Below are positions 1 through 64,000 of a DNA stretch of 64,000 nt, in pieces; within the stretch, counting starts at the first letter, position 1; every line of letters starts with the position of its first letter. This DNA is from an uncultured Sunxiuqinia sp. (lineage in GTDB: Bacteria; Bacteroidota; Bacteroidia; Bacteroidales; Prolixibacteraceae). The notes under the pieces were generated by a model. The model was given only the letters and a program-made list of their open reading frames with translations. It searched no databases and was not told where the DNA came from. The stretch is taken from positions 248,001 to 312,000 of the forward strand of contig NZ_CANLZV010000002.1 in assembly GCF_947495665.1 (NCBI RefSeq), written 5' to 3'. The position numbers and the translations under genes were made by a program.

Positions 1-192
1 AGACGAAAAAATCATTATTTTTCAACCCTGTTGCGGGCCGAAGCTCTAAATAATTTGCATGAAGCCCAAATCCAACTGCTCCGCAAGTGGCGGACAAGCA
101 GAAGCAAGCAATTACCAGAGGAAAAAGATCATCTTTTTGCTTTGCTCCAATGTGTGAATGCGATTGCCAACGCACTGGGTTCAACCGGATAA
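1..192 (+). CDS. ppc: Phosphoenolpyruvate carboxylase, C-terminal fragment (truncated by window edge)
   Basis: The window opens inside a reading frame with no start that ends at TAA 190-192. It encodes 63 residues with an RAEALNNLHEAQ segment, an LLRKWR helix and a terminal VNAIANALGSTG. Known of the family: PEP carboxylases end in a helix of the form (L/V)xxTINGIAAGMRNTG whose last residues approach the active site, and this tail has the same pattern, including the final TG. The enzyme makes oxaloacetate from PEP and bicarbonate in the cytosol. The next gene starts 12 bp downstream on the same strand and looks like a carbonic anhydrase, which fits a bicarbonate-consuming partner. The identification rests on a short C-terminus only, so the upstream sequence is needed to confirm it. 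Confidence 0.72.
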   Translation, partial: RRKNHYFSTLLRAEALNNLHEAQIQLLRKWRTSRSKQLPEEKDHLFALLQCVNAIANALGSTG

Positions 193-204
193 AAACGATT
201 GAGA

Positions 205-900
205 ATGAATAGTACGATTGACAAGCGCATCAAAGCGCTTTTCCCGAATGCCTTGCCGCATGAGCAGGTAATTAATGAATATTACTACCGGATGATTACG
301 GAATTTGGCATGGAAATGGATAAAACCATTGCCGCCGTTTCGCTTTGTCCCGACGAGCTGAACAACGTAGTCATTGAAAAAATTCGAAGTTATTTTGGCA
401 ATGTGTTTCACCTGGGAGGCCTGGCCGGCTATCCGTTTTCGGGCGAAACCGGTTTTAACGCTTTCGGCGATCACATTCCCGACAATGGAACTGCCTTTAT
501 CTTTTTCGGACCGCACCTGGCCATCGATGAAAAAAGCCTCGGCTTTGTGCACCGCATCGGGCAGGCGCGTGGCACCCTTTCCTGCGGCGCGGCCTTTGGA
601 GCTTACCGCATGTTGCTGGAGCAACCCGGCGAGCCGGTGGTTTTAAACCCCGACGATTATCAGCAAGGCCGCATCCGGCAAATGCTGGCGCCCAAGCTCG
701 ATCTTATTCCCACGCTGCAGCCCGAACCCAAGGTGATGGATATTCTGTTTGACGAAAGCCATGAGTTTATTGTCCGCCAATCGCAACGCATCAAGGAACG
801 CTTTAAAGCCGAAAAGGTGGTATTGATGGGCGCTTTTGTGGTAAACACCCCCTTGCACATGCCCGACTACCTGCAGGTGAAATACTTCGAACAACTGTAG
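205..900 (+). CDS. LCIB/theta-type carbonic anhydrase-like protein
   Basis: The 231-residue protein starts at ATG 205; a TTG lies two codons upstream but is a weaker choice. Visible motifs are LCPDE (Cys48, Asp50), GGLAGYPFSGETGF (71-84), FGDHIPD (His90), GPHLAID (His104), HRIGQ (Arg117) and SCGAAFGA (Cys127). This order of Cys-x-Asp, a glycine-rich LxGLAGxPF segment, HxPD, R-x-GQ and SCGAA is that of the LCIB/LCIC family, described in algae as beta-CA-related zinc enzymes with Cys-His-Cys ligands and an Asp/Arg dyad. The predicted role is CO2/bicarbonate interconversion in the cytosol. There is no signal peptide. It lies directly behind ppc and is probably cotranscribed with it, suggesting local bicarbonate supply for anaplerosis. 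Activity is inferred, since some LCIB homologues have no measured activity. Confidence 0.72.
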   Translation: MNSTIDKRIKALFPNALPHEQVINEYYYRMITEFGMEMDKTIAAVSLCPDELNNVVIEKIRSYFGNVFHLGGLAGYPFSGETGFNAFGDHIPDNGTAFIFFGPHLAIDEKSLGFVHRIGQARGTLSCGAAFGAYRMLLEQPGEPVVLNPDDYQQGRIRQMLAPKLDLIPTLQPEPKVMDILFDESHEFIVRQSQRIKERFKAEKVVLMGAFVVNTPLHMPDYLQVKYFEQL

Positions 901-918
901 ATTGTTTGTATCATACTG

Positions 919-950
919 CTGATCGGATGACTCGAAGTTCATCCGGTCAG
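919..950. repeat. Dispersed 32-nt palindrome, copy 1
   Basis: CTGATCGGATGA and TCATCCGGTCAG arms of 12 nt (one G-T mismatch) surround an 8-nt loop. The same element recurs at 2237-2268 and 3533-3564, and a wider-looped relative lies at 60871-60924. It sits 18 bp after the carbonic anhydrase stop. A second small hairpin (AACAGCG/CGCTGTT arms, 956-980) follows. Neither has a U-tract, so simple intrinsic termination is not obvious. Confidence 0.7.
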
Positions 951-984
951 TCAATAACAGCGGCAAGAGATGTCGCTGTTCCGT

Positions 985-1191
985 GCGTGTCGGTTTAGTC
1001 ACGGCCTCCCCAATCAAAAAGTGAATGCATGACGATTTAGTCACGGCTTCTCCAACCAAAAAGTGAATGCATGACGATTTAGTCATGGGCTCCCCAGCCG
1101 AAAAGGAATGCGTGACGGTTTAGTCATAGGCTCCCCAGCCGAAAAGGAATGCGTGACGGTTTAGTTACGACCTCCCCAATTAAAAAGTAAG
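985..1191. repeat. Five-copy tandem repeat, 41-42 bp unit
   Basis: Units begin at about 985, 1027, 1069, 1110 and 1151. Each has a core GACGGTTTAGTCA-like segment, then CTCCCCA and an A-rich end AAAAGTGAAT or GAAAAGGAAT. Copies 1-2 are 42 bp and copies 3-4 are 41 bp, so the array does not hold one reading frame. Units abut directly with no unique spacers, which rules out CRISPR. It fills most of the gap between the carbonic anhydrase and the next gene, and its function is unknown. Confidence 0.85.
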
Positions 1192-1435
1192 AGCATGTTG
1201 GTTTTCTTATTTGCTTAGCAAAAATCATTCAGACAGATGTTTAACTCATGCCGTTTCAAAACAAAGCCTGGAGATGAATTCGCCGATTAATATGTTGAAG
1301 AAAACATTTTGGCAGTAAAATAATTAAACTATTTTATTGTAAATGGTTGTACAATTAATTAATCAGTCGCTTTTTTATTTGATTTTTAGCTTGATTAAGA
1401 GACTGATAATCATACATCACTTAAAAGAAACGAAT
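1192..1435. other. AT-rich leader region before the DUF6261-like gene
   Basis: Between the tandem repeat and the next start codon the sequence is AT-rich with runs of T and A. It presumably carries the promoter for the gene at 1436. I find no exact TAnnTTTG box and no convincing open frame, apart from an unlikely in-frame N-terminal extension of that gene from 1343. Confidence 0.4.
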
Positions 1436-2149
1436 ATGATTCCAAAAGTAATTACAGTTAGTCGCGCTACCGAAATTAATGATGTTGGATCACGTATCGT
1501 TGATGCCTATAATAATACCAGCTTAAGCAGCGATGCCTATTTGGCCGGTCTGATGACCGAGCTGGGGAATATGTTGGCTTTATTAATTGCGGCCATCAAG
1601 CGAATTAAAATCGCGTCGGAACTGGAAGAACAAGATGAGTTGAGAGATGATGCCATGCGGGCGCTGTACTACCTGATCCTGGGTTTTTTACACCATCCTG
1701 ACACAGCAGTCAAACAGGCTGCCGAACGCGTGTTTAAAGTTATTGAGCATTATGGTTTATCGATGGTCGATGAAAGCTATAGCTCCGAGTCCTCACTGAT
1801 TGATTCCCTGCTTCTGGATTTGGAAGGACCTAATTTACAGGCTGACATTGCCGCTTTGTCGGGCTGTGCCGAACTGATTGCCGCCCTGAAAACCGCCGAA
1901 GACAATTTTGAAGCCACTCGTTTGGCCTACGAAGAAGGCAAAGCAGCGGAAGCCACCCTGCAAAATGCCACCGCCCTGAAGCGGAAGGTGGCAGGGGTAA
2001 TTAATAAAAAGCTGGTGATTTATTTACGGGCAATGGTGCAAGTGGATACCGAAACCTATGGCTCGTTTGGCGGAACCGTGGCCGAAATTATTGCCAGCAA
2101 CAACGAAAACGTCAAAAGACGGAGCAAAACAGTAAAACTAGTGGAGTAA
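1436..2149 (+). CDS. DUF6261-like protein of unknown function
   Basis: The 237-residue protein starts at ATG 1436 (MIPKVITVSRATEIND). An in-frame extension to 1343 would add a hydrophobic stretch encoded by AT-rich leader and is unlikely. The protein is soluble and almost wholly helical, with two halves of similar character joined near residue 120, several Ala/Leu-rich amphipathic helices and a basic tail (KRRSKTVKLVE). The N-terminal pattern and size resemble DUF6261, a Bacteroidota-restricted family with no known function; I recognise this by feel, not by a diagnostic motif. It stands alone, upstream of an intrinsic terminator and beside intergenic repeats. In other genomes such genes are often multicopy and linked to repeats, so it may belong to a fast-evolving family. 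Confidence 0.55.
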   Translation: MIPKVITVSRATEINDVGSRIVDAYNNTSLSSDAYLAGLMTELGNMLALLIAAIKRIKIASELEEQDELRDDAMRALYYLILGFLHHPDTAVKQAAERVFKVIEHYGLSMVDESYSSESSLIDSLLLDLEGPNLQADIAALSGCAELIAALKTAEDNFEATRLAYEEGKAAEATLQNATALKRKVAGVINKKLVIYLRAMVQVDTETYGSFGGTVAEIIASNNENVKRRSKTVKLVE

Positions 2150-2179
2150 CTGGAATCTGATTTTTAGGTTTATAGGGAT

Positions 2180-2220
2180 AAAAGGGGTAGCGTCAATCCG
2201 TTGGCAATACCCCTTTTTTT
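2180..2220 (+). terminator. Intrinsic terminator after the DUF6261-like gene
   Basis: AAAAGGGGTA (2180-2189) pairs with TACCCCTTTT (2208-2217) around an 18-nt loop and continues into a run of seven or more T residues. Confidence 0.8.
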
Positions 2221-2236
2221 GCTGAAGTTTTGGCTG

Positions 2237-2268
2237 CTGATCGGATGACTTAAAGTTCATCCGATCAG
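2237..2268. repeat. Dispersed 32-nt palindrome, copy 2 (perfect arms)
   Basis: CTGATCGGATGA and TCATCCGATCAG are perfect 12-bp inverted arms with an 8-nt loop. It lies between the terminator at 2180-2220 and the converging lipoprotein gene, so it is separate from the terminator. It matches 919-950 except for a few loop bases. Confidence 0.8.
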
Positions 2269-2290
2269 TACCAGTGAGGATTTGTTTTAC

Positions 2291-2818
2291 TTATATTTCG
2301 TCAGTTAATACTCCTATTTCAAATTGTATATCTACATCAAAATCCATAGGGGCCTTATTTGTCGTTCCGGTTACGGTAATCGTTAATTGCTTTTCAGATA
2401 ATAATACATTGTGAATCACTGCATAACCTATTTCATCATTGGTGCGGCGGGTGCCGTAATCATCTTTGGTTACATTTTCAAAAGCTTCAAACTTGTTCTT
2501 ATCTTCGACTGAAAACACGATATCCTTAATAACCTCGCCATCTTCCAGTCCGGTTATTTCTATTGAATATCCTTTGTGGTCAATATATTTCATATTGTCC
2601 AGATAATCTTTAACATCCTTATTGTCACTCAAATGGTAGCATTGTGAAGCTGTAAATGAATATTCGGTTTGACCTGACTCTTGATCGTTTATAGCAGGTT
2701 CTGGTACCTCGACAGCAATTGTAATTGGAAGACTGGTTCTAACTTCAATGGGATCATCCTCGTTACAGGAAATAAGCAGGACAGCGATAATGGAAAGAAA
2801 AAAAATGATTCGTTTCAT
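2291..2818 (-). CDS. Small lipoprotein of unknown function
   Basis: The 175-residue protein has a lipoprotein signal peptide (MKRIIFFLSIIAVLLISC) with the lipobox Cys at residue 18, followed by NEDD, so it probably reaches the outer membrane. The mature part is beta-rich, acidic and without a recognisable domain. It alternates short hydrophobic strands (YSIEITGL, IVFSVED, KQLTITVTG), which looks like one or two immunoglobulin-like sandwiches of the kind common in Bacteroidota surface lipoproteins. It is transcribed alone on the minus strand and is followed on that strand by a second small exported protein gene upstream at 2982-3398, separated by 163 bp, so the two may be a pair. The function cannot be assigned. 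Confidence 0.7.
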   Translation of the reverse strand: MKRIIFFLSIIAVLLISCNEDDPIEVRTSLPITIAVEVPEPAINDQESGQTEYSFTASQCYHLSDNKDVKDYLDNMKYIDHKGYSIEITGLEDGEVIKDIVFSVEDKNKFEAFENVTKDDYGTRRTNDEIGYAVIHNVLLSEKQLTITVTGTTNKAPMDFDVDIQFEIGVLTDEI

Positions 2819-2981
2819 GTCTAAATTGTTTTAAAGATTTTGATTGCAAAGTAGCCTGCTTGAGGTATTTATACAAGATAATATTTGTTAATTAACTATA
2901 ATCATCCTTAATGTCACAAGGCTAGCATACGTATCTTTATTGCATGGAAACAACCTTCTTAACTTGAAATTACACGCTGCG

Positions 2982-3398
2982 TTAAAAGTTAATGGATAAG
3001 CCGATTAGCGGTTTTAATCTTAGTTCTTCATTCAGATCGCTTGCCAATTCAAGACCGATGGATAGGGAAATATTCTCATTAAAAATATTTGTTTTTTCTA
3101 ACTCCACGGGCAGCACGCAGTAGCTTTCAAAAAGGTCAGAATAACTATAACCAAGTCCCCAGGAAAGAGAGAGTTCTTTAACCGGGATATCGTTGCGCAG
3201 CAGAATGGCATATCGGGCATCCTGAAACTCGAGGTGATTGCTTTCAATCTGAATTTCGGGGTAAAACTTACTGGCAGTAAAGAGGCTTAACGATAAACGA
3301 TCACCGTTATAAAAACTTAGTTGTGTCTGCTTTTCCTGACCAAATACGTTTAGGACTAGTAGGGAAACCAGCATTAGTAAAAAATACTTTTTCTTCAT
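2982..3398 (-). CDS. Small exported protein, possible outer-membrane beta-barrel remnant or mini-barrel
   Basis: The 138-residue protein has a clear Sec signal peptide (MKKKYFLLMLVSLLVLNVFGQ, cleavage after Gly-Gln). The mature part has alternating polar/hydrophobic strands (LSLSLFTA, LSLSWGLGYSYS, ISLSIGLELAS) and ends with GLSINF. A terminal Phe after a strand is the usual mark of outer-membrane barrels folded by BamA. At 117 mature residues it is short for an eight-strand barrel, so it may be a partial barrel. There is no recognisable family. It is upstream of the lipoprotein gene at 2291-2818 on the same strand. Confidence 0.6.
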   Translation of the reverse strand: MKKKYFLLMLVSLLVLNVFGQEKQTQLSFYNGDRLSLSLFTASKFYPEIQIESNHLEFQDARYAILLRNDIPVKELSLSWGLGYSYSDLFESYCVLPVELEKTNIFNENISLSIGLELASDLNEELRLKPLIGLSINF

Positions 3399-3690
3399 GT
3401 TTAAATGTTTAATTGTGATTCTATAATCATACTTATTTATTATGAAAAAATGAAAGTAGTATTTTTATCTTAAATAAACTACAGGTAAATGGGTGAAGAA
3501 AAGCTTCTTATTTTCGACTGAAGTTTTTAGACCTTATCAGATAGGACAAAGTTCATCCGATCAGTAGTTTCCTCCGGTTTCCTTCCTCCATTCTGCGGTT
3601 TTTTCCTCCGACTCCCTACTGCCTTCTGCCTGTCCTGCTTCTAGAATCTAAGGTCTAAAGTCTATTGTCTGTTATCAGTTATCTGACTGC
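3399..3690. other. Low-complexity intergenic region
   Basis: This stretch holds the third palindrome (3533-3564) and pyrimidine-rich near-repeats: CTACTGCCT-type motifs near 3617 and 3690, and CTAAGGTCTAAAGTCTA near 3648. It is the 3' flank of the MscS gene on the minus strand. I see no U-tract terminator and no gene. Confidence 0.5.
3533..3564. repeat. Dispersed 32-nt palindrome, copy 3 (degenerate left arm)
   Basis: The right arm and loop (ACAAAGTTCATCCGATCAG) match copy 2 closely. The left arm (CTTATCAGATAG) differs at several positions and pairs poorly. Its length and intergenic position are the same as the other copies, which suggests decay of a once-mobile or once-functional element. 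Confidence 0.6.
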
Positions 3691-5574
3691 CTACTGCCTG
3701 TCTCCTTTCGCCGGATCAACCTTCACCCGAAAGCTGGGGGTCTGGTAATCTTTGGGCAGGTAATCGGCCGGAATAGTCGATTGGTTGCCGTCGCGTGCAG
3801 CCCGGTAGTGTGGCGACATAATTTCAATTCCTTTTTCATTACACACATCCTGAATGTTTTGGTGCAGGTTGGAATAAATTAGGGCCTGCTTGGTGGGCAC
3901 CTGTGTATAGGCATTGATTTGGTACGACACAAAAAAGTCGTCGAGACTGGTTTGCAGCACAAAGGGGCTGGGCTCGTGCAGCAAGTGCTCGGTACGCAAG
4001 GCCGCATCAATCAAGGCCTGGTGCACTTCCTTCCAGGGCACATCGTAGCCAATGGTAATGGTGGAATGAATAATCAAACCGGTTTCAACGGCTTCGCTGC
4101 TGTAGTTGATGGTATTGCCCGAAAGAATGGTTGAATTGGGAATAGTGATGATTTCATTCTTAATGGTTTTGAGGCGGGTAACCAGCAAGGTCTTTTCGAC
4201 CACATCGCCAAAGATTTCGCCAATTTTAATGCGGTCGCCAATTTTAAACGGACGCATGTAGGTAATCACCAGTCCGGCAATCATGTTGGCAATGGCCGAG
4301 GATGATCCCAGCGAAAACAACACCCCGATAAAGACCGAAACGCCTTTGAAAATGTTGGAGTCGGAACCGGGCAGGTAAGGAAATATCAACACAAACATAA
4401 AGGCATACAGCAAAAAGCGAACGATGCTGTAGGTGGGCATGGCCCAGTCGGCATGAAAGCCGGATATTTTAAGCTTCTCCGATTCAATTTCAGCAAAAAT
4501 GTACCGCACAAACCGGATGAAGTATTTCATGACAAAATAAATGACCAGGATGCTGAATAAGTTGGGCAGATAGTCCCAAACCGCAATGAATATGGCTTTA
4601 AAGGGCGACCAAACCAACTTAAACAGCTGGTCGGCCCAGCCACGGGTGAACGGAAAAATGCTGAACACCAGGGGTAGGGTAATGTACAGCATCAGAACGT
4701 ACAGGAACCAGCGCACAATTTTCAATAAAAAGAGGATGGCCTGCATTTCCTGCTCAATGGACAGGAAGGTGTAATCGCGGTACGACAGGCTTTTTAGCCA
4801 GGTTCCCTTTTTTTGGTGAATGAGTCTCAGGGCGCGTCGGTAGCCCCGGCCAATGAGCCATATAATCAGCCGCGCAATGATAAAAACGAGAATGACCAGC
4901 CCCACCCGGATCAGGATTTTGATCAGGCTGTTTTCCTTTTTGGCATGAGACAAGGCTTGTTTGATGGTGTCGGTGTGACTAAGTGCCAGGTCATGCGTGG
5001 TTTGGTTGGTCCAAAACGCATCGGTTTCGGTGACACTCATAACAATGGTTTCGCCATACACAATTTCGTAGCTGTTTTCGGAAGCCACAACGGAAATTGA
5101 ATCCAGCTTCAGAAAGTCGTCGTTGTACAGTTGCCGGATGCGCTTGCTGATGTTTTCGGCCCGCTCGGCTGGTGTAAAGGCTCCGATTTTGGAGTAGATG
5201 TGAAACAAGGTGTCGTGCAATACGCCTATCACCGGCGCTCCAATGGCTGAATTGCGAAGCGCATCAATCCGGGCTCTCTTGTTGTTGATACGTTGTATTT
5301 CGGCTTCTTCAATTTGCTGAAGTTGCAGCTGCAGTTCTTCTTTCTTGAGATTGTCGGTCGTTTTTAGGGAATTCAGTTCCTTTTCAAGCTCTACTTTCCG
5401 GATGGAGTCGGCCAAACGCAGTTGTTCAATCTCCAAAAGCTTTTGGTTAAAGTCCTGTAATAACACTGAATTAACAGAATCGTTGTGCTGTGTGATACTG
5501 TCTTGTTGGGCATAACTTGAGTTGCCAAGCAGTATGAAAACGAAAACAATCAATAAGCGGTTTAGCCTTTTCAT
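3691..5574 (-). CDS. MscS-family mechanosensitive ion channel with large periplasmic N-terminus
   Basis: The 627-residue protein starts at ATG 5574 (MKRLNRLLIVF); a TTG three codons upstream is less likely. The signal peptide ends near SSYAQ (residue 23), followed by a charged coiled-coil (about 35-105, rich in LEKEL/LQLQQIEE) and a periplasmic segment with about five membrane spans from residue 217. The last span is the pore-like helix (about 408-437, VFIGVLFSLGSSSAIANMIAG), followed by MRPFKIGDRIKIG and the MscS beta-domain motif IPNST (478-482). The family opens under membrane tension and releases solutes during hypo-osmotic shock. The long coiled-coil N-terminus resembles the extended MscK/YnaI-type architecture rather than minimal MscS. 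It is monocistronic. Confidence 0.9.
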   Translation of the reverse strand: MKRLNRLLIVFVFILLGNSSYAQQDSITQHNDSVNSVLLQDFNQKLLEIEQLRLADSIRKVELEKELNSLKTTDNLKKEELQLQLQQIEEAEIQRINNKRARIDALRNSAIGAPVIGVLHDTLFHIYSKIGAFTPAERAENISKRIRQLYNDDFLKLDSISVVASENSYEIVYGETIVMSVTETDAFWTNQTTHDLALSHTDTIKQALSHAKKENSLIKILIRVGLVILVFIIARLIIWLIGRGYRRALRLIHQKKGTWLKSLSYRDYTFLSIEQEMQAILFLLKIVRWFLYVLMLYITLPLVFSIFPFTRGWADQLFKLVWSPFKAIFIAVWDYLPNLFSILVIYFVMKYFIRFVRYIFAEIESEKLKISGFHADWAMPTYSIVRFLLYAFMFVLIFPYLPGSDSNIFKGVSVFIGVLFSLGSSSAIANMIAGLVITYMRPFKIGDRIKIGEIFGDVVEKTLLVTRLKTIKNEIITIPNSTILSGNTINYSSEAVETGLIIHSTITIGYDVPWKEVHQALIDAALRTEHLLHEPSPFVLQTSLDDFFVSYQINAYTQVPTKQALIYSNLHQNIQDVCNEKGIEIMSPHYRAARDGNQSTIPADYLPKDYQTPSFRVKVDPAKGDRQ

Positions 5575-5738
5575 CTTTGTCAATTAAGGAATCAATGAAA
5601 ACGAAATCATCGTAATAGAAACGCTTTGTTTCTCAATATGTTTGCGTTTTCCGATAATTGGGAATAAATAAGGATCGATTATTCCCGGGCTATTTCCGAT
5701 TTGCGGAGGGGAAGTTGGGCGTGGACCAATTCAGGCAT

Positions 5739-5769
5739 AAAAAAATCCGGCACGTCTAGTGCCGGATTT
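5739..5769 (-). terminator. Intrinsic terminator ending the hem operon
   Basis: Read on the minus strand, AAATCCGGCAC and GTGCCGGATTT form a perfect 11-bp stem with a 5-nt loop, followed by TTTT. It lies 32 bp past the hemE stop. Confidence 0.85.
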
Positions 5770-5800
5770 CTCAATGTTGTATTTAATGCGTTTGGCTGGC

Positions 5801-6832
5801 TTATTTGGACCAGTTGGTAGACTTAATCCAGTCGACCACAAACTTGGCATTTTCGTAAGGGATGTCTGGCAAAAAACCATGTCCCAGGTTAAAAATCCAT
5901 TTGTCGTTCTTTTGGAAGAATGGTATGAATTTTTCCAGTTCCCGGGCAATTTCCTCTTGCGGGGCATACAGTTGCCGAGGATCCAGGTTCCCTTGCAAAC
6001 CAACTTCGGGATGAACCATTTCGCGGGCATCCTCAATGGGCATTTGCCAGTCGATACTCACAAAATCGGCAATCTCAGGCGTCACATATTTTAAGCCGGT
6101 GCCAATTCCTTTCGGGAAAAAGATAAACGGTGTACCGGTCTCCCGAACAGCCCGACTGATTTGTTTGACGGCAGGCATAAACAATTCGTTATACAATTCA
6201 ACCGGGATAAGGTTGGCGTGCGTTTCAAACAGTTGGAAGGCATTGATGCCATGCTCAATTTGTTTTTTCGCGTAAATCACCGACAGGTCGGCAATGGCAT
6301 CGATCAGCCGTTTGGCTTCTTTTTTGTGCTGGAACAAGAACTTGATCGCCTCCGGGAAATTCGGGTTCGAGCTGATTCCCTGAATCATGTAGCACAAGGT
6401 GGTTAGCGGCGCTCCGCAAAACCCGATCAAAGGAATGTTGGCCGGACGCTGACGGATGATTTCATCAATGGCACCATAGATGTATTCCAGTTTGGAGGGA
6501 TCCGGATTCAGATGATCGGCCGGGTTGGTAAGGCCTTTCAAAGGCTTGTTAAACACCGGCCCGTGATCGGTAAACTCCAGCTCCATGCCCATGGCGTTGG
6601 GAATAACCAGAATATCGGAGAACAGAATGGCGGCATCCACTCCCAAATCGTAAATAGGCATCAGGGTTACTTCGGCAGTCAGCTTGGCATCGTCCATCAA
6701 CTCGCGGAAGGTGTATTTTTCTTTCAACTGGTTGTAGTTGGGCAACACACGTCCGGCCTGGCGCATAAACCATACCGGAGGCCTTTCGGTCTTCTTTCCC
6801 TGAAGTGTATCTAGAAATAGTGATTGCATCAT
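5801..6832 (-). CDS. hemE: Uroporphyrinogen decarboxylase
   Basis: HemE decarboxylates the four acetate side chains of uroporphyrinogen III to give coproporphyrinogen III. The diagnostic N-terminal motif PxWxMRQAGR is present (PVWFMRQAGRVLPNY, with the substrate-binding Arg pair), as are DAAILFSDIL and GFCGAPLTTLCYM. I place the start at ATG 6832 (MMQSLFLDTLQG, 343 residues). The longer frame beginning with GTG at 6874 adds 14 residues not typical of the family and would nearly touch hemL. It is the last gene of a six-gene haem cluster, 56 bp downstream of hemL, and is followed by a strong terminator. Genes for coproporphyrinogen oxidation and ferrochelatase are not in this window. Confidence 0.95.
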   Translation of the reverse strand: MMQSLFLDTLQGKKTERPPVWFMRQAGRVLPNYNQLKEKYTFRELMDDAKLTAEVTLMPIYDLGVDAAILFSDILVIPNAMGMELEFTDHGPVFNKPLKGLTNPADHLNPDPSKLEYIYGAIDEIIRQRPANIPLIGFCGAPLTTLCYMIQGISSNPNFPEAIKFLFQHKKEAKRLIDAIADLSVIYAKKQIEHGINAFQLFETHANLIPVELYNELFMPAVKQISRAVRETGTPFIFFPKGIGTGLKYVTPEIADFVSIDWQMPIEDAREMVHPEVGLQGNLDPRQLYAPQEEIARELEKFIPFFQKNDKWIFNLGHGFLPDIPYENAKFVVDWIKSTNWSK

Positions 6833-6888
6833 TTGATTGTCATTAGTGATTAATACTTGTTTGTGGCGGAACACAGCCTGGCGGGTAT

Positions 6889-8178
6889 TTACAGGCTTTT
6901 CAGGGCCTGTTCGTTGGCTTCAATTACCCGTGCAATATCCTCATCGGTGTGTGCATCGGTAATGAATAAACACTCAAACTGCGAAGGAGCCAGGTAAATA
7001 CCGCTTTCCAGCGATTTTTTGAAATAGGCCGCATAGCGCGCGGTATCCGATGTCATGGCATCGTCAAAGCTTTTGACGGCTTGGTTTTCAGTGAAAAACA
7101 TCGTCATCATTGCTCCAATCCGGTTGATCACAGCGGGGATGCCTGTTTTCTCCAGGTTGGCTTTCAAACCTGCTTCCAGCAGGGCTGCTTTTCGCTCCAG
7201 TTCATCGTAAATGGAAGGATTGTTTTTCAGGGTGCTGAGCATCACACAACCAGCAGCCATGGCCAACGGATTGCCCGAGAGCGTTCCGGCCTGGTAAACG
7301 GGCCCGTCGGGAGCCAGCTTGTCCATAATTTCCTTGCGGCCACCATAAGCGCCAACAGGAAGTCCGCCACCAATAATTTTCCCCATGGTTGTGAGGTCCG
7401 GCTCAACGCCAAAACGTTGTTGTGCTCCTCCGGCAGCCAGGCGGAAGCCGGTAATCACCTCATCAAAGATGAGCAGTGCGCCATATTCCTGGGTAATTTT
7501 CTTCAAGCCTTTTAAAAAGCCTTCTTCAGGCAACACCACGCCCATGTTTCCGGCCACCGGTTCCAAAATAATGGCTGCAATGTTGTCGCCATGTTGTTTG
7601 AACAGTTCTTCAACCGACTCCAGGTTGTTGTAATCGGCTGTCAGCGTATCTTTGGCTGACGCTTTGGTTACGCCGGGGCTGTCGGGCAAGCTGAGGGTAA
7701 TTGCTCCAGAGCCGGCTTTAATTAAAAAGCTGTCGGCATGACCGTGGTAACAGCCAGCAAATTTGACTACCAAATCGCGGCCGGTAAATCCACGAGCCAG
7801 GCGCAAGGCGCTCATGGTTGCTTCGGTTCCGGAGTTGACCATCCGTACTTTTTCTACGGAAGGCACCATGCTGGTAATTAGCTCAGCCATCTCATTTTCA
7901 ATGAGGGTGGGGGCACCATAGCTGGTTCCCAGCTCCGCGGCTTGCTTAACTGCTTGCACAATTTCTTCGCACGCATGTCCCAAAATCATTGGGCCCCAGG
8001 AAGCCACAAAGTCCAGGTATTCGTTTCCATCGATGTCCCAGATTTTAGCTCCTTTGGCTTTGGCAATAAATACCGGATCGGCATCTACGCTTTTAAAGGC
8101 ACGCACAGGCGAGTTAACCCCACCGGGAATCAGTTGTTTTGCTTTATCAAATGCTTGTATGCTTTTGTGTAGTTCCAT
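6889..8178 (-). CDS. hemL: Glutamate-1-semialdehyde 2,1-aminomutase
   Basis: This PLP enzyme moves the amino group of glutamate-1-semialdehyde to give 5-aminolevulinate, the second step of the C5 pathway. At 429 residues it has the normal family length. Visible features are the N-terminal [12 protein letters not shown], the GT-rich PLP phosphate loop [16 protein letters not shown] (115-130), [11 protein letters not shown] with Asp239 contacting the pyridine nitrogen, and [18 protein letters not shown] with Lys267 as the Schiff-base lysine. It lies between hemB and hemE on the minus strand, with a 53-bp gap from hemB. That gap contains several near-copies of TTTCA/AATTCC and no obvious promoter. 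Confidence 0.96.
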
Positions 8179-8231
8179 ATTTCAGTTTCAAATTTCAGGT
8201 TCCAAATTCCGTTCTCAGAGGCTTCAATTTT

Positions 8232-9224
8232 TTAGACCCGGTTGCCTTTTTCAAGTTCACTTAAAACAAATTCTTTGGCGTGATAGGTGATAATCACATC
8301 GGCTCCGGCCCGTTTCAGGGAAGTCAGAATTTCCTTGATCAAGCGTTGCTCATCAATCCAGCCATTGGCTGCAGCTGCTTTTACCATCGAGAATTCGCCA
8401 CTTACATTGTAGGCAACCACAGGTACATTGTAGGTTGATTTTACCCGGTTGATGATGTCCATGTAGCTTAAAGCCGGTTTTACCATCACCATGTCAGCCC
8501 CTTCTTCCAAGTCGGTTTCCACCTCACGTAAGGCTTCATCGCCATTGGCCGGATCCATCTGGTAAGTGCTGCGGTCTCCAAATTGAGGAGCACTTTCGGC
8601 CGCATCTCGGAAAGGACCGTAGAATCCGGAGGCATATTTGGCTGAGTAAGCCATAATTGGCGTGTTTGAAAATCCGTTGGCATCCAGTGCTTCGCGAATA
8701 GCAGCAACCCGGCCATCCATCATGTCGCTGGGAGCAATAATGTCGGCACCAGATTTGGCTAAGGTCACCGATTGAGCAGCCAGTGTTGCCAAGGTGCTGT
8801 CGTTATCCACGTCGCCATCAACAATGGTTCCGCAATGCCCGTGAGTGGTGTATTCGCAGTTGCATACATCAGCTACAATCATAACTTGCGGCACTTCAGC
8901 TTTAATGGCACGAATGGCCTGAGGCACAATGGCATCGTGTTGACAGGCAACTTCACCGGTTTCATCTTTTTCGGCAGGAATACCGAAAAGCAAAATTTTA
9001 TCGATCCCTGTGCGATCCACCAGGTCTTTGACTTCCTTTACCAATAAATCGATCGACAGCTGAAAGTTGCCGGGCATGGATTTGATGGGGTTGCAGATAT
9101 TCTCTCCAGGAAGAACAAAATAGGGCATGATTAAATCATCACGGTTCACTTCTGTTTCGCGTACCATATTGCGAATGGTAGCCGATTTTCTTAGTCTTCT
9201 TAGTCGTGTTATTGGAAAGCTCAT
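8232..9224 (-). CDS. hemB: Delta-aminolevulinic acid dehydratase (porphobilinogen synthase), zinc type
   Basis: HemB condenses two 5-aminolevulinates to porphobilinogen. It is 330 residues long. The two Schiff-base lysines are seen in YSAKYASGFYGPF (Lys196) and MVKPALSYMD (Lys249). The metal site DVCNCEYTTHGHCG carries Cys121, Cys123 and Cys131, the three-cysteine zinc ligand set, so this is the Zn-dependent rather than the Mg-dependent form. The N-terminal arm (MSFPITRLRRLRKSATIR) is the usual family opening. Its start is 5 bp after the hemD stop, so the two are probably translationally linked. Confidence 0.96.
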   Translation of the reverse strand: MSFPITRLRRLRKSATIRNMVRETEVNRDDLIMPYFVLPGENICNPIKSMPGNFQLSIDLLVKEVKDLVDRTGIDKILLFGIPAEKDETGEVACQHDAIVPQAIRAIKAEVPQVMIVADVCNCEYTTHGHCGTIVDGDVDNDSTLATLAAQSVTLAKSGADIIAPSDMMDGRVAAIREALDANGFSNTPIMAYSAKYASGFYGPFRDAAESAPQFGDRSTYQMDPANGDEALREVETDLEEGADMVMVKPALSYMDIINRVKSTYNVPVVAYNVSGEFSMVKAAAANGWIDEQRLIKEILTSLKRAGADVIITYHAKEFVLSELEKGNRV

Positions 9225-9229
9225 ATTTT

Positions 9230-9994
9230 TTAGTTTTTAATTTTTGCCTGATAATAGTCGATTATTGTTTGAGCCATGCCTTCGTAGCTTGGCTCTTCTG
9301 AAGTTGCCACAGGCTCACCTCCATACTTGCGAATGGCCGCTGTTGTTGTGGTTCCGATGCTGACAAAGCGTAGTTGATCTGCAGACTTGCTGACCTTCTC
9401 CAAAATTGCCCTAACCGATGAAGGGCTGGTTACCAACAGAAGATCGTAACGATCATGTTCCACCCATTCCATAAATCTTGGGTCCAGCTGCTCGCTGGAG
9501 CAGGTTTGATAAGCATTGATCCGGTCAATGGAGGCTTTCGATCCCAATTGCTGCTTTAGTGTATCGGGGGCTAAATTGCCCAAAACCAGCAAGATATTTT
9601 CATTGGCTTGTACCACATCAATAAACTGAGTTGCAAAGTCAACGGCTGATTTTCCGGAGCCAATGAATGCCGGATCCACCTTGTATTTTCGGAGGTGGAT
9701 CGCTGTTTTTTCCCCAAGCGCTGCTACTTTGCACGAAATAGAAGGATACCGATTGGTGAACGGTTCTACCGCATTTTTGCTGGTGAAAATCAGCCAGTCG
9801 TAATCGCTTAAATCTGTTTGTAGCTGAAAGGGGAGAGGTGAAATTTCAATTACTGGCATGGAGAATACGCTTGCTCCTTGAGCAGTCAGCATTTCAGCCA
9901 ATTCATCCTGTCCGGTTTTGGGATAGGTACAAATAATCACCTTGCCTTGTAATATGTTTGTATTTTGTTTCACACGCTTCTTGAAATGATTCAT
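9230..9994 (-). CDS. hemD: Uroporphyrinogen-III synthase
   Basis: HemD cyclises hydroxymethylbilane to uroporphyrinogen III with inversion of ring D. The family has poor sequence conservation, so the assignment rests on position between hemC and hemB together with the fold pattern: two alternating alpha/beta lobes, an N-terminal beta-strand KVIICTYP, YDWLIFTSKNAVEPF (the SxNAV signature) and RYDLLLVTSPSSVRAIL in the second lobe, then FVSIGTTTTAAIRKYG. These are standard HemD landmarks. At 254 residues it is of normal length. The gap to hemC upstream is 123 bp, the longest inside the cluster. Confidence 0.88.
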   Translation of the reverse strand: MNHFKKRVKQNTNILQGKVIICTYPKTGQDELAEMLTAQGASVFSMPVIEISPLPFQLQTDLSDYDWLIFTSKNAVEPFTNRYPSISCKVAALGEKTAIHLRKYKVDPAFIGSGKSAVDFATQFIDVVQANENILLVLGNLAPDTLKQQLGSKASIDRINAYQTCSSEQLDPRFMEWVEHDRYDLLLVTSPSSVRAILEKVSKSADQLRFVSIGTTTTAAIRKYGGEPVATSEEPSYEGMAQTIIDYYQAKIKN

Positions 9995-10117
9995 GAATTC
10001 GTGCTATTGGGGTGCATGGTTCAGGACGAGCCGATCATTGGTATTCTATTTTCGGGAGCCTTTGTTGCACTTTAATAGCATGGATTGCCGTTTGGTAAAA
10101 TTTGAGACCAAGCCGCA

Positions 10118-11056
10118 CTAAGCTTCGGATGTGGGACGGATACTGTCCAGAATTTCCTTGCCACCATCGTCCAGAATGGCCTGGGCCAATTCGATGGCTT
10201 TTTCTGATGCCTCTTCCAGACTTGCCTCAATCGATTTCCGGATGCGTTTGGCTCCGTTCAGACTGGCTACCATGCCGGTTAGCTTGATTTGATCGCCTTT
10301 CACTTCCGAAAAACAGCCAACCGGAACCTGACAACCTCCTTCAAGTTCGCGCAAGAGTGAGCGTTCGGCCAGGGTAGTAGCCCGGGTTGGTTCATCGGTA
10401 ATGGCATCCAACAGAAGCTGAGTGCGTTCATCATCTTCGCGAATTTCAATGGCGATGGCTCCCTGGCTGATGGCAGGAAGCATGATTTCTGTATCCAGCA
10501 TTTCTGTAATTACATCCTCGTAACCCAAACGCAAGATTCCGGCTGCAGCCATAATCAGTGCATCGCAATGGCCGTCGTTCATCTTTTTCAGGCGGGTCTC
10601 CACATTCCCACGAATATCTACAATCTGCAGGTCGGGGTTAAAATGCAGCAACTGAGACTGACGTCGCAGGCTTGAGGTTGCAATTTTATCTTTGGCTGTG
10701 AAGTCTGCTAATTTTCGGCCATCTTTTGAGATGAAAACATCCCGCACTTCGGCCCGTTTCAGCATGCCGCCAATGATGAGGTTTTCGGGCAGCTCAGTAG
10801 GCAAATCTTTTAAACTGTGTACCGCCAAATCAATGGTGTTGTCGTAAAGTGCCTGTTCAATTTCTTTGGTAAACAACCCTTTGTCGCCAATCTTGGAGAG
10901 GGCAACATCTAATATTTTATCCCCTTTGGTTTTGATAATTTCCAATTCGAATTGGAGGTTGGGGTGTGCTTTTTCGAGTTCGCTTTTTACGGTTTCAGCC
11001 TGCCATAGGGCAAGCTTGCTGCCACGCGTTCCTATTTTAATGGTGTTTTTATTCAT
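10118..11056 (-). CDS. hemC: Hydroxymethylbilane synthase (porphobilinogen deaminase)
   Basis: HemC polymerises four porphobilinogens into hydroxymethylbilane on a covalently attached dipyrromethane cofactor. The N-terminal IGTRGSKLALWQA, the HSLKDLPT motif with the catalytic Asp84, the cofactor-contacting ATSSLRRQSQL and DIRGNVETRL, and the cofactor cysteine Cys242 in ELEGGCQVPVG are all present. It is 312 residues long. Its ATG lies inside the 3' end of hemA (8-bp overlap), which implies translational coupling with the rate-setting first enzyme of the pathway. Confidence 0.97.
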   Translation of the reverse strand: MNKNTIKIGTRGSKLALWQAETVKSELEKAHPNLQFELEIIKTKGDKILDVALSKIGDKGLFTKEIEQALYDNTIDLAVHSLKDLPTELPENLIIGGMLKRAEVRDVFISKDGRKLADFTAKDKIATSSLRRQSQLLHFNPDLQIVDIRGNVETRLKKMNDGHCDALIMAAAGILRLGYEDVITEMLDTEIMLPAISQGAIAIEIREDDERTQLLLDAITDEPTRATTLAERSLLRELEGGCQVPVGCFSEVKGDQIKLTGMVASLNGAKRIRKSIEASLEEASEKAIELAQAILDDGGKEILDSIRPTSEA

Positions 11057-12299
11057 GAGTTTGAGAGAAAAGGTCGTTGATTACTTTAATATATTCGGTT
11101 TTTCGGCCATTGTCACTGATGTTTTTCAGGTTCCGAATCATGGATTTAACTAGTTTTTCGGCGATATGTTTGCCATATTTTTCCATGTTGTGGTATTCCT
11201 CTTCATTGTGGAATCGTTTGAAGACGGCCAGCTCGGATGCATTGATTTCATTGACACCCGAAATGATATTCTGAATGGCTGGTGACAAGTTCTGAATACT
11301 TAACCAGTCGGAGAATTCATTCAGCTTTTTGGAAATTATTTTTTCAGCAGTGACAATGTAGCTTTTCTTTTTTTCCATGTTCTGGGCAACCACTTCTTCC
11401 AGGTCATCCACATTGTACAGACTAACGGATTCCTGTTCGGTAATTTTTGGGTCGATGTTACGTGGAACACCCAAATCAATAAATACGGTTTGTTTTTGTG
11501 TGTTTTCTTTGCTGAGAACTTGCGGGGTGATTAAAGGCTTTTTACAAGAGATGGAACTAACCACAATGTCAGCCTCCTGAATGCCTTCTTGCATGGCTTT
11601 AAAATCGACCACCTGGCCACCATAGCGCTTGGCTAGTTCTTCGGCTTTGGCAGTGGTCCGGTTGGTTACCAGAATGTTTTGACAGCCTTTTTTATACAGG
11701 TTTTTGATGACTAGTTCTCCTGTTTCGCCGGCACCAATCAGCAGAATTTTTTTGTCGGGAAGTTGATCAAAAATGCTGTTGCACTTTTCTACTGCGGCAT
11801 AGCTTACCGAAAAAGCTCCGGTGCTCATAGCTGTTTTGGTGCGCACTTGCTTGCCGGTTTCCAAAGCTTTATGGAACAAGCGGGTTAGCAATTTCCCGGC
11901 TGAACCAATTTCTTCGGCATGGCTGATTGCTTCTTTAATTTGAGCTACAATTTGATATTCGCCCAAAACCATTGACTCCAATCCGGACACCACACGAAAC
12001 AAATGGCTGGCAGCCGATTTACCTTCGTACTGATAAAAGTGGGATTCGATGCCGTCTTCTTCCTGAATGTGTTTTTTTAGATAATGAAATAAGATATGGA
12101 ATGCGCCCGGAGAGCAACATTCATCAGCGGCGAAATACAATTCGGTGCGATTGCAGGTCGAAATGATTACGAGTTCTCCAATATTCTTATTTTTCAAAAT
12201 GGTCTGTGACAAATCGGTGTACTCTTCTTTATTAAGAGCAAACTTTTCACGTATATGTACGGGTGCCGATTTATGACTTAAGCCTACTACTCCAATCAT
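11049..12299 (-). CDS. hemA: Glutamyl-tRNA reductase
   Basis: HemA reduces glutamyl-tRNA(Glu) to glutamate-1-semialdehyde with NADPH, committing glutamate to tetrapyrroles by the C5 route. The catalytic domain shows GLSHKSAPVHIREKF and the nucleophile Cys49 in ISTCNRTELYF. The linker has SGLESMVLGEYQI. The NADPH domain begins LLIGAGETGELVIKNL (about 189-204), and the C-terminal helical dimerisation domain follows from about residue 310. It is 416 residues long. In other bacteria HemA is the haem-regulated control point. It is the first recognised enzyme of the cluster, preceded 51 bp upstream by a small membrane protein gene. Confidence 0.96.
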   Translation of the reverse strand: MIGVVGLSHKSAPVHIREKFALNKEEYTDLSQTILKNKNIGELVIISTCNRTELYFAADECCSPGAFHILFHYLKKHIQEEDGIESHFYQYEGKSAASHLFRVVSGLESMVLGEYQIVAQIKEAISHAEEIGSAGKLLTRLFHKALETGKQVRTKTAMSTGAFSVSYAAVEKCNSIFDQLPDKKILLIGAGETGELVIKNLYKKGCQNILVTNRTTAKAEELAKRYGGQVVDFKAMQEGIQEADIVVSSISCKKPLITPQVLSKENTQKQTVFIDLGVPRNIDPKITEQESVSLYNVDDLEEVVAQNMEKKKSYIVTAEKIISKKLNEFSDWLSIQNLSPAIQNIISGVNEINASELAVFKRFHNEEEYHNMEKYGKHIAEKLVKSMIRNLKNISDNGRKTEYIKVINDLFSQTHE

Positions 12300-12350
12300 G
12301 CGCGTTGAAAATAAATGAAAGGTTGGTTATTGATTTCTTTTATGAATGTA

Positions 12351-12716
12351 CTAAGAAACCAATACCGGAGGCGACAGGCCACAGTAGGTGTGGTGTGATT
12401 TGAAGGAATAAGTATGATGTACTAAACTAAAGATCGTTTTCCCACGAGGCTCATAGATTATGAAGTCCGTTTTTTGGAAAAAAGCAGCTGCAGAAGCAAG
12501 TTGGGTACTTGGGCTATCTTCATTGGTCTGGTGAAAGTGACAACAGTTTTCGGTGTTGAATTCCTGCTTGTCGGACTGCTGGTACTCGATTGTCTTTTCT
12601 GCAATGACCTCGGCGTCATCATCACCCCTCAGGTTTATCCCCAAGGTGAGGACAAACAATGCACCCATTAACAACAGGTAAGGCATAAATGGACCAACTA
12701 ATCCCAGAAAAAACAT
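12351..12716 (-). CDS. Small single-span membrane protein with Cys/His-rich tail, upstream of hemA
   Basis: The 121-residue protein starts at ATG 12716 (MFFLGLVGPFMPYLLLMGA); a TTG three codons earlier is possible. It has one transmembrane helix (about residues 4-27) followed by an acidic linker (GDDDAEVIAEKT) and a tail carrying NCCHFHQ and VHHTYSFKSHHTYCG, eight His and Cys residues in two clusters. I do not recognise the family. The position immediately upstream of hemA, with an exact TAATTTTG promoter box 24 bp before its start, suggests it is the first cistron of the haem operon. The Cys/His clusters could bind haem or metal, but that is inference. It may instead be a lineage-specific membrane protein with no link to haem. 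Confidence 0.6.
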   Translation of the reverse strand: MFFLGLVGPFMPYLLLMGALFVLTLGINLRGDDDAEVIAEKTIEYQQSDKQEFNTENCCHFHQTNEDSPSTQLASAAAFFQKTDFIIYEPRGKTIFSLVHHTYSFKSHHTYCGLSPPVLVS

Positions 12717-13069
12717 AGTTCTCAATTATAATTCAGAAACAAAATTAACAATGTCTATCGAAAAACGACTATAAACGGATTGATATTAATCAATGATTTG
12801 ACATGTTTAACAATCATGTTTATGCTTTTTGATATCAGCCTTTGCAGACTTTGTTGTCCTCTATTTGTGTTTCCAATGATTCTTTATTTCCTTATTCAGC
12901 TAACACAACAACCCAAAGGAGCTTAAGTTTCTGTAAGAAGTGTTTTTCTTTGGGAAACGTTTTTTCCCCTGACTTAGAATTCATGGAACGTTGACTGACC
13001 TTTCAGATCTGCAGTTAAAATGGCCTGCAGAGCTTAGAAAATGAAGTCGTATGAGCTGAACCAGTTGTA
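12717..13069. other. Promoter-bearing gap between the haem cluster and the LOG-family gene
   Basis: This 353-bp stretch is AT-rich and holds the putative haem-operon promoter at its lower end (12740-12747) and the 3' flank of the LOG gene at its upper end. There is no U-tract terminator. A 37-codon plus-strand frame from about 12818 has no supporting features and is not called. Confidence 0.45.
12740..12747 (-). promoter_or_regulatory. Putative -7 promoter box (TAATTTTG) of the haem operon
   Basis: The minus strand reads TAATTTTG, an exact match to the Bacteroidota -7 consensus TAnnTTTG, ending 24 nt before ATG 12716. No good TTTG/TTG -33 partner is seen at the usual distance, so confidence is limited. 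Confidence 0.35.
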
Positions 13070-13651
13070 TTATTTTTGCGGAACTTTATACCATTTATTG
13101 ACTGGGGCAGGTGGTGCGTAGTTCAGTAAATAGTTAATGGCTTCTTCACTGTCCTTGGCAACAAAGTAAAGATCGCGGTAGCTGGCTTTGGCAAAGTTCT
13201 CGTTAAAAGATCGTTCGAACTGTTGAAAGAGGTGATCGTAAAAACCATTGGTGTTGACAAAAACAATGGCTTTTTTATGGTAATCGAGTTGCTTGAGGGT
13301 AATGACTTCAAGAATTTCTTCTAAGGTACCAAAACCGCCAGGCAAGGCAATAAAGGCATCCGAAAGTTCGCGCATAAGCGATTTGCGTTCCATCATGTCT
13401 TTCGAAATGATCAATTCCTGAGCATATTCGGAGGCCAGCTTATGGCCGTTCAGTTTTTCGGGAAGAATGCCAATGGTTTTCCCTCCGGAAGTAACAACTT
13501 CTTTTAACACTGTTTCCATGAGGCCTACGTTGGCTCCGCCATTCACCAAGGTCATTTTTTTCTGGCCAATGAGGTGCGACAACTTAACGGCTTCATGAAT
13601 GTAAACCGGGTCGATTGCATTGCTGGAGGAAGAGAAAACACAAACTTTCAT
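13070..13651 (-). CDS. LOG-family nucleotide 5'-monophosphate phosphoribohydrolase-like protein
   Basis: The 193-residue protein has the family signature: an N-terminal VCVFSSSSNAID strand, GGANVGLMETV (38-48), ERKSLM with Arg89-Lys90, and PGGFGTLEE (104-112). These bind the nucleotide phosphate and ribose and supply the catalytic Glu. LOG/TIGR00730 proteins release the free base from nucleoside monophosphates (cytokinin activation in plants; purine turnover in bacteria). The protein is cytosolic. It follows gyrB on the same strand, with a terminator in the 71-bp gap, so it is likely expressed separately or by read-through. A specific substrate cannot be read from sequence. Confidence 0.88.
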   Translation of the reverse strand: MKVCVFSSSSNAIDPVYIHEAVKLSHLIGQKKMTLVNGGANVGLMETVLKEVVTSGGKTIGILPEKLNGHKLASEYAQELIISKDMMERKSLMRELSDAFIALPGGFGTLEEILEVITLKQLDYHKKAIVFVNTNGFYDHLFQQFERSFNENFAKASYRDLYFVAKDSEEAINYLLNYAPPAPVNKWYKVPQK

Positions 13652-13671
13652 GAAAGGGATTTATTGGGTTG

Positions 13672-13710
13672 AAAAAAAAGAATGCCATCACAGCGAATGG
13701 CATTCTTTAA
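13672..13710 (-). terminator. Intrinsic terminator of gyrB
   Basis: On the minus strand, AAAGAATGCCAT pairs with ATGGCATTCTTT around an 8-nt loop, followed by a run of T residues. It begins about 13 bp after the gyrB stop. Confidence 0.85.
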
Positions 13711-13722
13711 GTCATTTATTAA

Positions 13723-15687
<1,965 letters not shown>

Positions 15688-15871
15688 CTATTGTATGTTT
15701 ATTTTTATCAAAAAATACCTCATTCATCTTGTGTGAATGATGAATAATTGGTTGGCTTCAGGTTAATTAGCCTGTTGCCATTTGGTTGTTGATCAAATTG
15801 GGCTGATATGAGAAAAAGTGTCTAATTTACAGTTGATTAAAAGTTGTCTTTTGTCTCAAAATCACAACTCA

Positions 15872-15879
15872 CAAATATA
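15872..15879 (-). promoter_or_regulatory. Putative -7 promoter box (TATATTTG) of gyrB
   Basis: An exact TAnnTTTG match on the minus strand, located just downstream of the preceding operon's terminator, which is a natural place for a promoter. There is no clear -33 element. Confidence 0.35.
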
Positions 15880-15904
15880 AGAAAAATATGCTTAAAACCG
15901 ACTG

Positions 15905-15946
15905 AAAAAGCCCGTAGAAAAAGGCATTTTTTTCTACGGGCTTTTT
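15905..15946. terminator. Bidirectional-looking terminator after the TPR/barrel operon
   Basis: AAAAAGCCCGTAGAAAAA pairs with the complementary arm ending CTACGGGCTTTTT, with A- and T-runs on both sides. It lies about 90 bp past the stop of the minus-strand barrel gene. Confidence 0.85.
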
Positions 15947-16036
15947 GCGTGTAATTGCCAGTTTATGAGTGGTTTAATCTGGTTTTTGTTTGGGGGTGAT
16001 ATTTATCACCTCCATTTTATCAGAGTCTTGCTCTAG

Positions 16037-17833
16037 TTAAAATGAAAAACTGGCGCCAATTAGTAAATTGAGGCCTTGTTGTGAGTAGCCAAGCCAGTTT
16101 TCATATTTCTGGAACGCAACATTGTTCATGCGTCCCCAGAAGCTAAGATTGGGGCTGTATTGGTACTCAACGCCTACGTTTAGGTCAACATAGGAGCCAA
16201 GCGTATGGATGGTTCTGTTTACCTCTTGAGGACCAACGGTTGATTCCATTGGGAAGTAGAGCTCGTTTTGCTCAAGTGCTTTCCGTTCCCCCTTAAAGAA
16301 AATGTCGGCGTTAAACTTCAAGGGTCCTTCCGGGTTGATAATTGTTGATAGCGTCAGCTCAAAATCGGGTTTGTTATAGGCTTCTTCCAGCGAATCCAAG
16401 GTATAGGAAAAGTAGTTGGCTTGTAAATGAAAGTTGACCAATTCAGATGCTGTGTAATAAAACTCAGCGCCTAAAGTTACCTGCTTCAGGTCGTCGTAAA
16501 GAACATCAAACGTGTTTGAACGGGTAACAGTTGGCAGATCAATTACCGGTGATACCGGCGGAATGATCGTTTTCGTGTTGATCAGGTAAAAGTGTTCGTC
16601 TTTAATGTTGGCATATTCGGCCTGAAAGCGGTAGTTGAGCTTTGGTGTGAACTTTCCTTTAATACCTCCGGAAAGGATGTAACGGTACTCGGTGTTGCGA
16701 ATATCCTGCGTTGGGGTGACAAACCGGTTCTCCGCAGCGATAACCGAATAGTGGTTCTGCTCTAGGCGTCCGTCAATGGCAGCAAACAGGGTCATTGTAT
16801 TTTCGATGGGTGACCAGTCAGCCTTGATGTTCGGCGTCACCAGTATGCGTGCATCATCATCGTCATCTAAAAGAGTGAAAGCGTTTAAGCCCAATTGTAA
16901 TTTTGCCAGGTCAGCTTGCAGCAAAAAGGCTGGGCTCAAATCAATTCGGATTTGTTGCTTGTCGCCATAATCTTCTGTAATTTCTTTAATAACTCCATCG
17001 GTTTTCAGGAAGGACACGGAGGCATCCAGAAGTCCTTGGTAGCTGTCGTAATCTTTTTGGCGTGACGTTCCCAGTTTGATGTAGTTCTCGGTCTGGTCGG
17101 TTTTGGTTCCGAAGTGATGGAAGTATAAATCTACGCCATAGTTCATGTCTGCACGCGAGTCTTCATCGTTGTTCAGGTTAAGCTGAATCCCGCCTTTCGA
17201 AAAGGCCTGATCTTCATTCCAGTAAGGGAAAAGCAGCTCTTTGTCTGCATCTGGAAGTGCTTCTCCGGTGTAACCGTAATAGCGATGTGCATGCCGATTG
17301 AAAAACAGCTTGGTGTTCAGGCTTGACCGTTTGAAAAAGTGCTTGGTGAATAGTTCAACGCCATTTTCGCTGTGCGGAGCATCCACTTTGTCGTCATTCT
17401 CCAGCTTGACCGAACCATGTGAGGAAAGGTGCTTAAAATGCATGCCTAAAATGGCGTTTTTCCCGGCTTGGGTGTTAAAAAACAATTCGCCGTAAGGAGT
17501 CATGTAATTTCCAAATCCGGCTTTTAGCAATCCTTTGCCAAGCTCTGCCTGAGGTTCGCCCACCATTTCCGCAGCAGGTACGGGTTCTACTTCAAAAGTG
17601 CTGAAAACAGGCTGTGCGTTGATTTGATAATTAAATACCGGCTTGTCGCGTTTTTCGTCCTGAACTTTAGGGATGTCATTGATTTTAAAAACATCTGAAA
17701 CGCTTGGTTGGTATGCTTTTACTACCTCTACTTCTTGGGTTAGTGTGGTGTCCTGTTGTGCTGTTGCCAGGTTGCAGCTCAACACGGTTAATAGAAAAGC
17801 AGGGATATAATTAAGATATGATTGGCTCATCAT
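16037..17833 (-). CDS. Outer-membrane beta-barrel protein (TonB-receptor-like, no plug seen)
   Basis: The 598-residue protein has a signal peptide (to about residue 25, ending ATAQQD), then a conserved VEVVKAYQPSVSDVFKIND segment and a Pro-rich linker. About 490 residues of alternating amphipathic strands rich in Tyr/Phe/Asn follow, ending GASFSF with a C-terminal Phe for BAM recognition. Annotators often call such proteins TonB-dependent receptors, but I see no TonB-box/plug domain. The VEVVKAYxP segment is a recurrent motif of a Bacteroidota family found next to large TPR proteins. The start is 8 bp after the stop of the upstream TPR gene, so the two are one operon and probably one envelope complex. 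The substrate is unknown. Confidence 0.75.
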   Translation of the reverse strand: MMSQSYLNYIPAFLLTVLSCNLATAQQDTTLTQEVEVVKAYQPSVSDVFKINDIPKVQDEKRDKPVFNYQINAQPVFSTFEVEPVPAAEMVGEPQAELGKGLLKAGFGNYMTPYGELFFNTQAGKNAILGMHFKHLSSHGSVKLENDDKVDAPHSENGVELFTKHFFKRSSLNTKLFFNRHAHRYYGYTGEALPDADKELLFPYWNEDQAFSKGGIQLNLNNDEDSRADMNYGVDLYFHHFGTKTDQTENYIKLGTSRQKDYDSYQGLLDASVSFLKTDGVIKEITEDYGDKQQIRIDLSPAFLLQADLAKLQLGLNAFTLLDDDDDARILVTPNIKADWSPIENTMTLFAAIDGRLEQNHYSVIAAENRFVTPTQDIRNTEYRYILSGGIKGKFTPKLNYRFQAEYANIKDEHFYLINTKTIIPPVSPVIDLPTVTRSNTFDVLYDDLKQVTLGAEFYYTASELVNFHLQANYFSYTLDSLEEAYNKPDFELTLSTIINPEGPLKFNADIFFKGERKALEQNELYFPMESTVGPQEVNRTIHTLGSYVDLNVGVEYQYSPNLSFWGRMNNVAFQKYENWLGYSQQGLNLLIGASFSF

Positions 17834-17841
17834 GCTTGTTT

Positions 17842-20800
17842 TTACTGTTCGTTAATGTTGATTTTCATTGGGCTTTTGCCATCTTGCTCTTGCTGTGCTT
17901 CCAGGTTTTCCAGATGCTGCAGCTTAGCATGGGCTGTTTCAATGATGCCGTCATCGGTTTCGGGGTAGTTTTCAATAATGCTCTTGATGGTGTGCCGGGC
18001 CTGAAAATGGTCGCCTTGGCTCAGGTAAATGTCAGAAAGCAAAATGAAGCTTTTGGCTAGCCAATATTGATGAGGCGTGTTTTTCGAGATAAAGTCCATC
18101 ACTTGCTCTTCGGCTTCCGGTAGTTTATTTTTTGCAACCAGAATCTCCGCTAACAGGTATTTGGCTTCTGCTCCTTCTTCTGACTTGGTGTCTTCGGCCA
18201 GGTTGCCTAGTACCGGAAGTGCTTCGTCCAGTTGCTTGGTTTGGTAGTACGACTTAGCCAGTTTGTATTGGGCTTCCCGCTTTAATATGTCGGTTAACTT
18301 TTCTGAACTTAAAAGCATTTTGGCTGCTTCGATGCAGGCCGGATAGTTGGCCAGTTTATACTGGCAACGCATTCTACCGGCACGAGCCCGAAGCAGGTTC
18401 CATTGCGTGTTGGAAATCTGCTCCAGCTGTTCGTAGTAGCTCAGGGCTTGTTCGAAGTTTGAGGCATTGAATTGTAGTTCTGACGCTTTTTCGAGGGCTG
18501 GTTCTGTGAAAATATTATCGCCTTGACCGAGCACATATTCATAGTTTTTTAGTGCCAGTGCATATTCCTTGTCTGCATAGCGCTTTTCGCCCAGGTAGAA
18601 CTGCGCGTTTACGCTGAAGCTTCCCTTGGGATATTGACGCAGATACCTCTCCAGTTGCTGTTTGGCATTTTCGTCGCGGGCCATATACAGTTTTTCTGCT
18701 GCCAAATAGGTCAGCGAGTCTTGTTCCGAAACTGAAACCTGGGCGCCTGAACCGAGGCGTTGGGTGTAGGCAAAATAAGCATCAATATTATTCAGCTCAA
18801 CGTAGTTGTTTTTGATGCCAATTAAAGCTGACTGGGCTTCCGGGCTGTTCGGGTATTCTTCAACCACTTGCTTATAGGCTTCAAGAGATTGGTTGAACTC
18901 CGACTGGTTGTACAGCACCAGACCAAGTTGCAGAATTGCTTTGGTTCGGTAGCTGCTCTGCGGGTAATCGTTAATGATGTCGCGGTAATAGCCTTCAGCA
19001 ACCTTGAGTTGGCCTGTTCGGTCGTAGGTCCGGCCCAGTTCATACATGGCGTCATCAACCAGCGATGAATTTGGGAAGGTTTGAATCAAGGTGCGCAGGT
19101 TGCTGATTTTTTGATTTTGCTCACGCTGAATGCCCAAACAAATGGCTTTTTGAAACAGCGCGTAATCCGGATCGTATTGTTTCAACCGGTAAGCTTGCTC
19201 GTAATTCTTGATGGCCTTGCCATAATCACGACTGACAAAATACGAATCTCCCAAACGATTGAATGCATCAGCCACTTTCTGGCCTTCTTCTTCACTGGTC
19301 GAATTCAGGAATGTTTGAAAAGACTGGCTGGCGTTGCTGTAATTCTTTTCCTTGAAATAGGCGTAGCCCAAGTTGTAATATACGTTCTGAAACTCAGATC
19401 GAGCCTTGGCTCCCGGCGTTTTTAAAAACTGATTGAAGCCACTGATTGCCTGCTGGTAATTCTCCAGCCGGTAATTAGCCTCCGCTTTCCAGAATAACGC
19501 TCCGGCTTTGATGTCGGAGCTGGCAGCTGCATTTTCAAGCGATTGGTCGAACAATGCAATTGCAGGTTTATAGCGCAGGTTGTTGAACAGCTCCAGTCCT
19601 CGGAAAAAGGTAACGCGCTGGTAGGCTTTTTTTACCGCCGGGCTTTTTACTTGAATTTTTTCAATCGATTCAATGGCTTCCTTGTAATTGTTGGTACTCA
19701 TGTAAACATTGACCAAGTAATCATAGGCGGCGTCATTGCGCTCCGAATTGGCATAAAGCGAAATGTATTTGTCAAAAGCCTTGATGGTTTCATTGAAAGG
19801 AGAGTACGAAAGTTCGTATGTTATTTTAGCGTAGTTAAACAACGCATCTTCTTTTATTTCAGGGTTGAAATCTAGCTCGGAAGCCGACTCGAAAGCAATT
19901 CGGGCTTTGTCTTTTTGGTTGGTTCTGATGTAGCTGTCAGCCAAATGGTAATAGGCGTTTTGTGCTAACTCGTCTTTGCCACGTGAAGCGTTTTCAAGCG
20001 GGGAAATGGATTTTTCATACTGACGGGTTTGGTAATAGCAATAGCCAAGCATGTAGCTTTCTTCGCGCAGCTTACTTTCGGTAAATTCAAAGTAGGCTTC
20101 GAAATACGGAATGGCCTTGTCGAAGTTCTTCAGGTGAAAATAGCTGTTTGCAATAATTTTGGCCAGCTCTGGTTTTTTATCTTCGGAAACTTCGTCCAAC
20201 AAAGGGATCGTAAACTCAATCACCTTTTCGTATTGCGCACGCTTGTAATAAATCTGGCTCATGTAAAACGGAATTACTTCCGCAAAAGCCGGATTGTCTT
20301 TCAGCTTGTTAAACTCCGAAAGGGCTGCATCGTAGTCTTCTTTTAAATACTGAATGTGTGCCCAGTAGTATTTGGCAGGCCCTGCATACAGGTTGTTGGT
20401 ATCCTTGATTTTTTCAAACTCATTTTCGGCTAGTTGGTGCTTTTCGGTTTGAAAAAAAGCATAGCCTTTTTGGTAGTGAACCTTGATTTGATCTTCCGAA
20501 CTCAGGGTTTTGCCCTGAATGTTTTGGTAAGAACGAAGCATCTGGGCGTATTTCCCCTTGTTAAACTGACTGCTTCCAAGTTCGAACCAAGCCTTGTTGG
20601 CGTAGGGACTGACCGGGTTTTCGGCAATGAAACTTTCGATCAGTTCTTCGCCATTTTTAGCATTCAGGCGCAGCGCGCTGAGTGCCATGTAGAATTTGGC
20701 TTCAGACTGGATCTCGGAACCAGCCTCTGCTTGTTCGGCAATGGATGCAAATTGCTGCTGGGCAACAATGAATTTATCTTTTTCGAAAAGCTCTTTAGCT

Positions 20801-20907
20801 TGATGGATCTCGGCTTCGAGAGAAGGATAATAAGCTGTTTCTTGCGCTAAGGCGGTAACAATGAGGGTGCTCCACAATAGTGTGAACAGCAAAATTCTTG
20901 TTCTCAT
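17842..20907 (-). CDS. Large periplasmic tetratricopeptide-repeat protein
   Basis: The 1021-residue protein starts at ATG 20907 (MRTRILLFTLLW), giving a clean signal peptide cut after ALAQ. A TTG 17 codons upstream would bury the signal peptide and is rejected. The rest is an array of more than twenty TPR or Sel1-like 34-36 residue repeats, with recurring AxxxLGxxxYxxxxYxxAxxxF patterns (for example around 470-760: YNLGYAYFKEKNYSNASQSF, FNRLGDSYFVSRDYGKAIKNY, YELGRTYDRTGQLKVAEGYY). Such repeats are protein-protein scaffolds. Operon pairing with an outer-membrane barrel suggests an envelope-assembly or outer-membrane-tethering role, similar in position to YbgF/CpoB- or BamD-like helpers, but the specific function is unknown. 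It is divergent from ftsE. Confidence 0.85.
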   Translation of the reverse strand: MRTRILLFTLLWSTLIVTALAQETAYYPSLEAEIHQAKELFEKDKFIVAQQQFASIAEQAEAGSEIQSEAKFYMALSALRLNAKNGEELIESFIAENPVSPYANKAWFELGSSQFNKGKYAQMLRSYQNIQGKTLSSEDQIKVHYQKGYAFFQTEKHQLAENEFEKIKDTNNLYAGPAKYYWAHIQYLKEDYDAALSEFNKLKDNPAFAEVIPFYMSQIYYKRAQYEKVIEFTIPLLDEVSEDKKPELAKIIANSYFHLKNFDKAIPYFEAYFEFTESKLREESYMLGYCYYQTRQYEKSISPLENASRGKDELAQNAYYHLADSYIRTNQKDKARIAFESASELDFNPEIKEDALFNYAKITYELSYSPFNETIKAFDKYISLYANSERNDAAYDYLVNVYMSTNNYKEAIESIEKIQVKSPAVKKAYQRVTFFRGLELFNNLRYKPAIALFDQSLENAAASSDIKAGALFWKAEANYRLENYQQAISGFNQFLKTPGAKARSEFQNVYYNLGYAYFKEKNYSNASQSFQTFLNSTSEEEGQKVADAFNRLGDSYFVSRDYGKAIKNYEQAYRLKQYDPDYALFQKAICLGIQREQNQKISNLRTLIQTFPNSSLVDDAMYELGRTYDRTGQLKVAEGYYRDIINDYPQSSYRTKAILQLGLVLYNQSEFNQSLEAYKQVVEEYPNSPEAQSALIGIKNNYVELNNIDAYFAYTQRLGSGAQVSVSEQDSLTYLAAEKLYMARDENAKQQLERYLRQYPKGSFSVNAQFYLGEKRYADKEYALALKNYEYVLGQGDNIFTEPALEKASELQFNASNFEQALSYYEQLEQISNTQWNLLRARAGRMRCQYKLANYPACIEAAKMLLSSEKLTDILKREAQYKLAKSYYQTKQLDEALPVLGNLAEDTKSEEGAEAKYLLAEILVAKNKLPEAEEQVMDFISKNTPHQYWLAKSFILLSDIYLSQGDHFQARHTIKSIIENYPETDDGIIETAHAKLQHLENLEAQQEQDGKSPMKININEQ

Positions 20908-21013
20908 AGACTTTGTTTTATTTTTTGCATAAAAATAGCGATTCTGTTTGCTTTTCAAGCGGAATAATGCATTGATTTCTTAACAAAAAACTGTTTATTC
21001 CCGGGCTTTATTA

Positions 21014-21041
21014 TTTGGTTGTTTAAAAAAAATTAGTTTTG
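21014..21041 (+). promoter_or_regulatory. Putative promoter of ftsE (TTTG ... TAGTTTTG)
   Basis: TTTG at 21014-21017 and an exact -7 box TAGTTTTG at 21034-21041 are separated by 16 nt, one to three shorter than usual. The ftsE ATG is 25 nt further on. The divergent TPR gene starts at 20907. Confidence 0.5.
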
Positions 21042-21065
21042 TACTGAGTAACCAAAATCAGCTCT

Positions 21066-21782
21066 ATGAACTCCGAATCTATTATTTCACTACAGGGTGT
21101 CGATGTTTTTCAGCAGGACCAGTTGATCTTAAGTCAAGTTAATCTGGATGTTAAAGCGGGAGAATTTGTGTATTTAATTGGCAAGGTAGGCAGTGGAAAA
21201 TCGAGCTTGATTAAGCTTTTGAATGCAGAACTGGACCTGTATACCGGCCAGGCGCAGGTAGCAGGCTTTAATTTGGGTAAGCTGAAGCGGTCCGAAGTTC
21301 CGTTTTTAAGACGGAAGTTGGGAGTTATTTTCCAGGATTTCCGGTTGCTGACTGATCGAAATGTTCACGATAACCTGTCGTTTGTGTTGAAAGCAACTGG
21401 CTGGAAAGTAGAACGAGCCATTGAAAATCGTATCAATGAAGTGATGGAACGGGTGGGGATGAAGTCGAAACTGAAAAGCATGCCCCATCAACTTTCCGGA
21501 GGAGAGCAGCAACGCATTGTTATTGCACGGGCTATTCTGAACGATCCTGACATCATTCTGGCCGATGAGCCTACGGGCAATTTGGATCCGGAAACCTCGG
21601 ATGAACTGATGAGTATTTTTAAAGAAATCAATGAGCAGGGCAAGACCATCCTGGTGGCTACCCATGATTACCATATTTTAAATCGTTATCCGGCACGTAC
21701 CTTGGTTTGCGGTGAGCAAAAGGTAAGCGACTCTTCAAAAACTGAAAGCGAAGTTGATTTTTCAGAATTGCTGGAGGACTAA
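21066..21782 (+). CDS. ftsE: Cell-division ATP-binding protein FtsE
   Basis: FtsE is the ABC ATPase that, with the membrane protein FtsX, activates peptidoglycan hydrolysis at the septum. It is 238 residues long. The Walker A motif is GKVGSGKSS (39-47), with a Q-loop FQDFRLL, the ABC signature LSGGEQQR, Walker B ILADEPTGNLDP and the H-loop VATHDYHIL. The short, single-domain build and LSGGEQQRIVIARAILNDPDIILADEPTGNLD-type core (only part quoted) match FtsE rather than LolD, though the two are close. No ftsX lies beside it here; the neighbours are a divergent TPR gene and an alpha/beta hydrolase. Separate ftsE and ftsX loci are common in this phylum. Confidence 0.8.
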   Translation: MNSESIISLQGVDVFQQDQLILSQVNLDVKAGEFVYLIGKVGSGKSSLIKLLNAELDLYTGQAQVAGFNLGKLKRSEVPFLRRKLGVIFQDFRLLTDRNVHDNLSFVLKATGWKVERAIENRINEVMERVGMKSKLKSMPHQLSGGEQQRIVIARAILNDPDIILADEPTGNLDPETSDELMSIFKEINEQGKTILVATHDYHILNRYPARTLVCGEQKVSDSSKTESEVDFSELLED

Positions 21783-22031
21783 GCGGATCGCAAGGCATCT
21801 TCCGGCTTATTTTGCAACTTATGTTGCATAATTGGGCGGGCTTTCAGCTGCTTCATTCAAGGTGAATTTTATACATTAGCTACACACTAATTGGAGATTT
21901 CCAGTTGGAGGAACAGACGTTTCTCAAAACTGCAAAATCCGAAATTAGGAGAAGGTGAATTCCTCTTTCTGAATCACGTTTCATTGTTTAATAATCAGCC
22001 GTGCCTTTTGGGCACGTTAATGTCTAGTACC

Positions 22032-23255
22032 ATGAATTACCTTGATTCTTATCAAAAGCTTAGGGCTGTTTTAGCATTGGAGAGCAACCGGATTGAATTT
22101 GAAAACCTGGATATTTACAAGCAGGATTTCCACTCAAAATCACAGCGATTGCTTCCAGGCGAAGAGCATTATTCCTGTAAAGAACACGATGAAGAATTCT
22201 ATACGCCACAAACTTTTTTCAATGATTTGGGAACCATTGATGGCCAGATTTACAGGCATGATGTGGATATTCAGGAAAATGAGCGGTTTTTTTACCGGGT
22301 ATTTATGCCGAAAGGAATGAAGCGTGCAAAATGCGCCATTTTCCTTTTTCATGGGTTCAACGAAAAAAATTGGGACAAATACTTGCCCTGGGCCCATTTT
22401 CTGGCAGAGCAAACCCAGTGTGCTGTCATTTTATTCCCCATCGCTTTTCACATGAACCGGACGTTGTCGGTTTGGAGCGATAAACGAAAGATGTTTTTAT
22501 TGAGCGAAAAACGGAAGGAAATGTTTCCCAACGTGGTGAACTCATCGCTTTCCAATGTGGCCATCAGCCTGCGTTTGCATGCCCGCCCGCAACGGTTCAT
22601 CTGGTCAGGCTTACAAACCTACTACGATGTGATTCAGTTGATGGAAGAGTGCAAGCGGGGAGATCATCCACTGATTGCACCCGATGCGCGTTTTCATATT
22701 GTGGCTTACTCCATTGGCTGTTTACTGGCCGAAATTCTGAAGCTGAGCAATTACAACAATTACTTTGAAAAATCGAAGTTGTGCTTGTTCTGCGGAGGGG
22801 CTGTTTTTAACCGGTTGTCGCCCGTTTCAAAATACATATTGGACAGCGAGGCCAACATTGCTTTGTACACATACATGGTGGAGCATATCGAAAAACATAT
22901 GGAGCACAACCCGCATCTAAAACATTATTTAAATGGACCGCACCTGGAAGGTCAGGTGTTTTATTCAATGCTTGACTATAAAGTGAAGCGGGCTTATCGT
23001 GAAGAATTATTTCAAAACGTGAGTTCCGATTTGATGGCGATTTCCTTAAAGCAAGATACGATTATCCCATCCTACGAAATTGTAAACACTTTACAAGGGG
23101 CTGCGCGCGATATCCCGATTCCGGTTGAGATTCTTGATTTTCCATTTGATTACGATCATGTAAGTCCTTTCCCATTTACCGAAAAAAACAAGGAATTGAT
23201 TGACGTGGAATTTAAGCGTGTTTTTGGAAAGATTGCCAGTTTCATCAATCGCTAA
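22032..23255 (+). CDS. Alpha/beta-hydrolase-fold protein (DUF6051-like)
   Basis: I start the protein at ATG 22032 (MNYLDSYQKLRAVLAL, 407 residues). ATG 22020 is equally possible, and an extension to 21891 is not supported. There is no signal peptide. Alpha/beta-hydrolase landmarks are the oxyanion strand CAIFLFHGFNEKNWD (HGFN), the nucleophile elbow VAYSIGCLLAE (Ser in AYSIG, a variant of GxSxG with Ala at the first position) and a late FDYDHVSPFPF that could provide the catalytic His. A central lid-like insertion contains the MNRTLSVWSDKRK segment. I believe this is the Bacteroidota family DUF6051 but cannot prove it. The substrate is unknown. It sits between ftsE and a convergent glycosyltransferase. 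Confidence 0.65.
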   Translation: MNYLDSYQKLRAVLALESNRIEFENLDIYKQDFHSKSQRLLPGEEHYSCKEHDEEFYTPQTFFNDLGTIDGQIYRHDVDIQENERFFYRVFMPKGMKRAKCAIFLFHGFNEKNWDKYLPWAHFLAEQTQCAVILFPIAFHMNRTLSVWSDKRKMFLLSEKRKEMFPNVVNSSLSNVAISLRLHARPQRFIWSGLQTYYDVIQLMEECKRGDHPLIAPDARFHIVAYSIGCLLAEILKLSNYNNYFEKSKLCLFCGGAVFNRLSPVSKYILDSEANIALYTYMVEHIEKHMEHNPHLKHYLNGPHLEGQVFYSMLDYKVKRAYREELFQNVSSDLMAISLKQDTIIPSYEIVNTLQGAARDIPIPVEILDFPFDYDHVSPFPFTEKNKELIDVEFKRVFGKIASFINR

Positions 23256-23262
23256 AGGTGTA

Positions 23263-24372
23263 TCAGCGAAGGTCACGAAAGATATCTTCGAGTATTTTTT
23301 CTTCGTGTTCCCAGCACAAATCGCGGGCAGCCAGTGGAAGATTTTCAATCCATTGTTCGCGGAGGTCGCGGTTAAACAAGGCCTCCTGAAGCTGTTTGGC
23401 TAAAACTTCAGGATCATGTTTCTCCAGAATCATCCCGATCTGGTAAGCTTCCACAATGGCTCTCATCTCCGGCAGGTTGCTTACCAAAACGGGCACCTGC
23501 TGCTGGATGTAGTCGAACAACTTGTTGGGGAGTGCATAGCGGTAATTCAGCCCCAAGTCTTCCTCGATGGATAAGCCCAGGTGTGCTTGTGCTGTGAGGT
23601 ATTTGAGTTCCTGCAAAGGGATTTTGCCCATAAAGCTAACCCGGTCAGCCAGCTTTAGGTCGGCAACCAGCTTTTTCAATGGCAGGGTAATGTCGCCATC
23701 TCCGACAATCAACAAACGAGCGCCTTTGAGGTGTTGCATGGCTTTGATTGCATATTCAAGCCCGCGCCCAATGTTTAAAGCGCCTTGATAGAGAATCAGT
23801 TTTCGCTCATCTGCAGTCAGGCTTTTTTCTGGCGGAACCATTAATAGTTCTTCGCGGTGGGGCAGGTTGCGAACCACCCGAAAAGGGGTGCCATACTTTT
23901 TTTGATACAAGCGGGCAATGGACTCAGATACCGTGTAGGCTTTTGAAATTTTAGGAAGAATGAGTCTTTCAATGGCCCGCCAAAAGGCTTTTTTCCCAGG
24001 GCGGTTAAGCAACTCCGGCACTTCTGTAAATAGCTCGTGACTGTCGTAAACCAGGGGCTTTCCTTTTAGTTTTGAAATCAGGAAATTGGCCGGTAAGGTA
24101 TCCAGGTCATTGGCTAAAAAGACATCTCCTTTCCGAAGGCGTAAAAACCAAAAGAGCCGGATGTTGTATTCGGCATAAAAAAGCGGGCCTTTTTTGAAGA
24201 AAAGCTTGAGACGTTTGGTTTTATAGGGACGATGACCCAACTTGGAGCTACCGGGAAGTTTGCGTCCAACCAGCACCACCTTAAAATTCATCTTCAGGAG
24301 GGTAAGAGCTACTTTATGCACCCGGCTATCGGTAACTAAATCATTCGTAACAGAAAGAATAACTTTTTTCAA
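23263..24372 (-). CDS. Glycosyltransferase, GT4-like
   Basis: The 369-residue protein has a two-Rossmann (GT-B) layout. The N-terminal domain opens KKVILSVTNDLVTDSRVHKVALTL, a form common in GT4 proteins of this phylum, with VFLANDLDTLPANF and VYDSHELFTEVPEL. The C-terminal domain shows LILYQGALNIGRGLEYAIKAM, LLIVGDGD and an EDLGLNYRYALPNKLFDYIQ segment, where the Glu-rich E(x7)E region contacts the nucleotide sugar. The start codon is TTG at 24372, the only start that keeps the conserved N-terminus. It probably transfers a sugar in cell-surface polysaccharide or glycan synthesis; donor and acceptor are unknown. Its start is 70 bp from the divergent murB, and its 3' end faces the convergent hydrolase gene. 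Confidence 0.85.
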   Translation of the reverse strand: MKKVILSVTNDLVTDSRVHKVALTLLKMNFKVVLVGRKLPGSSKLGHRPYKTKRLKLFFKKGPLFYAEYNIRLFWFLRLRKGDVFLANDLDTLPANFLISKLKGKPLVYDSHELFTEVPELLNRPGKKAFWRAIERLILPKISKAYTVSESIARLYQKKYGTPFRVVRNLPHREELLMVPPEKSLTADERKLILYQGALNIGRGLEYAIKAMQHLKGARLLIVGDGDITLPLKKLVADLKLADRVSFMGKIPLQELKYLTAQAHLGLSIEEDLGLNYRYALPNKLFDYIQQQVPVLVSNLPEMRAIVEAYQIGMILEKHDPEVLAKQLQEALFNRDLREQWIENLPLAARDLCWEHEEKILEDIFRDLR

Positions 24373-24421
24373 CGGGCTTTTTACTTTTTTACAAAATAAA
24401 CGAAATTGAAACAGCTTCTAT

Positions 24422-24429
24422 TATCTTTG
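24422..24429 (+). promoter_or_regulatory. Putative -7 promoter box (TATCTTTG) of murB
   Basis: An exact TAnnTTTG match ending 13 nt before the murB ATG. A TTG lies only 13 nt upstream of it, closer than usual for a -33 element. Confidence 0.45.
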
Positions 24430-24442
24430 CCCAAAAAATTCT

Positions 24443-25459
24443 ATGATCCGCTTTTTTGAAGACTTTTCCTTAAAAAACTACAATACATTTGGCATTGATG
24501 CCAAAGCCCGTTTCTTTTTTGAGTTCACTGAATTAGACGATTTGACTGAGTTTCTGGAACAAAATACCAGCTGGCGGGAAGAGCAGCTTTTGTTACTTGG
24601 TGGAGGAAGCAACCTGCTTTTAGTGCATGATTTCGATGGCTTGGTTATTCATCCTAATGTGCCGGGGGTGCAAGTGGTGCGTGAAACCCGAAACCAGGTG
24701 TGGTTGGAGGTTGGCGCCGGTGAAGATTGGGATCGTTTTGTGGATTATTGTGTGAAGTCTGAATTTTATGGACTGGAAAACTTATCGCTGATTCCGGGAA
24801 CTGTGGGAGCAGCACCTGTCCAGAATATTGGGGCTTATGGAGTAGAAGTGAAAGACTACATTGATACAGTGAATGGCTTTGATCTGGAAACCATGACCAG
24901 CTATTCCATTCCGGCCGAAGAGTGTCGGTTTGCTTATCGGAACAGTATTTTCAAGAATGAATTGAAAAACCGCTTCATCGTTTCTTCTGTTGTTTTTCGC
25001 CTGGAGAAATTTCCGGAATTTAAGCTGGATTATGGCAGCCTGAAAGCTGAAGTGGAAAAACGCGGCGAACTGCATCCTTTGCACGTTCGTGAGGCAGTGG
25101 TTGCTATTCGTCAGTCCAAACTTCCGGATCCGATGGAATTGGGCAATGCCGGAAGTTTTTTTAAGAATCCGGTGGTAGATGCCGAACTGGCTGAAAAGCT
25201 GAAGGCAGATTACCCGGGAATGCCTGCTTATCCGGCAGAAGACGGAAAGGTTAAACTGGCCGCTGGATGGTTGATTGAGCAGTGTGGATGGAAAGGCTTT
25301 CGGGAGGGCGATGCCGGCGTGCATGAGCATCAGGCGCTGGTGTTGGTGAATTACGGTTCGGCCACGGGAGAGGAGTTGTTTCAGCTTGCTGAACGAATCA
25401 AAAGTTCCGTAGCCGATCGGTTTGGGGTTGAGCTTGAGCCCGAGGCCAACATTTTGTAA
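24443..25459 (+). CDS. murB: UDP-N-acetylenolpyruvoylglucosamine reductase
   Basis: MurB reduces UDP-GlcNAc-enolpyruvate to UDP-MurNAc using FAD and NADPH, an early cytosolic step of peptidoglycan synthesis. At 338 residues it is of the E. coli (type I) length. It shows NYNTFGIDAKARF, the FAD-binding LLLGGGSNLL and SLIPGTVGAAPVQNIGAYGVE, the catalytic Arg166 in FAYRNSIFK, the proton-donor Ser238 in GNAGSFFKNP and the type I C-terminal AGWLIEQCGWKGFREGDAGVHEHQALVLVN. It is monocistronic, with a canonical -7 box just upstream. Confidence 0.96.
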   Translation: MIRFFEDFSLKNYNTFGIDAKARFFFEFTELDDLTEFLEQNTSWREEQLLLLGGGSNLLLVHDFDGLVIHPNVPGVQVVRETRNQVWLEVGAGEDWDRFVDYCVKSEFYGLENLSLIPGTVGAAPVQNIGAYGVEVKDYIDTVNGFDLETMTSYSIPAEECRFAYRNSIFKNELKNRFIVSSVVFRLEKFPEFKLDYGSLKAEVEKRGELHPLHVREAVVAIRQSKLPDPMELGNAGSFFKNPVVDAELAEKLKADYPGMPAYPAEDGKVKLAAGWLIEQCGWKGFREGDAGVHEHQALVLVNYGSATGEELFQLAERIKSSVADRFGVELEPEANIL

Positions 25460-25565
25460 CCGGTTAAAGATCGGTTAAACGGAGAATTGGACTGTTTAAC
25501 GACATGCTGTCTTCTCTTTTGCCAACGAAATTGTATCTTTCGATTGTAAACCAACTATAGAAATC

Positions 25566-26429
25566 ATGATGAGAAATTTTTTCACACTGCTTTTCTTGGG
25601 TTTGTCTGCATCCCTGTTTGCACAAACTGGAAAAGTATTCGACAAGCTTTCTTTAAAAAGTGAGATCCTGAATATGGATCGCAACTACGCCATTTATCTG
25701 CCACCTGATTATGAAACTTCGGAGCGCAGCTATCCGGTTTTGTATTTGCTTCATGGAGCAGGTGATGATCAGACGGGCTGGGTTCAGTTTGGCGAAGTGT
25801 TGCGTATTGCTGATGAAGCCATTCTGAACGGTTCGGCCACAGCGATGATTATTGTTATGCCGGATGCCAATACGGGGCAGCGTGGTTATTTTAACAACAT
25901 CAAAGGAGACTGGCGTTACGAAGATTTCTTTTTCAGTGAGTTGATGCCTCATGTAGAAAAGAAATACCGGATTAAAAGTGAAAAGCGCTACCGGGCCATT
26001 GCCGGACTCTCCATGGGTGGTGGCGGTACTTTCATGTACGCCATGCATCATCCTGAGTTATTTTCGTCGGCTTGTCCGTTGAGTGCAGCCATGGGGCCGG
26101 TAACTAAAGCAGATGCCCGGAAATACTATGAGCGCTGGGGTGAAACGGGCGCTACGGATGAGGAAATCGAAGCTTACTATCAAAAGTACAGTGCCTTGGC
26201 TTTAATTGAGAGCATGCCGGAAGATCAAAAAAACGCGGTGCGCTGGTTTATTGATTGCGGCGATGATGATTTTCTGTTTGAAGGAAATTCACTGGTGCAC
26301 ATTGCCATGCGTAAAAAAGGAATTCCGCATGAATTTCGCATTCGGCAAGGAGGTCACACCTGGACTTACTGGCGCGAGTCATTGCCAGTAGTCCTGTCAT
26401 TTATATCAGACGCTTTTCATCAATATTAA
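25566..26429 (+). CDS. Exported esterase of the esterase-D/feruloyl-esterase (CE1-like) family
   Basis: The 287-residue protein has a signal peptide (MMRNFFTLLFLGLSASLFAQ). The alpha/beta-hydrolase core shows YPVLYLLHGAGDDQTGW, the nucleophile elbow AGLSMGGGGTFMYA (Ser149), an acidic segment WFIDCGDDDFLFEGN (Asp232 to Asp235) and a final RQGGHTWTYWRESL with His264. This matches the putative-esterase family that includes feruloyl and acetyl-xylan esterases and trehalose mycolyltransferase-like folds. It probably acts in the periplasm or outside on ester-linked carbohydrate substituents. There is no polysaccharide-utilisation locus next to it, and it ends at a strong convergent terminator shared with mltG. 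Confidence 0.85.
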   Translation: MMRNFFTLLFLGLSASLFAQTGKVFDKLSLKSEILNMDRNYAIYLPPDYETSERSYPVLYLLHGAGDDQTGWVQFGEVLRIADEAILNGSATAMIIVMPDANTGQRGYFNNIKGDWRYEDFFFSELMPHVEKKYRIKSEKRYRAIAGLSMGGGGTFMYAMHHPELFSSACPLSAAMGPVTKADARKYYERWGETGATDEEIEAYYQKYSALALIESMPEDQKNAVRWFIDCGDDDFLFEGNSLVHIAMRKKGIPHEFRIRQGGHTWTYWRESLPVVLSFISDAFHQY

Positions 26430-26469
26430 AATTGAAGATTGGCAAACGAAGCTTTACGCATGTTAAATG

Positions 26470-26505
26470 AAAAAAGCGGAATTGTATCTACAATTCCGCT
26501 TTTTT
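26470..26505. terminator. Bidirectional terminator between the esterase gene and mltG
   Basis: AAAAAAGCGGAATTG and CAATTCCGCTTTTTT form a perfect 15-bp stem with a 6-nt loop, carrying A- and T-runs suited to both converging genes. Confidence 0.9.
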
Positions 26506-26562
26506 CGTCTTAGGAAAGCTTGTTTGCGCGGGCATTTCCCGTTGCCAAACTATGCCTGAAAG

Positions 26563-27624
26563 TTATTTCCATATTTTCTTTGCATTCAAGGCTTGCTGGT
26601 AACGACGGGCATTCTTGTTGTGTTCCCGAAGCGTGCGTGCAAAGTTATGGTATCCGTTAAATTCGTCGCTGGCGCACATGTACAAGTAGCTGTGACTTTC
26701 CGCATTCAGCACGGCTTCTATGCTTGATATTTCCGGAAAGTTGATGGGACCCGGAGGTAGTCCTGCATGCTTGTAGGTGTTGTAGGGCGAATCGACCTCA
26801 AGGTGTTTGTTCAGCACGCGCTTGATGCTGAAATCACCCACAGCAAACTTAATGGTTGGGTCGGCTTGCAAAAGCATGCCCCGCTTAATACGATTCAGGT
26901 AGAGGCCAGCCACTCGGGGCTTTTCATCGGCTTTAATGGTTTCTTCCTGAACAATGGAGGCTACGGTTGAAACTTGGACCGGAGTTAGGCCCAGGGCTTC
27001 AGCCTTGGCCAAACGATCCTTGTTCCAGAAACGCTGGTATTCCGAGTGCATGCGTTCAACGAATTGTTCCGGAGTTGTGGTCCAGTAAAATTCATAGGTG
27101 TTTGGGATAAACATGGCGTGAAACGAGTAGCGGTCAAACCCATTTGCTGCAATAACATTGCTGTCGTTCAGGTAAGTCAGAAACTCAATGGAATCCGGCT
27201 CCAGGCGCTGAGCAATTGAACCGGCCAGCTCATCTATAAAACGCAGGTTGTTGAAGGTAACGGTTACCGGTTTCTGATTGCCTGCCCGCAACATGTTCAC
27301 AATCTGATTGGTGTTCATGCCCCGGTTGAAAACATATTTCCCTTTTTTGATGGAGGCAGGGTAGTTCTTCTTCTTAGCCACCCATCGAAAGGCCTTCTCA
27401 TTTTCTAAAATTTGATGTGCATTCAGCGAATCCAGCACATCCTGGAAGGTCGCTTCCTTGGGAATGGTAATGCTTCCGGGCTGTTTCACGTTTTCAGCAA
27501 AAATGTATTGGAAAAGCTGGTAGCCACGCAGTCCGGCAACGATAAACGCGGCCGCAAAAAAAATAAGCACCCATTTGTTGAGCTTTGGAAAAAGGTGTAA
27601 ACGATTAGTCGATTTCAAATCCAT
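26563..27624 (-). CDS. mltG: Endolytic peptidoglycan transglycosylase MltG (YceG-like)
   Basis: MltG cleaves nascent glycan strands and is thought to set glycan chain length and terminate synthesis. The 353-residue protein has an N-terminal membrane anchor (WVLIFFAAAFIVAGLRGY, about 18-35), a LysM-like subdomain (SITIPKEATFQDVLDSL) and the YceG catalytic domain with IPNTYEFYWTTTPEQF, ASIVQEETIKADEKPRVAGLYLNRI and LPPGPINFPEISSIEAVLN. Aligning by eye with E. coli, where the catalytic Glu lies in EKET, the equivalent here is Glu228, the second Glu of QEET, so the active site is intact. It is monocistronic and convergent with the esterase gene. Confidence 0.93.
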   Translation of the reverse strand: MDLKSTNRLHLFPKLNKWVLIFFAAAFIVAGLRGYQLFQYIFAENVKQPGSITIPKEATFQDVLDSLNAHQILENEKAFRWVAKKKNYPASIKKGKYVFNRGMNTNQIVNMLRAGNQKPVTVTFNNLRFIDELAGSIAQRLEPDSIEFLTYLNDSNVIAANGFDRYSFHAMFIPNTYEFYWTTTPEQFVERMHSEYQRFWNKDRLAKAEALGLTPVQVSTVASIVQEETIKADEKPRVAGLYLNRIKRGMLLQADPTIKFAVGDFSIKRVLNKHLEVDSPYNTYKHAGLPPGPINFPEISSIEAVLNAESHSYLYMCASDEFNGYHNFARTLREHNKNARRYQQALNAKKIWK

Positions 27625-27794
27625 TATATCTTCTCTAATTTCGTTGTTAGGCTACAAAAATAATCTTTTCTGGGACTTTTCGGCAGTGTGAGTTTTACCT
27701 TAATTTTTGAAGAATTGAAAGCCCGGAGGTTCAGTTCTGAGCTAAATTCGTTATTTTCGTGACCCGAAGAATGACTTTAAAAAAATAGATAATT

Positions 27795-28985
27795 ATGCAT
27801 CAGGTTAAGCTTGCTGAAAATATTTACTACTTAGGTTATAACGACCGAAGAACGACCTTGTTTGAAAACATCTGGCCAATTCCTCACGGCGTTTCGTACA
27901 ACTCGTATTTAATTGTTGATGAGAAAATCGCTTTGGTTGATACGGTAGAGCGTCAGTTCATTGATGATTACCTGGATCAGATTGAAACATTGATTGGTGA
28001 CCGTCAGGTTGATTATTTGATCATCAATCACATGGAACCGGATCACTCAGGAGCCATCAAAGCCGTAAAAACCAAGTATCCGAATATTACGCTGATTGGA
28101 AATAAAAAGACATTCGGTTTTGTGGAAAGTTTTTACTTCAAACCTGAAAATACGTTGGAGGTAAACGACGGATCAACTCTGGATCTTGGAAAAGTGAAGC
28201 TTCAATTTCAAACCATTCCGATGGTGCACTGGCCCGAAACGATGGTGACTTATGATGAAACCAACAAAATTCTGTTTTCGGGTGATGCCTTTGGTAGCTA
28301 CGGAACTTTGGATGGTGGTGTTTTTGACGATGAAATTAACCTGGATTTTTATGAGGTTGAAATCATGCGTTACTTCACCAACATTGTCGGTAAATACTGC
28401 CCACATACGCAGCGCGCCATCAAAAAACTGGCTCCTTTGGATATCCAGATGATTGCGGCTACACACGGACCAATCTGGCGTACGGATTTGGATTGGGTGC
28501 TGAGCCGTTACAACAAATGGAGCACCTACGATACTGAAAAAGGGGTGGTGATTGTGTATGGCTCGATGTATGGAAATACGCAAAAAATGGCTGAGGTAAT
28601 TGCTCGTCAGCTAAGTGAGCGTGGAATTAAAAACATTCGTGTTTACGATTCATCTAAAACGCACGATTCATACATCATCAACGATATTTTTAAATACAAA
28701 GGGTTTATTGTTGGAAGCTGTGCCTACAACAATGCCATGTTCCCCAATGTGCAAACCTTGCTGACAACCATTGAACATATGGGAGTTAAAGATCATTACC
28801 TGGGCGTGTTTGGTAACTTTGCCTGGAATGGTGGTGGTGTGAAAAACCTGATGAAGTTTGCTGAAAAAATTAACTGGGATTTGGTATACCAACCCGTAGA
28901 AGAAAAAGGCGCTTTGAAAAAAGATAAGTACCAGGAATGCATTGAAATGGCCAATGCGATGGCTGATAAATTGTTAGCCGAGTAA
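27795..28985 (+). CDS. fprA: Flavodiiron protein (O2/NO reductase)
   Basis: The 396-residue protein has the two-domain flavodiiron core. The N-terminal beta-lactamase-like domain carries the diiron ligands HMEPDHSG (His79, Glu81, Asp83, His84), MVHWPETM, FSGDAFGSYG and ATHGPIW. The C-terminal flavodoxin domain begins VVIVYGSMYGNTQKMAE (about residue 253) and binds FMN. There are no rubredoxin or flavin-reductase extensions, so this is the simple class A type that takes electrons from a separate rubredoxin or similar donor. The family reduces O2 to water or NO to N2O in anaerobes and microaerophiles. It is a single gene with its own terminator. Confidence 0.95.
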   Translation: MHQVKLAENIYYLGYNDRRTTLFENIWPIPHGVSYNSYLIVDEKIALVDTVERQFIDDYLDQIETLIGDRQVDYLIINHMEPDHSGAIKAVKTKYPNITLIGNKKTFGFVESFYFKPENTLEVNDGSTLDLGKVKLQFQTIPMVHWPETMVTYDETNKILFSGDAFGSYGTLDGGVFDDEINLDFYEVEIMRYFTNIVGKYCPHTQRAIKKLAPLDIQMIAATHGPIWRTDLDWVLSRYNKWSTYDTEKGVVIVYGSMYGNTQKMAEVIARQLSERGIKNIRVYDSSKTHDSYIINDIFKYKGFIVGSCAYNNAMFPNVQTLLTTIEHMGVKDHYLGVFGNFAWNGGGVKNLMKFAEKINWDLVYQPVEEKGALKKDKYQECIEMANAMADKLLAE

Positions 28986-29049
28986 TTGAGCATCTGTCAG
29001 GTCCATTTTTTCTCTTTCAGGAAAAGAGGGGAGTGGCTGAACATTGGAG

Positions 29050-29087
29050 TAATGCCTGTTAAAGTAATTTAGCAGGCATTATTTTTT
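29050..29087 (+). terminator. Intrinsic terminator of fprA
   Basis: TAATGCCTG and CAGGCATTA arms with a 14-nt loop are followed by TTTTTT. It lies 65 bp past the fprA stop. Confidence 0.8.
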
Positions 29088-29116
29088 GTCATTAAGTAGG
29101 GGCAGCTATATAAAAC

Positions 29117-29147
29117 AAAATCCCTCCGGCACTCCGAAGGGATTTTT
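29117..29147 (-). terminator. Intrinsic terminator of the uxaBA operon
   Basis: On the minus strand, AAAATCCCTTCGG pairs with CCGGAGGGATTTT (one G-T pair), followed by a T-rich stretch. It lies 56 bp past the uxaA stop. Confidence 0.75.
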
Positions 29148-29203
29148 ACTACTACTACTCAATTACTACTAACTACCCCTACCCGAGGGGATATTTTAAT
29201 CTT

Positions 29204-30691
29204 TTACAGGGTTATTCCGGTTTTAAAGATAGCAATTTCTTTGAACCCGCTAAGCTCATGTTTTAATTTTTTACCTTCTGCGACGAAAATTATTTCGTTA
29301 AATAATTCGTTGGTCAATTCTTCCATGGAACAACCTTCAAGAAGTTTTCCTGCATTAAAGTCAATCCAGTTTGTTTTCTTCTCGTAAAGTGCTGTGTTCG
29401 TGGCTATTTTCATGGTTGGAGCAAAGCTACCGAAAGGGGTGCCACGTCCGGTGGTGAACAGTACCAACTGGCATCCGCTGAAGCCAAGTGCAGAGGCGGC
29501 AACCAAATCGTTACCCGGTGACGAAAGCAGGTTTAACCCATTTTTGCGCAGTGGTTCAGCATAGCCCAGCACATCAACAATGGTTGCTGTTCCTCCTTTT
29601 TGGGTACATCCCAGCGATTTATCTTCGAGTGTGGTAATACCTCCCTGCTTATTCCCCGGTGATGGGTTTTCGTATACCGGAAGCTTGTGTCTCAGGTAAT
29701 ATTCTTTAAAGTCATTAATCAGATGAACTGTTTTGTCAAAGACTTCCTTGTTGGCCGAGCGCTCCATCAGCAAGTGTTCGGCTCCAAACATTTCCGGTAC
29801 TTCCGTCAGAATGGTGGTACCTCCGCGGGCGATCAGGAAGTCGGAAAGCGACCCAACCAGCGGGTTAGCTGTAATTCCGGACAAGCCATCAGACCCCCCA
29901 CATTTCAGACCAATTTTTAAGGCTGAAACCGGACAATCAGTGCGTTGATCGTAACGCATAACCTCGTACAACTCTTCCAAAAGCTGCAGCCCTTTTTCCA
30001 CTTCATCTTCAACTTCCTGAGCTACCAAAAACTTGATACGCTGCTCATCGTAATCACCAATAAACTTTTTGAGATGGCTGATTTGATTGTTTTCACATCC
30101 TAAGCCCATCACCAGCACACCGCCGGCATTGGGATGGTTGATGAGGTTGGCCAGAGCCTTCTGGGTGTTTTCATGGTCATCACCCAATTGAGAACAGCCA
30201 TAACTGTGTCGGAATACCTGCACATTATCAATGTCGTTTGCCGGATGGCTGGCCTTAAACTGGCTAATGACCTGATCGGCCTGCCCATTTACACAGCCCA
30301 CGGTTGGTACAATCCACAGCTCGTTGCGGATACCAACCTGACCATTGCTTCGTTGGAAACCTTTAAAGCTTCGCTCTTCTTCCACAGCTTGCAGGGAATT
30401 CAATTTTTGATTGAACTTATACTCCATTGTTCCTGACAAGTTGGTTTTTGTGTTGTGCACATGAACGTGGTCACCGGCCTGAATCGCTTCGGTGGCATGT
30501 CCAATGGGGACACCATATTTCATGATGTTGTCTCCCTCTGTGATGGGTTCCAGTGCAATTTTATGTCCTCGTGGAACATCCGTTTTTAAGGTGATTTTCT
30601 GATCTTCCAGTTCGATGAACTCTCCGGCAGAAAAGTCTTTTAATGCGATGACAACGTTGTCCTGCGCATTTATTTTAATGGTATTTGCCAT
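29204..30691 (-). CDS. uxaA: Altronate dehydratase
   Basis: UxaA dehydrates D-altronate to 2-keto-3-deoxygluconate in galacturonate catabolism. The 495-residue protein has the N-terminal SAF-like domain (about 1-95; GDNIMKYGVPIGHAT, HVHVHNTKTNLSG) and the large D-galactarate/altronate dehydratase domain. The latter shows RHSYGCSQLGDDHENT, VMGLGCENNQ, LKCGGSDGLSGITANPLVG and LGCTQKGGTATIVDVLGYAEP, where the conserved cysteines probably hold the iron centre. Its start is 6 bp after the uxaB stop, so it is the second gene of the operon. The isomerase UxaC and the KDG kinase and aldolase are not in this window. Confidence 0.95.
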   Translation of the reverse strand: MANTIKINAQDNVVIALKDFSAGEFIELEDQKITLKTDVPRGHKIALEPITEGDNIMKYGVPIGHATEAIQAGDHVHVHNTKTNLSGTMEYKFNQKLNSLQAVEEERSFKGFQRSNGQVGIRNELWIVPTVGCVNGQADQVISQFKASHPANDIDNVQVFRHSYGCSQLGDDHENTQKALANLINHPNAGGVLVMGLGCENNQISHLKKFIGDYDEQRIKFLVAQEVEDEVEKGLQLLEELYEVMRYDQRTDCPVSALKIGLKCGGSDGLSGITANPLVGSLSDFLIARGGTTILTEVPEMFGAEHLLMERSANKEVFDKTVHLINDFKEYYLRHKLPVYENPSPGNKQGGITTLEDKSLGCTQKGGTATIVDVLGYAEPLRKNGLNLLSSPGNDLVAASALGFSGCQLVLFTTGRGTPFGSFAPTMKIATNTALYEKKTNWIDFNAGKLLEGCSMEELTNELFNEIIFVAEGKKLKHELSGFKEIAIFKTGITL

Positions 30692-30697
30692 GTTTTC

Positions 30698-32215
30698 CTA
30701 ATTAATTGTAGCCTCAGCTTCTTTGGCTTTTCCTTCGATGGTCATTTCCATCAGCGGGTTATTTTCGCTCAGCACAGCTTTTACAGCTTTTTTCATGCCT
30801 ACCTGCTGAATCAGGAAAAGGTAGTGACTAACGGTGATTGTTAAGTTTGGAATTTCATTCAGGTTTTGTTTCCAGACTTTGTCCAGAGCCAGCACTTTTT
30901 CAACTAACTGGTAAATTGAAATTGGACGGCCATCGCAGGCTTCCCAAGCTTCTTTGTAAAAATCCAGAATCCACTGATCTTCCTGAATAGGGTAGCTCTT
31001 ACCTTCAGCTTCGCCTTTGAAATAGGCAATCATAGCAGCCAGCGAGAATACCAGCTTTTGTGGCAGCATGTTATGAAGCTTCACAAAATTGCGTAAAGAG
31101 GGGAGGTTACGTGTTTCCCATTTCGACATGGCATTCAGAGCAATACTTTGCCATTGGTGACGAATGTAAGGGTTTGAAAAGCGCTCCAGAATTTTACCGG
31201 CAAAGTTTTTCAATTCTTTTTCAGAACCATCCAGAACCGTCAAAACTTCATCGTAAACCAATTCTTTCATGAAACTTCCTGTCTCCAGATTCTCATAAGC
31301 TTCGCGCACCGTTTCAATACCACTTAAATACGATACCGCATAGCTTCCGGTGTGGCAGCCGTTGAGTACCTGAACTTTTTGTTCGCGGAAACGGGTCATA
31401 TCTTTTACAAATTTTACATCAAGACCAGCTTTGGCAGCAGGAAATTCATCGGCAACCCACTCGGGCGCCTCAATCACCCACAGGTGAAAATATTCGCCCA
31501 CAACAACCAAGTTGTCTTCGTAGCCCAGCTCGGCTTGAATTTCTTTGATATCATCTTTCGGGAATCCGGGTACAATGCGGTCGACCAACGTGTTGCAAAA
31601 TGCACAGGCTGTGTCCACCCATTGCTTGAATGTATTGCCCAGCTGCCAGTTGTCGGCATGTTGCAACACATATTTTTTCAGCATATCACCATTGCGGTCA
31701 ATCAATTCGCAGGTGAAGAAAATGAGTCCTTTGTCCTGAGCACCTTCAAAAGCCTTAAAGCGCTCGTAAAGCAGAGCCGTTACTTTAGCAGGGAAAGATT
31801 TTTGGGGCTTCATGTCCAATGTGTCAGTTGGATCATAAGCAATACCGGCCTCCGTGGTATTCGAAATCACAAAGCGTAAATCCGGATTAACAACGGATTC
31901 GCGATACGTTTCGAATTCGGTGTATGGATTGATCCCTTTATTCAAACATTGAATAAATTCATATTCCTTAACCGGTTTCCCGTTTTTAATTCCTTTCAGG
32001 TAAACATGATACAGACCGTCTTGCTGGTTCAGCAAATCCACCATGCCACCGGGAAGGGGTTGAACGACATCAATTCCGGCGTTAAACCCGATTTCATTAT
32101 TCATTTTTTGTACCATCCAATCGGCAAAGGCTCTTAAGAAATTACCTTCTCCAAACTGAAGAATTCGGGTAGGATATTGAGCTGCATTTTTTACGTTTGG
32201 TCTATTAAGCTTCAT
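30698..32215 (-). CDS. uxaB: Tagaturonate reductase (altronate oxidoreductase)
   Basis: UxaB reduces D-tagaturonate to D-altronate with NADH. The 505-residue protein belongs to the polyol-specific long-chain dehydrogenase family. It shows the N-terminal dinucleotide motif RILQFGEGNFLRAFADWMV, FVISNTTEAGIAYD, the catalytic-region lysine pattern KVQVLNGCHTGSYAVSYLSG and the NPYIRHQWQSIALNAMSKW helix. UxaB is preferred over fructuronate reductase UxuB or mannitol dehydrogenase because of the adjacent uxaA. It is the first gene of the uxaB-uxaA operon, and two identical palindromes lie 31-78 bp upstream of its ATG. Growth on galacturonate (pectin) is the expected inducing condition. Confidence 0.93.
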   Translation of the reverse strand: MKLNRPNVKNAAQYPTRILQFGEGNFLRAFADWMVQKMNNEIGFNAGIDVVQPLPGGMVDLLNQQDGLYHVYLKGIKNGKPVKEYEFIQCLNKGINPYTEFETYRESVVNPDLRFVISNTTEAGIAYDPTDTLDMKPQKSFPAKVTALLYERFKAFEGAQDKGLIFFTCELIDRNGDMLKKYVLQHADNWQLGNTFKQWVDTACAFCNTLVDRIVPGFPKDDIKEIQAELGYEDNLVVVGEYFHLWVIEAPEWVADEFPAAKAGLDVKFVKDMTRFREQKVQVLNGCHTGSYAVSYLSGIETVREAYENLETGSFMKELVYDEVLTVLDGSEKELKNFAGKILERFSNPYIRHQWQSIALNAMSKWETRNLPSLRNFVKLHNMLPQKLVFSLAAMIAYFKGEAEGKSYPIQEDQWILDFYKEAWEACDGRPISIYQLVEKVLALDKVWKQNLNEIPNLTITVSHYLFLIQQVGMKKAVKAVLSENNPLMEMTIEGKAKEAEATIN

Positions 32216-32245
32216 TTTATTGTTTTTGAGTTATTTAAAAAGAAC

Positions 32246-32259
32246 CGTGTTCGCACACG
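32246..32259 (-). promoter_or_regulatory. Operator 1 upstream of uxaB (CGTGTTCGCACACG)
   Basis: A 14-bp interrupted palindrome with CGTGT/ACACG half-sites, flanked by AAC and AA. An identical copy lies 34 bp away, centre to centre. The CG-containing inner bases and half-site spacing resemble LacI-family operators. It is 31 bp upstream of the uxaB start, within the expected 5' untranslated region. Confidence 0.75.
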
Positions 32260-32279
32260 AAATTGACGCATAAAAAAAC

Positions 32280-32293
32280 CGTGTTCGCACACG
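32280..32293 (-). promoter_or_regulatory. Operator 2 upstream of uxaB (CGTGTTCGCACACG)
   Basis: Identical to operator 1, including the preceding AAC. It begins about 10 bp downstream of the putative -7 box at 32304-32311, so a bound repressor would cover the start of transcription. Two identical sites about three helical turns apart allow cooperative or looped binding. Confidence 0.75.
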
Positions 32294-32303
32294 ATTCGGT
32301 CGA

Positions 32304-32311
32304 CGAAAGTA
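32304..32311 (-). promoter_or_regulatory. Putative -7 box (TACTTTCG) of the uxaBA operon
   Basis: The minus strand reads TACTTTCG, one mismatch from TAnnTTTG, positioned just upstream of operator 2. It is called mainly because of that arrangement. Confidence 0.35.
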
Positions 32312-32813
32312 TACTATTTTTTGAAATTCCCCTAATTTGTATCTGGATTTTGACGTTAAATTATCTTTAAACAGCTTTCCATCGTCTAACATAAAAAGAT
32401 AGTTGTTGACTTCATCGCACCTTGCATAGGGGATTAAGCAAATTCGGTGTTCTGTAGTGAAAAATTGACTGCGGTAAAATTATAACAGGATTTATGGCTG
32501 AATATTTTACGATGAAATAAAATTCTTCCTGATGCAATTTCTGTTGTCATTTATCGACTGTTCTATTTACTCTTTTAAAGAAAATCTTGTTTCACAAGGG
32601 ACGTTGGATATTTAAAAAATCTAAAGAATATTTTTATTAACGATCAAGCTGTAAGTTCAGAGTCAGTAAACTTATTTCTTCTAAATAGTATTGCTATTCC
32701 TTTGATTTTTTTGATTAACAATCAGTTAGTTAGAATGATTCTAAATTTCAGTTTACTCTTGACTTATTTCAGGAAGAGTTATAAATTGTTTTGTAAAACA
32801 AACTTTAACTGCC

Positions 32814-34100
32814 ATGAAATCAATTAATCAGAAGTCCATTTACGCGATAGTAGTTGTCACCATTTGTCTTTTAACAAGCGCTTGCCGTAACAATGAACCC
32901 TTACCTGAAGAGATTACCGGAAAACTAAAACTTAAAGTGGGCTTGTCTTTAGTCATAAAAGAAGTCAACAATCCTTTGAAATCAGTATCTACAGGTAATT
33001 TTGGTGTGGAAATATTCAGTATTGGGAGTACTGAACCTGTTATGACCTTTGGTAGTGTGCTTGATATTCCGGAGGTGCTTGAACTATCCACAGGTGAATA
33101 CTATGCAACTGCCTTCTCGCAGGACAATCCAGTTGCTGCATTTGACGCTCCTTATTATTATGGTGAATCTGAGTCATTTACTATAATGGAGGGAGAAACA
33201 ACGCAAGTAGATATTGCCTGTTCGTTGGCAAATATCATGGTGACTGTTTTATATTCCGACCAGGTGATTAGTTCTTTTACCGATTACAGCACTACAGTGA
33301 GCAATGCAGGCGGAAGCCTAATATTCTCCAAAGGGGAGGAAAGAGCTGGCTATTTCAATGCTGGACCTTTAAACATTGAATCAGAACTTAGGTCTGGAGA
33401 TGGAGTAACCAGTCAACCCAAAACAATTAGCGGTACAATTACCAGTCCTCAGTTGGGTAAACATTATGAAATTCATATAGATGCATCGGTGGATGATGGT
33501 CGTGCTCTTTTCAATATTTCACAATCAGACATGGTGGAGACTAAAATAGTTACCTTTTCAGATGGGGCAAATGGAGGTAGTAGAGAATTAGCTCTTGGTG
33601 ATTTGCTGATTACGGAGATCATGTATAATCCTGGAGCTATAGCAGATTCTGAAGGAGAATGGATTGAGGTGTTTAATAATTCAGCTGAAGAAATTAATTT
33701 GAAAGACCTTGTACTTAGACGAGGTTCAACCAATGCATTTCATCAAATAGCAACAGATCTGATTTTGCCTCCTGAAGCTTATGCTGTTCTGGGGAGAACT
33801 ACATTAGCAGCAGACCGTGTTGATTATGTGTATGGCAATAGTATAGGCTTGGTAAACGGAGGAGATGAACTTTTACTAAATACGTATGGGACTGATGGAA
33901 CAGATGGACTTGTCATATGCTCTGTAGACTATGGGGCTGGAAGTTTTGTGCCTGATAGAGAAGGGAAGTCTATTCAGCTTGATCCGGTAGTTCGTGATGC
34001 AGTGGCCGCTCAGGATGGTTTGAGCTGGTGTTCATCGACACTTGCCTATTCAACCGGCGATTTCGGTACGCCTGGAACAGTTAATTCTTCGTGCGAATGA
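32814..34100 (+). CDS. Lipoprotein with DUF4493-like region and C-terminal lamin-tail domain
   Basis: The 428-residue protein has a lipoprotein signal (VVTICLLTSAC, Cys24) followed by RNNEPLPEE. Residues about 36-260 are a beta-sandwich pattern typical of DUF4493 (ATAFSQDNPVAAFDAPYYYGESESFTI, VDIACSLANIMVTVLYSD). Residues about 262-425 are a lamin-tail domain: LGDLLITEIMYNPG, SEGEWIEVFNNSAEEINLKDLVLRRG, AYAVLGR and the closing GDFGTPGTVNSSC. In secreted bacterial proteins such domains act as adhesive or binding modules on the cell surface. The gene is AT-richer than its neighbours and is bounded by long non-coding gaps, so recent acquisition or lineage-specific origin is possible. No enzyme domain is present. 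Confidence 0.82.
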   Translation: MKSINQKSIYAIVVVTICLLTSACRNNEPLPEEITGKLKLKVGLSLVIKEVNNPLKSVSTGNFGVEIFSIGSTEPVMTFGSVLDIPEVLELSTGEYYATAFSQDNPVAAFDAPYYYGESESFTIMEGETTQVDIACSLANIMVTVLYSDQVISSFTDYSTTVSNAGGSLIFSKGEERAGYFNAGPLNIESELRSGDGVTSQPKTISGTITSPQLGKHYEIHIDASVDDGRALFNISQSDMVETKIVTFSDGANGGSRELALGDLLITEIMYNPGAIADSEGEWIEVFNNSAEEINLKDLVLRRGSTNAFHQIATDLILPPEAYAVLGRTTLAADRVDYVYGNSIGLVNGGDELLLNTYGTDGTDGLVICSVDYGAGSFVPDREGKSIQLDPVVRDAVAAQDGLSWCSSTLAYSTGDFGTPGTVNSSCE

Positions 34101-34460
34101 TTTTTTTTAGTTTATCGAAGATTCAGTTATAACACGTAGCAAGGGGCGGGATGGGCCTTTGCTGACTGCGGGATTTCTGATCAACTGGCATTTGCGCGCT
34201 ATCGGAGATTTCAAAATCCAAAGTTTCTGGTTGACAATGCTAAAAAATATCGTTATTTTCTGGTGTTTTTTTTGATGCCCCCTGGAAAGATATTTACAGC
34301 AAGGTTAGGATTTGAACGGAGTCCTTTGAGGAGGCATGCCAAATTCACAAATTAATTGAAAAGACATACCAGGAGCTAGGCTAGCGGTTGGTTGAAGCAC
34401 CCAAAGTCCCGGTTCCAGAACGGGTCGGGTTTATTCAAAAATATCTAACGCAACTAAATT
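34101..34460. other. Non-coding gap with possible decayed coding sequence
   Basis: This 360-bp gap has composition closer to coding DNA than the AT-rich gap before the lipoprotein. Short frames end in stops, for example a stretch around 34318-34383 reading TESFEEACQIHKLIEKTYQE then a stop. None is long enough or similar enough to name. I see no terminator after the lipoprotein gene apart from a T-run at 34101. Confidence 0.35.
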
Positions 34461-35225
34461 ATGAGTTTATCAAGAAGAAAATTTTTTAAACGCTCTGCTG
34501 TTCAGGCGGCCGGAATTGCCAGCATTCCAATGATTTTGTCGGCCACCGTACCTGAAAAGAAAAAGAAAAAAAAGGATCAGTTTGCAATCTTGCCTCAAGA
34601 TGGGACTGTTCTTTTTCAGGGCGATTCGATTACTGATGCCGGAAGAAACCGGGAAAGGCAGCTCCCCAATGACGCCAGTTCTTTTGGAAATGGATATGCC
34701 CTGATGGCGGGAGCGAGTTTATTGACCAAGCAGGCTGAGAAGAACCTGACGATTTATAACCGAGGAATTAGTGGAAATAAAGTGTATCAGCTGCATGACC
34801 GTTGGTATGAAGACTGCCTGGATCTGAAACCAGACGTTTTAAGTATTCTGATTGGTGTGAATGACTATTGGCACAAACGTAACGGAAACTACGAAGGAAC
34901 GGTGCAGGTGTACGAAAACGATTTCCGGGCTTTGCTGAAACGCACGAAAGAGGCCCTGCCTGAAGTGACTTTGGTGATTTGTGAGCCGTTCTCTGTTCCT
35001 GGCGGATCAGCCATTGGCGAAAACTGGATGGAGGAATTTAGACCTTACCAGCAAGTTGCCAAAAAATTGGCTGACGAATACAAAACCTTGTTTGTTCCTT
35101 ATCAAAAGATTTTCGAAAAGGCCATGAACTATGCGCCGGCAACCTACTGGAGTGGGGACGGAGTTCATCCTTCGATGGCCGGAGCTCAGCTGATGGCCAG
35201 CGCTTGGTTAAAAGTGGTAAAATAA
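34461..35225 (+). CDS. Tat-exported SGNH/GDSL hydrolase
   Basis: The 254-residue protein has a twin-arginine signal (LSRRKFFKRSAVQAAG, then a hydrophobic stretch to about residue 30) followed by a lysine-rich KKKKKKDQ linker. The SGNH blocks are all present: block I FQGDSITDAG (Ser56), block II GISGNKV (Gly102-Gly105), block III GVNDYW (Asn134) and block V DGVHPS (Asp233, His236). The family hydrolyses ester bonds; close relatives in Bacteroidota are often acetyl-esterases acting on carbohydrates. The exact substrate is unknown. It has its own terminator downstream and no clear operon partners. Confidence 0.9.
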   Translation: MSLSRRKFFKRSAVQAAGIASIPMILSATVPEKKKKKKDQFAILPQDGTVLFQGDSITDAGRNRERQLPNDASSFGNGYALMAGASLLTKQAEKNLTIYNRGISGNKVYQLHDRWYEDCLDLKPDVLSILIGVNDYWHKRNGNYEGTVQVYENDFRALLKRTKEALPEVTLVICEPFSVPGGSAIGENWMEEFRPYQQVAKKLADEYKTLFVPYQKIFEKAMNYAPATYWSGDGVHPSMAGAQLMASAWLKVVK

Positions 35226-35679
35226 GCAACAGATAAATCAAAACGGAAATAGACGACAGCTTGATTTTGCTTAGCTTTCGTTTCTGCTATCGAAGATATA
35301 GGAAGGTCGGGAAAAATCCCGGCCTTTTTTCGTGTGTTGTACTGATGATTATTTGCCCCAGGCAGGCTTCTTTTTTTACTCAAAATAAATCAGCCTATTA
35401 TTTTGAATTAATTTAGATAAGGCGTAACTTGATTCCTCATTTGCAAAACTATGGGGCTGATTGATAGTCCGTTCTCTCTCAAACTCACTGCCTGTCTTAA
35501 ACTGTATGATTCGCCAAAAATCGCTTCTCTTTATTCGTTGAATGAAGTGTTCATTCGTACTGCTATTGCTTTAGCTGGACTCGGAAATGCATGAAAGAGT
35601 TCGATTGTGCAATGGAAAAGACCAGCGGCTGCAAGATTAAGCAGATTGAGAAATCAGGGGTAATGGAAACAAATTTTAA
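35226..35679. other. Gap with terminator and one doubtful small frame
   Basis: After the SGNH terminator (35303-35330) the remaining 350 bp has no recognised gene. A 47-codon frame runs from ATG 35451 to TGA 35592-35594 (MGLIDSPFSLKLTACLK...), preceded by no convincing promoter. It could be a relic, and I do not call it as a gene. Confidence 0.4.
35303..35330 (+). terminator. Intrinsic terminator of the SGNH hydrolase gene
   Basis: AAGGTCGGGA and TCCCGGCCTT arms (one G-T pair) with a 4-nt loop are followed by TTTT. Confidence 0.85.
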
Positions 35680-36078
35680 ATGGGTAACATGGGTAATTTA
35701 GAGATTTTAAAAAAGGGCTACCAGGATTTTGCGTCTGGTAACATTAAAGGAGTTCTTTCTTCTTGGCATAAAGATATTGTTTGGGAAGAATGTATCGGTT
35801 TTCCATATGTAAACGATGATGGTCGCTATGTAGGCGCACAAACTGTTGTAGATGAGGTTTTGGCACTCATTCCGGAGTATTATGAAAACTTTAAAATTGA
35901 AGTTTTTGACTTCGTTGATGGCGGAGATAAAATTGTGATGGTTGGTCATTACACGGGAACCTGGAAAGCTACAGGGAAAAAGTTCAAGGCCAATGCCACA
36001 CATACCTGGACTTTTAAAGATGGAAAAGCAATTCATTTTTTTCAGGCGGCTGATTCGGCAGCGATCATTAAGCCGTAA
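35680..36078 (+). CDS. SnoaL-like/NTF2-superfamily protein
   Basis: The 132-residue protein may instead start at the second Met (ATG 35689). It is soluble with no signal. The cone-shaped NTF2-like pattern is visible: an N-terminal helix LEILKKGYQDFASGNIKGVLSSWHKDIVWEE (only part diagnostic), GRYVGAQTVVDEVLALIPEYYENFKIEVFDF with a conserved YVG, then strands KIVMVGHYTGTWKATGKKF and HTWTFKDGKAIHFFQ. Members include polyketide cyclases, ketosteroid isomerases and stress-related proteins of unknown role. The substrate cannot be assigned. It is a single gene lying 187 bp before the divergent-function aldehyde reductase gene. Confidence 0.8.
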   Translation: MGNMGNLEILKKGYQDFASGNIKGVLSSWHKDIVWEECIGFPYVNDDGRYVGAQTVVDEVLALIPEYYENFKIEVFDFVDGGDKIVMVGHYTGTWKATGKKFKANATHTWTFKDGKAIHFFQAADSAAIIKP

Positions 36079-36264
36079 CTCAAACGATTCTTAGCGAGCA
36101 GGAATCCCTTATTGGTTTTTGTTCGCCAGGATTTTCGCACCAGGCCATGCCGAGGATTTTATTCATATAAATACCTCAAGTTGTCGGTTGTCCGCATTTT
36201 ATCAACTCCTTTTGACAGTGGCTTAATGCTCACTCCCGATTATTAATAATAAACGACAGATATT

Positions 36265-37272
36265 ATGAGAACAGTAAATGCCTATGCAGCGAATGAGCCA
36301 GGAGGAAAGCTCGTTCCTTTTTCTTACGAATTGCCGGATATCGGTTCGGATCAGGTCGATATTAAAGTTCATTACTGCGGAATTTGCCATTCGGATTTAA
36401 GTATGCTTAACAACGAATGGGGAATGACGCAATACCCGTTTGTTCCCGGGCACGAAGTGATTGGAGAAGTGGTGAGTGTTGGACAGGAGGTTAAAAATAT
36501 TAAGGAAGGAGATCGTGTTGGACTAGGCTGGAACTCGGGGTCATGTATGCATTGCGACCAATGTATGAGTGGCAGCCATAACTTGTGTTCTACTGTTGAA
36601 GGCACCATTGTGGGGCGTCATGGCGGGTTTGCGGATTATGTGAGGTGCCACTGGTCGTGGGCCATTGCTATTCCTGATGGAGTGGATAGTCAAAAAGCCG
36701 GTCCGCTGCTATGTGGAGGCATAACCGTTTTTAATCCGATTGTGCATTGGGGAATAGAGCCAACTGATAAAGTGGGGGTGATTGGAATTGGAGGGCTTGG
36801 TCATATGGCTTTAAAATTTCTGAATAAATGGGGTTGTGAAGTGGTGGCATTCAGTTCCAATCCGGACAAGGAAGCGCAAATTAAAGCCATGGGAGCAACT
36901 AAAGTTATTAATTCGCGCGATCCGAAGCAGTTGGAGAGTATTGCCGGAACGCTTGATTTCATTTTAAACACAACCAATGTAACGCTTGACTGGAATGCCT
37001 ATTTGTCAACTCTGGCTCCGAAAGGTAAATTTCATACGGTAGGAGCGGTACTGGAGCCCATGGCTATTCCGGCTTTCTCATTGATCATCGGGGAAAAATC
37101 GGTTGGTGGAAGTCCGCTGGGCAGTCCTGCTTTGACACGCACTATGCTTGATTTCTGTAAGCGTCATGCCATTTACCCAATGATCGAAGAATTTCCGATG
37201 GACCAGGTGAATGAAGCCCTCGAGCATCTTGAAAAGGGAAACGCCCGTTACCGTATTGTGTTAAAACGATAG
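36265..37272 (+). CDS. ahr: NADPH-dependent aldehyde reductase Ahr-like zinc alcohol dehydrogenase
   Basis: The 335-residue protein is a medium-chain zinc dehydrogenase. Catalytic zinc ligands are Cys38 in HYCGICHSD and His63-Glu64 in PGHEVIG. Structural zinc is held by Cys94, Cys97, Cys100 and Cys108 (SCMHCDQCMSGSHNLC). The nucleotide fold shows VGVIGIGGLGHMALKF, then FSSNPDKEAQIKAMGATKVINSRD. From memory, this and the PLLCGGITVF and HTVGAVLEP segments closely track E. coli Ahr (YjgB), which reduces a broad set of aldehydes to alcohols with NADPH. A cinnamyl-alcohol-dehydrogenase-like relative is the alternative. It is a single gene, convergent with transketolase across a shared terminator. 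Confidence 0.88.
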   Translation: MRTVNAYAANEPGGKLVPFSYELPDIGSDQVDIKVHYCGICHSDLSMLNNEWGMTQYPFVPGHEVIGEVVSVGQEVKNIKEGDRVGLGWNSGSCMHCDQCMSGSHNLCSTVEGTIVGRHGGFADYVRCHWSWAIAIPDGVDSQKAGPLLCGGITVFNPIVHWGIEPTDKVGVIGIGGLGHMALKFLNKWGCEVVAFSSNPDKEAQIKAMGATKVINSRDPKQLESIAGTLDFILNTTNVTLDWNAYLSTLAPKGKFHTVGAVLEPMAIPAFSLIIGEKSVGGSPLGSPALTRTMLDFCKRHAIYPMIEEFPMDQVNEALEHLEKGNARYRIVLKR

Positions 37273-37316
37273 GATTTAATGGTCCATCTTTAAAACTCAG
37301 GACTGTAGTAAGAAAC

Positions 37317-37344
37317 AAAAAAAGGCCGGTTATTCCGGCCTTTT
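37317..37344. terminator. Bidirectional terminator between ahr and tkt
   Basis: AAAAGGCCGG and CCGGCCTTTT arms with a 5-nt loop, an A-run on one side and TTTT on the other. It serves the two converging genes. Confidence 0.85.
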
Positions 37345-37363
37345 CTGATGTATTGTGGTGTGA

Positions 37364-39388
37364 TTAAGCTAACAGCTTTTTCACTTGATTGTAAACGTTT
37401 TGTGCGTTGAATCCTAATTTCTCATCCAGCACCGTGTAAGGGGCTGAGAATCCAAACGAATCCAATCCGAAAACAGTTCCATCAGCGCCAACCAACCCTT
37501 CAAGGTTAACAGGCAAGCCAGCAGTCAAACCAAATTTTTTCACGCCTGCTGGCAGTACTTCATTTTGGTATTCAGGTGTTTGGCTTCTGAATAGTCCTTC
37601 GGAAGGAACTGAAACAATGCGGCATTTGATGTTTTCTTTTTCCAGTAATTCAGCTCCGGCAACCAATGTGGCAACTTCAGATCCACTGGCCAGCAAAATA
37701 ACATCCGGTGTTCCTTCAGAATCAGTAACGATGTAAGCACCTTTTTCCGATTTTAACGCATCGGCATAACGATTTTCACCCGGAAGGTTCGGAATGTTCT
37801 GACGCGACAGGATTAATGCTGTTGGCGTTTTTGTGTTCTCCAAAGCCAGTTTCCAGGCTACTGTTGTTTCTTCTGCATCAGCCGGACGCAATACCAAGGT
37901 TGAATTTTCACCTTTGTGGTTTTTCAATTTCTCCATCAGACGAATTTGAGCCTCTTGCTCAACAGGCTGGTGGGTAGGACCATCTTCTCCTACGCGGAAA
38001 GCATCGTGTGTCCATACGTATTTTACAGGCAATTCCATCAAGGCAGCCATTCGGATAGCTGGTTTTTGGTAATCGCTGAAAACAAAGAAAGTACCGCACA
38101 CCGGAATTACACCGCCGTGCAGGGCCATACCATTCATGATGGAGGCCATGGTTAACTCACAAACACCAGCTTGAAGGAAAGCTCCAGTGAAGTCACCTTT
38201 GCTGAAAGCAGTTGTTTTCTTCAGGAAACCATCGGTTTTGTCTGAGTTTGACAAGTCAGCTGAAGATACGATCATATTTTCAACCTCTTCAGCAAAAGCG
38301 GCCAATACGGTTGCCGAAGCAGCACGAGTGGCTGTTCCCGCTTTTTGTTGGATTTTGCTAAAGTCAAATTCAGGCGCTTCTTGTGAGTAGAATTTCCCCA
38401 GTTTTTGGGCCAGTTCCGGATTGGCTTTTGCCCATTCGGCTTGCTCGGCTTTCTTCACAGCTGCTGCTGCAATTAGCTCTTCGTTGCGCTTTTTGAATAA
38501 GTCTTCCACTTCAGGGAAGATTTGGAACGGGTTTTTAGGATCGCCGCCCAAGTTGGCAATTGTTTTGTCTAATGATGCTCCTGCAGCTCCCAGAGGCTGC
38601 CCGTGTGTTGAAACTTTGCGTTCGAAACTTTCGCCAGTTTCTGTCATCGCACCTTTACCCATAATGGTTTTACCAATAATCAGGGTTGGCTTTTCAGTTT
38701 CTGCGTTAGCTGTTTTCAGGGCCTCACGAAGAGCATCGTGGTTGTTGCCATCAATTGTGAGGACATTCCATCCCCAGGCTTCGTATTTTTTAGCAGTATC
38801 TTCAGTTGATACCTCGTCTGTTTCTGTTGAAAGCTGGATATCGTTTGAATCATAGAACATGACCAGGTTGCTCAATCCCAAAAATCCGGCAATTCGTCCG
38901 GCTCCCTGCGAAATTTCTTCCTGAATACCACCGTCTGAAATGAAAGCGTAGGTTTTATGAGCCATCCATTCGCCAAAACGAGCTACCATAAAGCGCTCAA
39001 CAATGGCTGCACCAACGGCCATGGTGTGTCCTTGTCCCAGCGGACCAGACGTATTTTCAACGCCGCGCTCAACATCCACCTCGGGATGCCCGGGGGTAAC
39101 GCTTCCCCACTGGCGGAAGTTTGCCAGGTCTTCCATACTGTATTTGCCTGTTAAAGACAAAATGGAATACAACATGGGCGACATGTGTCCCGGATCCAAA
39201 AAGAAGCGGTCACGATTAGCCCAGCTCATGTCTGAAGGGTCGTAGTTCAAAAACTCAGAATACAATACGCTTACAAAATCAGCTCCGCCCATGGCACCAC
39301 CAGGATGGCCGGATTTTGCTTTTTCAACCATTGCGGCAGAAAGAATGCGAACATTATCTGCAGCTTTTTCGATCAACTTGTTACTCAT
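37364..39388 (-). CDS. tkt: Transketolase
   Basis: Transketolase moves two-carbon ketol units between sugar phosphates in the non-oxidative pentose phosphate pathway, using thiamine diphosphate. The 674-residue single-chain enzyme shows KAKSGHPGGAMGGADF near the N-terminus, FFLDPGHMSPMLYS, NTSGPLGQGHTMAVGAA, the ThDP motif beginning ISDGGIQEEISQGAGRIAG and ending near YDSNDIQLS (the GDG...N pattern reads SDGG...NDIQ here), and the pyrimidine domain with the catalytic Glu-bearing CELTMASIMNGMALHGG. The C-terminal domain ends FGFSAPYTVLDEKLGF. A -7 promoter box lies 61 bp upstream. serA is the next gene on the same strand but is separately terminated. Confidence 0.95.
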   Translation of the reverse strand: MSNKLIEKAADNVRILSAAMVEKAKSGHPGGAMGGADFVSVLYSEFLNYDPSDMSWANRDRFFLDPGHMSPMLYSILSLTGKYSMEDLANFRQWGSVTPGHPEVDVERGVENTSGPLGQGHTMAVGAAIVERFMVARFGEWMAHKTYAFISDGGIQEEISQGAGRIAGFLGLSNLVMFYDSNDIQLSTETDEVSTEDTAKKYEAWGWNVLTIDGNNHDALREALKTANAETEKPTLIIGKTIMGKGAMTETGESFERKVSTHGQPLGAAGASLDKTIANLGGDPKNPFQIFPEVEDLFKKRNEELIAAAAVKKAEQAEWAKANPELAQKLGKFYSQEAPEFDFSKIQQKAGTATRAASATVLAAFAEEVENMIVSSADLSNSDKTDGFLKKTTAFSKGDFTGAFLQAGVCELTMASIMNGMALHGGVIPVCGTFFVFSDYQKPAIRMAALMELPVKYVWTHDAFRVGEDGPTHQPVEQEAQIRLMEKLKNHKGENSTLVLRPADAEETTVAWKLALENTKTPTALILSRQNIPNLPGENRYADALKSEKGAYIVTDSEGTPDVILLASGSEVATLVAGAELLEKENIKCRIVSVPSEGLFRSQTPEYQNEVLPAGVKKFGLTAGLPVNLEGLVGADGTVFGLDSFGFSAPYTVLDEKLGFNAQNVYNQVKKLLA

Positions 39389-39448
39389 GATTCTATTTTT
39401 TGCCAGAATTAAAATTATCCAGTTCTAGTGCGTTTTTTCAAACGCTTG

Positions 39449-39456
39449 CAAAATTA
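39449..39456 (-). promoter_or_regulatory. Putative -7 promoter box (TAATTTTG) of tkt
   Basis: An exact TAnnTTTG match on the minus strand, 61 nt before the tkt ATG and just after the serA terminator. A small GCGTTT/AAACGC hairpin follows it in the leader. No clear -33 element is seen. Confidence 0.35.
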
Positions 39457-39490
39457 AGATTATTTACGAAGTGAGAAGAATAAAAAGAAA

Positions 39491-39534
39491 GATACCGGCT
39501 GAATAAAGCAAAAAGCTTAAGGCGAGCCGGTATC
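39491..39534 (-). terminator. Intrinsic terminator of serA
   Basis: On the minus strand, AGATACCGGCT and AGCCGGTATC arms enclose a 24-nt loop (itself holding AAGCTT), followed by a T-rich stretch. Confidence 0.75.
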
Positions 39535-39553
39535 TGTTTGTGTTGTAAGATCC

Positions 39554-40723
39554 TTATTGAATGATTCTTACCATGATGACTCCATCGATTGCTCCAATTT
39601 TGTCAATTAAGGAAAGATCAGCTTCTTTTCGGTCAACATCAATGATGTTGTAAGCAATGTCTGCTTTGTTGCGGTTAAGCATGTTGGCAATGTTGTAGCC
39701 CTCGCCAGCTAATAAGGTCGAGATTTGGCTAACCATATTGGGGACGTTTTTGTTAGCCACTACAATACGTGCTCCTCCTGTGCGCTCCATTTCAGCTGCA
39801 GGAAAATTTACCGAGTTAATGATATTGCCGTTTTCCAGGAATTCTCTGATTTCATCAACAGCCATCACAGCGCAGTTGGTTTCCGATTCAGCCGTTGAAG
39901 CTCCCAGGTGAGGAATGGAAATTACCTTGTCCATTTTCAGGGTTTCTTCATCGGGGAAATCCGTGATGTAGCGTGCAACTTTACCTGCCTCAATAGCAGC
40001 GGCCAAATCCTGGTTGTTCACCAGACCTCCACGCGCGAAGTTGAGCACCCGAACGCCGTCTTTCATCATCTTGAATTTATCCTTGTTGATAAAACCTTTG
40101 GTTTCCGGAGTTAACGGGATTTGCAGGGTTACGTAGTCTGCATTAGCAAGCAACGATTCCATGCCTTCGGCTTGTTTTACATTGCGGCTTAGTTTCCAGG
40201 CATGTTTTACCGAAATAAACGGGTCATATCCTAAAACATTCATGCCAAGAGCTTGTGCGGCGTTGGCCACTAAAACACCAATAGCACCCAGTCCGATAAC
40301 AGCTAGCGTCTTTCCACGAATCTCTTGTCCGGCAAAGTTTTTCTTGCCTGCTTCAATTAAGGCAGGAACCTCATCGCCCTTGCCAATCAATGTTTTGGCC
40401 CATTCAATAGAACCTGCAATATCGCGCGAAGCCAGCAGGAGGCCGGCAATGGTTAATTCTTTTACAGCGTGGGCATTGGCGCCGGGAGTATTAAAAACAA
40501 CAACACCCTGGTTGGTGCATTTTTCAATTGGAATATTATTGACACCTGCTCCCGCACGGGCAATGGCTTTCAGGTTTGATGGCAATTCCATGTCGTGCAT
40601 TTTCATGCTGCGCACAATAATTCCATCGGGATTTGAAAACTCACTGGCAATTTCGTATTGATCTAAAGGGAAGTTTTTTAAACCAACAGGATCAATCTTA
40701 TTTAAGGTTTGAATCTTAAACAT
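39554..40723 (-). CDS. serA: D-3-phosphoglycerate dehydrogenase with ACT domain
   Basis: SerA oxidises 3-phosphoglycerate to 3-phosphohydroxypyruvate with NAD, the first step of serine synthesis. The 389-residue protein shows RAGAGVNNIPIEKC, GKTLAVIGLGAIGVLVANAA (NAD-binding GxGxxG, about 136-155), VLNFARGGLVNNQDLAAAI with the catalytic Arg, and ISIPHLGASTAESETNCA with the catalytic His. Residues about 315-389 form a C-terminal ACT domain (NKNVPNMVSQISTLLAGEGYNIANML), the usual serine-binding feedback site. There is no intervening ASB domain, so this is the shorter E. coli-like type. serC and serB are not adjacent. It is followed by its own terminator. Confidence 0.93.
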   Translation of the reverse strand: MFKIQTLNKIDPVGLKNFPLDQYEIASEFSNPDGIIVRSMKMHDMELPSNLKAIARAGAGVNNIPIEKCTNQGVVVFNTPGANAHAVKELTIAGLLLASRDIAGSIEWAKTLIGKGDEVPALIEAGKKNFAGQEIRGKTLAVIGLGAIGVLVANAAQALGMNVLGYDPFISVKHAWKLSRNVKQAEGMESLLANADYVTLQIPLTPETKGFINKDKFKMMKDGVRVLNFARGGLVNNQDLAAAIEAGKVARYITDFPDEETLKMDKVISIPHLGASTAESETNCAVMAVDEIREFLENGNIINSVNFPAAEMERTGGARIVVANKNVPNMVSQISTLLAGEGYNIANMLNRNKADIAYNIIDVDRKEADLSLIDKIGAIDGVIMVRIIQ

Positions 40724-40899
40724 ATTATTAAATTTTTTGATGTTATGATTTTAGCTTTGTTTGAGAAGTTTAAAAAAGTCTGACAAATATCAGAATTTTA
40801 TTTAAGAATTGATCTTTTTTGTTTTTGTTTTTTAAGAATCTGAAGCTTTTGATAACGTTCCGTACACAATGCTAAAAGGAGGAACAGGAAGGAAGAAAC

Positions 40900-41481
40900 T
40901 TATTTCCCTTTGCGCCACCGAAAACTGCCTTTTACCTGTTGGGGCATGCTCTTGCCGATCGATTTGACGTCTTCAATGGAATAAAATGCGTTGGGGTTGT
41001 AAGTGCGCATGATTTCAAGCACTTTGTTTAATTCATTACGTTTGATGATGGTATAGATGACAGCGACTTTTTCGACAGCTCCCTGGGCTTCATGGTGAGT
41101 AATGCCATAGCCACTGGCTTTTAGCTTGGCAATTAAATTCTGGGCACTCTTTCGGGTTATAATCTGAAGTTGAACAATGCCAACAGCCAACTTTTCTTCA
41201 ATAATTAATCCAACATAATTTCCGGTTGCAAACCCGGCACCATAGGCAACATAAGCGACCCAATTGTCAATGTTTTGGATGATTTTACTCATGGTAATCA
41301 ACCAGATAATGACCTCGAAAAATCCAAGCAGGGGAGCGATTAGTTTTTGTCCTTTGGAGACCATCACAATACGAAGGGTTCCAACGGTTACATCACTAAT
41401 GCGGGCAAAGAAAATTAATAGTGGCAGAAGAATATAGGAAAACAGATCGCCATCGGTAAAATTAAGGGTTAGAATTTCCAT
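40900..41481 (-). CDS. UPF0316 (DUF5698/DUF2179) membrane protein
   Basis: The 193-residue protein has three transmembrane helices (about 14-35, 47-65 and 70-92), with the family motif ARISDVTVGTLRIVMVSKG between the first two. A soluble C-terminal DUF2179 domain (about 98-175) contains LQIITRKSAQNLIAKLKASGYGITHHEAQG and VIYTIIKRNELNKVLEIMRTYNPNAFYSIEDV. This is the YebE/UPF0316 layout. The family is of unknown function; the DUF2179 domain also occurs at the end of YitT proteins, one of which lies at 48270-49193. It is downstream of prfC on the same strand, 77 bp apart, and could be cotranscribed. Confidence 0.88.
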   Translation of the reverse strand: MEILTLNFTDGDLFSYILLPLLIFFARISDVTVGTLRIVMVSKGQKLIAPLLGFFEVIIWLITMSKIIQNIDNWVAYVAYGAGFATGNYVGLIIEEKLAVGIVQLQIITRKSAQNLIAKLKASGYGITHHEAQGAVEKVAVIYTIIKRNELNKVLEIMRTYNPNAFYSIEDVKSIGKSMPQQVKGSFRWRKGK

Positions 41482-41558
41482 AGTCAGTCTGTCATGTTTT
41501 TTCTAAAAGTAGAAAAATATACCTTGAAAGGCAAGCGGACTAAAAGTCCGCCTGTTAC

Positions 41559-43133
41559 CTAAAATTCGCTGGTAAAATGGAACTTGATGTCTTTAAACTC
41601 ATCCTGGGCCATTTGCAGAATGAAGCTGGAATCGGCCATGAATACGTCACGTCCGCGTTTGTCAGTTGCCATTTTCTGATGTTTCCGTTGTTTAAATTCG
41701 CGGAGACGCTTAGGATCGCTGCACTCAATCCAGCAGGCTTTGTGCATGGGCAGGTTTTCAAAGCGACATTTTGCGCCATATTCGTGCAGCAAACGATACT
41801 CAATTACTTCAAACTGAAGCTGACCTACGGTTCCAATAATTTTTCGACCGTTAAATTGGTTGGTGAACAGCTGTGCAACACCTTCGTCCATCAGCTGGTC
41901 AATTCCCTTGGCTAATTGCTTCGATTTCATTGGATCCGCATTTTCAATGTAGCGGAACAGTTCGGGCGAGAAGCTGGGCAGACCTTTAAAATGAATTTCT
42001 TCACCCCCGGTAATGGAATCGCCAATAACCAGGTTTCCGGAGTCGGGTACACCAATGATATCGCCCGGATAGGCCTCTTCAATGATTTCTTTTTGAGAAG
42101 CCATAAAAGCAGTGGGACTTGATATGCGGAGTGATTTTCCGCTGCGGATGTGTTTGTAGGGTTTGTTTCGTTCAAACTTTCCAGAGCAGATCTTTACGAA
42201 GGCAATTCGGCTGCGGTGGTTGGGGTCAATATTCGCGTGAATTTTGAAAATGAACCCACTAAACTGATCCTCTTCTGGTTTTACTTCCCGTTCTTCCGTA
42301 AAGCTAGGCCGAGGAGTAGGGGCTATTTCTACAAAAGCATCCAACAACTCCTGAACTCCGAAATTGTAAAGGGCACTACCAAAAAATACCGGAGCGAGGT
42401 TACCTTGTAAGTAGTCTTCGTGATTAAATTCGGGATAAACGCCTTCCACCAGTTCCAGTTCTTCGCGTAACTCATCGGCATCATCGCCAATGTATTTTTC
42501 AAGCTCCGGACTGTTGATGTCTTTAAAGGCGATTCCTTCTTCAATTTCCTGCACATTGGCATCGAACAGGCGAAGGCTTTGGTTGTATATGTTATATACG
42601 CCTTTAAAGTCGGGGCCACTGTTGATGGGCCAGCTTAAAGGGCGGGTTTTAATCTGAAGTTGATTTTCAATTTCATCCAACAGGTCAAATGTATCCTGAG
42701 TTGGGCGGTCGAGCTTATTGATAAAAACAATGACGGGTGTTTTCCGCATTCGGCAAACATTCATCAACTTTTCAGTTTGTGGCTCTACACCTTTGGCTGC
42801 ATCAATGACAATAATAACACTGTCAACTGCAGTAAGTGTCCGGAACGTGTCTTCCTGGAAATCCTGGTGACCCGGAGTATCCAGGATATTGATTTTATAA
42901 TCCCGGTATTCGAAGCCCATAACCGAAGTGGCTACCGAGATTCCCCGTTGCCGCTCAATTTCCATGAAGTCGGAAGTGGCTCCTTTTTTGATTTTATTAC
43001 TTTTTACAGCTCCGGCTACGCGAATGGCGCCACCAAAGAGCAGAAGCTTTTCCGTCAGGGTTGTTTTTCCGGCATCCGGATGACTTACAATTCCAAAAGT
43101 TCTTCTGCGTTTAATCTCGTCTTTTAAGCCCAT
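41559..43133 (-). CDS. prfC: Peptide chain release factor 3
   Basis: RF3 is a GTPase that ejects RF1/RF2 from the ribosome after termination. The 524-residue protein shows G1 GIVSHPDAGKTTLTEK, the switch I region KSNKIKKGATSDFMEIERQRGIS, G3 ILDTPGHQDF and G4 FINKLDRPTQD. Domain II includes FIFKIHANIDPNHRSRIAFVKICSG and domain III GQLQFEVIEYRL. The DFMEIERQRGIS form and total length match RF3 and distinguish it from EF-G or BipA. It starts at ATG 43133, and the C26 peptidase gene lies 55 bp upstream on the same strand. Confidence 0.95.
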   Translation of the reverse strand: MGLKDEIKRRRTFGIVSHPDAGKTTLTEKLLLFGGAIRVAGAVKSNKIKKGATSDFMEIERQRGISVATSVMGFEYRDYKINILDTPGHQDFQEDTFRTLTAVDSVIIVIDAAKGVEPQTEKLMNVCRMRKTPVIVFINKLDRPTQDTFDLLDEIENQLQIKTRPLSWPINSGPDFKGVYNIYNQSLRLFDANVQEIEEGIAFKDINSPELEKYIGDDADELREELELVEGVYPEFNHEDYLQGNLAPVFFGSALYNFGVQELLDAFVEIAPTPRPSFTEEREVKPEEDQFSGFIFKIHANIDPNHRSRIAFVKICSGKFERNKPYKHIRSGKSLRISSPTAFMASQKEIIEEAYPGDIIGVPDSGNLVIGDSITGGEEIHFKGLPSFSPELFRYIENADPMKSKQLAKGIDQLMDEGVAQLFTNQFNGRKIIGTVGQLQFEVIEYRLLHEYGAKCRFENLPMHKACWIECSDPKRLREFKQRKHQKMATDKRGRDVFMADSSFILQMAQDEFKDIKFHFTSEF

Positions 43134-43188
43134 ACATTTTATTTGAGCTGCAAAAATAGAATTTTTTGTAGAATAATCAGGTGTCGGT

Positions 43189-44292
43189 TTATTGAATGGA
43201 TTTGGATATCAATCGCCATATCTTTTTATGAAATTTCACCCCTTCCGCTCCAATCCGTTCGTTGTATGTTCGGGGTTGATCAGAAGGAGAGAACAGCAAG
43301 GAGTCAGCCGGAGCAAACAAGGTTGTATCTTCAGGATGAAATTGGAATGCAAAAACATTGGGGTACTTTTTATGGCGAATGCCTTCAATGACTTTTTTGT
43401 CTTTTGACCAAGCTGTTACTTCCCAGCAGTCATTTAAGTTTTCAACGGCCTGGTGGTGAGAACTGAGTACAGGCGGAGAGGTGGTTCCACGCCACTTCAC
43501 GTCATTTCTAAAAAAACCATCTTCCGGCAAATGCAGGTGATGAAAGCTGACAGACATCAACTGGTCATTTTCAAAAATTTCCTGCCAGTAGTTCCGGTGT
43601 ATTTTATCCTGTTCCAATTGAACAATTTCGGCCGGCTCATCAATCCCGTATACTTCAGCCGGAATATCCTGAACCAAAGTTCCACCGGTGGCCACATTCA
43701 TACTTTGCATACCCAGGCAAAATCCACCAATAAAATATTTGGGGTTCTGCTCCAGCAGCGGCACAAAGTCGGGGTTTTGAGGTCCTCCCAGAAGATGAAA
43801 CAGAAAGCTAAGCTCGAACAAGTGCCTGTAAGGATCGGTAACGACTGCATAGTTATTTTCTTCCTGGTATAAAGCTGGCTGAATATCGGGACCACCAAAG
43901 AAAAAGATGCCCAGGGTTTGCTGAAAGATAATCTCAAAATTGGCCGAGAAGTCATTTTCCGTATAAATGTTTTCCGGCGTTAACATGCCTGTTAAGTGTT
44001 GAAGGTGGAAATTCTCCAGTTCATTTTCATGAATGTAATCCACCGACTGGCTGTAGTTGTAGTTTTCGAAACTATAGTAAACGCCAACAATCTCTGTTTC
44101 GCCTACAAACAGAATATTATTGTCGATCAGGTATTTCATGGTTTTTATGTTCTCTACTGTAGGATGCGCCATGAGCAGGTAAGTCTTTCCCGCTTCTCCA
44201 CCATCCTTGAAATAATCCTGAGCAAAGATTGGAAAGTGGAAGATAAAGCTTAAAACAAACAGAAAGAGGAGCGTACGTTTATTCATTTTCAT
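43189..44292 (-). CDS. Exported class I glutamine amidotransferase-like hydrolase (peptidase C26 type)
   Basis: The 367-residue protein has a signal peptide (MNKRTLLFLFVLSFIFHFPIFAQ, from the second Met), so the enzyme is periplasmic or secreted. The amidotransferase fold is seen in GIFFFGGPDIQPALY, the nucleophile elbow FIGGFCLGMQSMNVATGG (Cys192), LSSHHQAVE and FAFQFHPEDT (His319, Glu321). The GGxD(V/I)xP and SxHHQA motifs are those of the PuuD/gamma-glutamyl hydrolase (C26) group, which usually works in the cytosol on gamma-glutamyl compounds; mammalian folate hydrolase is an exported exception. A periplasmic gamma-glutamyl hydrolase role is inferred. The start could be ATG 44292 or 44286. 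Confidence 0.82.
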   Translation of the reverse strand: MKMNKRTLLFLFVLSFIFHFPIFAQDYFKDGGEAGKTYLLMAHPTVENIKTMKYLIDNNILFVGETEIVGVYYSFENYNYSQSVDYIHENELENFHLQHLTGMLTPENIYTENDFSANFEIIFQQTLGIFFFGGPDIQPALYQEENNYAVVTDPYRHLFELSFLFHLLGGPQNPDFVPLLEQNPKYFIGGFCLGMQSMNVATGGTLVQDIPAEVYGIDEPAEIVQLEQDKIHRNYWQEIFENDQLMSVSFHHLHLPEDGFFRNDVKWRGTTSPPVLSSHHQAVENLNDCWEVTAWSKDKKVIEGIRHKKYPNVFAFQFHPEDTTLFAPADSLLFSPSDQPRTYNERIGAEGVKFHKKIWRLISKSIQ

Positions 44293-44415
44293 AGGTGCAG
44301 GATTGTTTTTCAGGTGTTGAAATTAATATTTTTCTGAGAGATGCTAAAAAATGTTACTAACTAACTTTTTTATTATTATTTTTAAATCTCATAAACCTGA
44401 AGAAAAAGGATCAAC

Positions 44416-45828
44416 ATGTCTCTAAAACTGTTTCTGCTAAATACCTTTGGCGGTATTAAAGCCACTTCAAAGATCGAATCGCAAAAAGACTCTCTTTGGA
44501 AAGATTATCATGTATTTGTACAAGTTGAACAATCGGATGAACTGAAAGAGTTTTTGCTGTTGGAAGAAAAAGTAAAGTCTGGTTCTTTCAAGAAAGCGAA
44601 GGCACAACTGAAAAAATTGAAATTTAAAGGCAGCTCTGAAGAGCGGCAATTGAAACAGTTTAACAAACTAAAACGAAACAAACGCTTGCAGCAATACTTG
44701 CAGGTGGCAGATTCGGCCGATTTGAAACGCTACGAAAATCTGAAAGAGGGAAATGACTTGGATCGTTATTTCGAACTGGAAAGAATTATCCAACAAGGAG
44801 CAGGTGCTTCCGAAGAAGAAAGCAAAGCCCTTAGGGAAGAGTTTAAGCAGCTAAAAGCATCAGCCGATGTACAGTTCTTCCTGAAATACCCCAATTCAGC
44901 AGCTTATAAGAACTATCTGCACATGCAGAAATCAGAGGAACGACGTACCTTTAATGAGCTGAAAGCTGTGATTGAGTCGGACGAATTTAAAGAGCGCAAA
45001 AACTACCTGGAAGACCCTAAGAAATGGGAGAAAAGTCAGGAGCACAAAGAAGAACAGCGTTACCTGGAATTGAAAAATAAGCCGGAAATACAGCTCTATC
45101 AAAAATACAAGAATACCAATGCTCTGGATTTTCCTAAAAACTGGGAACTGGTTTTTGAGGACCAGTTTGAGAACACGGAGTTGGATCGGTCCAAATGGAA
45201 AACCATTAATTATTGGGCCGAGAAGACCGTCGGAAAGAATTTTTCGCAACATGGCGATTTACAGGCTTTCGCCGATGGGAAAAATGTACAAATAGCCGGG
45301 GAACGCCTTCGAATTCAAGTCAAAAAGGAAAAGCGGAAAGGCTTGGTTTGGAACCCGGTTTTGGGTTTTGTTGAAAAGGAAATGGATTATTCGTCGGACA
45401 GCCTGACCACCGGTGGAATTTTTGAAGCTCAATATGGTATTTTAGAAGCCAAAATTAAGTATAACCCGGATAAGAACTTTCAGGATGTTTTTTACTTGGG
45501 AGGCGAACAAAATGGGGCACGGCTTAATTTATTCGAGTGTGGGGCCAAGAGTCAGTTTGGCTTGAGCGCTTCACCAGCAGGGCAGGCAGAAGCGAACTTT
45601 TCCTTGTCGGGCTTATCAGCCGGCAAGCTGTACATTTTCTCCATGGTTTGGGAAAAAGGCAAGCTTAGCTGGAAAATCAATGACAAGGAGTTGTTTGCAG
45701 TAAATTCCAATGTTCCGGACTATCCGATGTTTTTGAACTTAACATCGCTGGTCATTCAGGATAGCCAGTCAGTTTCCCATCAGTTTGATGTGGACTGGGT
45801 TCGGTTTTATCAAAAGAGAAAATCTTAA
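44416..45828 (+). CDS. Helical-repeat protein fused to a GH16-like domain lacking its nucleophile
   Basis: The 470-residue protein has no convincing signal peptide. Residues about 20-235 are charged, helical and repetitive: modules of roughly 40 residues recur with F/Y-x-x-L, a short S-x-E/D turn and L-x-x-Y (for example SDELKEFLLLEEKV, SADLKRYENLKEG, SEERRTFNELKAV). Residues about 240-467 look like a GH16/concanavalin-A lectin fold: ELVFEDQFENTELDRSKWK, GGIFEAQYGILEAKIKY, VFYLGGE, FSMVWEKGKLSWKINDKELF and VDWVRFYQ. Where GH16 enzymes have ExDxxE, this reads RLNLFE (369-374), so the nucleophile Glu and assisting Asp are Arg and Asn while the acid/base Glu374 remains. A binding rather than hydrolytic role is inferred. 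It has its own terminator. Confidence 0.7.
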   Translation: MSLKLFLLNTFGGIKATSKIESQKDSLWKDYHVFVQVEQSDELKEFLLLEEKVKSGSFKKAKAQLKKLKFKGSSEERQLKQFNKLKRNKRLQQYLQVADSADLKRYENLKEGNDLDRYFELERIIQQGAGASEEESKALREEFKQLKASADVQFFLKYPNSAAYKNYLHMQKSEERRTFNELKAVIESDEFKERKNYLEDPKKWEKSQEHKEEQRYLELKNKPEIQLYQKYKNTNALDFPKNWELVFEDQFENTELDRSKWKTINYWAEKTVGKNFSQHGDLQAFADGKNVQIAGERLRIQVKKEKRKGLVWNPVLGFVEKEMDYSSDSLTTGGIFEAQYGILEAKIKYNPDKNFQDVFYLGGEQNGARLNLFECGAKSQFGLSASPAGQAEANFSLSGLSAGKLYIFSMVWEKGKLSWKINDKELFAVNSNVPDYPMFLNLTSLVIQDSQSVSHQFDVDWVRFYQKRKS

Positions 45829-45851
45829 AAACAGAAAAAAATAATTGGTTG

Positions 45852-45890
45852 GGCTGTTTGGTTATTACTATAACTGAACAGCCTTTTTTT
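45852..45890 (+). terminator. Intrinsic terminator of the GH16-like gene
   Basis: GGCTGTT and AACAGCC arms extend through an inner TTAT/ATAA pairing, with TTTTTTT after. It lies 23 bp past the stop and just before the end of the convergent patatin gene. Confidence 0.85.
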
Positions 45891-45893
45891 ATA

Positions 45894-48182
45894 TTAATAC
45901 CCCCGTTTATTGAAAAGGACATAGCCAAAGCTGAACACCACATAAAATTTCGTATTCTCTTTGTCGAAATAATTCAGCGTTAAACTTAATGGCCCAAGTC
46001 CGGAATGATAAACAAGACCTCCCATTGCCATTAGGTTTAAGGTTGAAAAATAATCAGAGGCATAGGCTGCCTGAAAATTCTCACCAAGGATGATTTCCTG
46101 GGCCGGAGTAAATGCATAGCCTTCAAGGCGGAAGTGCATTTGGTTGCTGAGGTTAAAAATTGTTTTTAAGCCGGAAGCCAGGTATTTATTGGCCCGGTAT
46201 TTCTTCATAAACAGGGTTTGACTAAAAGGAGTTGGTGAAAAAGTATTGGCTGCGAGCATGGTTGCCGTATAGTTATTCAGAAACTTTTTGTTGCTAAACA
46301 CGCCATCAACTTCAAAACCCAAGCTGAAATTCCGGCTGATGGGGTAGTAGCGTTCATATTTGGCCTTTAGCGTGTAATAATCTTGCGAGCCGTTATACTC
46401 CCGGTTAAGAGGAGAATTGGTGCCTGGTTTGTGTTTCTCACTGCCAACGGTGTAAGTAAAATTCAATTCCGAAGACAAGCCTTCGGTGGCATATTGCTTG
46501 TAGTTTTGAGAATTACGCTCAAAGCTGATTTTGGTCGAAAAAGCATCGAACTTTGTTTCTTCAGAGCTATCATCTTTTTTAATCGATTCATTAAAATAAT
46601 AAGCGTCTGCTGCCGATGAGAAGCTGGTGCCAAGGGTTAGCTTTCCATGGGTTTTCACCGGAAAACCAAGTTCGAAGCGAACGTTGTTTTCATCCTGAAT
46701 AATATAGGGAGAACTTACATCTTCAAAGAAAAATTCGTTGCTGCTGGTGAAAAAATCCCAGCGGTTAAGGGTGAGGTAGCCCGAAAGGTAAAACGGAAGA
46801 CTGGTGGGAAAATCAATGCGTCCACCGGCTTTTATTGAACTGTAAAAACGTCCAAAATAAATGTTAGTACTCAAGGTATAGGCCCGGTTATCAAAAAACA
46901 GGTAGTCCAGACTCAGGAAGCCTTGGTTGATGGGCTTGGTTGAAACATTGCCACCAAACTTGATTTCCAGCGACTTTTCTTTCGTTACTTTCAGGTGTAG
47001 GTCAAAATAGCCGGTTTCTTTGTTATAAAAGGAGACCGGGCGGATCGACCGGAGCTGAGGATCGGCCACAAGTTTAAAATATTCATGTCGAAGTTCATCC
47101 AGGTTGATCACATTGTTTTTGTGCTTCACACTCTGTATGATGTATTTGCGCTGCATGGGGTCGGTAACGCCTTCAACCTGTATGTTTTGAAACAGCAGTT
47201 CCGGTTTCCGAAGATTGAAGTTTCGTCGTTTTTGTGTCAGGGTTTCTTGAGAAACTCTTCTTTTTATGAGCATTTTGATGCTATCCATTTGAGCCAGCGT
47301 GGTTTTGTAGCCGGCCTCTTCAATGGTCAAAATTTTGTTGAAATCAAGTAAGTTGACATTGGAAAAGGAGGTTTCCAGCAAAAGCCCTTTATTTTCCGGA
47401 ACTTCATAATCGGTTTTCTGCATGATCATGTTTTCCAGCTGCGCCATTACGTCATCCTGACTTGGTTGTTTTGAGTTGTTGGCAACTTTGTGTCCAATAA
47501 TGATGTCGGGTTGAAAGGCTTCAATGGTATTTTTAACCGGAAAGTTATTGACAATTCCGCCGTCAAACACCAAAACACCATCAATTGTAATGGGTTTAAA
47601 ATAAAGAGGAAAGGTCATGGATGCCCGGATGGCTTCTCCTAAATCGCCATTCCTCAGCTCTACCTCTGTATTCTCATAAATATCGGTAGCAATGCACAAA
47701 AAGGGAACCATCAGGTTGTTAAAATCATAGTTGCACACGGCGTTGGTGGATGAAAACATCTCCATAAAGGCAAAGTCAATTTGCTCTTCAGGGATAATAT
47801 TGGTCGGCAGTAAAATCTTAAGTCTATCTTCTGTTTTCTGAAGATCAAGATTCAGCCACGCCGGGGTTTGTTCCAGTTTTCTGAAGTAATAGCGGTATTC
47901 TTCCTGTATTTTTCCGGTGGCCCAAAACATAAACTGTTCCGACTGAAAAAGCTCTTCCATTTCATCGGGGGTGTAACCGGCAGCATAAAGTCCGCCTACA
48001 ATAGCCCCCATGGAAGTTCCGGAAATGTAGTCAATAGGGATGTTGTTTTCTTCCATTGCCCGAATAACACCAATGTGTGCCAGACCTTTTGCTCCGCCAC
48101 CGCTAAGAACAAGTCCAACAGATTGGGCATTGGCAAAAAGGATTGAAACAGACAACAGGAGTGTAAGAAGAAAAGCTTTCAT
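45894..48182 (-). CDS. Patatin-like phospholipase with C-terminal outer-membrane barrel (type Vd-like)
   Basis: The 762-residue protein has a signal peptide ending LFANAQ (residue 20) and a patatin domain. This shows VLSGGGAKGLAHIGVIRA (oxyanion GGGxKG), the nucleophile Ser57 in SGTSMGAIVGG and the catalytic Asp207 in FDGGIVNNFP. After a linker with a POTRA-like segment (about 320-400, LLFQNIQVEGVTD... then YFKLVADPQL), the last roughly 340 residues are amphipathic beta-strands rich in aromatic residues, forming a 16-strand-type surface-antigen barrel. This is the PlpD/type Vd order: lipase, POTRA, barrel. Phospholipase activity at the cell surface or in the periplasm is expected. It lies 87 bp downstream of yitT-like on the same strand. 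Confidence 0.9.
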   Translation of the reverse strand: MKAFLLTLLLSVSILFANAQSVGLVLSGGGAKGLAHIGVIRAMEENNIPIDYISGTSMGAIVGGLYAAGYTPDEMEELFQSEQFMFWATGKIQEEYRYYFRKLEQTPAWLNLDLQKTEDRLKILLPTNIIPEEQIDFAFMEMFSSTNAVCNYDFNNLMVPFLCIATDIYENTEVELRNGDLGEAIRASMTFPLYFKPITIDGVLVFDGGIVNNFPVKNTIEAFQPDIIIGHKVANNSKQPSQDDVMAQLENMIMQKTDYEVPENKGLLLETSFSNVNLLDFNKILTIEEAGYKTTLAQMDSIKMLIKRRVSQETLTQKRRNFNLRKPELLFQNIQVEGVTDPMQRKYIIQSVKHKNNVINLDELRHEYFKLVADPQLRSIRPVSFYNKETGYFDLHLKVTKEKSLEIKFGGNVSTKPINQGFLSLDYLFFDNRAYTLSTNIYFGRFYSSIKAGGRIDFPTSLPFYLSGYLTLNRWDFFTSSNEFFFEDVSSPYIIQDENNVRFELGFPVKTHGKLTLGTSFSSAADAYYFNESIKKDDSSEETKFDAFSTKISFERNSQNYKQYATEGLSSELNFTYTVGSEKHKPGTNSPLNREYNGSQDYYTLKAKYERYYPISRNFSLGFEVDGVFSNKKFLNNYTATMLAANTFSPTPFSQTLFMKKYRANKYLASGLKTIFNLSNQMHFRLEGYAFTPAQEIILGENFQAAYASDYFSTLNLMAMGGLVYHSGLGPLSLTLNYFDKENTKFYVVFSFGYVLFNKRGY

Positions 48183-48269
48183 GGGAATAATAACTAGTAA
48201 CAGGTTTTTGACCTACTAAATTAAGCATTTGTGCCCTAACTTTCCTTTTGCTGAAGAAATAAAATATAC

Positions 48270-49193
48270 TTATGGATCAATTTTCACTTTTAGGTTCTGA
48301 AATCCTTCCCCCAGAATTTCGCTGGTGTCCATTACGGTAATAAAGGCATTCGGGTCAATTTGACTAATGTATTGTTCCAAAATAATCACTTCGCGACGGC
48401 TGACAACGGTATAAATAATTTCTTTCTCTTCGCCGCTAAACATTCCTTGCCCTTTCAAGTAAGTTCCTCCACGTTCCAGATCGACCAGAATTTTATTTTT
48501 GATTTCATCATGTTTGTCGGAAATGATAAACAAAGCCTTGTTGTAATTAGATCCTTCGATGGTAATGTCAATAGCACGGCCCGTGATGTAGATTACTAGC
48601 CAGGAGTAGAGGGGAATTTGCCATTCGCCAAAAGCTGCAAGCCCAATCAGAACAATGGCTGAATCAACATAAATCAGGAGTTGGCCAAGTTGGATGCCGG
48701 TGTACTTGGCAATGATCATGGCAATAATATCCGATCCGCCTGAGGTGGCACGTGACTTAAAAATGAGGCCTAAACCAAAGCCAATAAGCACGCCTCCAAA
48801 CACACAGGATAGTAATACGTCTTCAACTAAAGGAGCATTGCCATCAGCACGCATGTAAGTTATCAGATCCATAAATACGGATGAAAGTACAAAGCCAATC
48901 ACTGTTTTTACGCCAAAGCGGGGGCCCAGGATTTTAATTCCGGCAATGGTTAACGGAATGTTTAAGATCAAGCCAAACAGTCCGATGGGAATTCCTTCGG
49001 GCCAAAAAGAAAAAACACCTTCAGTAAGGTAGTGCACAACGATAGCAATACCGTATACGCCACCAGGAACAATCTTATGTGGTGAAATGAAATAGACAAA
49101 ACCAACTGCAAGAATAAAAGCACCAATGGTGATGAAGCTATACTCCTTGAACCATTGTACTGTAAATAATTTTTCTTTTTGAAGGAAGGCCAT
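48270..49193 (-). CDS. YitT-family membrane protein with DUF2179 domain
   Basis: The 307-residue protein has a membrane region of about five helices (from residue 20 to about 200) with the YitT landmarks VYFISPHKIVPGGVYGIAIV, LFGLILNIPLTIAGIKILG, RATSGGSDIIAMIIAKYTG and GRAIDITIEGSNYNKALFIIS. A C-terminal DUF2179 domain (about 220-300) shows LERGGTYLKGQGMFSGEEKEIIYTVVSRREV, of which GGTYLKGQGMFSG is diagnostic. The function of the family is unsettled; it is often labelled a transporter-like membrane protein. It starts at ATG 49193, is preceded by the gltA terminator, and may be cotranscribed with the patatin gene. Confidence 0.92.
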   Translation of the reverse strand: MAFLQKEKLFTVQWFKEYSFITIGAFILAVGFVYFISPHKIVPGGVYGIAIVVHYLTEGVFSFWPEGIPIGLFGLILNIPLTIAGIKILGPRFGVKTVIGFVLSSVFMDLITYMRADGNAPLVEDVLLSCVFGGVLIGFGLGLIFKSRATSGGSDIIAMIIAKYTGIQLGQLLIYVDSAIVLIGLAAFGEWQIPLYSWLVIYITGRAIDITIEGSNYNKALFIISDKHDEIKNKILVDLERGGTYLKGQGMFSGEEKEIIYTVVSRREVIILEQYISQIDPNAFITVMDTSEILGEGFQNLKVKIDP

Positions 49194-49367
49194 AAGTTTC
49201 GGTTTTTATTGCAAATTAAGGTGAGCCAAGCATGACATGCTGTGATTTTTATCAGTAAATGTAACAATTGCAAGTGTTTTGCAAAAGAGAAACCGGATAG
49301 TAGTAGATGGATTTCGGTTTTTATGGATGAGCCTGTGCTTGGTTTATCGTGAAGCTAGGTTGTTGGG

Positions 49368-49400
49368 CAAAAAAAATGCTCTCCGGTAAAAGAGAGCATT
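49368..49400 (-). terminator. Intrinsic terminator of the acn-icd-icd-gltA operon
   Basis: On the minus strand, AATGCTCT and AGAGCATT arms (extending by a C-G pair) with an 8-nt loop are followed by a T-run. It lies 24 bp past the gltA stop. Confidence 0.85.
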
Positions 49401-49424
49401 TCAGAGCTATATAATTTTATTGAA

Positions 49425-50747
49425 TTAGCATCCAGGAGGAGTTTGTTCTCCTGCTTTTTCATGGTACCACTTGAGCGGGAAAGATGATGGCCGTTCAATT
49501 GGAAGACCGTACAGCCGATCCATTACCAAGCTGGCCAAAACTCCGAGTGCTCTGGACACGCCAAACAGGACGGTGTAGAAGGAATGTTCTTTCACGCCAT
49601 AGTAATACAACAAGGAGCCCGAGTAAGCATCAACATTAGGCCAAGGGTTTTTAACTTTGCCAGTGGCTTCCAGAATTGGAGGAACGACACGGTGAAGCGT
49701 ATTCACAATGTTGATGAGCTTATCATCTTTTACATATTTCTTGGCAAATTCTTGTTGTGCCGTAAAACGGGGATCGGTTTGGCGAAGTACGGCGTGCCCA
49801 TAACCTGGAATGACGCGTCCTTCATCCAATGTACGTTTGGTGTAGGCTACAATTTGCTCTTCGCTTGGGCTATCCGTGTCCAATTCCTGCATCATGCTAA
49901 AAATCCAGTTGATGACCTCCTGGTTGGCATAACCATGAAGCGGGCCTGCTAAGCCAAGCATACCAGCGGCATAAGCATAGTAGGGGTTACTAAGTGCTGA
50001 TCCAACCAAATGGGTGGTATGTGCTGAAACATTTCCTCCTTCATGATCGGCATGAATAACCATGTACAAACGAAGCAAACGCTTTACTTCTTCGCTGTCG
50101 TGTCCCATCATATGTGCCAGGTTACCGGCCCAGTCCAAGCGTGGATCCGGCTCAATGTGTTCATCGTTGAAAAACTGACGACGGTAAATGTATGCGGCAA
50201 TTCGTGGCAAACGGGCAATCAGGTTCATCACATCTTCATAGGTCGTGTCCCAATAGTATTTTTTATGAACGCCTGCGCGATAAGCTTTTTGAAAAATAGA
50301 ATCCGTAGCCATACTGAGGATGGCCGAACTGAACTGAGTCATGGGACGTGAGTTCTTCGGAATGGCGTCAATCACGTCAAAAACATGCTGAGGTACATGT
50401 GCACGAGTGGCCCAGTCCTTGCTAATATTTAAAACATCATCGCGTTCTGGTATTTCGCCAATGAGCATCAGGTAAAACAAGCCTTCGGGAAGTGGTTCTC
50501 CGTCTGGGTTTAAGCGGGGTAGCTTTTCGCGTAGTTCCGGGATGGTATATCCGCGAAAGCGAATTCCGGTGGTTGGGTCTAACTTGGAAGTGTCAGTAAT
50601 TAAGCTGGGAACGCCTTTCATCCCTGTCATTACTTGACCAATAGTAACATTGGCAATCACTTTATCACCATGCTCATTTTTGATCCGTTGGTACTCGCTA
50701 ACGCATTTGCTCGCCTTTTGATAAAACCTATTCTTAATGTATTCCAT
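49425..50747 (-). CDS. gltA: Citrate synthase, mitochondrial-like
   Basis: Citrate synthase condenses oxaloacetate and acetyl-CoA. At 440 residues it has the length of the animal mitochondrial enzyme. Segments track that form closely from memory: DPTTGIRFRGYTIPE, EPLPEGLFYLM, DHEGGNVSAHTTHLVGSALS, GLAGPLHGYANQEV (His271), GRVIPGYGHAVLRQTDPR (His318), KNPWPNVDAYSG (Asp373) and YTVLFGVSRALGVL. His271, His318 and Asp373 are the catalytic trio. The NADH-inhibited hexameric E. coli-type features are absent. It is the last of four minus-strand TCA genes, 35 bp after the NAD-type icd. Mitochondrial-like citrate synthases are known in Bacteroides and Geobacter, so this is a phylum trait rather than a recent transfer. 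Confidence 0.95.
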   Translation of the reverse strand: MEYIKNRFYQKASKCVSEYQRIKNEHGDKVIANVTIGQVMTGMKGVPSLITDTSKLDPTTGIRFRGYTIPELREKLPRLNPDGEPLPEGLFYLMLIGEIPERDDVLNISKDWATRAHVPQHVFDVIDAIPKNSRPMTQFSSAILSMATDSIFQKAYRAGVHKKYYWDTTYEDVMNLIARLPRIAAYIYRRQFFNDEHIEPDPRLDWAGNLAHMMGHDSEEVKRLLRLYMVIHADHEGGNVSAHTTHLVGSALSNPYYAYAAGMLGLAGPLHGYANQEVINWIFSMMQELDTDSPSEEQIVAYTKRTLDEGRVIPGYGHAVLRQTDPRFTAQQEFAKKYVKDDKLINIVNTLHRVVPPILEATGKVKNPWPNVDAYSGSLLYYYGVKEHSFYTVLFGVSRALGVLASLVMDRLYGLPIERPSSFPLKWYHEKAGEQTPPGC

Positions 50748-50782
50748 TTTAAAAAGTATTTTAGTTTGATTTCTTTTTTAAG

Positions 50783-52051
50783 TTAGTGAATATTTCGGAT
50801 TATTTCATCAGCAAACTCTGTGGTAGACAGCAAGGTTGCGCTTTCCATCATGGTGTGCAAATCTGAAGTGACCCGACGTTTGGAAAAGGTGTGCTCCATG
50901 GCATCAAACACGTGTTCAGCAGCCTCATGCCATCCGAGGTATTCCAACATCATCACTCCGGACAAAAGCAAGGAGCTGGGGTTGGCTTTACCGGTTCCGG
51001 CAATATCAGGAGCAGTTCCATGGGTAGCTTCAAAAATGGCAAACCCACTTTGGTAGTTGATGTTGGCGCCTGGTGAGATGCCTATGCCGCCGACCATGGC
51101 TGCAAGCTGATCTGAAATATAATCGCCATTTAAGTTCATGGTGGCAATCACCGAATGGTCATAGGGATGTAACAAGCTATCCTGTAAAAAGGCATCGGTT
51201 ATCGTATCTTTAATGATGACTTTTCCGGATTTTTTGGCTTCTTCCAGTGCTTTGGAAGCATCAAGCTGTCCTTTTTCCGCTTGAATTTGCTGATACTGGC
51301 GCCAGGTGAAAACCTGTTTGCCAAATTCCGATTCAGCCAGGTCATATCCCCAGTTTTTAAAAGCACCTTCGGTAAACTTCATAATGTTTCCTTTATGGAC
51401 CAAGGTTACAGATGGGAGATGACGAGTAATGGCATACTGAATGGCTGAGCGAACCAATCGCTCGGAGCCATCTTTGGAAATTGGCTTAACGCCATAAGCG
51501 CTGCTTTCCGGAAAACGTATTTGGGTGCTTATGCCCATTTCATTGATCAGAAAATCCTGAAACTTTTTCGTTTTCTCATCGCCAATTTCAAATTCAATAC
51601 CAGCATAAATATCTTCGGTGTTTTCCCTAAAGATATGCATATCAACCATGGAGGGGTAGCGAACGGGAGAGGGGACCCCTTTAAACCAACGTACCGGGCG
51701 TAGGCAAACGTATAAGTCAAGTGTTTGCCGCAGGGCTACGTTAAGCGAGCGAATGCCGCCGCCAACAGGGGTTTCGAGCGGCCCTTTTATACCAACCAAG
51801 TGCTCTTTAAAGGAATCCAGCGTTTCTTGAGGCAGGTAATTGCCAGTTGCTTTGAATGCCTTTTGTCCGGCCAAAACTTCTTTCCAAATGAGTTTTCGGG
51901 AAGAACCATAAGCTTTCTCAACAGCGGCATCCAATACGCTTTGGGCCGGCTTGGTAATGTCCTTGCCAATCCCATCACCCTGAATAAAGGGAATGATGGG
52001 ATGGTCAGGAACTATCAAACGACCATTTTCAAGTTTAATCTTTTCTCCCAT
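50783..52051 (-). CDS. icd: Isocitrate dehydrogenase, E. coli-type fold with NAD-type specificity residues
   Basis: The 422-residue protein has the E. coli Icd layout: [15 protein letters not shown], the substrate loop [12 protein letters not shown] (contains the Ser phosphorylated in E. coli), [28 protein letters not shown] and [15 protein letters not shown]. The cofactor positions differ from the NADP enzyme: E. coli Lys344, Tyr345, Tyr391 and Arg395 correspond here (offset +5, ungapped) to Asp349, Ile350, Ser396 and Thr400. Asp-Ile at the first two is the pattern of NAD-using relatives and of the engineered NAD-specific E. coli enzyme, so NAD use is inferred. Its start overlaps the 3' end of the upstream NADP-type icd by 17 bp, implying translational coupling. 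Confidence 0.9.
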
Positions 52052-53285
52052 GGGTTATAGCTGTTATTTTGCTTTTCAGGTTTTGATCGATGGCATTTAA
52101 GAATTCCTCGGTTGTCAGGTAATGTTCCTGCTTAAGGTCTTTCTCGTGAATAATCAGTGCCAGGTCTTTGGTCATTTTGCCACTTTCAACCGTTTCAACA
52201 CATACCTGCTCCAAGGTGTTGGCAAAGTCAATCAACGCTTGGTTCTCATCCAATTTTCCACGGAAGGCCAGGCCTCTCGTCCATGCAAAAATTGACGCAA
52301 TGGGGTTGGTTGACGTGGGATTTCCTTGTTGATGCTGGCGATAGTGGCGGGTTACCGTGCCGTGGGCTGCTTCAGCTTCCATGGTTTTTCCATCGGGCGT
52401 TATAAGCGTAGAGGTCATCAGTCCTAAAGAACCAAACCCTTGTGCTACGGTATCGGACTGTACATCCCCATCGTAGTTTTTACAAGCCCACACAAAGCCT
52501 CCTTCCCACTTCATAGCGGCGGCAACCATGTCATCAATCAAGCGGTGTTCATAGGTGATGCCGGCTGCCTCAAATTTTTCTTTGAATTCTTCATTGAAGA
52601 CTTTTTCAAACAGATCCTTAAAGCGGCCATCGTACTTTTTCAGAATGGTATTTTTGGTGGACATGTACAGGGGCCATTTTTTGCTTAGTGCCTGATTCAT
52701 ACAAGCCCGGGCGAATCCAATTATTGATTCATCAGTGTTGTACATAGCCATGGCTATTCCATCGCCTTCAAAGTCATACACATCATACGATTGCACTTCG
52801 CCACCATCTTCAGGGGTGAACGTGATGGTAAGTTTGCCTTTTCCTTTAGTCAGGAAGTCGGTTGCCCGGTACTGGTCACCAAAGGCATGACGACCAATGC
52901 AAATGGGTTTTTTCCACCCGGGAACCAGGCGCGGGATGTTATTAATAATAATGGGTTCGCGGAAAACAGTTCCTCCCAAAATATTTCGGATGGTGCCATT
53001 GGGCGAGCGCCACATGTTTTTCAAATTGAACTCGGTTACACGCAATTCATCAGGAGTAATGGTGGCACACTTAATTCCCACACCATACTTTTTGATGGCG
53101 TGAGCCGCGTCCACAGTAATTTGATCATCTGTCTCATCGCGCTTTTCCATTCCCAGATCGTAGTATTTTATATCCAGATCGAGGTAAGGGAAAATGAGTT
53201 TTTCTTTAATAAATGACCAAATAACCCGGGTCATTTCATCTCCGTCCAGTTCAACAACTGGATTTGCTACTTTAATTTTATCCAT
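52035..53285 (-). CDS. NADP-dependent isocitrate dehydrogenase, eukaryotic (IDH1/IDH2) type
   Basis: The 416-residue homodimer-type enzyme resembles human IDH1 and IDH2, not the E. coli form: [25 protein letters not shown]-like [10 protein letters not shown], the substrate Arg in [15 protein letters not shown] (Arg132, at the same number as the human IDH1 hotspot), [28 protein letters not shown] in the metal/substrate region (Asp residues near 251 and 272), and [12 protein letters not shown] with Arg313 and His314 as NADP phosphate contacts. NADP specificity is therefore expected. It makes 2-oxoglutarate and NADPH. It is second in the operon, 19 bp after acn and overlapping the next icd. Two paralogous-function but non-orthologous IDHs in one operon is unusual. 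Confidence 0.93.
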
Positions 53286-53304
53286 TACGGGTGTCTTATT
53301 TTGA

Positions 53305-55566
53305 TTAGTTATTTTGTTGTTTGATCAGATTTAATGCTGAGCCCGCCTTGTACCATTCAATTTGCTGGGCGTTGTAAGTATGATTTAATTCGATTGTTTC
53401 TTGTGAACCATCGGCATGAACCAACTGTAACTGCACAGGTTTGCCAGGAGCAAAGTCAGCCAGGTTGATGAAATTAAAGATGTCATCTTCCTGAATTTTA
53501 TCGTAATCGGCTTCCTGGGCAAAAGTAAGTGCCAGCATTCCTTGTTTTTTCAGGTTGGTTTCATGAATCCGGGCAAAGGATTTTACAATTACCGCTTTAA
53601 CTCCCAGGTGGCGAGGCTCCATGGCCGCATGTTCGCGTGAAGATCCTTCGCCATAATTGTGGTCACCAACAACAACGGTTGGAATACCTGCAGCTTTGTA
53701 GGCGCGTTGCACTTTAGGTACTTCATCATAGCCTCCTGTCAGTTGATTTTTCACCTTGTTGGTTTCGCCGTTAAAGGCATTTACAGCACCAATCAGCATG
53801 TTGTTGGAGATGTTGTTCAGGTGCCCACGGAAGCGTAACCAGGGACCAGCCATCGAGATGTGGTCGGTGGTGCATTTTCCTTCGGCTTTGATCAGCAGTT
53901 TGGCTCCATTCAGGTTTTGACCATCCCACGGTTCGAAGGCTTTGAGCAGTTGTAAACGCTCTGAATCGGGGGAAACAATGACTTCAACTGAAGAGCCATC
54001 CTCGGCAGGTGCCTGATAACCGGCATCTTCAACAGCAAAGCCTTTGCTGGGCAATTCTTCTCCTGTTGGCGGATCCAGTTTAACTTCTTTTCCATCCTCA
54101 TTAAGCAACTTATCGGTGAGCGGGTTAAAGGTTAAGTCACCAGCAATAGCCAGGGCGGTAACCAGTTCCGGAGAAGCTACAAAGGCATGGGTGTTGGGGT
54201 TTCCGTCAGCCCGTTTGGAGAAGTTACGGTTGAACGAGTGCACAATTGTGTTTTTTTCTCCTTTTTCGGCTCCGGGGCGGTTCCATTGTCCGATACATGG
54301 GCCGCAAGCATTAGCAAAAACACTTGCTCCAATCTTATTGAAAATATCGATAAATCCATCACGCTCGATGGTGTAGCGCACTTGCTCAGAGCCCGGAGTA
54401 ATGGTAAATTCCGATTTGGTCTTCAGCTTTTTGTCGACCGCTTGCTGTGCCAGTGATGCCGCACGCGAAATATCTTCGTAGGATGAATTGGTACAAGAAC
54501 CGATCAGTCCAACTTCAATTTTGGTTGGCCATCCTTTTTCCTTCGCAACTTTGGCCACTTGTGAAATTGGGGTTGCCAAATCGGGTGTAAACGGCCCGTT
54601 TAAGTGAGGTTCCAGCTCGTCCAGATTGATTTCGATCAGTTGATCGAAGTACTTTTCAGGTTGAGCGTAAACTTCGGGGTCGGCAGTTAAATGTTCTTTA
54701 ATGCCATTGGCTAAATCGGCGACTTCTGCGCGGTCGGTTGCCCGTAAGTAACGTTCCATGCTTTGGTCGTAGCCAAAGGTTGATGTGGTTGCCCCAACTT
54801 CGGCTCCCATGTTACAAATGGTTCCTTTGCCGGTTGCAGAAAGAGATTCCGCACCTTCTCCGAAATATTCAATAATAGCACCTGTTCCGCCTTTTACGGT
54901 CAGTATGCCAGCTACTTTTAGTATAATGTCTTTTGGGGCTGTCCAGCCGTTTAATTTTCCAGTGAGTTTTACACCGATTAATTTGGGAAATTTAAGTTCC
55001 CAAGCCATACCGGCCATTACGTCTACCGCATCGGCACCACCGACACCAATAGCCACCATGCCCAACCCGCCGGCATTTACTGTATGCGAATCGGTTCCGA
55101 TCATCATTCCACCGGGGAATGCATAATTCTCAAGCACCACTTGGTGAATAATTCCGGCACCCGGTTTCCAAAATCCGATGCCGTATTTATTGGAGACAGA
55201 CTCCAAAAAATTGAACACCTCCTTATTGCTTTCGAGGGCAAATTTCAGGTCTGTTCGTCCGCCCACACTGGCTTGGATTAAGTGATCGCAATGCACCGTA
55301 GATGGCACTGCGGTCCGGTTTTTGCCTGAGTTCATGAACTGAAGCAGAGCCATTTGAGCCGTTGCATCCTGCATGGCTACCCGGTCGGGCGCAAAATCAA
55401 CGTAGTCAACGCCACGTTTGAAATCGGCTACTTCTTCAGGACTGAAAAGGTGTGTGTATAAAATCTTTTCAGAAAGTGTGAGTGGTTTTTTTAAAATGTC
55501 TCTGGCTTTGGTTATACGAGGGCCAAAATTCTCGTAGGTTTTCTTTATCAGATCTAAATCAAACAT
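53305..55566 (-). CDS. acnA: Aconitate hydratase, mitochondrial-like
   Basis: Aconitase isomerises citrate to isocitrate with a [4Fe-4S] cluster. It is 753 residues long. Cluster ligands are Cys358 in [14 protein letters not shown] and Cys421/Cys424 in [11 protein letters not shown]. Other landmarks are [72 protein letters not shown] and [17 protein letters not shown] in the swivelling C-terminal domain. The segment order and wording match human ACO2 more than IRP1/AcnA or AcnB. It is the first gene of the acn-icd-icd-gltA operon. The aconitase-icd-citrate synthase set with a mitochondrial-like aconitase has been described in Bacteroides fragilis (recalled, not checked). Confidence 0.96.
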
Positions 55567-55903
55567 ATTGTGGTTTTTAATCGGTTGTAATTTCCGGTTT
55601 AATATTTACATCTTCCTTAACAAAAACAAGGGCTAAAGGTTTCCTGTGATAGGCTTAAGATATCAATTTTTTAGTGATGAAATATGTAACTACTTAGATG
55701 TTTTAAAGCTGTTTTTCTTTATTTAGAATAAATAAAAGGAAGGTCAGGTTTGCATTCGGGAAGTGAAAATATGTTCTTTTTTGAAGAACGGAAAGGGGAG
55801 TGTTCGCTGAGCGCTGTTGTGTAAGGCGCTGGTAGCTAGTTGCAAAAAAAAACCACCAAGAAGATCTTGATGGTTTATACGGTGTGAAATATAAACTGCT
55901 TGT
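55567..55903. other. Leader region of the TCA operon
   Basis: This 337-bp gap carries the comA terminator at its upper end (55843-55876) and presumably the acn promoter lower down. I find no exact TAnnTTTG box on the minus strand. Several T-rich tracts and a TAAGATATCA segment lie near 55655-55665. There is no open frame. Confidence 0.45.
55843..55876 (-). terminator. Intrinsic terminator after comA
   Basis: On the minus strand, AAACCATCAAGA pairs with TCTTGGTGGTTT (one G-T pair) around a 3-nt loop, followed by a run of seven or more T residues. Confidence 0.85.
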
Positions 55904-56662
55904 TTAAGGAATGAAGCTCAGCAGCGTGTCGCCGCGAAGACCTCTGCGGAGTGTTTCCAACGGAATGACTTCCGATTGGGAAATATTGCCCAGGTTGACA
56001 TTGGAGCCCAACAATTTGATAAACCACACTTGCTGGCTTTTGAGTGGGGCTTCCCATAAAATATGTTCGGTGTCAATTTCTTTTTTAATGTCCATGATGA
56101 GCTGGCTGTTGGCTGAGCCATCTTCTTTGTAAATGCCCATGTTTCCGCTTTCGCGTGCTTCAGCAATGACTTTCCAGGCGCCGGCTTCCAGTTCTGTTTT
56201 CATCCAGGAGACCCACTCTTCGTTGCTAATCTCCTTGCCTTTTAACTTGGTCCCGACTTCTGAAAAAATCTGAAAATCTTTTGCCAGCAGGTTGATGTAT
56301 TCACATTTTTTGTCATGCTCAATGGGAAGAACACCGTCAGAAACTTCGGCTGTTTCAACACCACTTTCAGTAATAAATTTGCGGTAGTCGTCAAACATAT
56401 TGCGGGCAATAAATGCTTCAAACAGTGTACCTCCAAAGTAGGGTTTAATGCCTGCTTGCTGATACAGTTTGATTTTCTCTTTTACACCCGGAGTTAGCAG
56501 GCCGGTACCAAATCCTAGCTTGACAAAATCAGTGTATTCTGATGCGACTTCGCATAAGTCTTCGGCTTCGCGGAGGCTAAGTCCTTTGTCCATCACCATC
56601 GTAATGCCTGATGATCTTGGCTTTTCAGGACGTCCAGGAATAAAGGGTAAGTTGAAATTCAT
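55904..56662 (-). CDS. comA: Phosphosulfolactate synthase (ComA-like)
   Basis: ComA adds sulfite to PEP to make (2R)-phospho-3-sulfolactate. The 252-residue TIM-barrel protein shows the N-terminal family signature KPRSSGITMVMDKGLSLREAED, VKLGFGTGLL, KPYFGGTLFEAFIA, VETAEVSDGVLPIEHDKK, FSEVGTKLKGKEIS and KVIAEARESGNMGIY. First known from coenzyme M synthesis in methanogens; bacterial homologues contribute to sulfolactate or sulfonolipid-type metabolism in some lineages. No ComB phosphatase, ComC dehydrogenase or cysteate-forming gene lies in the window, so the end product is unknown. It follows a TPR gene with a 2-bp gap and ends at a strong terminator, so the two form an operon. Confidence 0.9.
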   Translation of the reverse strand: MNFNLPFIPGRPEKPRSSGITMVMDKGLSLREAEDLCEVASEYTDFVKLGFGTGLLTPGVKEKIKLYQQAGIKPYFGGTLFEAFIARNMFDDYRKFITESGVETAEVSDGVLPIEHDKKCEYINLLAKDFQIFSEVGTKLKGKEISNEEWVSWMKTELEAGAWKVIAEARESGNMGIYKEDGSANSQLIMDIKKEIDTEHILWEAPLKSQQVWFIKLLGSNVNLGNISQSEVIPLETLRRGLRGDTLLSFIP

Positions 56663-56664
56663 TT

Positions 56665-58083
56665 TTAATAATTGGTTGATTGGTATTCTTTTATGAGTTG
56701 TTTGATCGACTCGTTTTGCTGTGCTTTGGGATAATAGTCAAATAAATCGCGGTAACTATTGAAATCGGCTCTTAGGGCTATTTCAAAATAATCCGTTGCG
56801 GAGCGTTCTTCATTATTTTCAAGCAGGTAAGCTGTTAACCGGTAATTGATATTTGAATCGTCGGCAATTACTTCCAGTGCTTTTTTCAAGATATTAATGG
56901 ATTGCTGCAACATACCACGCTGGTACTGCATCTCAGCATAGGCAATCCAGCTTTCGCGGTTGTCCGGATCCAGCGACGTTGCCATCTCAAAGGCTGATTC
57001 TCCTTGCTCGTAAGCCGCCAGTTCGTGATTTATTTTCCCGTACATAAGCCAGAAGTCCGGATTGGTGTCATCCAGCTTGAGGGCTTTTTTGACCAGCGTT
57101 TGACTTTCGGGCAGGTCGTTTTCAATCCATCGGATCAAGCTTGAACCATACCAGGCATTGGCATTATTTTTATTGATGCGTAATGCTTTTTTGTAATTGG
57201 CCAATGCATCGTTGTACCGATCCATGTTCAGGTAGCATTCACCTAAATAGCAGTAGGCATCATCATTGTTTTTATCGCTTTTCAAATACTCCAGGTAGCA
57301 TTCAATGGCTTCTTCGTATTGGTTGTTGTTCGACAATGCATTGGCTTTGTTGAACAGGGCCTGTTCAAACTGATCGTTTAGGGCAATCGAGAAATCGTAG
57401 GCTTCAATGGCTTTGTCATGCTCACCAATTCGGTTAAAAGTGATGCCAAGGTTGTACCAAACCGAGGGATTGAATGGATCAATGTCAAGGTATTTGTTGT
57501 AATAAAGGATGCTTTTTTCATCCTGATCATCTTTGTCGCAATAATAAGCCAGCTCGTAAAGAACCTGCTCGTTTTTGGGGTTGGCAGTGTGTGCCCGCTC
57601 TAAAAACGTAACGGCTTTTTTGACTTCTCCGGCCTGTCCTAAGGTGATTCCGATATTGTAAAGCAGTTCATCTTCCTCATCGTAGTTGTACATGATGGCT
57701 TGCTCAAAAGCGGTAATGGCTTCTTCAACCAAGCCCTCCATGATTAAGGCCGAGCCTTTGATCAGGAAAATGTCGGGGTTGCTGTCTTCGATTAACTCAA
57801 CAACATTAACGATGGCCAGTGATTCATCCACTTTGCCATCCACCAAAAGGAGCTGTGCTTTTTTAATTTGGAGTGAAGTGGAAGACGGATGAATTTTCAA
57901 TCCATTGTCAATTGCCAGGTTGGCCATTGACATTTGGCCTTCATCCATAAAATAATCCACAATGCCTTCTACTTCAAAAACATCAAAATAGTCAACTTGG
58001 TTGGCCTTCATCATCCTTTCAAAGCGTTTAACGGCTTCTCCTATTTCCTCACTGTCGTAAAAGTCTCTTGAATCTTCTTCCAT
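56665..58083 (-). CDS. Cytosolic tetratricopeptide-repeat protein upstream of comA
   Basis: The 472-residue protein has no signal peptide or membrane span. After an acidic N-terminus (MEEDSRDFYDSEEIGEAVKRFE) it is an array of about eleven TPR units, recognisable by WYNLGxxxxxxGxxxxAxxxYxxAL-type spacing (for example VWYNLGITFNRIGEHDKAIEAYDFSIAL, of which the GITFNRIGEHDKAIEAY core is typical; CYLGECYLNMDRYNDALANYKKAL; ANAWYGSSLIRWIENDLPESQ). TPR proteins are interaction scaffolds, and no catalytic domain is present. The 2-bp gap to comA and an exact -7 box 24 bp upstream make it the first gene of a two-gene operon. A link with sulfolactate synthesis is inferred from position only; similar TPR genes elsewhere in the phylum are widespread. 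Confidence 0.88.
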   Translation of the reverse strand: MEEDSRDFYDSEEIGEAVKRFERMMKANQVDYFDVFEVEGIVDYFMDEGQMSMANLAIDNGLKIHPSSTSLQIKKAQLLLVDGKVDESLAIVNVVELIEDSNPDIFLIKGSALIMEGLVEEAITAFEQAIMYNYDEEDELLYNIGITLGQAGEVKKAVTFLERAHTANPKNEQVLYELAYYCDKDDQDEKSILYYNKYLDIDPFNPSVWYNLGITFNRIGEHDKAIEAYDFSIALNDQFEQALFNKANALSNNNQYEEAIECYLEYLKSDKNNDDAYCYLGECYLNMDRYNDALANYKKALRINKNNANAWYGSSLIRWIENDLPESQTLVKKALKLDDTNPDFWLMYGKINHELAAYEQGESAFEMATSLDPDNRESWIAYAEMQYQRGMLQQSINILKKALEVIADDSNINYRLTAYLLENNEERSATDYFEIALRADFNSYRDLFDYYPKAQQNESIKQLIKEYQSTNY

Positions 58084-58106
58084 AGAATCCCAAAAAAATG
58101 CAGCTG

Positions 58107-58114
58107 CAAATTTA
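58107..58114 (-). promoter_or_regulatory. Putative -7 promoter box (TAAATTTG) of the TPR-comA operon
   Basis: An exact TAnnTTTG match on the minus strand, 23 nt before ATG 58083, giving a leader of about 15-18 nt typical of the phylum. No clear -33 element is seen. Confidence 0.45.
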
Positions 58115-58134
58115 ATAATACTTTTTAGAATTAC

Positions 58135-59667
58135 TTAATCGGGCTGATGCTCTTTTCGTAATAAGTCGTTCACGGTTTTTACCGGGTTGAAAGTCAGTAT
58201 CGGAACTTCAACAAACAGGGTGTTCCAATCCGCCATGGCTCCATTCCAAAGCCCCGGAAGTTCCTGCGCTTTGAGTTCTTTGCCATCTTTAGACTTGTAG
58301 GATATAAATCCGGTTCTGGGGTCTCTTAGCAATAACAAATCATAAGGTTCTTCGAGGTAGTTTTTTGTTCCACAAATTAAATCCACCGGGTTGAAGTGGG
58401 TGGCATGCTTTACAATGTCAGCCTGTTTTTTGTCCTCAAGATTGATTTGGGAGCTTTCAACTACCTGAAGCGAAATTGACTCATCGGCATTTTTTGCCCA
58501 AAAGGGGCCGCCGCCGGGTTCGCCTTCATTCTTTACCATGCCGCATACACGAATGGGGCGGTTGAACTTCGATTTCAGGTAATGATACAATTCTTCTTTT
58601 TCCGCATAATATTGATTCGTGGGTGGTTTTACGTTTAAAACATTTTCGAGGAAAGCAGATGCTTCCGCGTAAAACTTGCTATCAAGTGCTGTGTAGTGTC
58701 TTTCGTCCAGCACGCGCTGATAATTGAAAATTCGTTTCTGGTAGTTCAGCAGCAAACCTGCCAGAGCCTTTTTGTACTTGATGGTTTCGGCCTTGAGGTA
58801 ATCGGGTACCACATTGTCGATGTTTTTAATAAAAATGAGGTCTGCATCCAGGTCATTCAGGTTGTCAATTAATGCACCGTGGCCTCCCGGTCGAAAAAGC
58901 AGGCTGTTGTCTCCGTTTCGGAAGGGCTTGTTGTTCAGGTCTACCGCAATCGTGTCGGTCGCCGGTTTTTGCTGGCTAAAAGATACTTCATAGTGCACAC
59001 CAAACAGCTTTTCGTACTTGCTTTTGATGGCTTTCAGGTGCGCCTCAAATACCGGTTTATGCTCGGGCGAAACCGTAAAATGCATTTGTACTTTGCCCTG
59101 TTGGTCTTTGGCGTACAGCGCTCCCTCGGCGCAATGTTCTTCAAAGGAGGTTCGGGAGTGATCCTGATACTGATGAAATTTCAGTAAGCCCTTGGGAAGA
59201 TTGCCGTAGTTCAGTCCTTGCTCAGTGAGCACCAAATTGAGTACTTCAAGGGCTGAAAGCTGTTCTACTGGTTTGCCGGTTAATCGTTCAAGGTCAGCAT
59301 AAAAGGCAAATTTTTTAAGTCCGTTAAAGAAGCACTGCACCTCCTTGTCTTGTAGCACCTCTTTTTCAGGGGTTCCGTTTTCGAGACGGGCTTTGGCTGT
59401 AAACAGGCTTTTAAACATGCGGCTGGCTGCCCCGGAGGCCGGCACAAACTTTAGCAGGCTGATACCTTTTTCGAGTTTGTGCTCAAAAAAATCAATAAAC
59501 TGTTGTGCATGATCCTCGTTTAGTTGGATGATGCCTTTGCCAATTGTGGCTGCTTGTATTATTTCAAGGTAGGGAAAACCTTGCTCGAAATTTCTTACTT
59601 GTTCTTTGACGGTTGTTAAATCACTTCCGCGCTCTTCAATGAAAACCAAATCTTCTGCATTAAACAT
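58135..59667 (-). CDS. DUF4301 protein, nucleotidyltransferase-like
   Basis: The 510-residue protein is soluble. It shows LKFVPASGAASRMFKSLF (about 72-89), which resembles the P-loop-like signature LxPAGGxGTRM of sugar-nucleotidyltransferases, then FRNGDNSLLFRPGGHGALIDNLNDLDADLIFIKNIDN, where PGGHGAL and the KNIDN strand are the equivalents of the uridine-binding and metal-binding segments of UDP-sugar pyrophosphorylases. RVCGMVKNEGEPGGGPFW follows. The family DUF4301 is Bacteroidota-wide and uncharacterised. A GT-A-fold nucleotidyltransferase role is my inference from these motifs. It lies alone between the TPR-comA operon and a divergent radical-SAM gene. Confidence 0.82.
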   Translation of the reverse strand: MFNAEDLVFIEERGSDLTTVKEQVRNFEQGFPYLEIIQAATIGKGIIQLNEDHAQQFIDFFEHKLEKGISLLKFVPASGAASRMFKSLFTAKARLENGTPEKEVLQDKEVQCFFNGLKKFAFYADLERLTGKPVEQLSALEVLNLVLTEQGLNYGNLPKGLLKFHQYQDHSRTSFEEHCAEGALYAKDQQGKVQMHFTVSPEHKPVFEAHLKAIKSKYEKLFGVHYEVSFSQQKPATDTIAVDLNNKPFRNGDNSLLFRPGGHGALIDNLNDLDADLIFIKNIDNVVPDYLKAETIKYKKALAGLLLNYQKRIFNYQRVLDERHYTALDSKFYAEASAFLENVLNVKPPTNQYYAEKEELYHYLKSKFNRPIRVCGMVKNEGEPGGGPFWAKNADESISLQVVESSQINLEDKKQADIVKHATHFNPVDLICGTKNYLEEPYDLLLLRDPRTGFISYKSKDGKELKAQELPGLWNGAMADWNTLFVEVPILTFNPVKTVNDLLRKEHQPD

Positions 59668-59854
59668 AGGTTGCTGTTTTACGGATTACGTTAAAGGTAA
59701 AAAATAGCTTGTAGAAATAGAACCAATAAGCGATGCCAAGGTTTTAAAGTTTTCAACATTTGTTGATAAGGCCGGATTGACTTTTCATTTCCAGAGCGAT
59801 AGATTATCTGGGGTATTTGGTTGACTTCTTGCGAATTGATCTTTGACGCATATA

Positions 59855-59888
59855 TTGTCTTTTTTCTTTCAGATTTGCCTTACTTTTG
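59855..59888 (+). promoter_or_regulatory. Putative promoter of the TIGR01212 radical-SAM gene (TTG-N23-TACTTTTG)
   Basis: TTG at 59855-59857 and the exact -7 box TACTTTTG at 59881-59888 are 23 nt apart, within the range used by Flavobacterium and Bacteroides sigma factors. ATG 59905 lies 16 nt downstream, which supports that start over the upstream frame. Confidence 0.6.
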
Positions 59889-59904
59889 TCGGACAAATTT
59901 ATTT

Positions 59905-60849
59905 ATGACGGATCAGAATTTCCCCTGGGGACATGACAAACGATTTAATGATTTTCCGACTTATTTTAAGAATAAGTTTAACGGAAGAGTGCAAAAAGTA
60001 GCTGTAGATGCTGGCTTTACCTGCCCGAACAGGGATGGGGTCAAGGCGCGAAACGGATGTTCATATTGCAACAACAAGTCTTTCCAACCCGACTATTGCG
60101 GACCGGAAAAAAGCATTGCCGTGCAGGTTCAGCAGGGCATTGATTTTTACTCCCGTAAGTATCCAACCATGCGGTTCTTAGCCTATTTCCAAGCGTATTC
60201 GAATACTTATGCTGACTTGGAGGTGTTGAAACAAAGGTATCAGGAAGCCTTGGCGCATCCTCAGGTTATTGGCTTGGTGCTTGGAACTCGTCCGGACTGT
60301 GTGACTCCGGAAATCCTGGATTATCTGGCTGAGCTTTCCAAGGACTATTATGTGATGGTGGAATATGGCGTGGAGTCGGTTCAGGACAAAACGCTGGATC
60401 GCATTAATCGCGGACATCATTTTGCGCAGGCGAAGTGGGCCATTGAGCAAACTTCCAGCCGCAACATTCATACTTGTGCGCATTTGATTTTGGGACTTCC
60501 TGGAGAAACGCGGAATGACTTGCTGAATCAGGCGCGGGAAATTTCGCAATTGCCGGTTGAGAATCTAAAACTGCATCAGTTGCAAATTCATAAAGGAACC
60601 CAAATGGCCGTTGAGTTTGCCCGACAGCCGGAGGATTTTCACTTGTTTACAGCAGAGGAGTATGTGGAGCTGATTGTGGATTACCTGGAATTGTTGAACC
60701 CTGAAATTGTGGTTGAGCGATTTGTTAGCCAAACTTCCAAAAACCTACTAATTGCTCCCAAATGGGGTTTGAAGAATTTTGAATTTGTGGTTAAGGTTGA
60801 AAAGCGGTTGGCGGAACGAAACACCTGGCAGGGTAGGCTGTTTGAATAA
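59905..60849 (+). CDS. Radical-SAM protein, TIGR01212 (YhcC-like) family
   Basis: The 314-residue protein starts at ATG 59905 (MTDQNFPWGHDKRFNDF), immediately after a good promoter. An upstream extension to 59821 would include that promoter. The iron-sulfur cluster ligands are Cys40, Cys52 and Cys55 in GFTCPNRDGVKARNGCSYCNN, spaced C-x11-C-x2-C rather than the usual C-x3-C-x2-C; this long spacing is characteristic of the TIGR01212 group. Other landmarks are YFQAYSNTYADLEVLKQRY, LVLGTRPDCV, VEYGVESVQDKTLDRINRGH and HLILGLPGET. The family relates to Elp3-like proteins, and a role in RNA modification is suspected but not shown. It is monocistronic. Confidence 0.9.
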   Translation: MTDQNFPWGHDKRFNDFPTYFKNKFNGRVQKVAVDAGFTCPNRDGVKARNGCSYCNNKSFQPDYCGPEKSIAVQVQQGIDFYSRKYPTMRFLAYFQAYSNTYADLEVLKQRYQEALAHPQVIGLVLGTRPDCVTPEILDYLAELSKDYYVMVEYGVESVQDKTLDRINRGHHFAQAKWAIEQTSSRNIHTCAHLILGLPGETRNDLLNQAREISQLPVENLKLHQLQIHKGTQMAVEFARQPEDFHLFTAEEYVELIVDYLELLNPEIVVERFVSQTSKNLLIAPKWGLKNFEFVVKVEKRLAERNTWQGRLFE

Positions 60850-60870
60850 TTTTGATAGGGAGTTTGACTG

Positions 60871-60924
60871 CTGATGGATGAACTCCGTACACCAGTTTGT
60901 TAAGTGCTGAAATTCATCCATCAG
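60871..60924. repeat. Wide-looped relative of the dispersed palindrome
   Basis: CTGATGGATGAA (60871-60882) and TTCATCCATCAG (60913-60924) are perfect 12-bp inverted arms around a 30-nt loop. The arms differ from the 919/2237 elements at one base (GATGGATGA versus GATCGGATGA, with one base deleted). It lies between the radical-SAM gene and the converging DUF4197 gene. Confidence 0.6.
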
Positions 60925-60989
60925 TAGTTTGTAAGCTTATCCAGTTGATCGTTAGTAGCTCCAGGCTAAGGACTTCTTTTCTGGTCAAT

Positions 60990-61739
60990 TTATTGACGGG
61001 CGAATACCCTTTTCAGAAGGTCGGTTACCCGGGCAGCCGGATCTTGCCGGATGTTTTTCTCGGTTTCTCCAATTTTCAGAAACAAGCCATCCAAGGCTCG
61101 TTGGGTGAGGTAGGCACTCAGATTGGTCTCTACCGTTTCAAGTTCAGCAAGCTGCCCAACGAAGGTGCCGGCCACTTGGTTCCATTTTCCCGTCATTTCG
61201 TCCCACGACTGTTGAGCCGAATAGTTGCCAATGATTTTCTTGTTCAGCGATCCCTCAATCTTGGGTTGATAGAGTGCTACCAGTGCATCATAATTGGTGC
61301 GTTTCAAGTATTCCGTTGCAGCATAATCGCCACCGGTAAGCAGACCGGCTGCATCCTGAATGCTCATCGACTTGATGCTGTTAACCAGAATTGGCGCCGC
61401 TTCTTTGGCCGCATCTGAAGCTGCGGAGTTGATGCTGGTAATTACTTTATCAACCAGCTGTTGTCCACCGGGAAGTTTGCTCAGGTTGTTGGTGATCATA
61501 TCCGCCTCAGGGGGGAGCAAAATCTTTACTGCTTCATCTTTTAAGTAACCATCAATGGCAGACAGTTCGGCAACTGAGCTGTCGGTTCCAACCACCAGCG
61601 CTTGTTTTAGTCCGGCGATAATTTCTGTTGTCGACAATGGTTTCTGCTCATCATAAATGGTTCTGGCCATTTGCTGCATCTCGGCACAACCAGACAGGGT
61701 CAGCATAAATAATCCTAAGAGTATCAGTCTTGTATTCAT
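60990..61739 (-). CDS. DUF4197 lipoprotein
   Basis: The 249-residue protein starts at ATG 61739 (MNTRLILLGLFMLTLSGC), which gives a lipoprotein signal with Cys18. The upstream extension (GTLTFYHPHT) is not signal-like. The mature protein is helical and shows the DUF4197 pattern: TTEIIAGLKQALVVGTDSSV, AVKILLPPEADMI, AAKEAAPILVNSIKSMSIQDAAGLLTGGDYAATEYLKR and the closing ALDGLFLKIGETEKNIRQDPAARVTDLLKRVF. The family is widespread in Gram-negative envelopes with no known function. It lies 100 bp downstream of ygiQ on the same strand, with a perfect 11-bp inverted repeat in the gap. Confidence 0.88.
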   Translation of the reverse strand: MNTRLILLGLFMLTLSGCAEMQQMARTIYDEQKPLSTTEIIAGLKQALVVGTDSSVAELSAIDGYLKDEAVKILLPPEADMITNNLSKLPGGQQLVDKVITSINSAASDAAKEAAPILVNSIKSMSIQDAAGLLTGGDYAATEYLKRTNYDALVALYQPKIEGSLNKKIIGNYSAQQSWDEMTGKWNQVAGTFVGQLAELETVETNLSAYLTQRALDGLFLKIGETEKNIRQDPAARVTDLLKRVFARQ

Positions 61740-61769
61740 TGTATGTGGGTGATAAAAGGTTAGCGTTCC

Positions 61770-61810
61770 CAATCACAGGGCTTTTGGTCAATTCAGAAAC
61801 CCTGTGATTG
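61770..61810. promoter_or_regulatory. Perfect 11-bp inverted repeat between ygiQ and the DUF4197 gene
   Basis: CAATCACAGGG (61770-61780) and CCCTGTGATTG (61800-61810) enclose a 19-nt loop. It is just past the ygiQ stop and 31 bp before the DUF4197 ATG. There is no U-tract in the direction of transcription, so it is either an inefficient terminator or an mRNA structure or binding site. Confidence 0.6.
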
Positions 61811-61839
61811 AAAACTCAGCAATAAGTGATTTTGTTTAG

Positions 61840-63681
61840 TTAATCCAATATTTTCTTTAATAAATCTTTACGGTTCAACTTAATCAATTCTTGCCGTATT
61901 TGCTGTTTGTACTCCTTTTTGTACCAAAAGAAAAATTTGCGTTGCGATAGTTTTTCCTTCTTGGACTTGGGCGTAAAAACCTTTTCCATCGTGTATGGAT
62001 GGTAGCCCGTGTAATAAATGACGGTCGCCAGGGTCATTGGTGTAGGTGTAAAGTCCTGCACTTGCTCAAGTTTAAAATCGAGTTGCTTGGTTTCTGCAGC
62101 CAGGTTGGCCATGTCGGAGTTGTGGCAACCCGGGTGGCTCGAAATAAAATAGGGGATCAATTGCTGGTTCAGGCCTTCCTGTTTATTTATTTCGTTAAAT
62201 GTCTTATTCAGTTTGTAAAACAGCTTAAATGAAGGCTTACGCATGATTTTTAGCACGTCGTCGGAAGTATGTTCCGGAGCCACTTTCAATCGCCCTGAAA
62301 CGTGGTGCTTAACAACTTCGCGCAAGTAAGTCATGTTTGTTTTATTGACCTGCTTGTCTTTGGTTTCGTGCAGAATCATGTCGTAACGAATGCCGCTGCC
62401 CACAAAGGCTTTCTTGATTTTAGGATGCTGACGAACTTTGCGGTACAGGTCGAGCATGGGTTTGTGATTAATGTCCAGATTCTTGCATATGTCGGGGAAG
62501 ATGCACGAGGGACGCTTGCACTTGCGGCAAATTTCTTCATGAATCCCTTTCATTTTGTACATGTTGGCTGACGGGCCACCCAAGTCGGAAATATATCCTT
62601 TAAAGTCGGGCATCTGGGTAACCTGGTCCAGCTCCTTCAGAATGCTCTTTTCGGAACGGCTGGCGATGAATTTTCCTTGGTGTGCGGAAATGGTACAAAA
62701 AGTACAACCTCCGAAACAGCCACGGTGAATGTTGATGGAGTGGCGAATCATTTCGTAAGCCGGAATGGTGCCTTTGTTTTTGTATTTGGGGTGTGGTAAG
62801 CGGGTGTACGGCAAATCGTAATACCGGTCAATTTCCTTTTCAACCAAGGGAGGCCAGGGCGGATTGACAACCACCTGTTGATTGCCGATGTGCTGCGTGA
62901 TTTTGTTCGCTTCCGTTTTATTCGACTCTTCCTCGATATGCATGAAGTTTTTGGCAAACTTCTTTTTATCGCTTAAGCATTCCTCGTGCGAATACAAATC
63001 AATGTTATTCCATTTCTTGTTGGTTGCGTATGGCGCATCTTTTTCAATCAAAAAGGCCGTTTGGGGCAGATTGGTAATGGTGCGCGCGTCAACGCCCCGT
63101 TGAATCAGACGCGTAAAGTCAATGATTGATTTTTCGCCCATGCCATAGAACAGCAAATCTGCTTTTGCCTCTTTCAAAATAGAGGGCTTCAGCTTATTTT
63201 GCCAATAATCGTAATGGGTAACCCGGCGCAGCGATGCTTCAATTCCACCCAGCATGATTGGGGTGTCGGGGTACAATTCCTTCAGGATATTGCAGTAAAC
63301 TGTTGCTGCATAATCCGGACGTTTGTCGTGCTGACCGCCGGGCGTATAGGCGTCTTTTGAGCGCTTGCGTTTGTTGGCGGTATAGTGGTTTACCATGGAG
63401 TCCATGTTTCCTGAAGTAACTGCAAAATAAAGTCGGGGAGCTCCCAATTTTTTGAAGTCACGCAAATCATCCTGCCAGTTGGGTTGCGGAACAATGGCCA
63501 CGCGCAGGCCTTCGGCTTCCAAAACCCGTCCAATTACGGCAGCTCCAAACGAAGGGTGGTCAACGTATGCGTCGCCTGTAAATAAAATCACATCGACCTC
63601 GTCCCAGCCGCGTTCTTCAATTTCCTTTTTGGTTGTAGGCAACCAATCGGTTGTCTGATATTTATCGTATAACTGATTCAC
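61840..63681 (-). CDS. ygiQ: YgiQ-family radical-SAM protein
   Basis: The 613-residue protein starts with GTG at 63681; no in-frame ATG fits the conserved N-terminus LPTTKKEIEERGWDEVDVILFTGDAYVDHPSFG. The N-terminal cobalamin-binding-like domain runs to about 290, including TSGNMDSMVNHYTANKR and GGIEASLRRVTHYDYW. The radical-SAM core begins with HRGCFGGCTFCTI (Cys322, Cys326, Cys329; C-x3-C-x2-C). Extra cysteines occur around 386-402 (CRKCKRPSCIFPDIC). The GDAYVDHPSFG and HPGCHNSDM segments are typical of YgiQ. The biochemical function is unknown. A good -7 box lies 29 bp upstream of the GTG. Confidence 0.94.
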   Translation of the reverse strand: MNQLYDKYQTTDWLPTTKKEIEERGWDEVDVILFTGDAYVDHPSFGAAVIGRVLEAEGLRVAIVPQPNWQDDLRDFKKLGAPRLYFAVTSGNMDSMVNHYTANKRKRSKDAYTPGGQHDKRPDYAATVYCNILKELYPDTPIMLGGIEASLRRVTHYDYWQNKLKPSILKEAKADLLFYGMGEKSIIDFTRLIQRGVDARTITNLPQTAFLIEKDAPYATNKKWNNIDLYSHEECLSDKKKFAKNFMHIEEESNKTEANKITQHIGNQQVVVNPPWPPLVEKEIDRYYDLPYTRLPHPKYKNKGTIPAYEMIRHSINIHRGCFGGCTFCTISAHQGKFIASRSEKSILKELDQVTQMPDFKGYISDLGGPSANMYKMKGIHEEICRKCKRPSCIFPDICKNLDINHKPMLDLYRKVRQHPKIKKAFVGSGIRYDMILHETKDKQVNKTNMTYLREVVKHHVSGRLKVAPEHTSDDVLKIMRKPSFKLFYKLNKTFNEINKQEGLNQQLIPYFISSHPGCHNSDMANLAAETKQLDFKLEQVQDFTPTPMTLATVIYYTGYHPYTMEKVFTPKSKKEKLSQRKFFFWYKKEYKQQIRQELIKLNRKDLLKKILD

Positions 63682-63709
63682 GTATTATCCTTTCTTAATA
63701 TTCAATGTG

Positions 63710-63717
63710 CAAAGTTA
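63710..63717 (-). promoter_or_regulatory. Putative -7 promoter box (TAACTTTG) of ygiQ
   Basis: An exact TAnnTTTG match on the minus strand, 28 nt before the GTG start. It supports that start codon. No clear -33 element is seen. Confidence 0.45.
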
Positions 63718-63762
63718 ACCTGCTTTTATTGATTTAAAAGACTTTGTCCTCTTTTTTTAGAG

Positions 63763-63788
63763 GCGGATATGTTTAAGAACCCATCCGC
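63763..63788. promoter_or_regulatory. Small hairpin in the ygiQ/acyltransferase divergent gap
   Basis: GCGGAT and ATCCGC arms with a 14-nt loop, preceded by a CCTCT/AGAGG mini-inverted repeat (63748-63763). It lies in a divergent promoter region, so it is more likely regulatory than a terminator. Confidence 0.3.
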
Positions 63789-63846
63789 TTTTGCAAAAGT
63801 AAGCCGTATCCTTCTTAAATTTAATGCGTGCTTAATCTGGTTAACT

Positions 63847-64000
63847 ATGGAAATCGTAAAACCCAAAGACATTCTTAAAGCAAGTCCGTACCTGGCTTAC
63901 CTTGGAGGAGAAAACCTCGCTAAATTTATCATGTATGTGTTACGGTTCAACAAGCTTAACCGCATTTATGGTCAAATTGCCGATAAGCAGGGGATAGCGT
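63847..64000 (+). CDS. Probable glycerolipid acyltransferase, N-terminal fragment (truncated by window edge)
   Basis: The visible 51 residues start at ATG 63847: MEIVKPKDILKASPYLAYLGGENLAKFIMYVL, then RFNKLNRIYGQIADKQGIA. This opening (EIVKPKDI, LGGExLAKxxMxxLxxNKxNxxY) is, from memory, that of Bacteroidota PlsC-like 1-acyl-glycerol-3-phosphate or lysophospholipid acyltransferases, whose HxxxxD motif would lie beyond the window. Confidence is limited by the short visible part. It is divergent from ygiQ. Confidence 0.5.
   Translation, partial: MEIVKPKDILKASPYLAYLGGENLAKFIMYVLRFNKLNRIYGQIADKQGIA

Follow-up and report, generated by a model that had tools for sequence, protein, structure and literature searches.

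Why does one bacterial gene block carry two isocitrate dehydrogenase (IDH) genes of unrelated subfamilies, and do their products serve different cofactors? The question is raised by a 64,000-nucleotide stretch (the window) of contig NZ_CANLZV010000002.1 from an uncultured Sunxiuqinia sp., for which an initial annotation had proposed that one transcript makes an NADPH-producing and an NADH-producing enzyme. We consider it likely that the block serves the initial, oxidative steps of the citric acid cycle, with a division of labour between an NAD- and an NADP-linked IDH that would have arisen when a type II gene (icd2) was added to an older type I gene (icd1).

The gene block and its internal junction

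Both IDH open reading frames (ORFs) were recovered on the minus strand exactly where they had been placed initially, including their 17-bp overlap. The features of the block are as follows.

53305..55566, minus strand: acn, mitochondrial-type aconitase, which opens the block (TIGR01340 aconitase_mito, 1167 bits, cut-off 825)
52035..53285, minus strand: icd2, type II homodimeric NADP-type isocitrate dehydrogenase, 416 aa (TIGR00127, 755.6 bits, cut-off 397)
52035..52051, minus strand: icd2/icd1 overlap of 17 bp, from the ORF coordinates
50783..52051, minus strand: icd1, type I isocitrate dehydrogenase, 422 aa (NF005425, 629 bits, cut-off 490; TIGR00183, 596 bits, cut-off 567)
49425..50747, minus strand: gltA, citrate synthase (NF007128 citrate (Si)-synthase, 581 bits, cut-off 344)

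The order on the minus strand is acn, icd2, icd1, gltA, with spacings of 19, −17 and 35 bp. Against the eukaryotic model TIGR01793 gltA scored 573 bits, under the cut-off of 620. A terminator-like hairpin (55876–55850) lies upstream of acn on the same strand, and no minus-strand terminator-like sites were found between the four genes; on the grounds of the short gaps and of the absence of such internal sites, the block is probably co-transcribed as one operon. Sigma-70-like promoter sites were not more numerous than in shuffled sequences, and the pattern TTTG-N18-24-TANNTTTG, which we take to be Bacteroidota-like promoter sequence, gave a single match in the window (4 expected by chance), not directly upstream of acn.

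Elsewhere in the window, a ComA-like phosphosulfolactate synthase gene (PF02679; slightly below the NCBIfam cut-off) adjoins the block at 55904–56662 on the minus strand, and a row of haem biosynthesis genes (URO-D, class III aminotransferase, ALAD, HemD, porphobilinogen deaminase and glutamyl-tRNA reductase) occupies 5801–12299, also on the minus strand. ORFs of 470 aa (44416–45828, plus strand) and 598 aa (16037–17833, minus strand) had no Pfam or NCBIfam match.

The junction was compared with that of 12 other genomes of the same family, 10 of which have icd1. In all 10 paired relatives the icd2 stop codon lies ahead of the icd1 start, and in 8 the two are 1–2 bp apart; the overlap in the window is due to the loss, from its icd2, of the stop codon that the relatives have before the icd1 ATG, and the icd2 product ends there in a few-residue extension read out of the icd1 start region. 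Across the family the icd2–icd1 gap ranges from −17 to 579 bp and the only other overlap is one of 4 bp (L359). Given this range, and since none of the 10 other paired junctions overlaps, the overlap was rejected as a conserved coupling device.

Ten of 78 pairs have a gap of roughly 500 bp or longer. Six of these gaps were inspected, and five contain a 127-aa ORF (L383, L384, L341, L180 and L195, some genomes of the Maribellus genus group); the one that was scanned is a GxxExxY-family protein (TIGR04256), short CGCAGATT-type repeats flank the ORF in two gaps, and it looks like a mobile insertion.

Cofactor sites of the two enzymes

The icd2 product carries HGTVTRHYR (Arg313-His314), as do the solved enzymes 3us8 and 1lwd. 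Together with the TIGR00127 match, this T-R-H motif for the 2'-phosphate identifies it as a type II enzyme, in agreement with its first description as human IDH1/2-like. The motif segment was found in 179 of 182 type II sequences, the others being cut off (L009) or distant (L090 and L091), and it is kept in every type II copy of the family that was examined. The window's genome gave no match to the monomeric type III IDH (TIGR00178).

The icd1 product is identical to E. coli Icd at 229 of 405 positions (57%), and all five E. coli NADP-contact positions are changed: K344D, Y345I, V351A, Y391S and R395T (D349, I350, A356, S396 and T400 in its own numbering; E. coli numbering is used below). The initial annotation had named Asp349, Ile350, Ser396 and Thr400 in an E. 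coli-type enzyme; the NF005425 match and the alignment bear this out and add the replacement at Ala356. At the equivalent of position 292, which we assume also to lie close to the 2'-phosphate in E. coli Icd, the window has His. The ten residues S102, N104, R108, R118, R142, Y149, K220, D286, D310 and D314 are all identical to those that we take to be the isocitrate-binding and catalytic residues of E. coli (S113, N115, R119, R129, R153, Y160, K230, D283, D307 and D311).

Chance or pseudogene origin is ruled out by the full-length ORFs, the intact catalytic residues and a pN far below pS in both icd1 and icd2. Synonymous sites are saturated in most pairs, so that pN instead of dN/dS was used; in the same two genome pairs it was 0.083–0.091 for icd1 and 0.028–0.034 for icd2, i.e. 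the icd1 protein changes faster. Another substrate for icd1 (isopropylmalate, homoisocitrate or tartrate) is unlikely, since the corresponding models score far under their cut-offs and icd1 retains the isocitrate residues S113 and N115.

At positions 344/345/351 the window's icd1 thus has D-I-A in place of K-Y-V, the sequence motif of NAD-specific type I enzymes. In the parts of PMC5397045 and PMC10380307 available to us, D-I-A is given for NAD enzymes (A. thiooxidans, Z. mobilis and P. furiosus) and for E. coli Icd engineered to use NAD, K-Y-V for NADP enzymes, K-I-A for a dual-cofactor Methylobacillus enzyme and R-L-V for enzymes that are likewise dual. A search of PDB sequences with icd1 gave 1hqs, which has K-Y at the cofactor positions, as the top match; the NAD enzyme 2d4v (256 of 415 positions identical, 62%, with D-I-A in both) and 1iso, presumably the engineered NAD-type E. 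coli Icd, both outscored the wild-type E. coli entries. From these motifs, icd1 of the window is predicted to be NAD-linked and icd2 NADP-linked. Automatic annotation would label both genes NADP-dependent, as the two curated type I models that icd1 passes (NF005425 and TIGR00183) bear NADP names.

The changes in icd1 could also relax cofactor choice rather than switch it, both enzymes being NADPH-making or cofactor-tolerant and serving dosage or different growth conditions. Two-IDH bacteria mostly use NADP for both enzymes according to the accessible text of PMC10574006, the K-I-A and R-L-V enzymes cited above are dual, and 26 of 83 icd1 copies of the family have Lys or Arg at position 292. 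Against this, the window's icd1 retains none of the five contact residues, three of which have given way to the very set of the engineered NAD enzyme, and 1iso matches icd1 better than the wild-type E. coli entries do; we regard such tolerance as quite improbable.

Distribution of the pair

Type I and type II genes were searched for in 296 genomes of the phylum, 217 of the class, 149 of the order and 140 of the family; the search for type III covered the class and order samples (class threshold, E 1e-60), and co-occurrence in the phylum was obtained by comparing the type I and type II tables. Both types were found in one genome in 4 of the 296 phylum, 3 of the 217 class and 2 of the 149 order genomes, and in 81 of the 140 family genomes. 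The pair characterises the family of the window, not the phylum, whose standard arrangement it cannot be with just 4 positive genomes. It had been called unusual, which is correct for the phylum and the class but not for this one family, where it is common; being kept in more than half of the family genomes searched, it is more general than one window could reveal.

In the class sample type I was present in 64 genomes, type II in 89, type III in 41 and none of the three in 28; pairs observed versus expected were 3 versus 26.2 (I + II), 2 versus 12.1 (I + III) and 0 versus 16.8 (II + III). Within the order, 46 genomes carry type I, 24 type II and 18 type III, and 63 gave no match to any of them; the corresponding pair figures were 2 versus 7.4, 0 versus 5.6 and 0 versus 2.9, respectively, all these expectations taking no account of kinship and genome incompleteness. 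The three types nearly exclude one another in class genomes.

Ten class genomes have two IDH genes: three with types I and II, two with types I and III, and five, from one genus, with two type I genes. A type I copy departing from K-Y-V-Y-R was found in 9 of these 10 genomes versus 5 of 54 with type I alone (Fisher P = 7e-7), a comparison assembled by hand and ignoring kinship; the figures become 8 of 9 versus 5 of 54 (P = 3e-6) without the doubtful genome G759, and 4 of 5 (P = 0.001) when the one genus is counted once. The sole type I-like gene of G759 is distant (43% identical), sits on a very long branch and may not be an IDH. A second enzyme is not invariably accompanied by a changed signature: another genome, G072, combines a type I gene of the K-Y-V-Y-R set with a type II gene some 337 kb distant on the same contig. 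Conversely, the signature also occurs alone: the order sample has 44 type I-only genomes, of which 43 were scored (G353 is a fragment), and 12 of the 43 are off the NADP set (ten x-I-A/V-x-R, one SLAEK and one K-Y-S-Y-R, which is near-NADP). The signature is therefore no proof of a division of labour.

The five genomes with two type I genes (G628, G659, G714, G741 and G764) have one K-Y-V-Y-R copy and one with K-L-V-F-R or K-F-V-F-R; here too, the additional gene has an altered cofactor site.

The family, in which NCBI also places Maribellus (Prolixibacteraceae), has type I in 14 of 23 genera. Maribellus sp. CM-23 (L092) has the gene order of the window and shares identical icd1 and icd2 sequences with the family genome G494 (L184 and L215). 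A type I gene is present in 84 family genomes, 83 of which were scored (G577 is a fragment). None of the 83 copies has K-Y-V-Y-R: Ile345 and Ala351 are constant (83/83 each), Arg395 is absent (0/83), and at position 344 Asn predominates (62 copies), followed by Asp (9), Thr (6) and Ala (3), with single occurrences of Gly, Ser and Lys. The stress laid initially on Asp is thus right for the window but falls on a minority state of the family; that Asn is commonest counts against the division of labour, as does the fact that no measurement on an N-I-A enzyme was found in the available portions of the papers. Asp344 and the 17-bp overlap are local details of the window, not general features. All ten catalytic residues are present in 78 of the 83 copies, two others differing at one residue and three being partial.

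Searching the genomes for adjacent type I and type II genes showed that they adjoin in 78 of the 83 family stretches, where icd2 lies no more than about 590 bp upstream of icd1 and both share a strand. The other five stretches contain no type II gene, and in G445, G492 and G545 (completeness 84%, 70% and 95%) none was found genome-wide. Type II without type I was found in 47 family genomes. Among the stretches from 18 of these, 10 have acn-icd2-gltA without icd1, 5 have icd2 without an acn or gltA match, 2 are cut off by a contig end and 1 (G578) has acn-icd2 with neither icd1 nor gltA in the following 3 kb. On the type II tree (FastTree, with several weak forks) the genomes with icd1-less acn-icd2-gltA blocks fall in about six places among the paired ones, which suggests that icd1 was lost repeatedly in the family. 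In G545 (L378; 490 contigs), conversely, the block is acn-icd1-gltA: icd1 follows acn at a distance of some 110 bp and has the set K-I-A-A-A, which includes the dual-cofactor motif K-I-A; this icd1 is basal in the family clade and the Lys there is either old or regained.

These losses bear on the strongest rival explanation, a passing gene replacement in which the type II gene is displacing an older NAD-type icd1 in one operon slot and no division of labour is maintained. Bacteroidales blocks with either gene alone in that slot (acn-icd1-gltA and acn-icd2-gltA), the scattered absence of icd1 from otherwise intact blocks in 10 of the 18 stretches and the faster evolution of icd1 are all consistent with it; repeated loss and faster protein change also mean that icd1 may be a dispensable leftover. 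A gene on its way out is less easily reconciled with a pair that persists in 81 of 140 genomes and 14 of 23 genera, nor with catalytic residues kept in 78 of 83 copies, a pN far below pS and an invariant Ile345 and Ala351. We consider replacement in progress possible though somewhat unlikely, and division of labour the best explanation.

Origin of the pair, its likely role and comparison with known systems

The order of events was approached through type I trees, one built with FastTree from 169 rows (41 from the family) and one with IQ-TREE from 66 of these rows after removal of six cofactor columns; the two agree. In the latter the family sequences are monophyletic (99/94); their sister group, joined to them at 96/96, is a 15-row clade (100/99) composed of Bacteroidales and of single Brachyspira, Mucispirillum and Zophobihabitans genes. 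The members of this sister clade have D- or N-I sets, with Arg395 kept in 13, and mostly stand in single-IDH acn-icd-gltA clusters: in 10 of 13 loci acn is upstream and a citrate synthase-like gene (27–29% identical to gltA of the window) downstream, while L048 and L148 have no citrate synthase match and the acn gene of L157 is separated from icd by some 4 kb. In L148, from Proteiniphilum, a type II gene is found 1.5 kb further on. The A. thiooxidans sequence sits on a long branch, and its placement is unsure.

A second, separate type I group without the NADP set has six rows (96/79), including a named Chitinophaga and a Sphingobacterium, with sets such as RFMIK, KFMIN, RFMVN and QFMIK. The partner gene is type II in G017 and G091 (the latter outside the type III search) and type III in G002, and G007 has neither. 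The gene order is the opposite one in two Chitinophaga loci (L103 and L106, where type I precedes type II by about 200 bp) and in G091 (L317, about 700 bp), where the type I sets are RFMIK or KFMIN.

Since NAD-like type I sets stand alone in other Bacteroidales, the signature is probably older than pairing, and it was probably the addition of icd2 that made the split. The redox split proposed initially is partly supported by the opposite signatures within one tight same-strand block; its origin would lie not in icd1, whose NAD-like form also occurs alone, but in the arrival of icd2. The direction of events that we infer starts from an NAD-type icd1 between acn and gltA, as in relatives in other Bacteroidales today; a type II gene would have been inserted between acn and icd1 in the ancestry of the family, and icd1 would later have been deleted in several lineages to leave acn-icd2-gltA.

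Under the division of labour, acn-icd2-icd1-gltA would act as one block in the opening, oxidative part of the citric acid cycle, where two dimeric IDHs of unrelated subfamilies oxidise isocitrate. Biosynthesis would draw its NADPH from the type II enzyme, and the NADH made by the type I enzyme would feed respiration or fermentation, the NADPH:NADH output being set by the amount of each enzyme and by the NAD and NADP pools. If this is true, the family, with its paired members, its members that have lost icd1 and the icd2-less member with K-I-A, offers a natural test of how cofactor specificity and the presence of a partner evolve together. As an exception to the one-IDH rule, with opposite cofactor motifs and natural losses of either partner, it allows one to test whether cofactor choice depends on a second enzyme.

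No isocitrate lyase (TIGR01346, E 1e-20) was found in 29 genomes, the window's own included; in a control the enzyme was detected in 6 of 14 known genomes, 5 of them above the cut-off. The lack of a match in 29 of 29 is as expected for an NAD-IDH under the correlation between prokaryotic IDH cofactor use and the glyoxylate bypass described in PMC5397045, the available sections of which also state that prokaryotes usually have one IDH. Most single prokaryotic IDHs use NADP, and a Hydrogenobacter enzyme first named NAD-IDH does not decarboxylate (PMC4518329, as far as its accessible text goes).

Mitochondria run an NAD-linked (IDH3) and an NADP-linked (IDH2) enzyme on one isocitrate pool, with a mitochondrial-type aconitase. 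A transhydrogenase loop has reportedly been proposed for this couple. In such a loop one IDH oxidises isocitrate while the other carboxylates 2-oxoglutarate, so that electrons are exchanged between NADH and NADPH. Opposite signatures in one gene block, the lack of a detected isocitrate lyase and the likeness of the block to the mitochondrial set (mitochondrial-type aconitase and an IDH1/IDH2-type enzyme) would fit a loop in the window's family; the lack of icd1 in many relatives speaks against it, and we find a loop improbable. The broader idea of an operon-encoded bacterial counterpart of the IDH3/IDH2 couple, i.e. an NADH/NADPH redox valve, even a loop, without the glyoxylate bypass, is doubtful too, if marginally less so.

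The component enzymes are known, and for the paired arrangement no published description was found: searches of the open-licence literature gave no paper on a type I/type II pair in one operon and none on Prolixibacteraceae together with isocitrate dehydrogenase, and the accessible part of PMC4360740 yielded nothing on IDH pairs. The closest clusters are in other bacteria. B. fragilis has aconitase, IDH and citrate synthase genes at consecutive locus tags (acnA-icd-citS, BF638R_3569-3567), the same three steps as in the window but with one IDH gene instead of two, and in comparable single-IDH clusters examined here the citrate synthase has just 26–29% identity to that of the window; the available text of PMC11304471 reports no growth defect of the triple deletion in the conditions tested and does not demonstrate 2-oxoglutarate synthesis by this route. 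These observations make the role of such blocks unsure. Xanthomonas campestris, given in the same portion of PMC10574006 as the exception among two-IDH bacteria, resembles the window in having one enzyme per cofactor (IDH1 with NAD, IDH2 with NADP); its pair, however, is type I plus monomeric according to what is available of PMC5397045, whereas that of the window is type I plus type II.

Taken singly, each enzyme has close known relatives. The NAD-IDHs of A. thiooxidans (2d4v) and Z. mobilis share with icd1 the type I fold family and the D-I-A motif, and the 2d4v set (D-I-A-G-A) also replaces Tyr391 and Arg395, as in the window; by identity, icd1 is slightly nearer to the three Bacteroidales type I sequences checked (64–67%) than to 2d4v (62%). 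Human IDH1/IDH2-type enzymes and the bacterial 3us8 match icd2 over its full length and have the same T-R-H, and nothing notably distinguishes icd2 from the human type save its short C-terminal extension. With its mitochondrial-type acn and IDH1/IDH2-type icd2, the block of the window resembles the mitochondrial set. The mitochondrial IDH3, for its part, is a regulated hetero-oligomer from another type I branch, encoded by separate genes.
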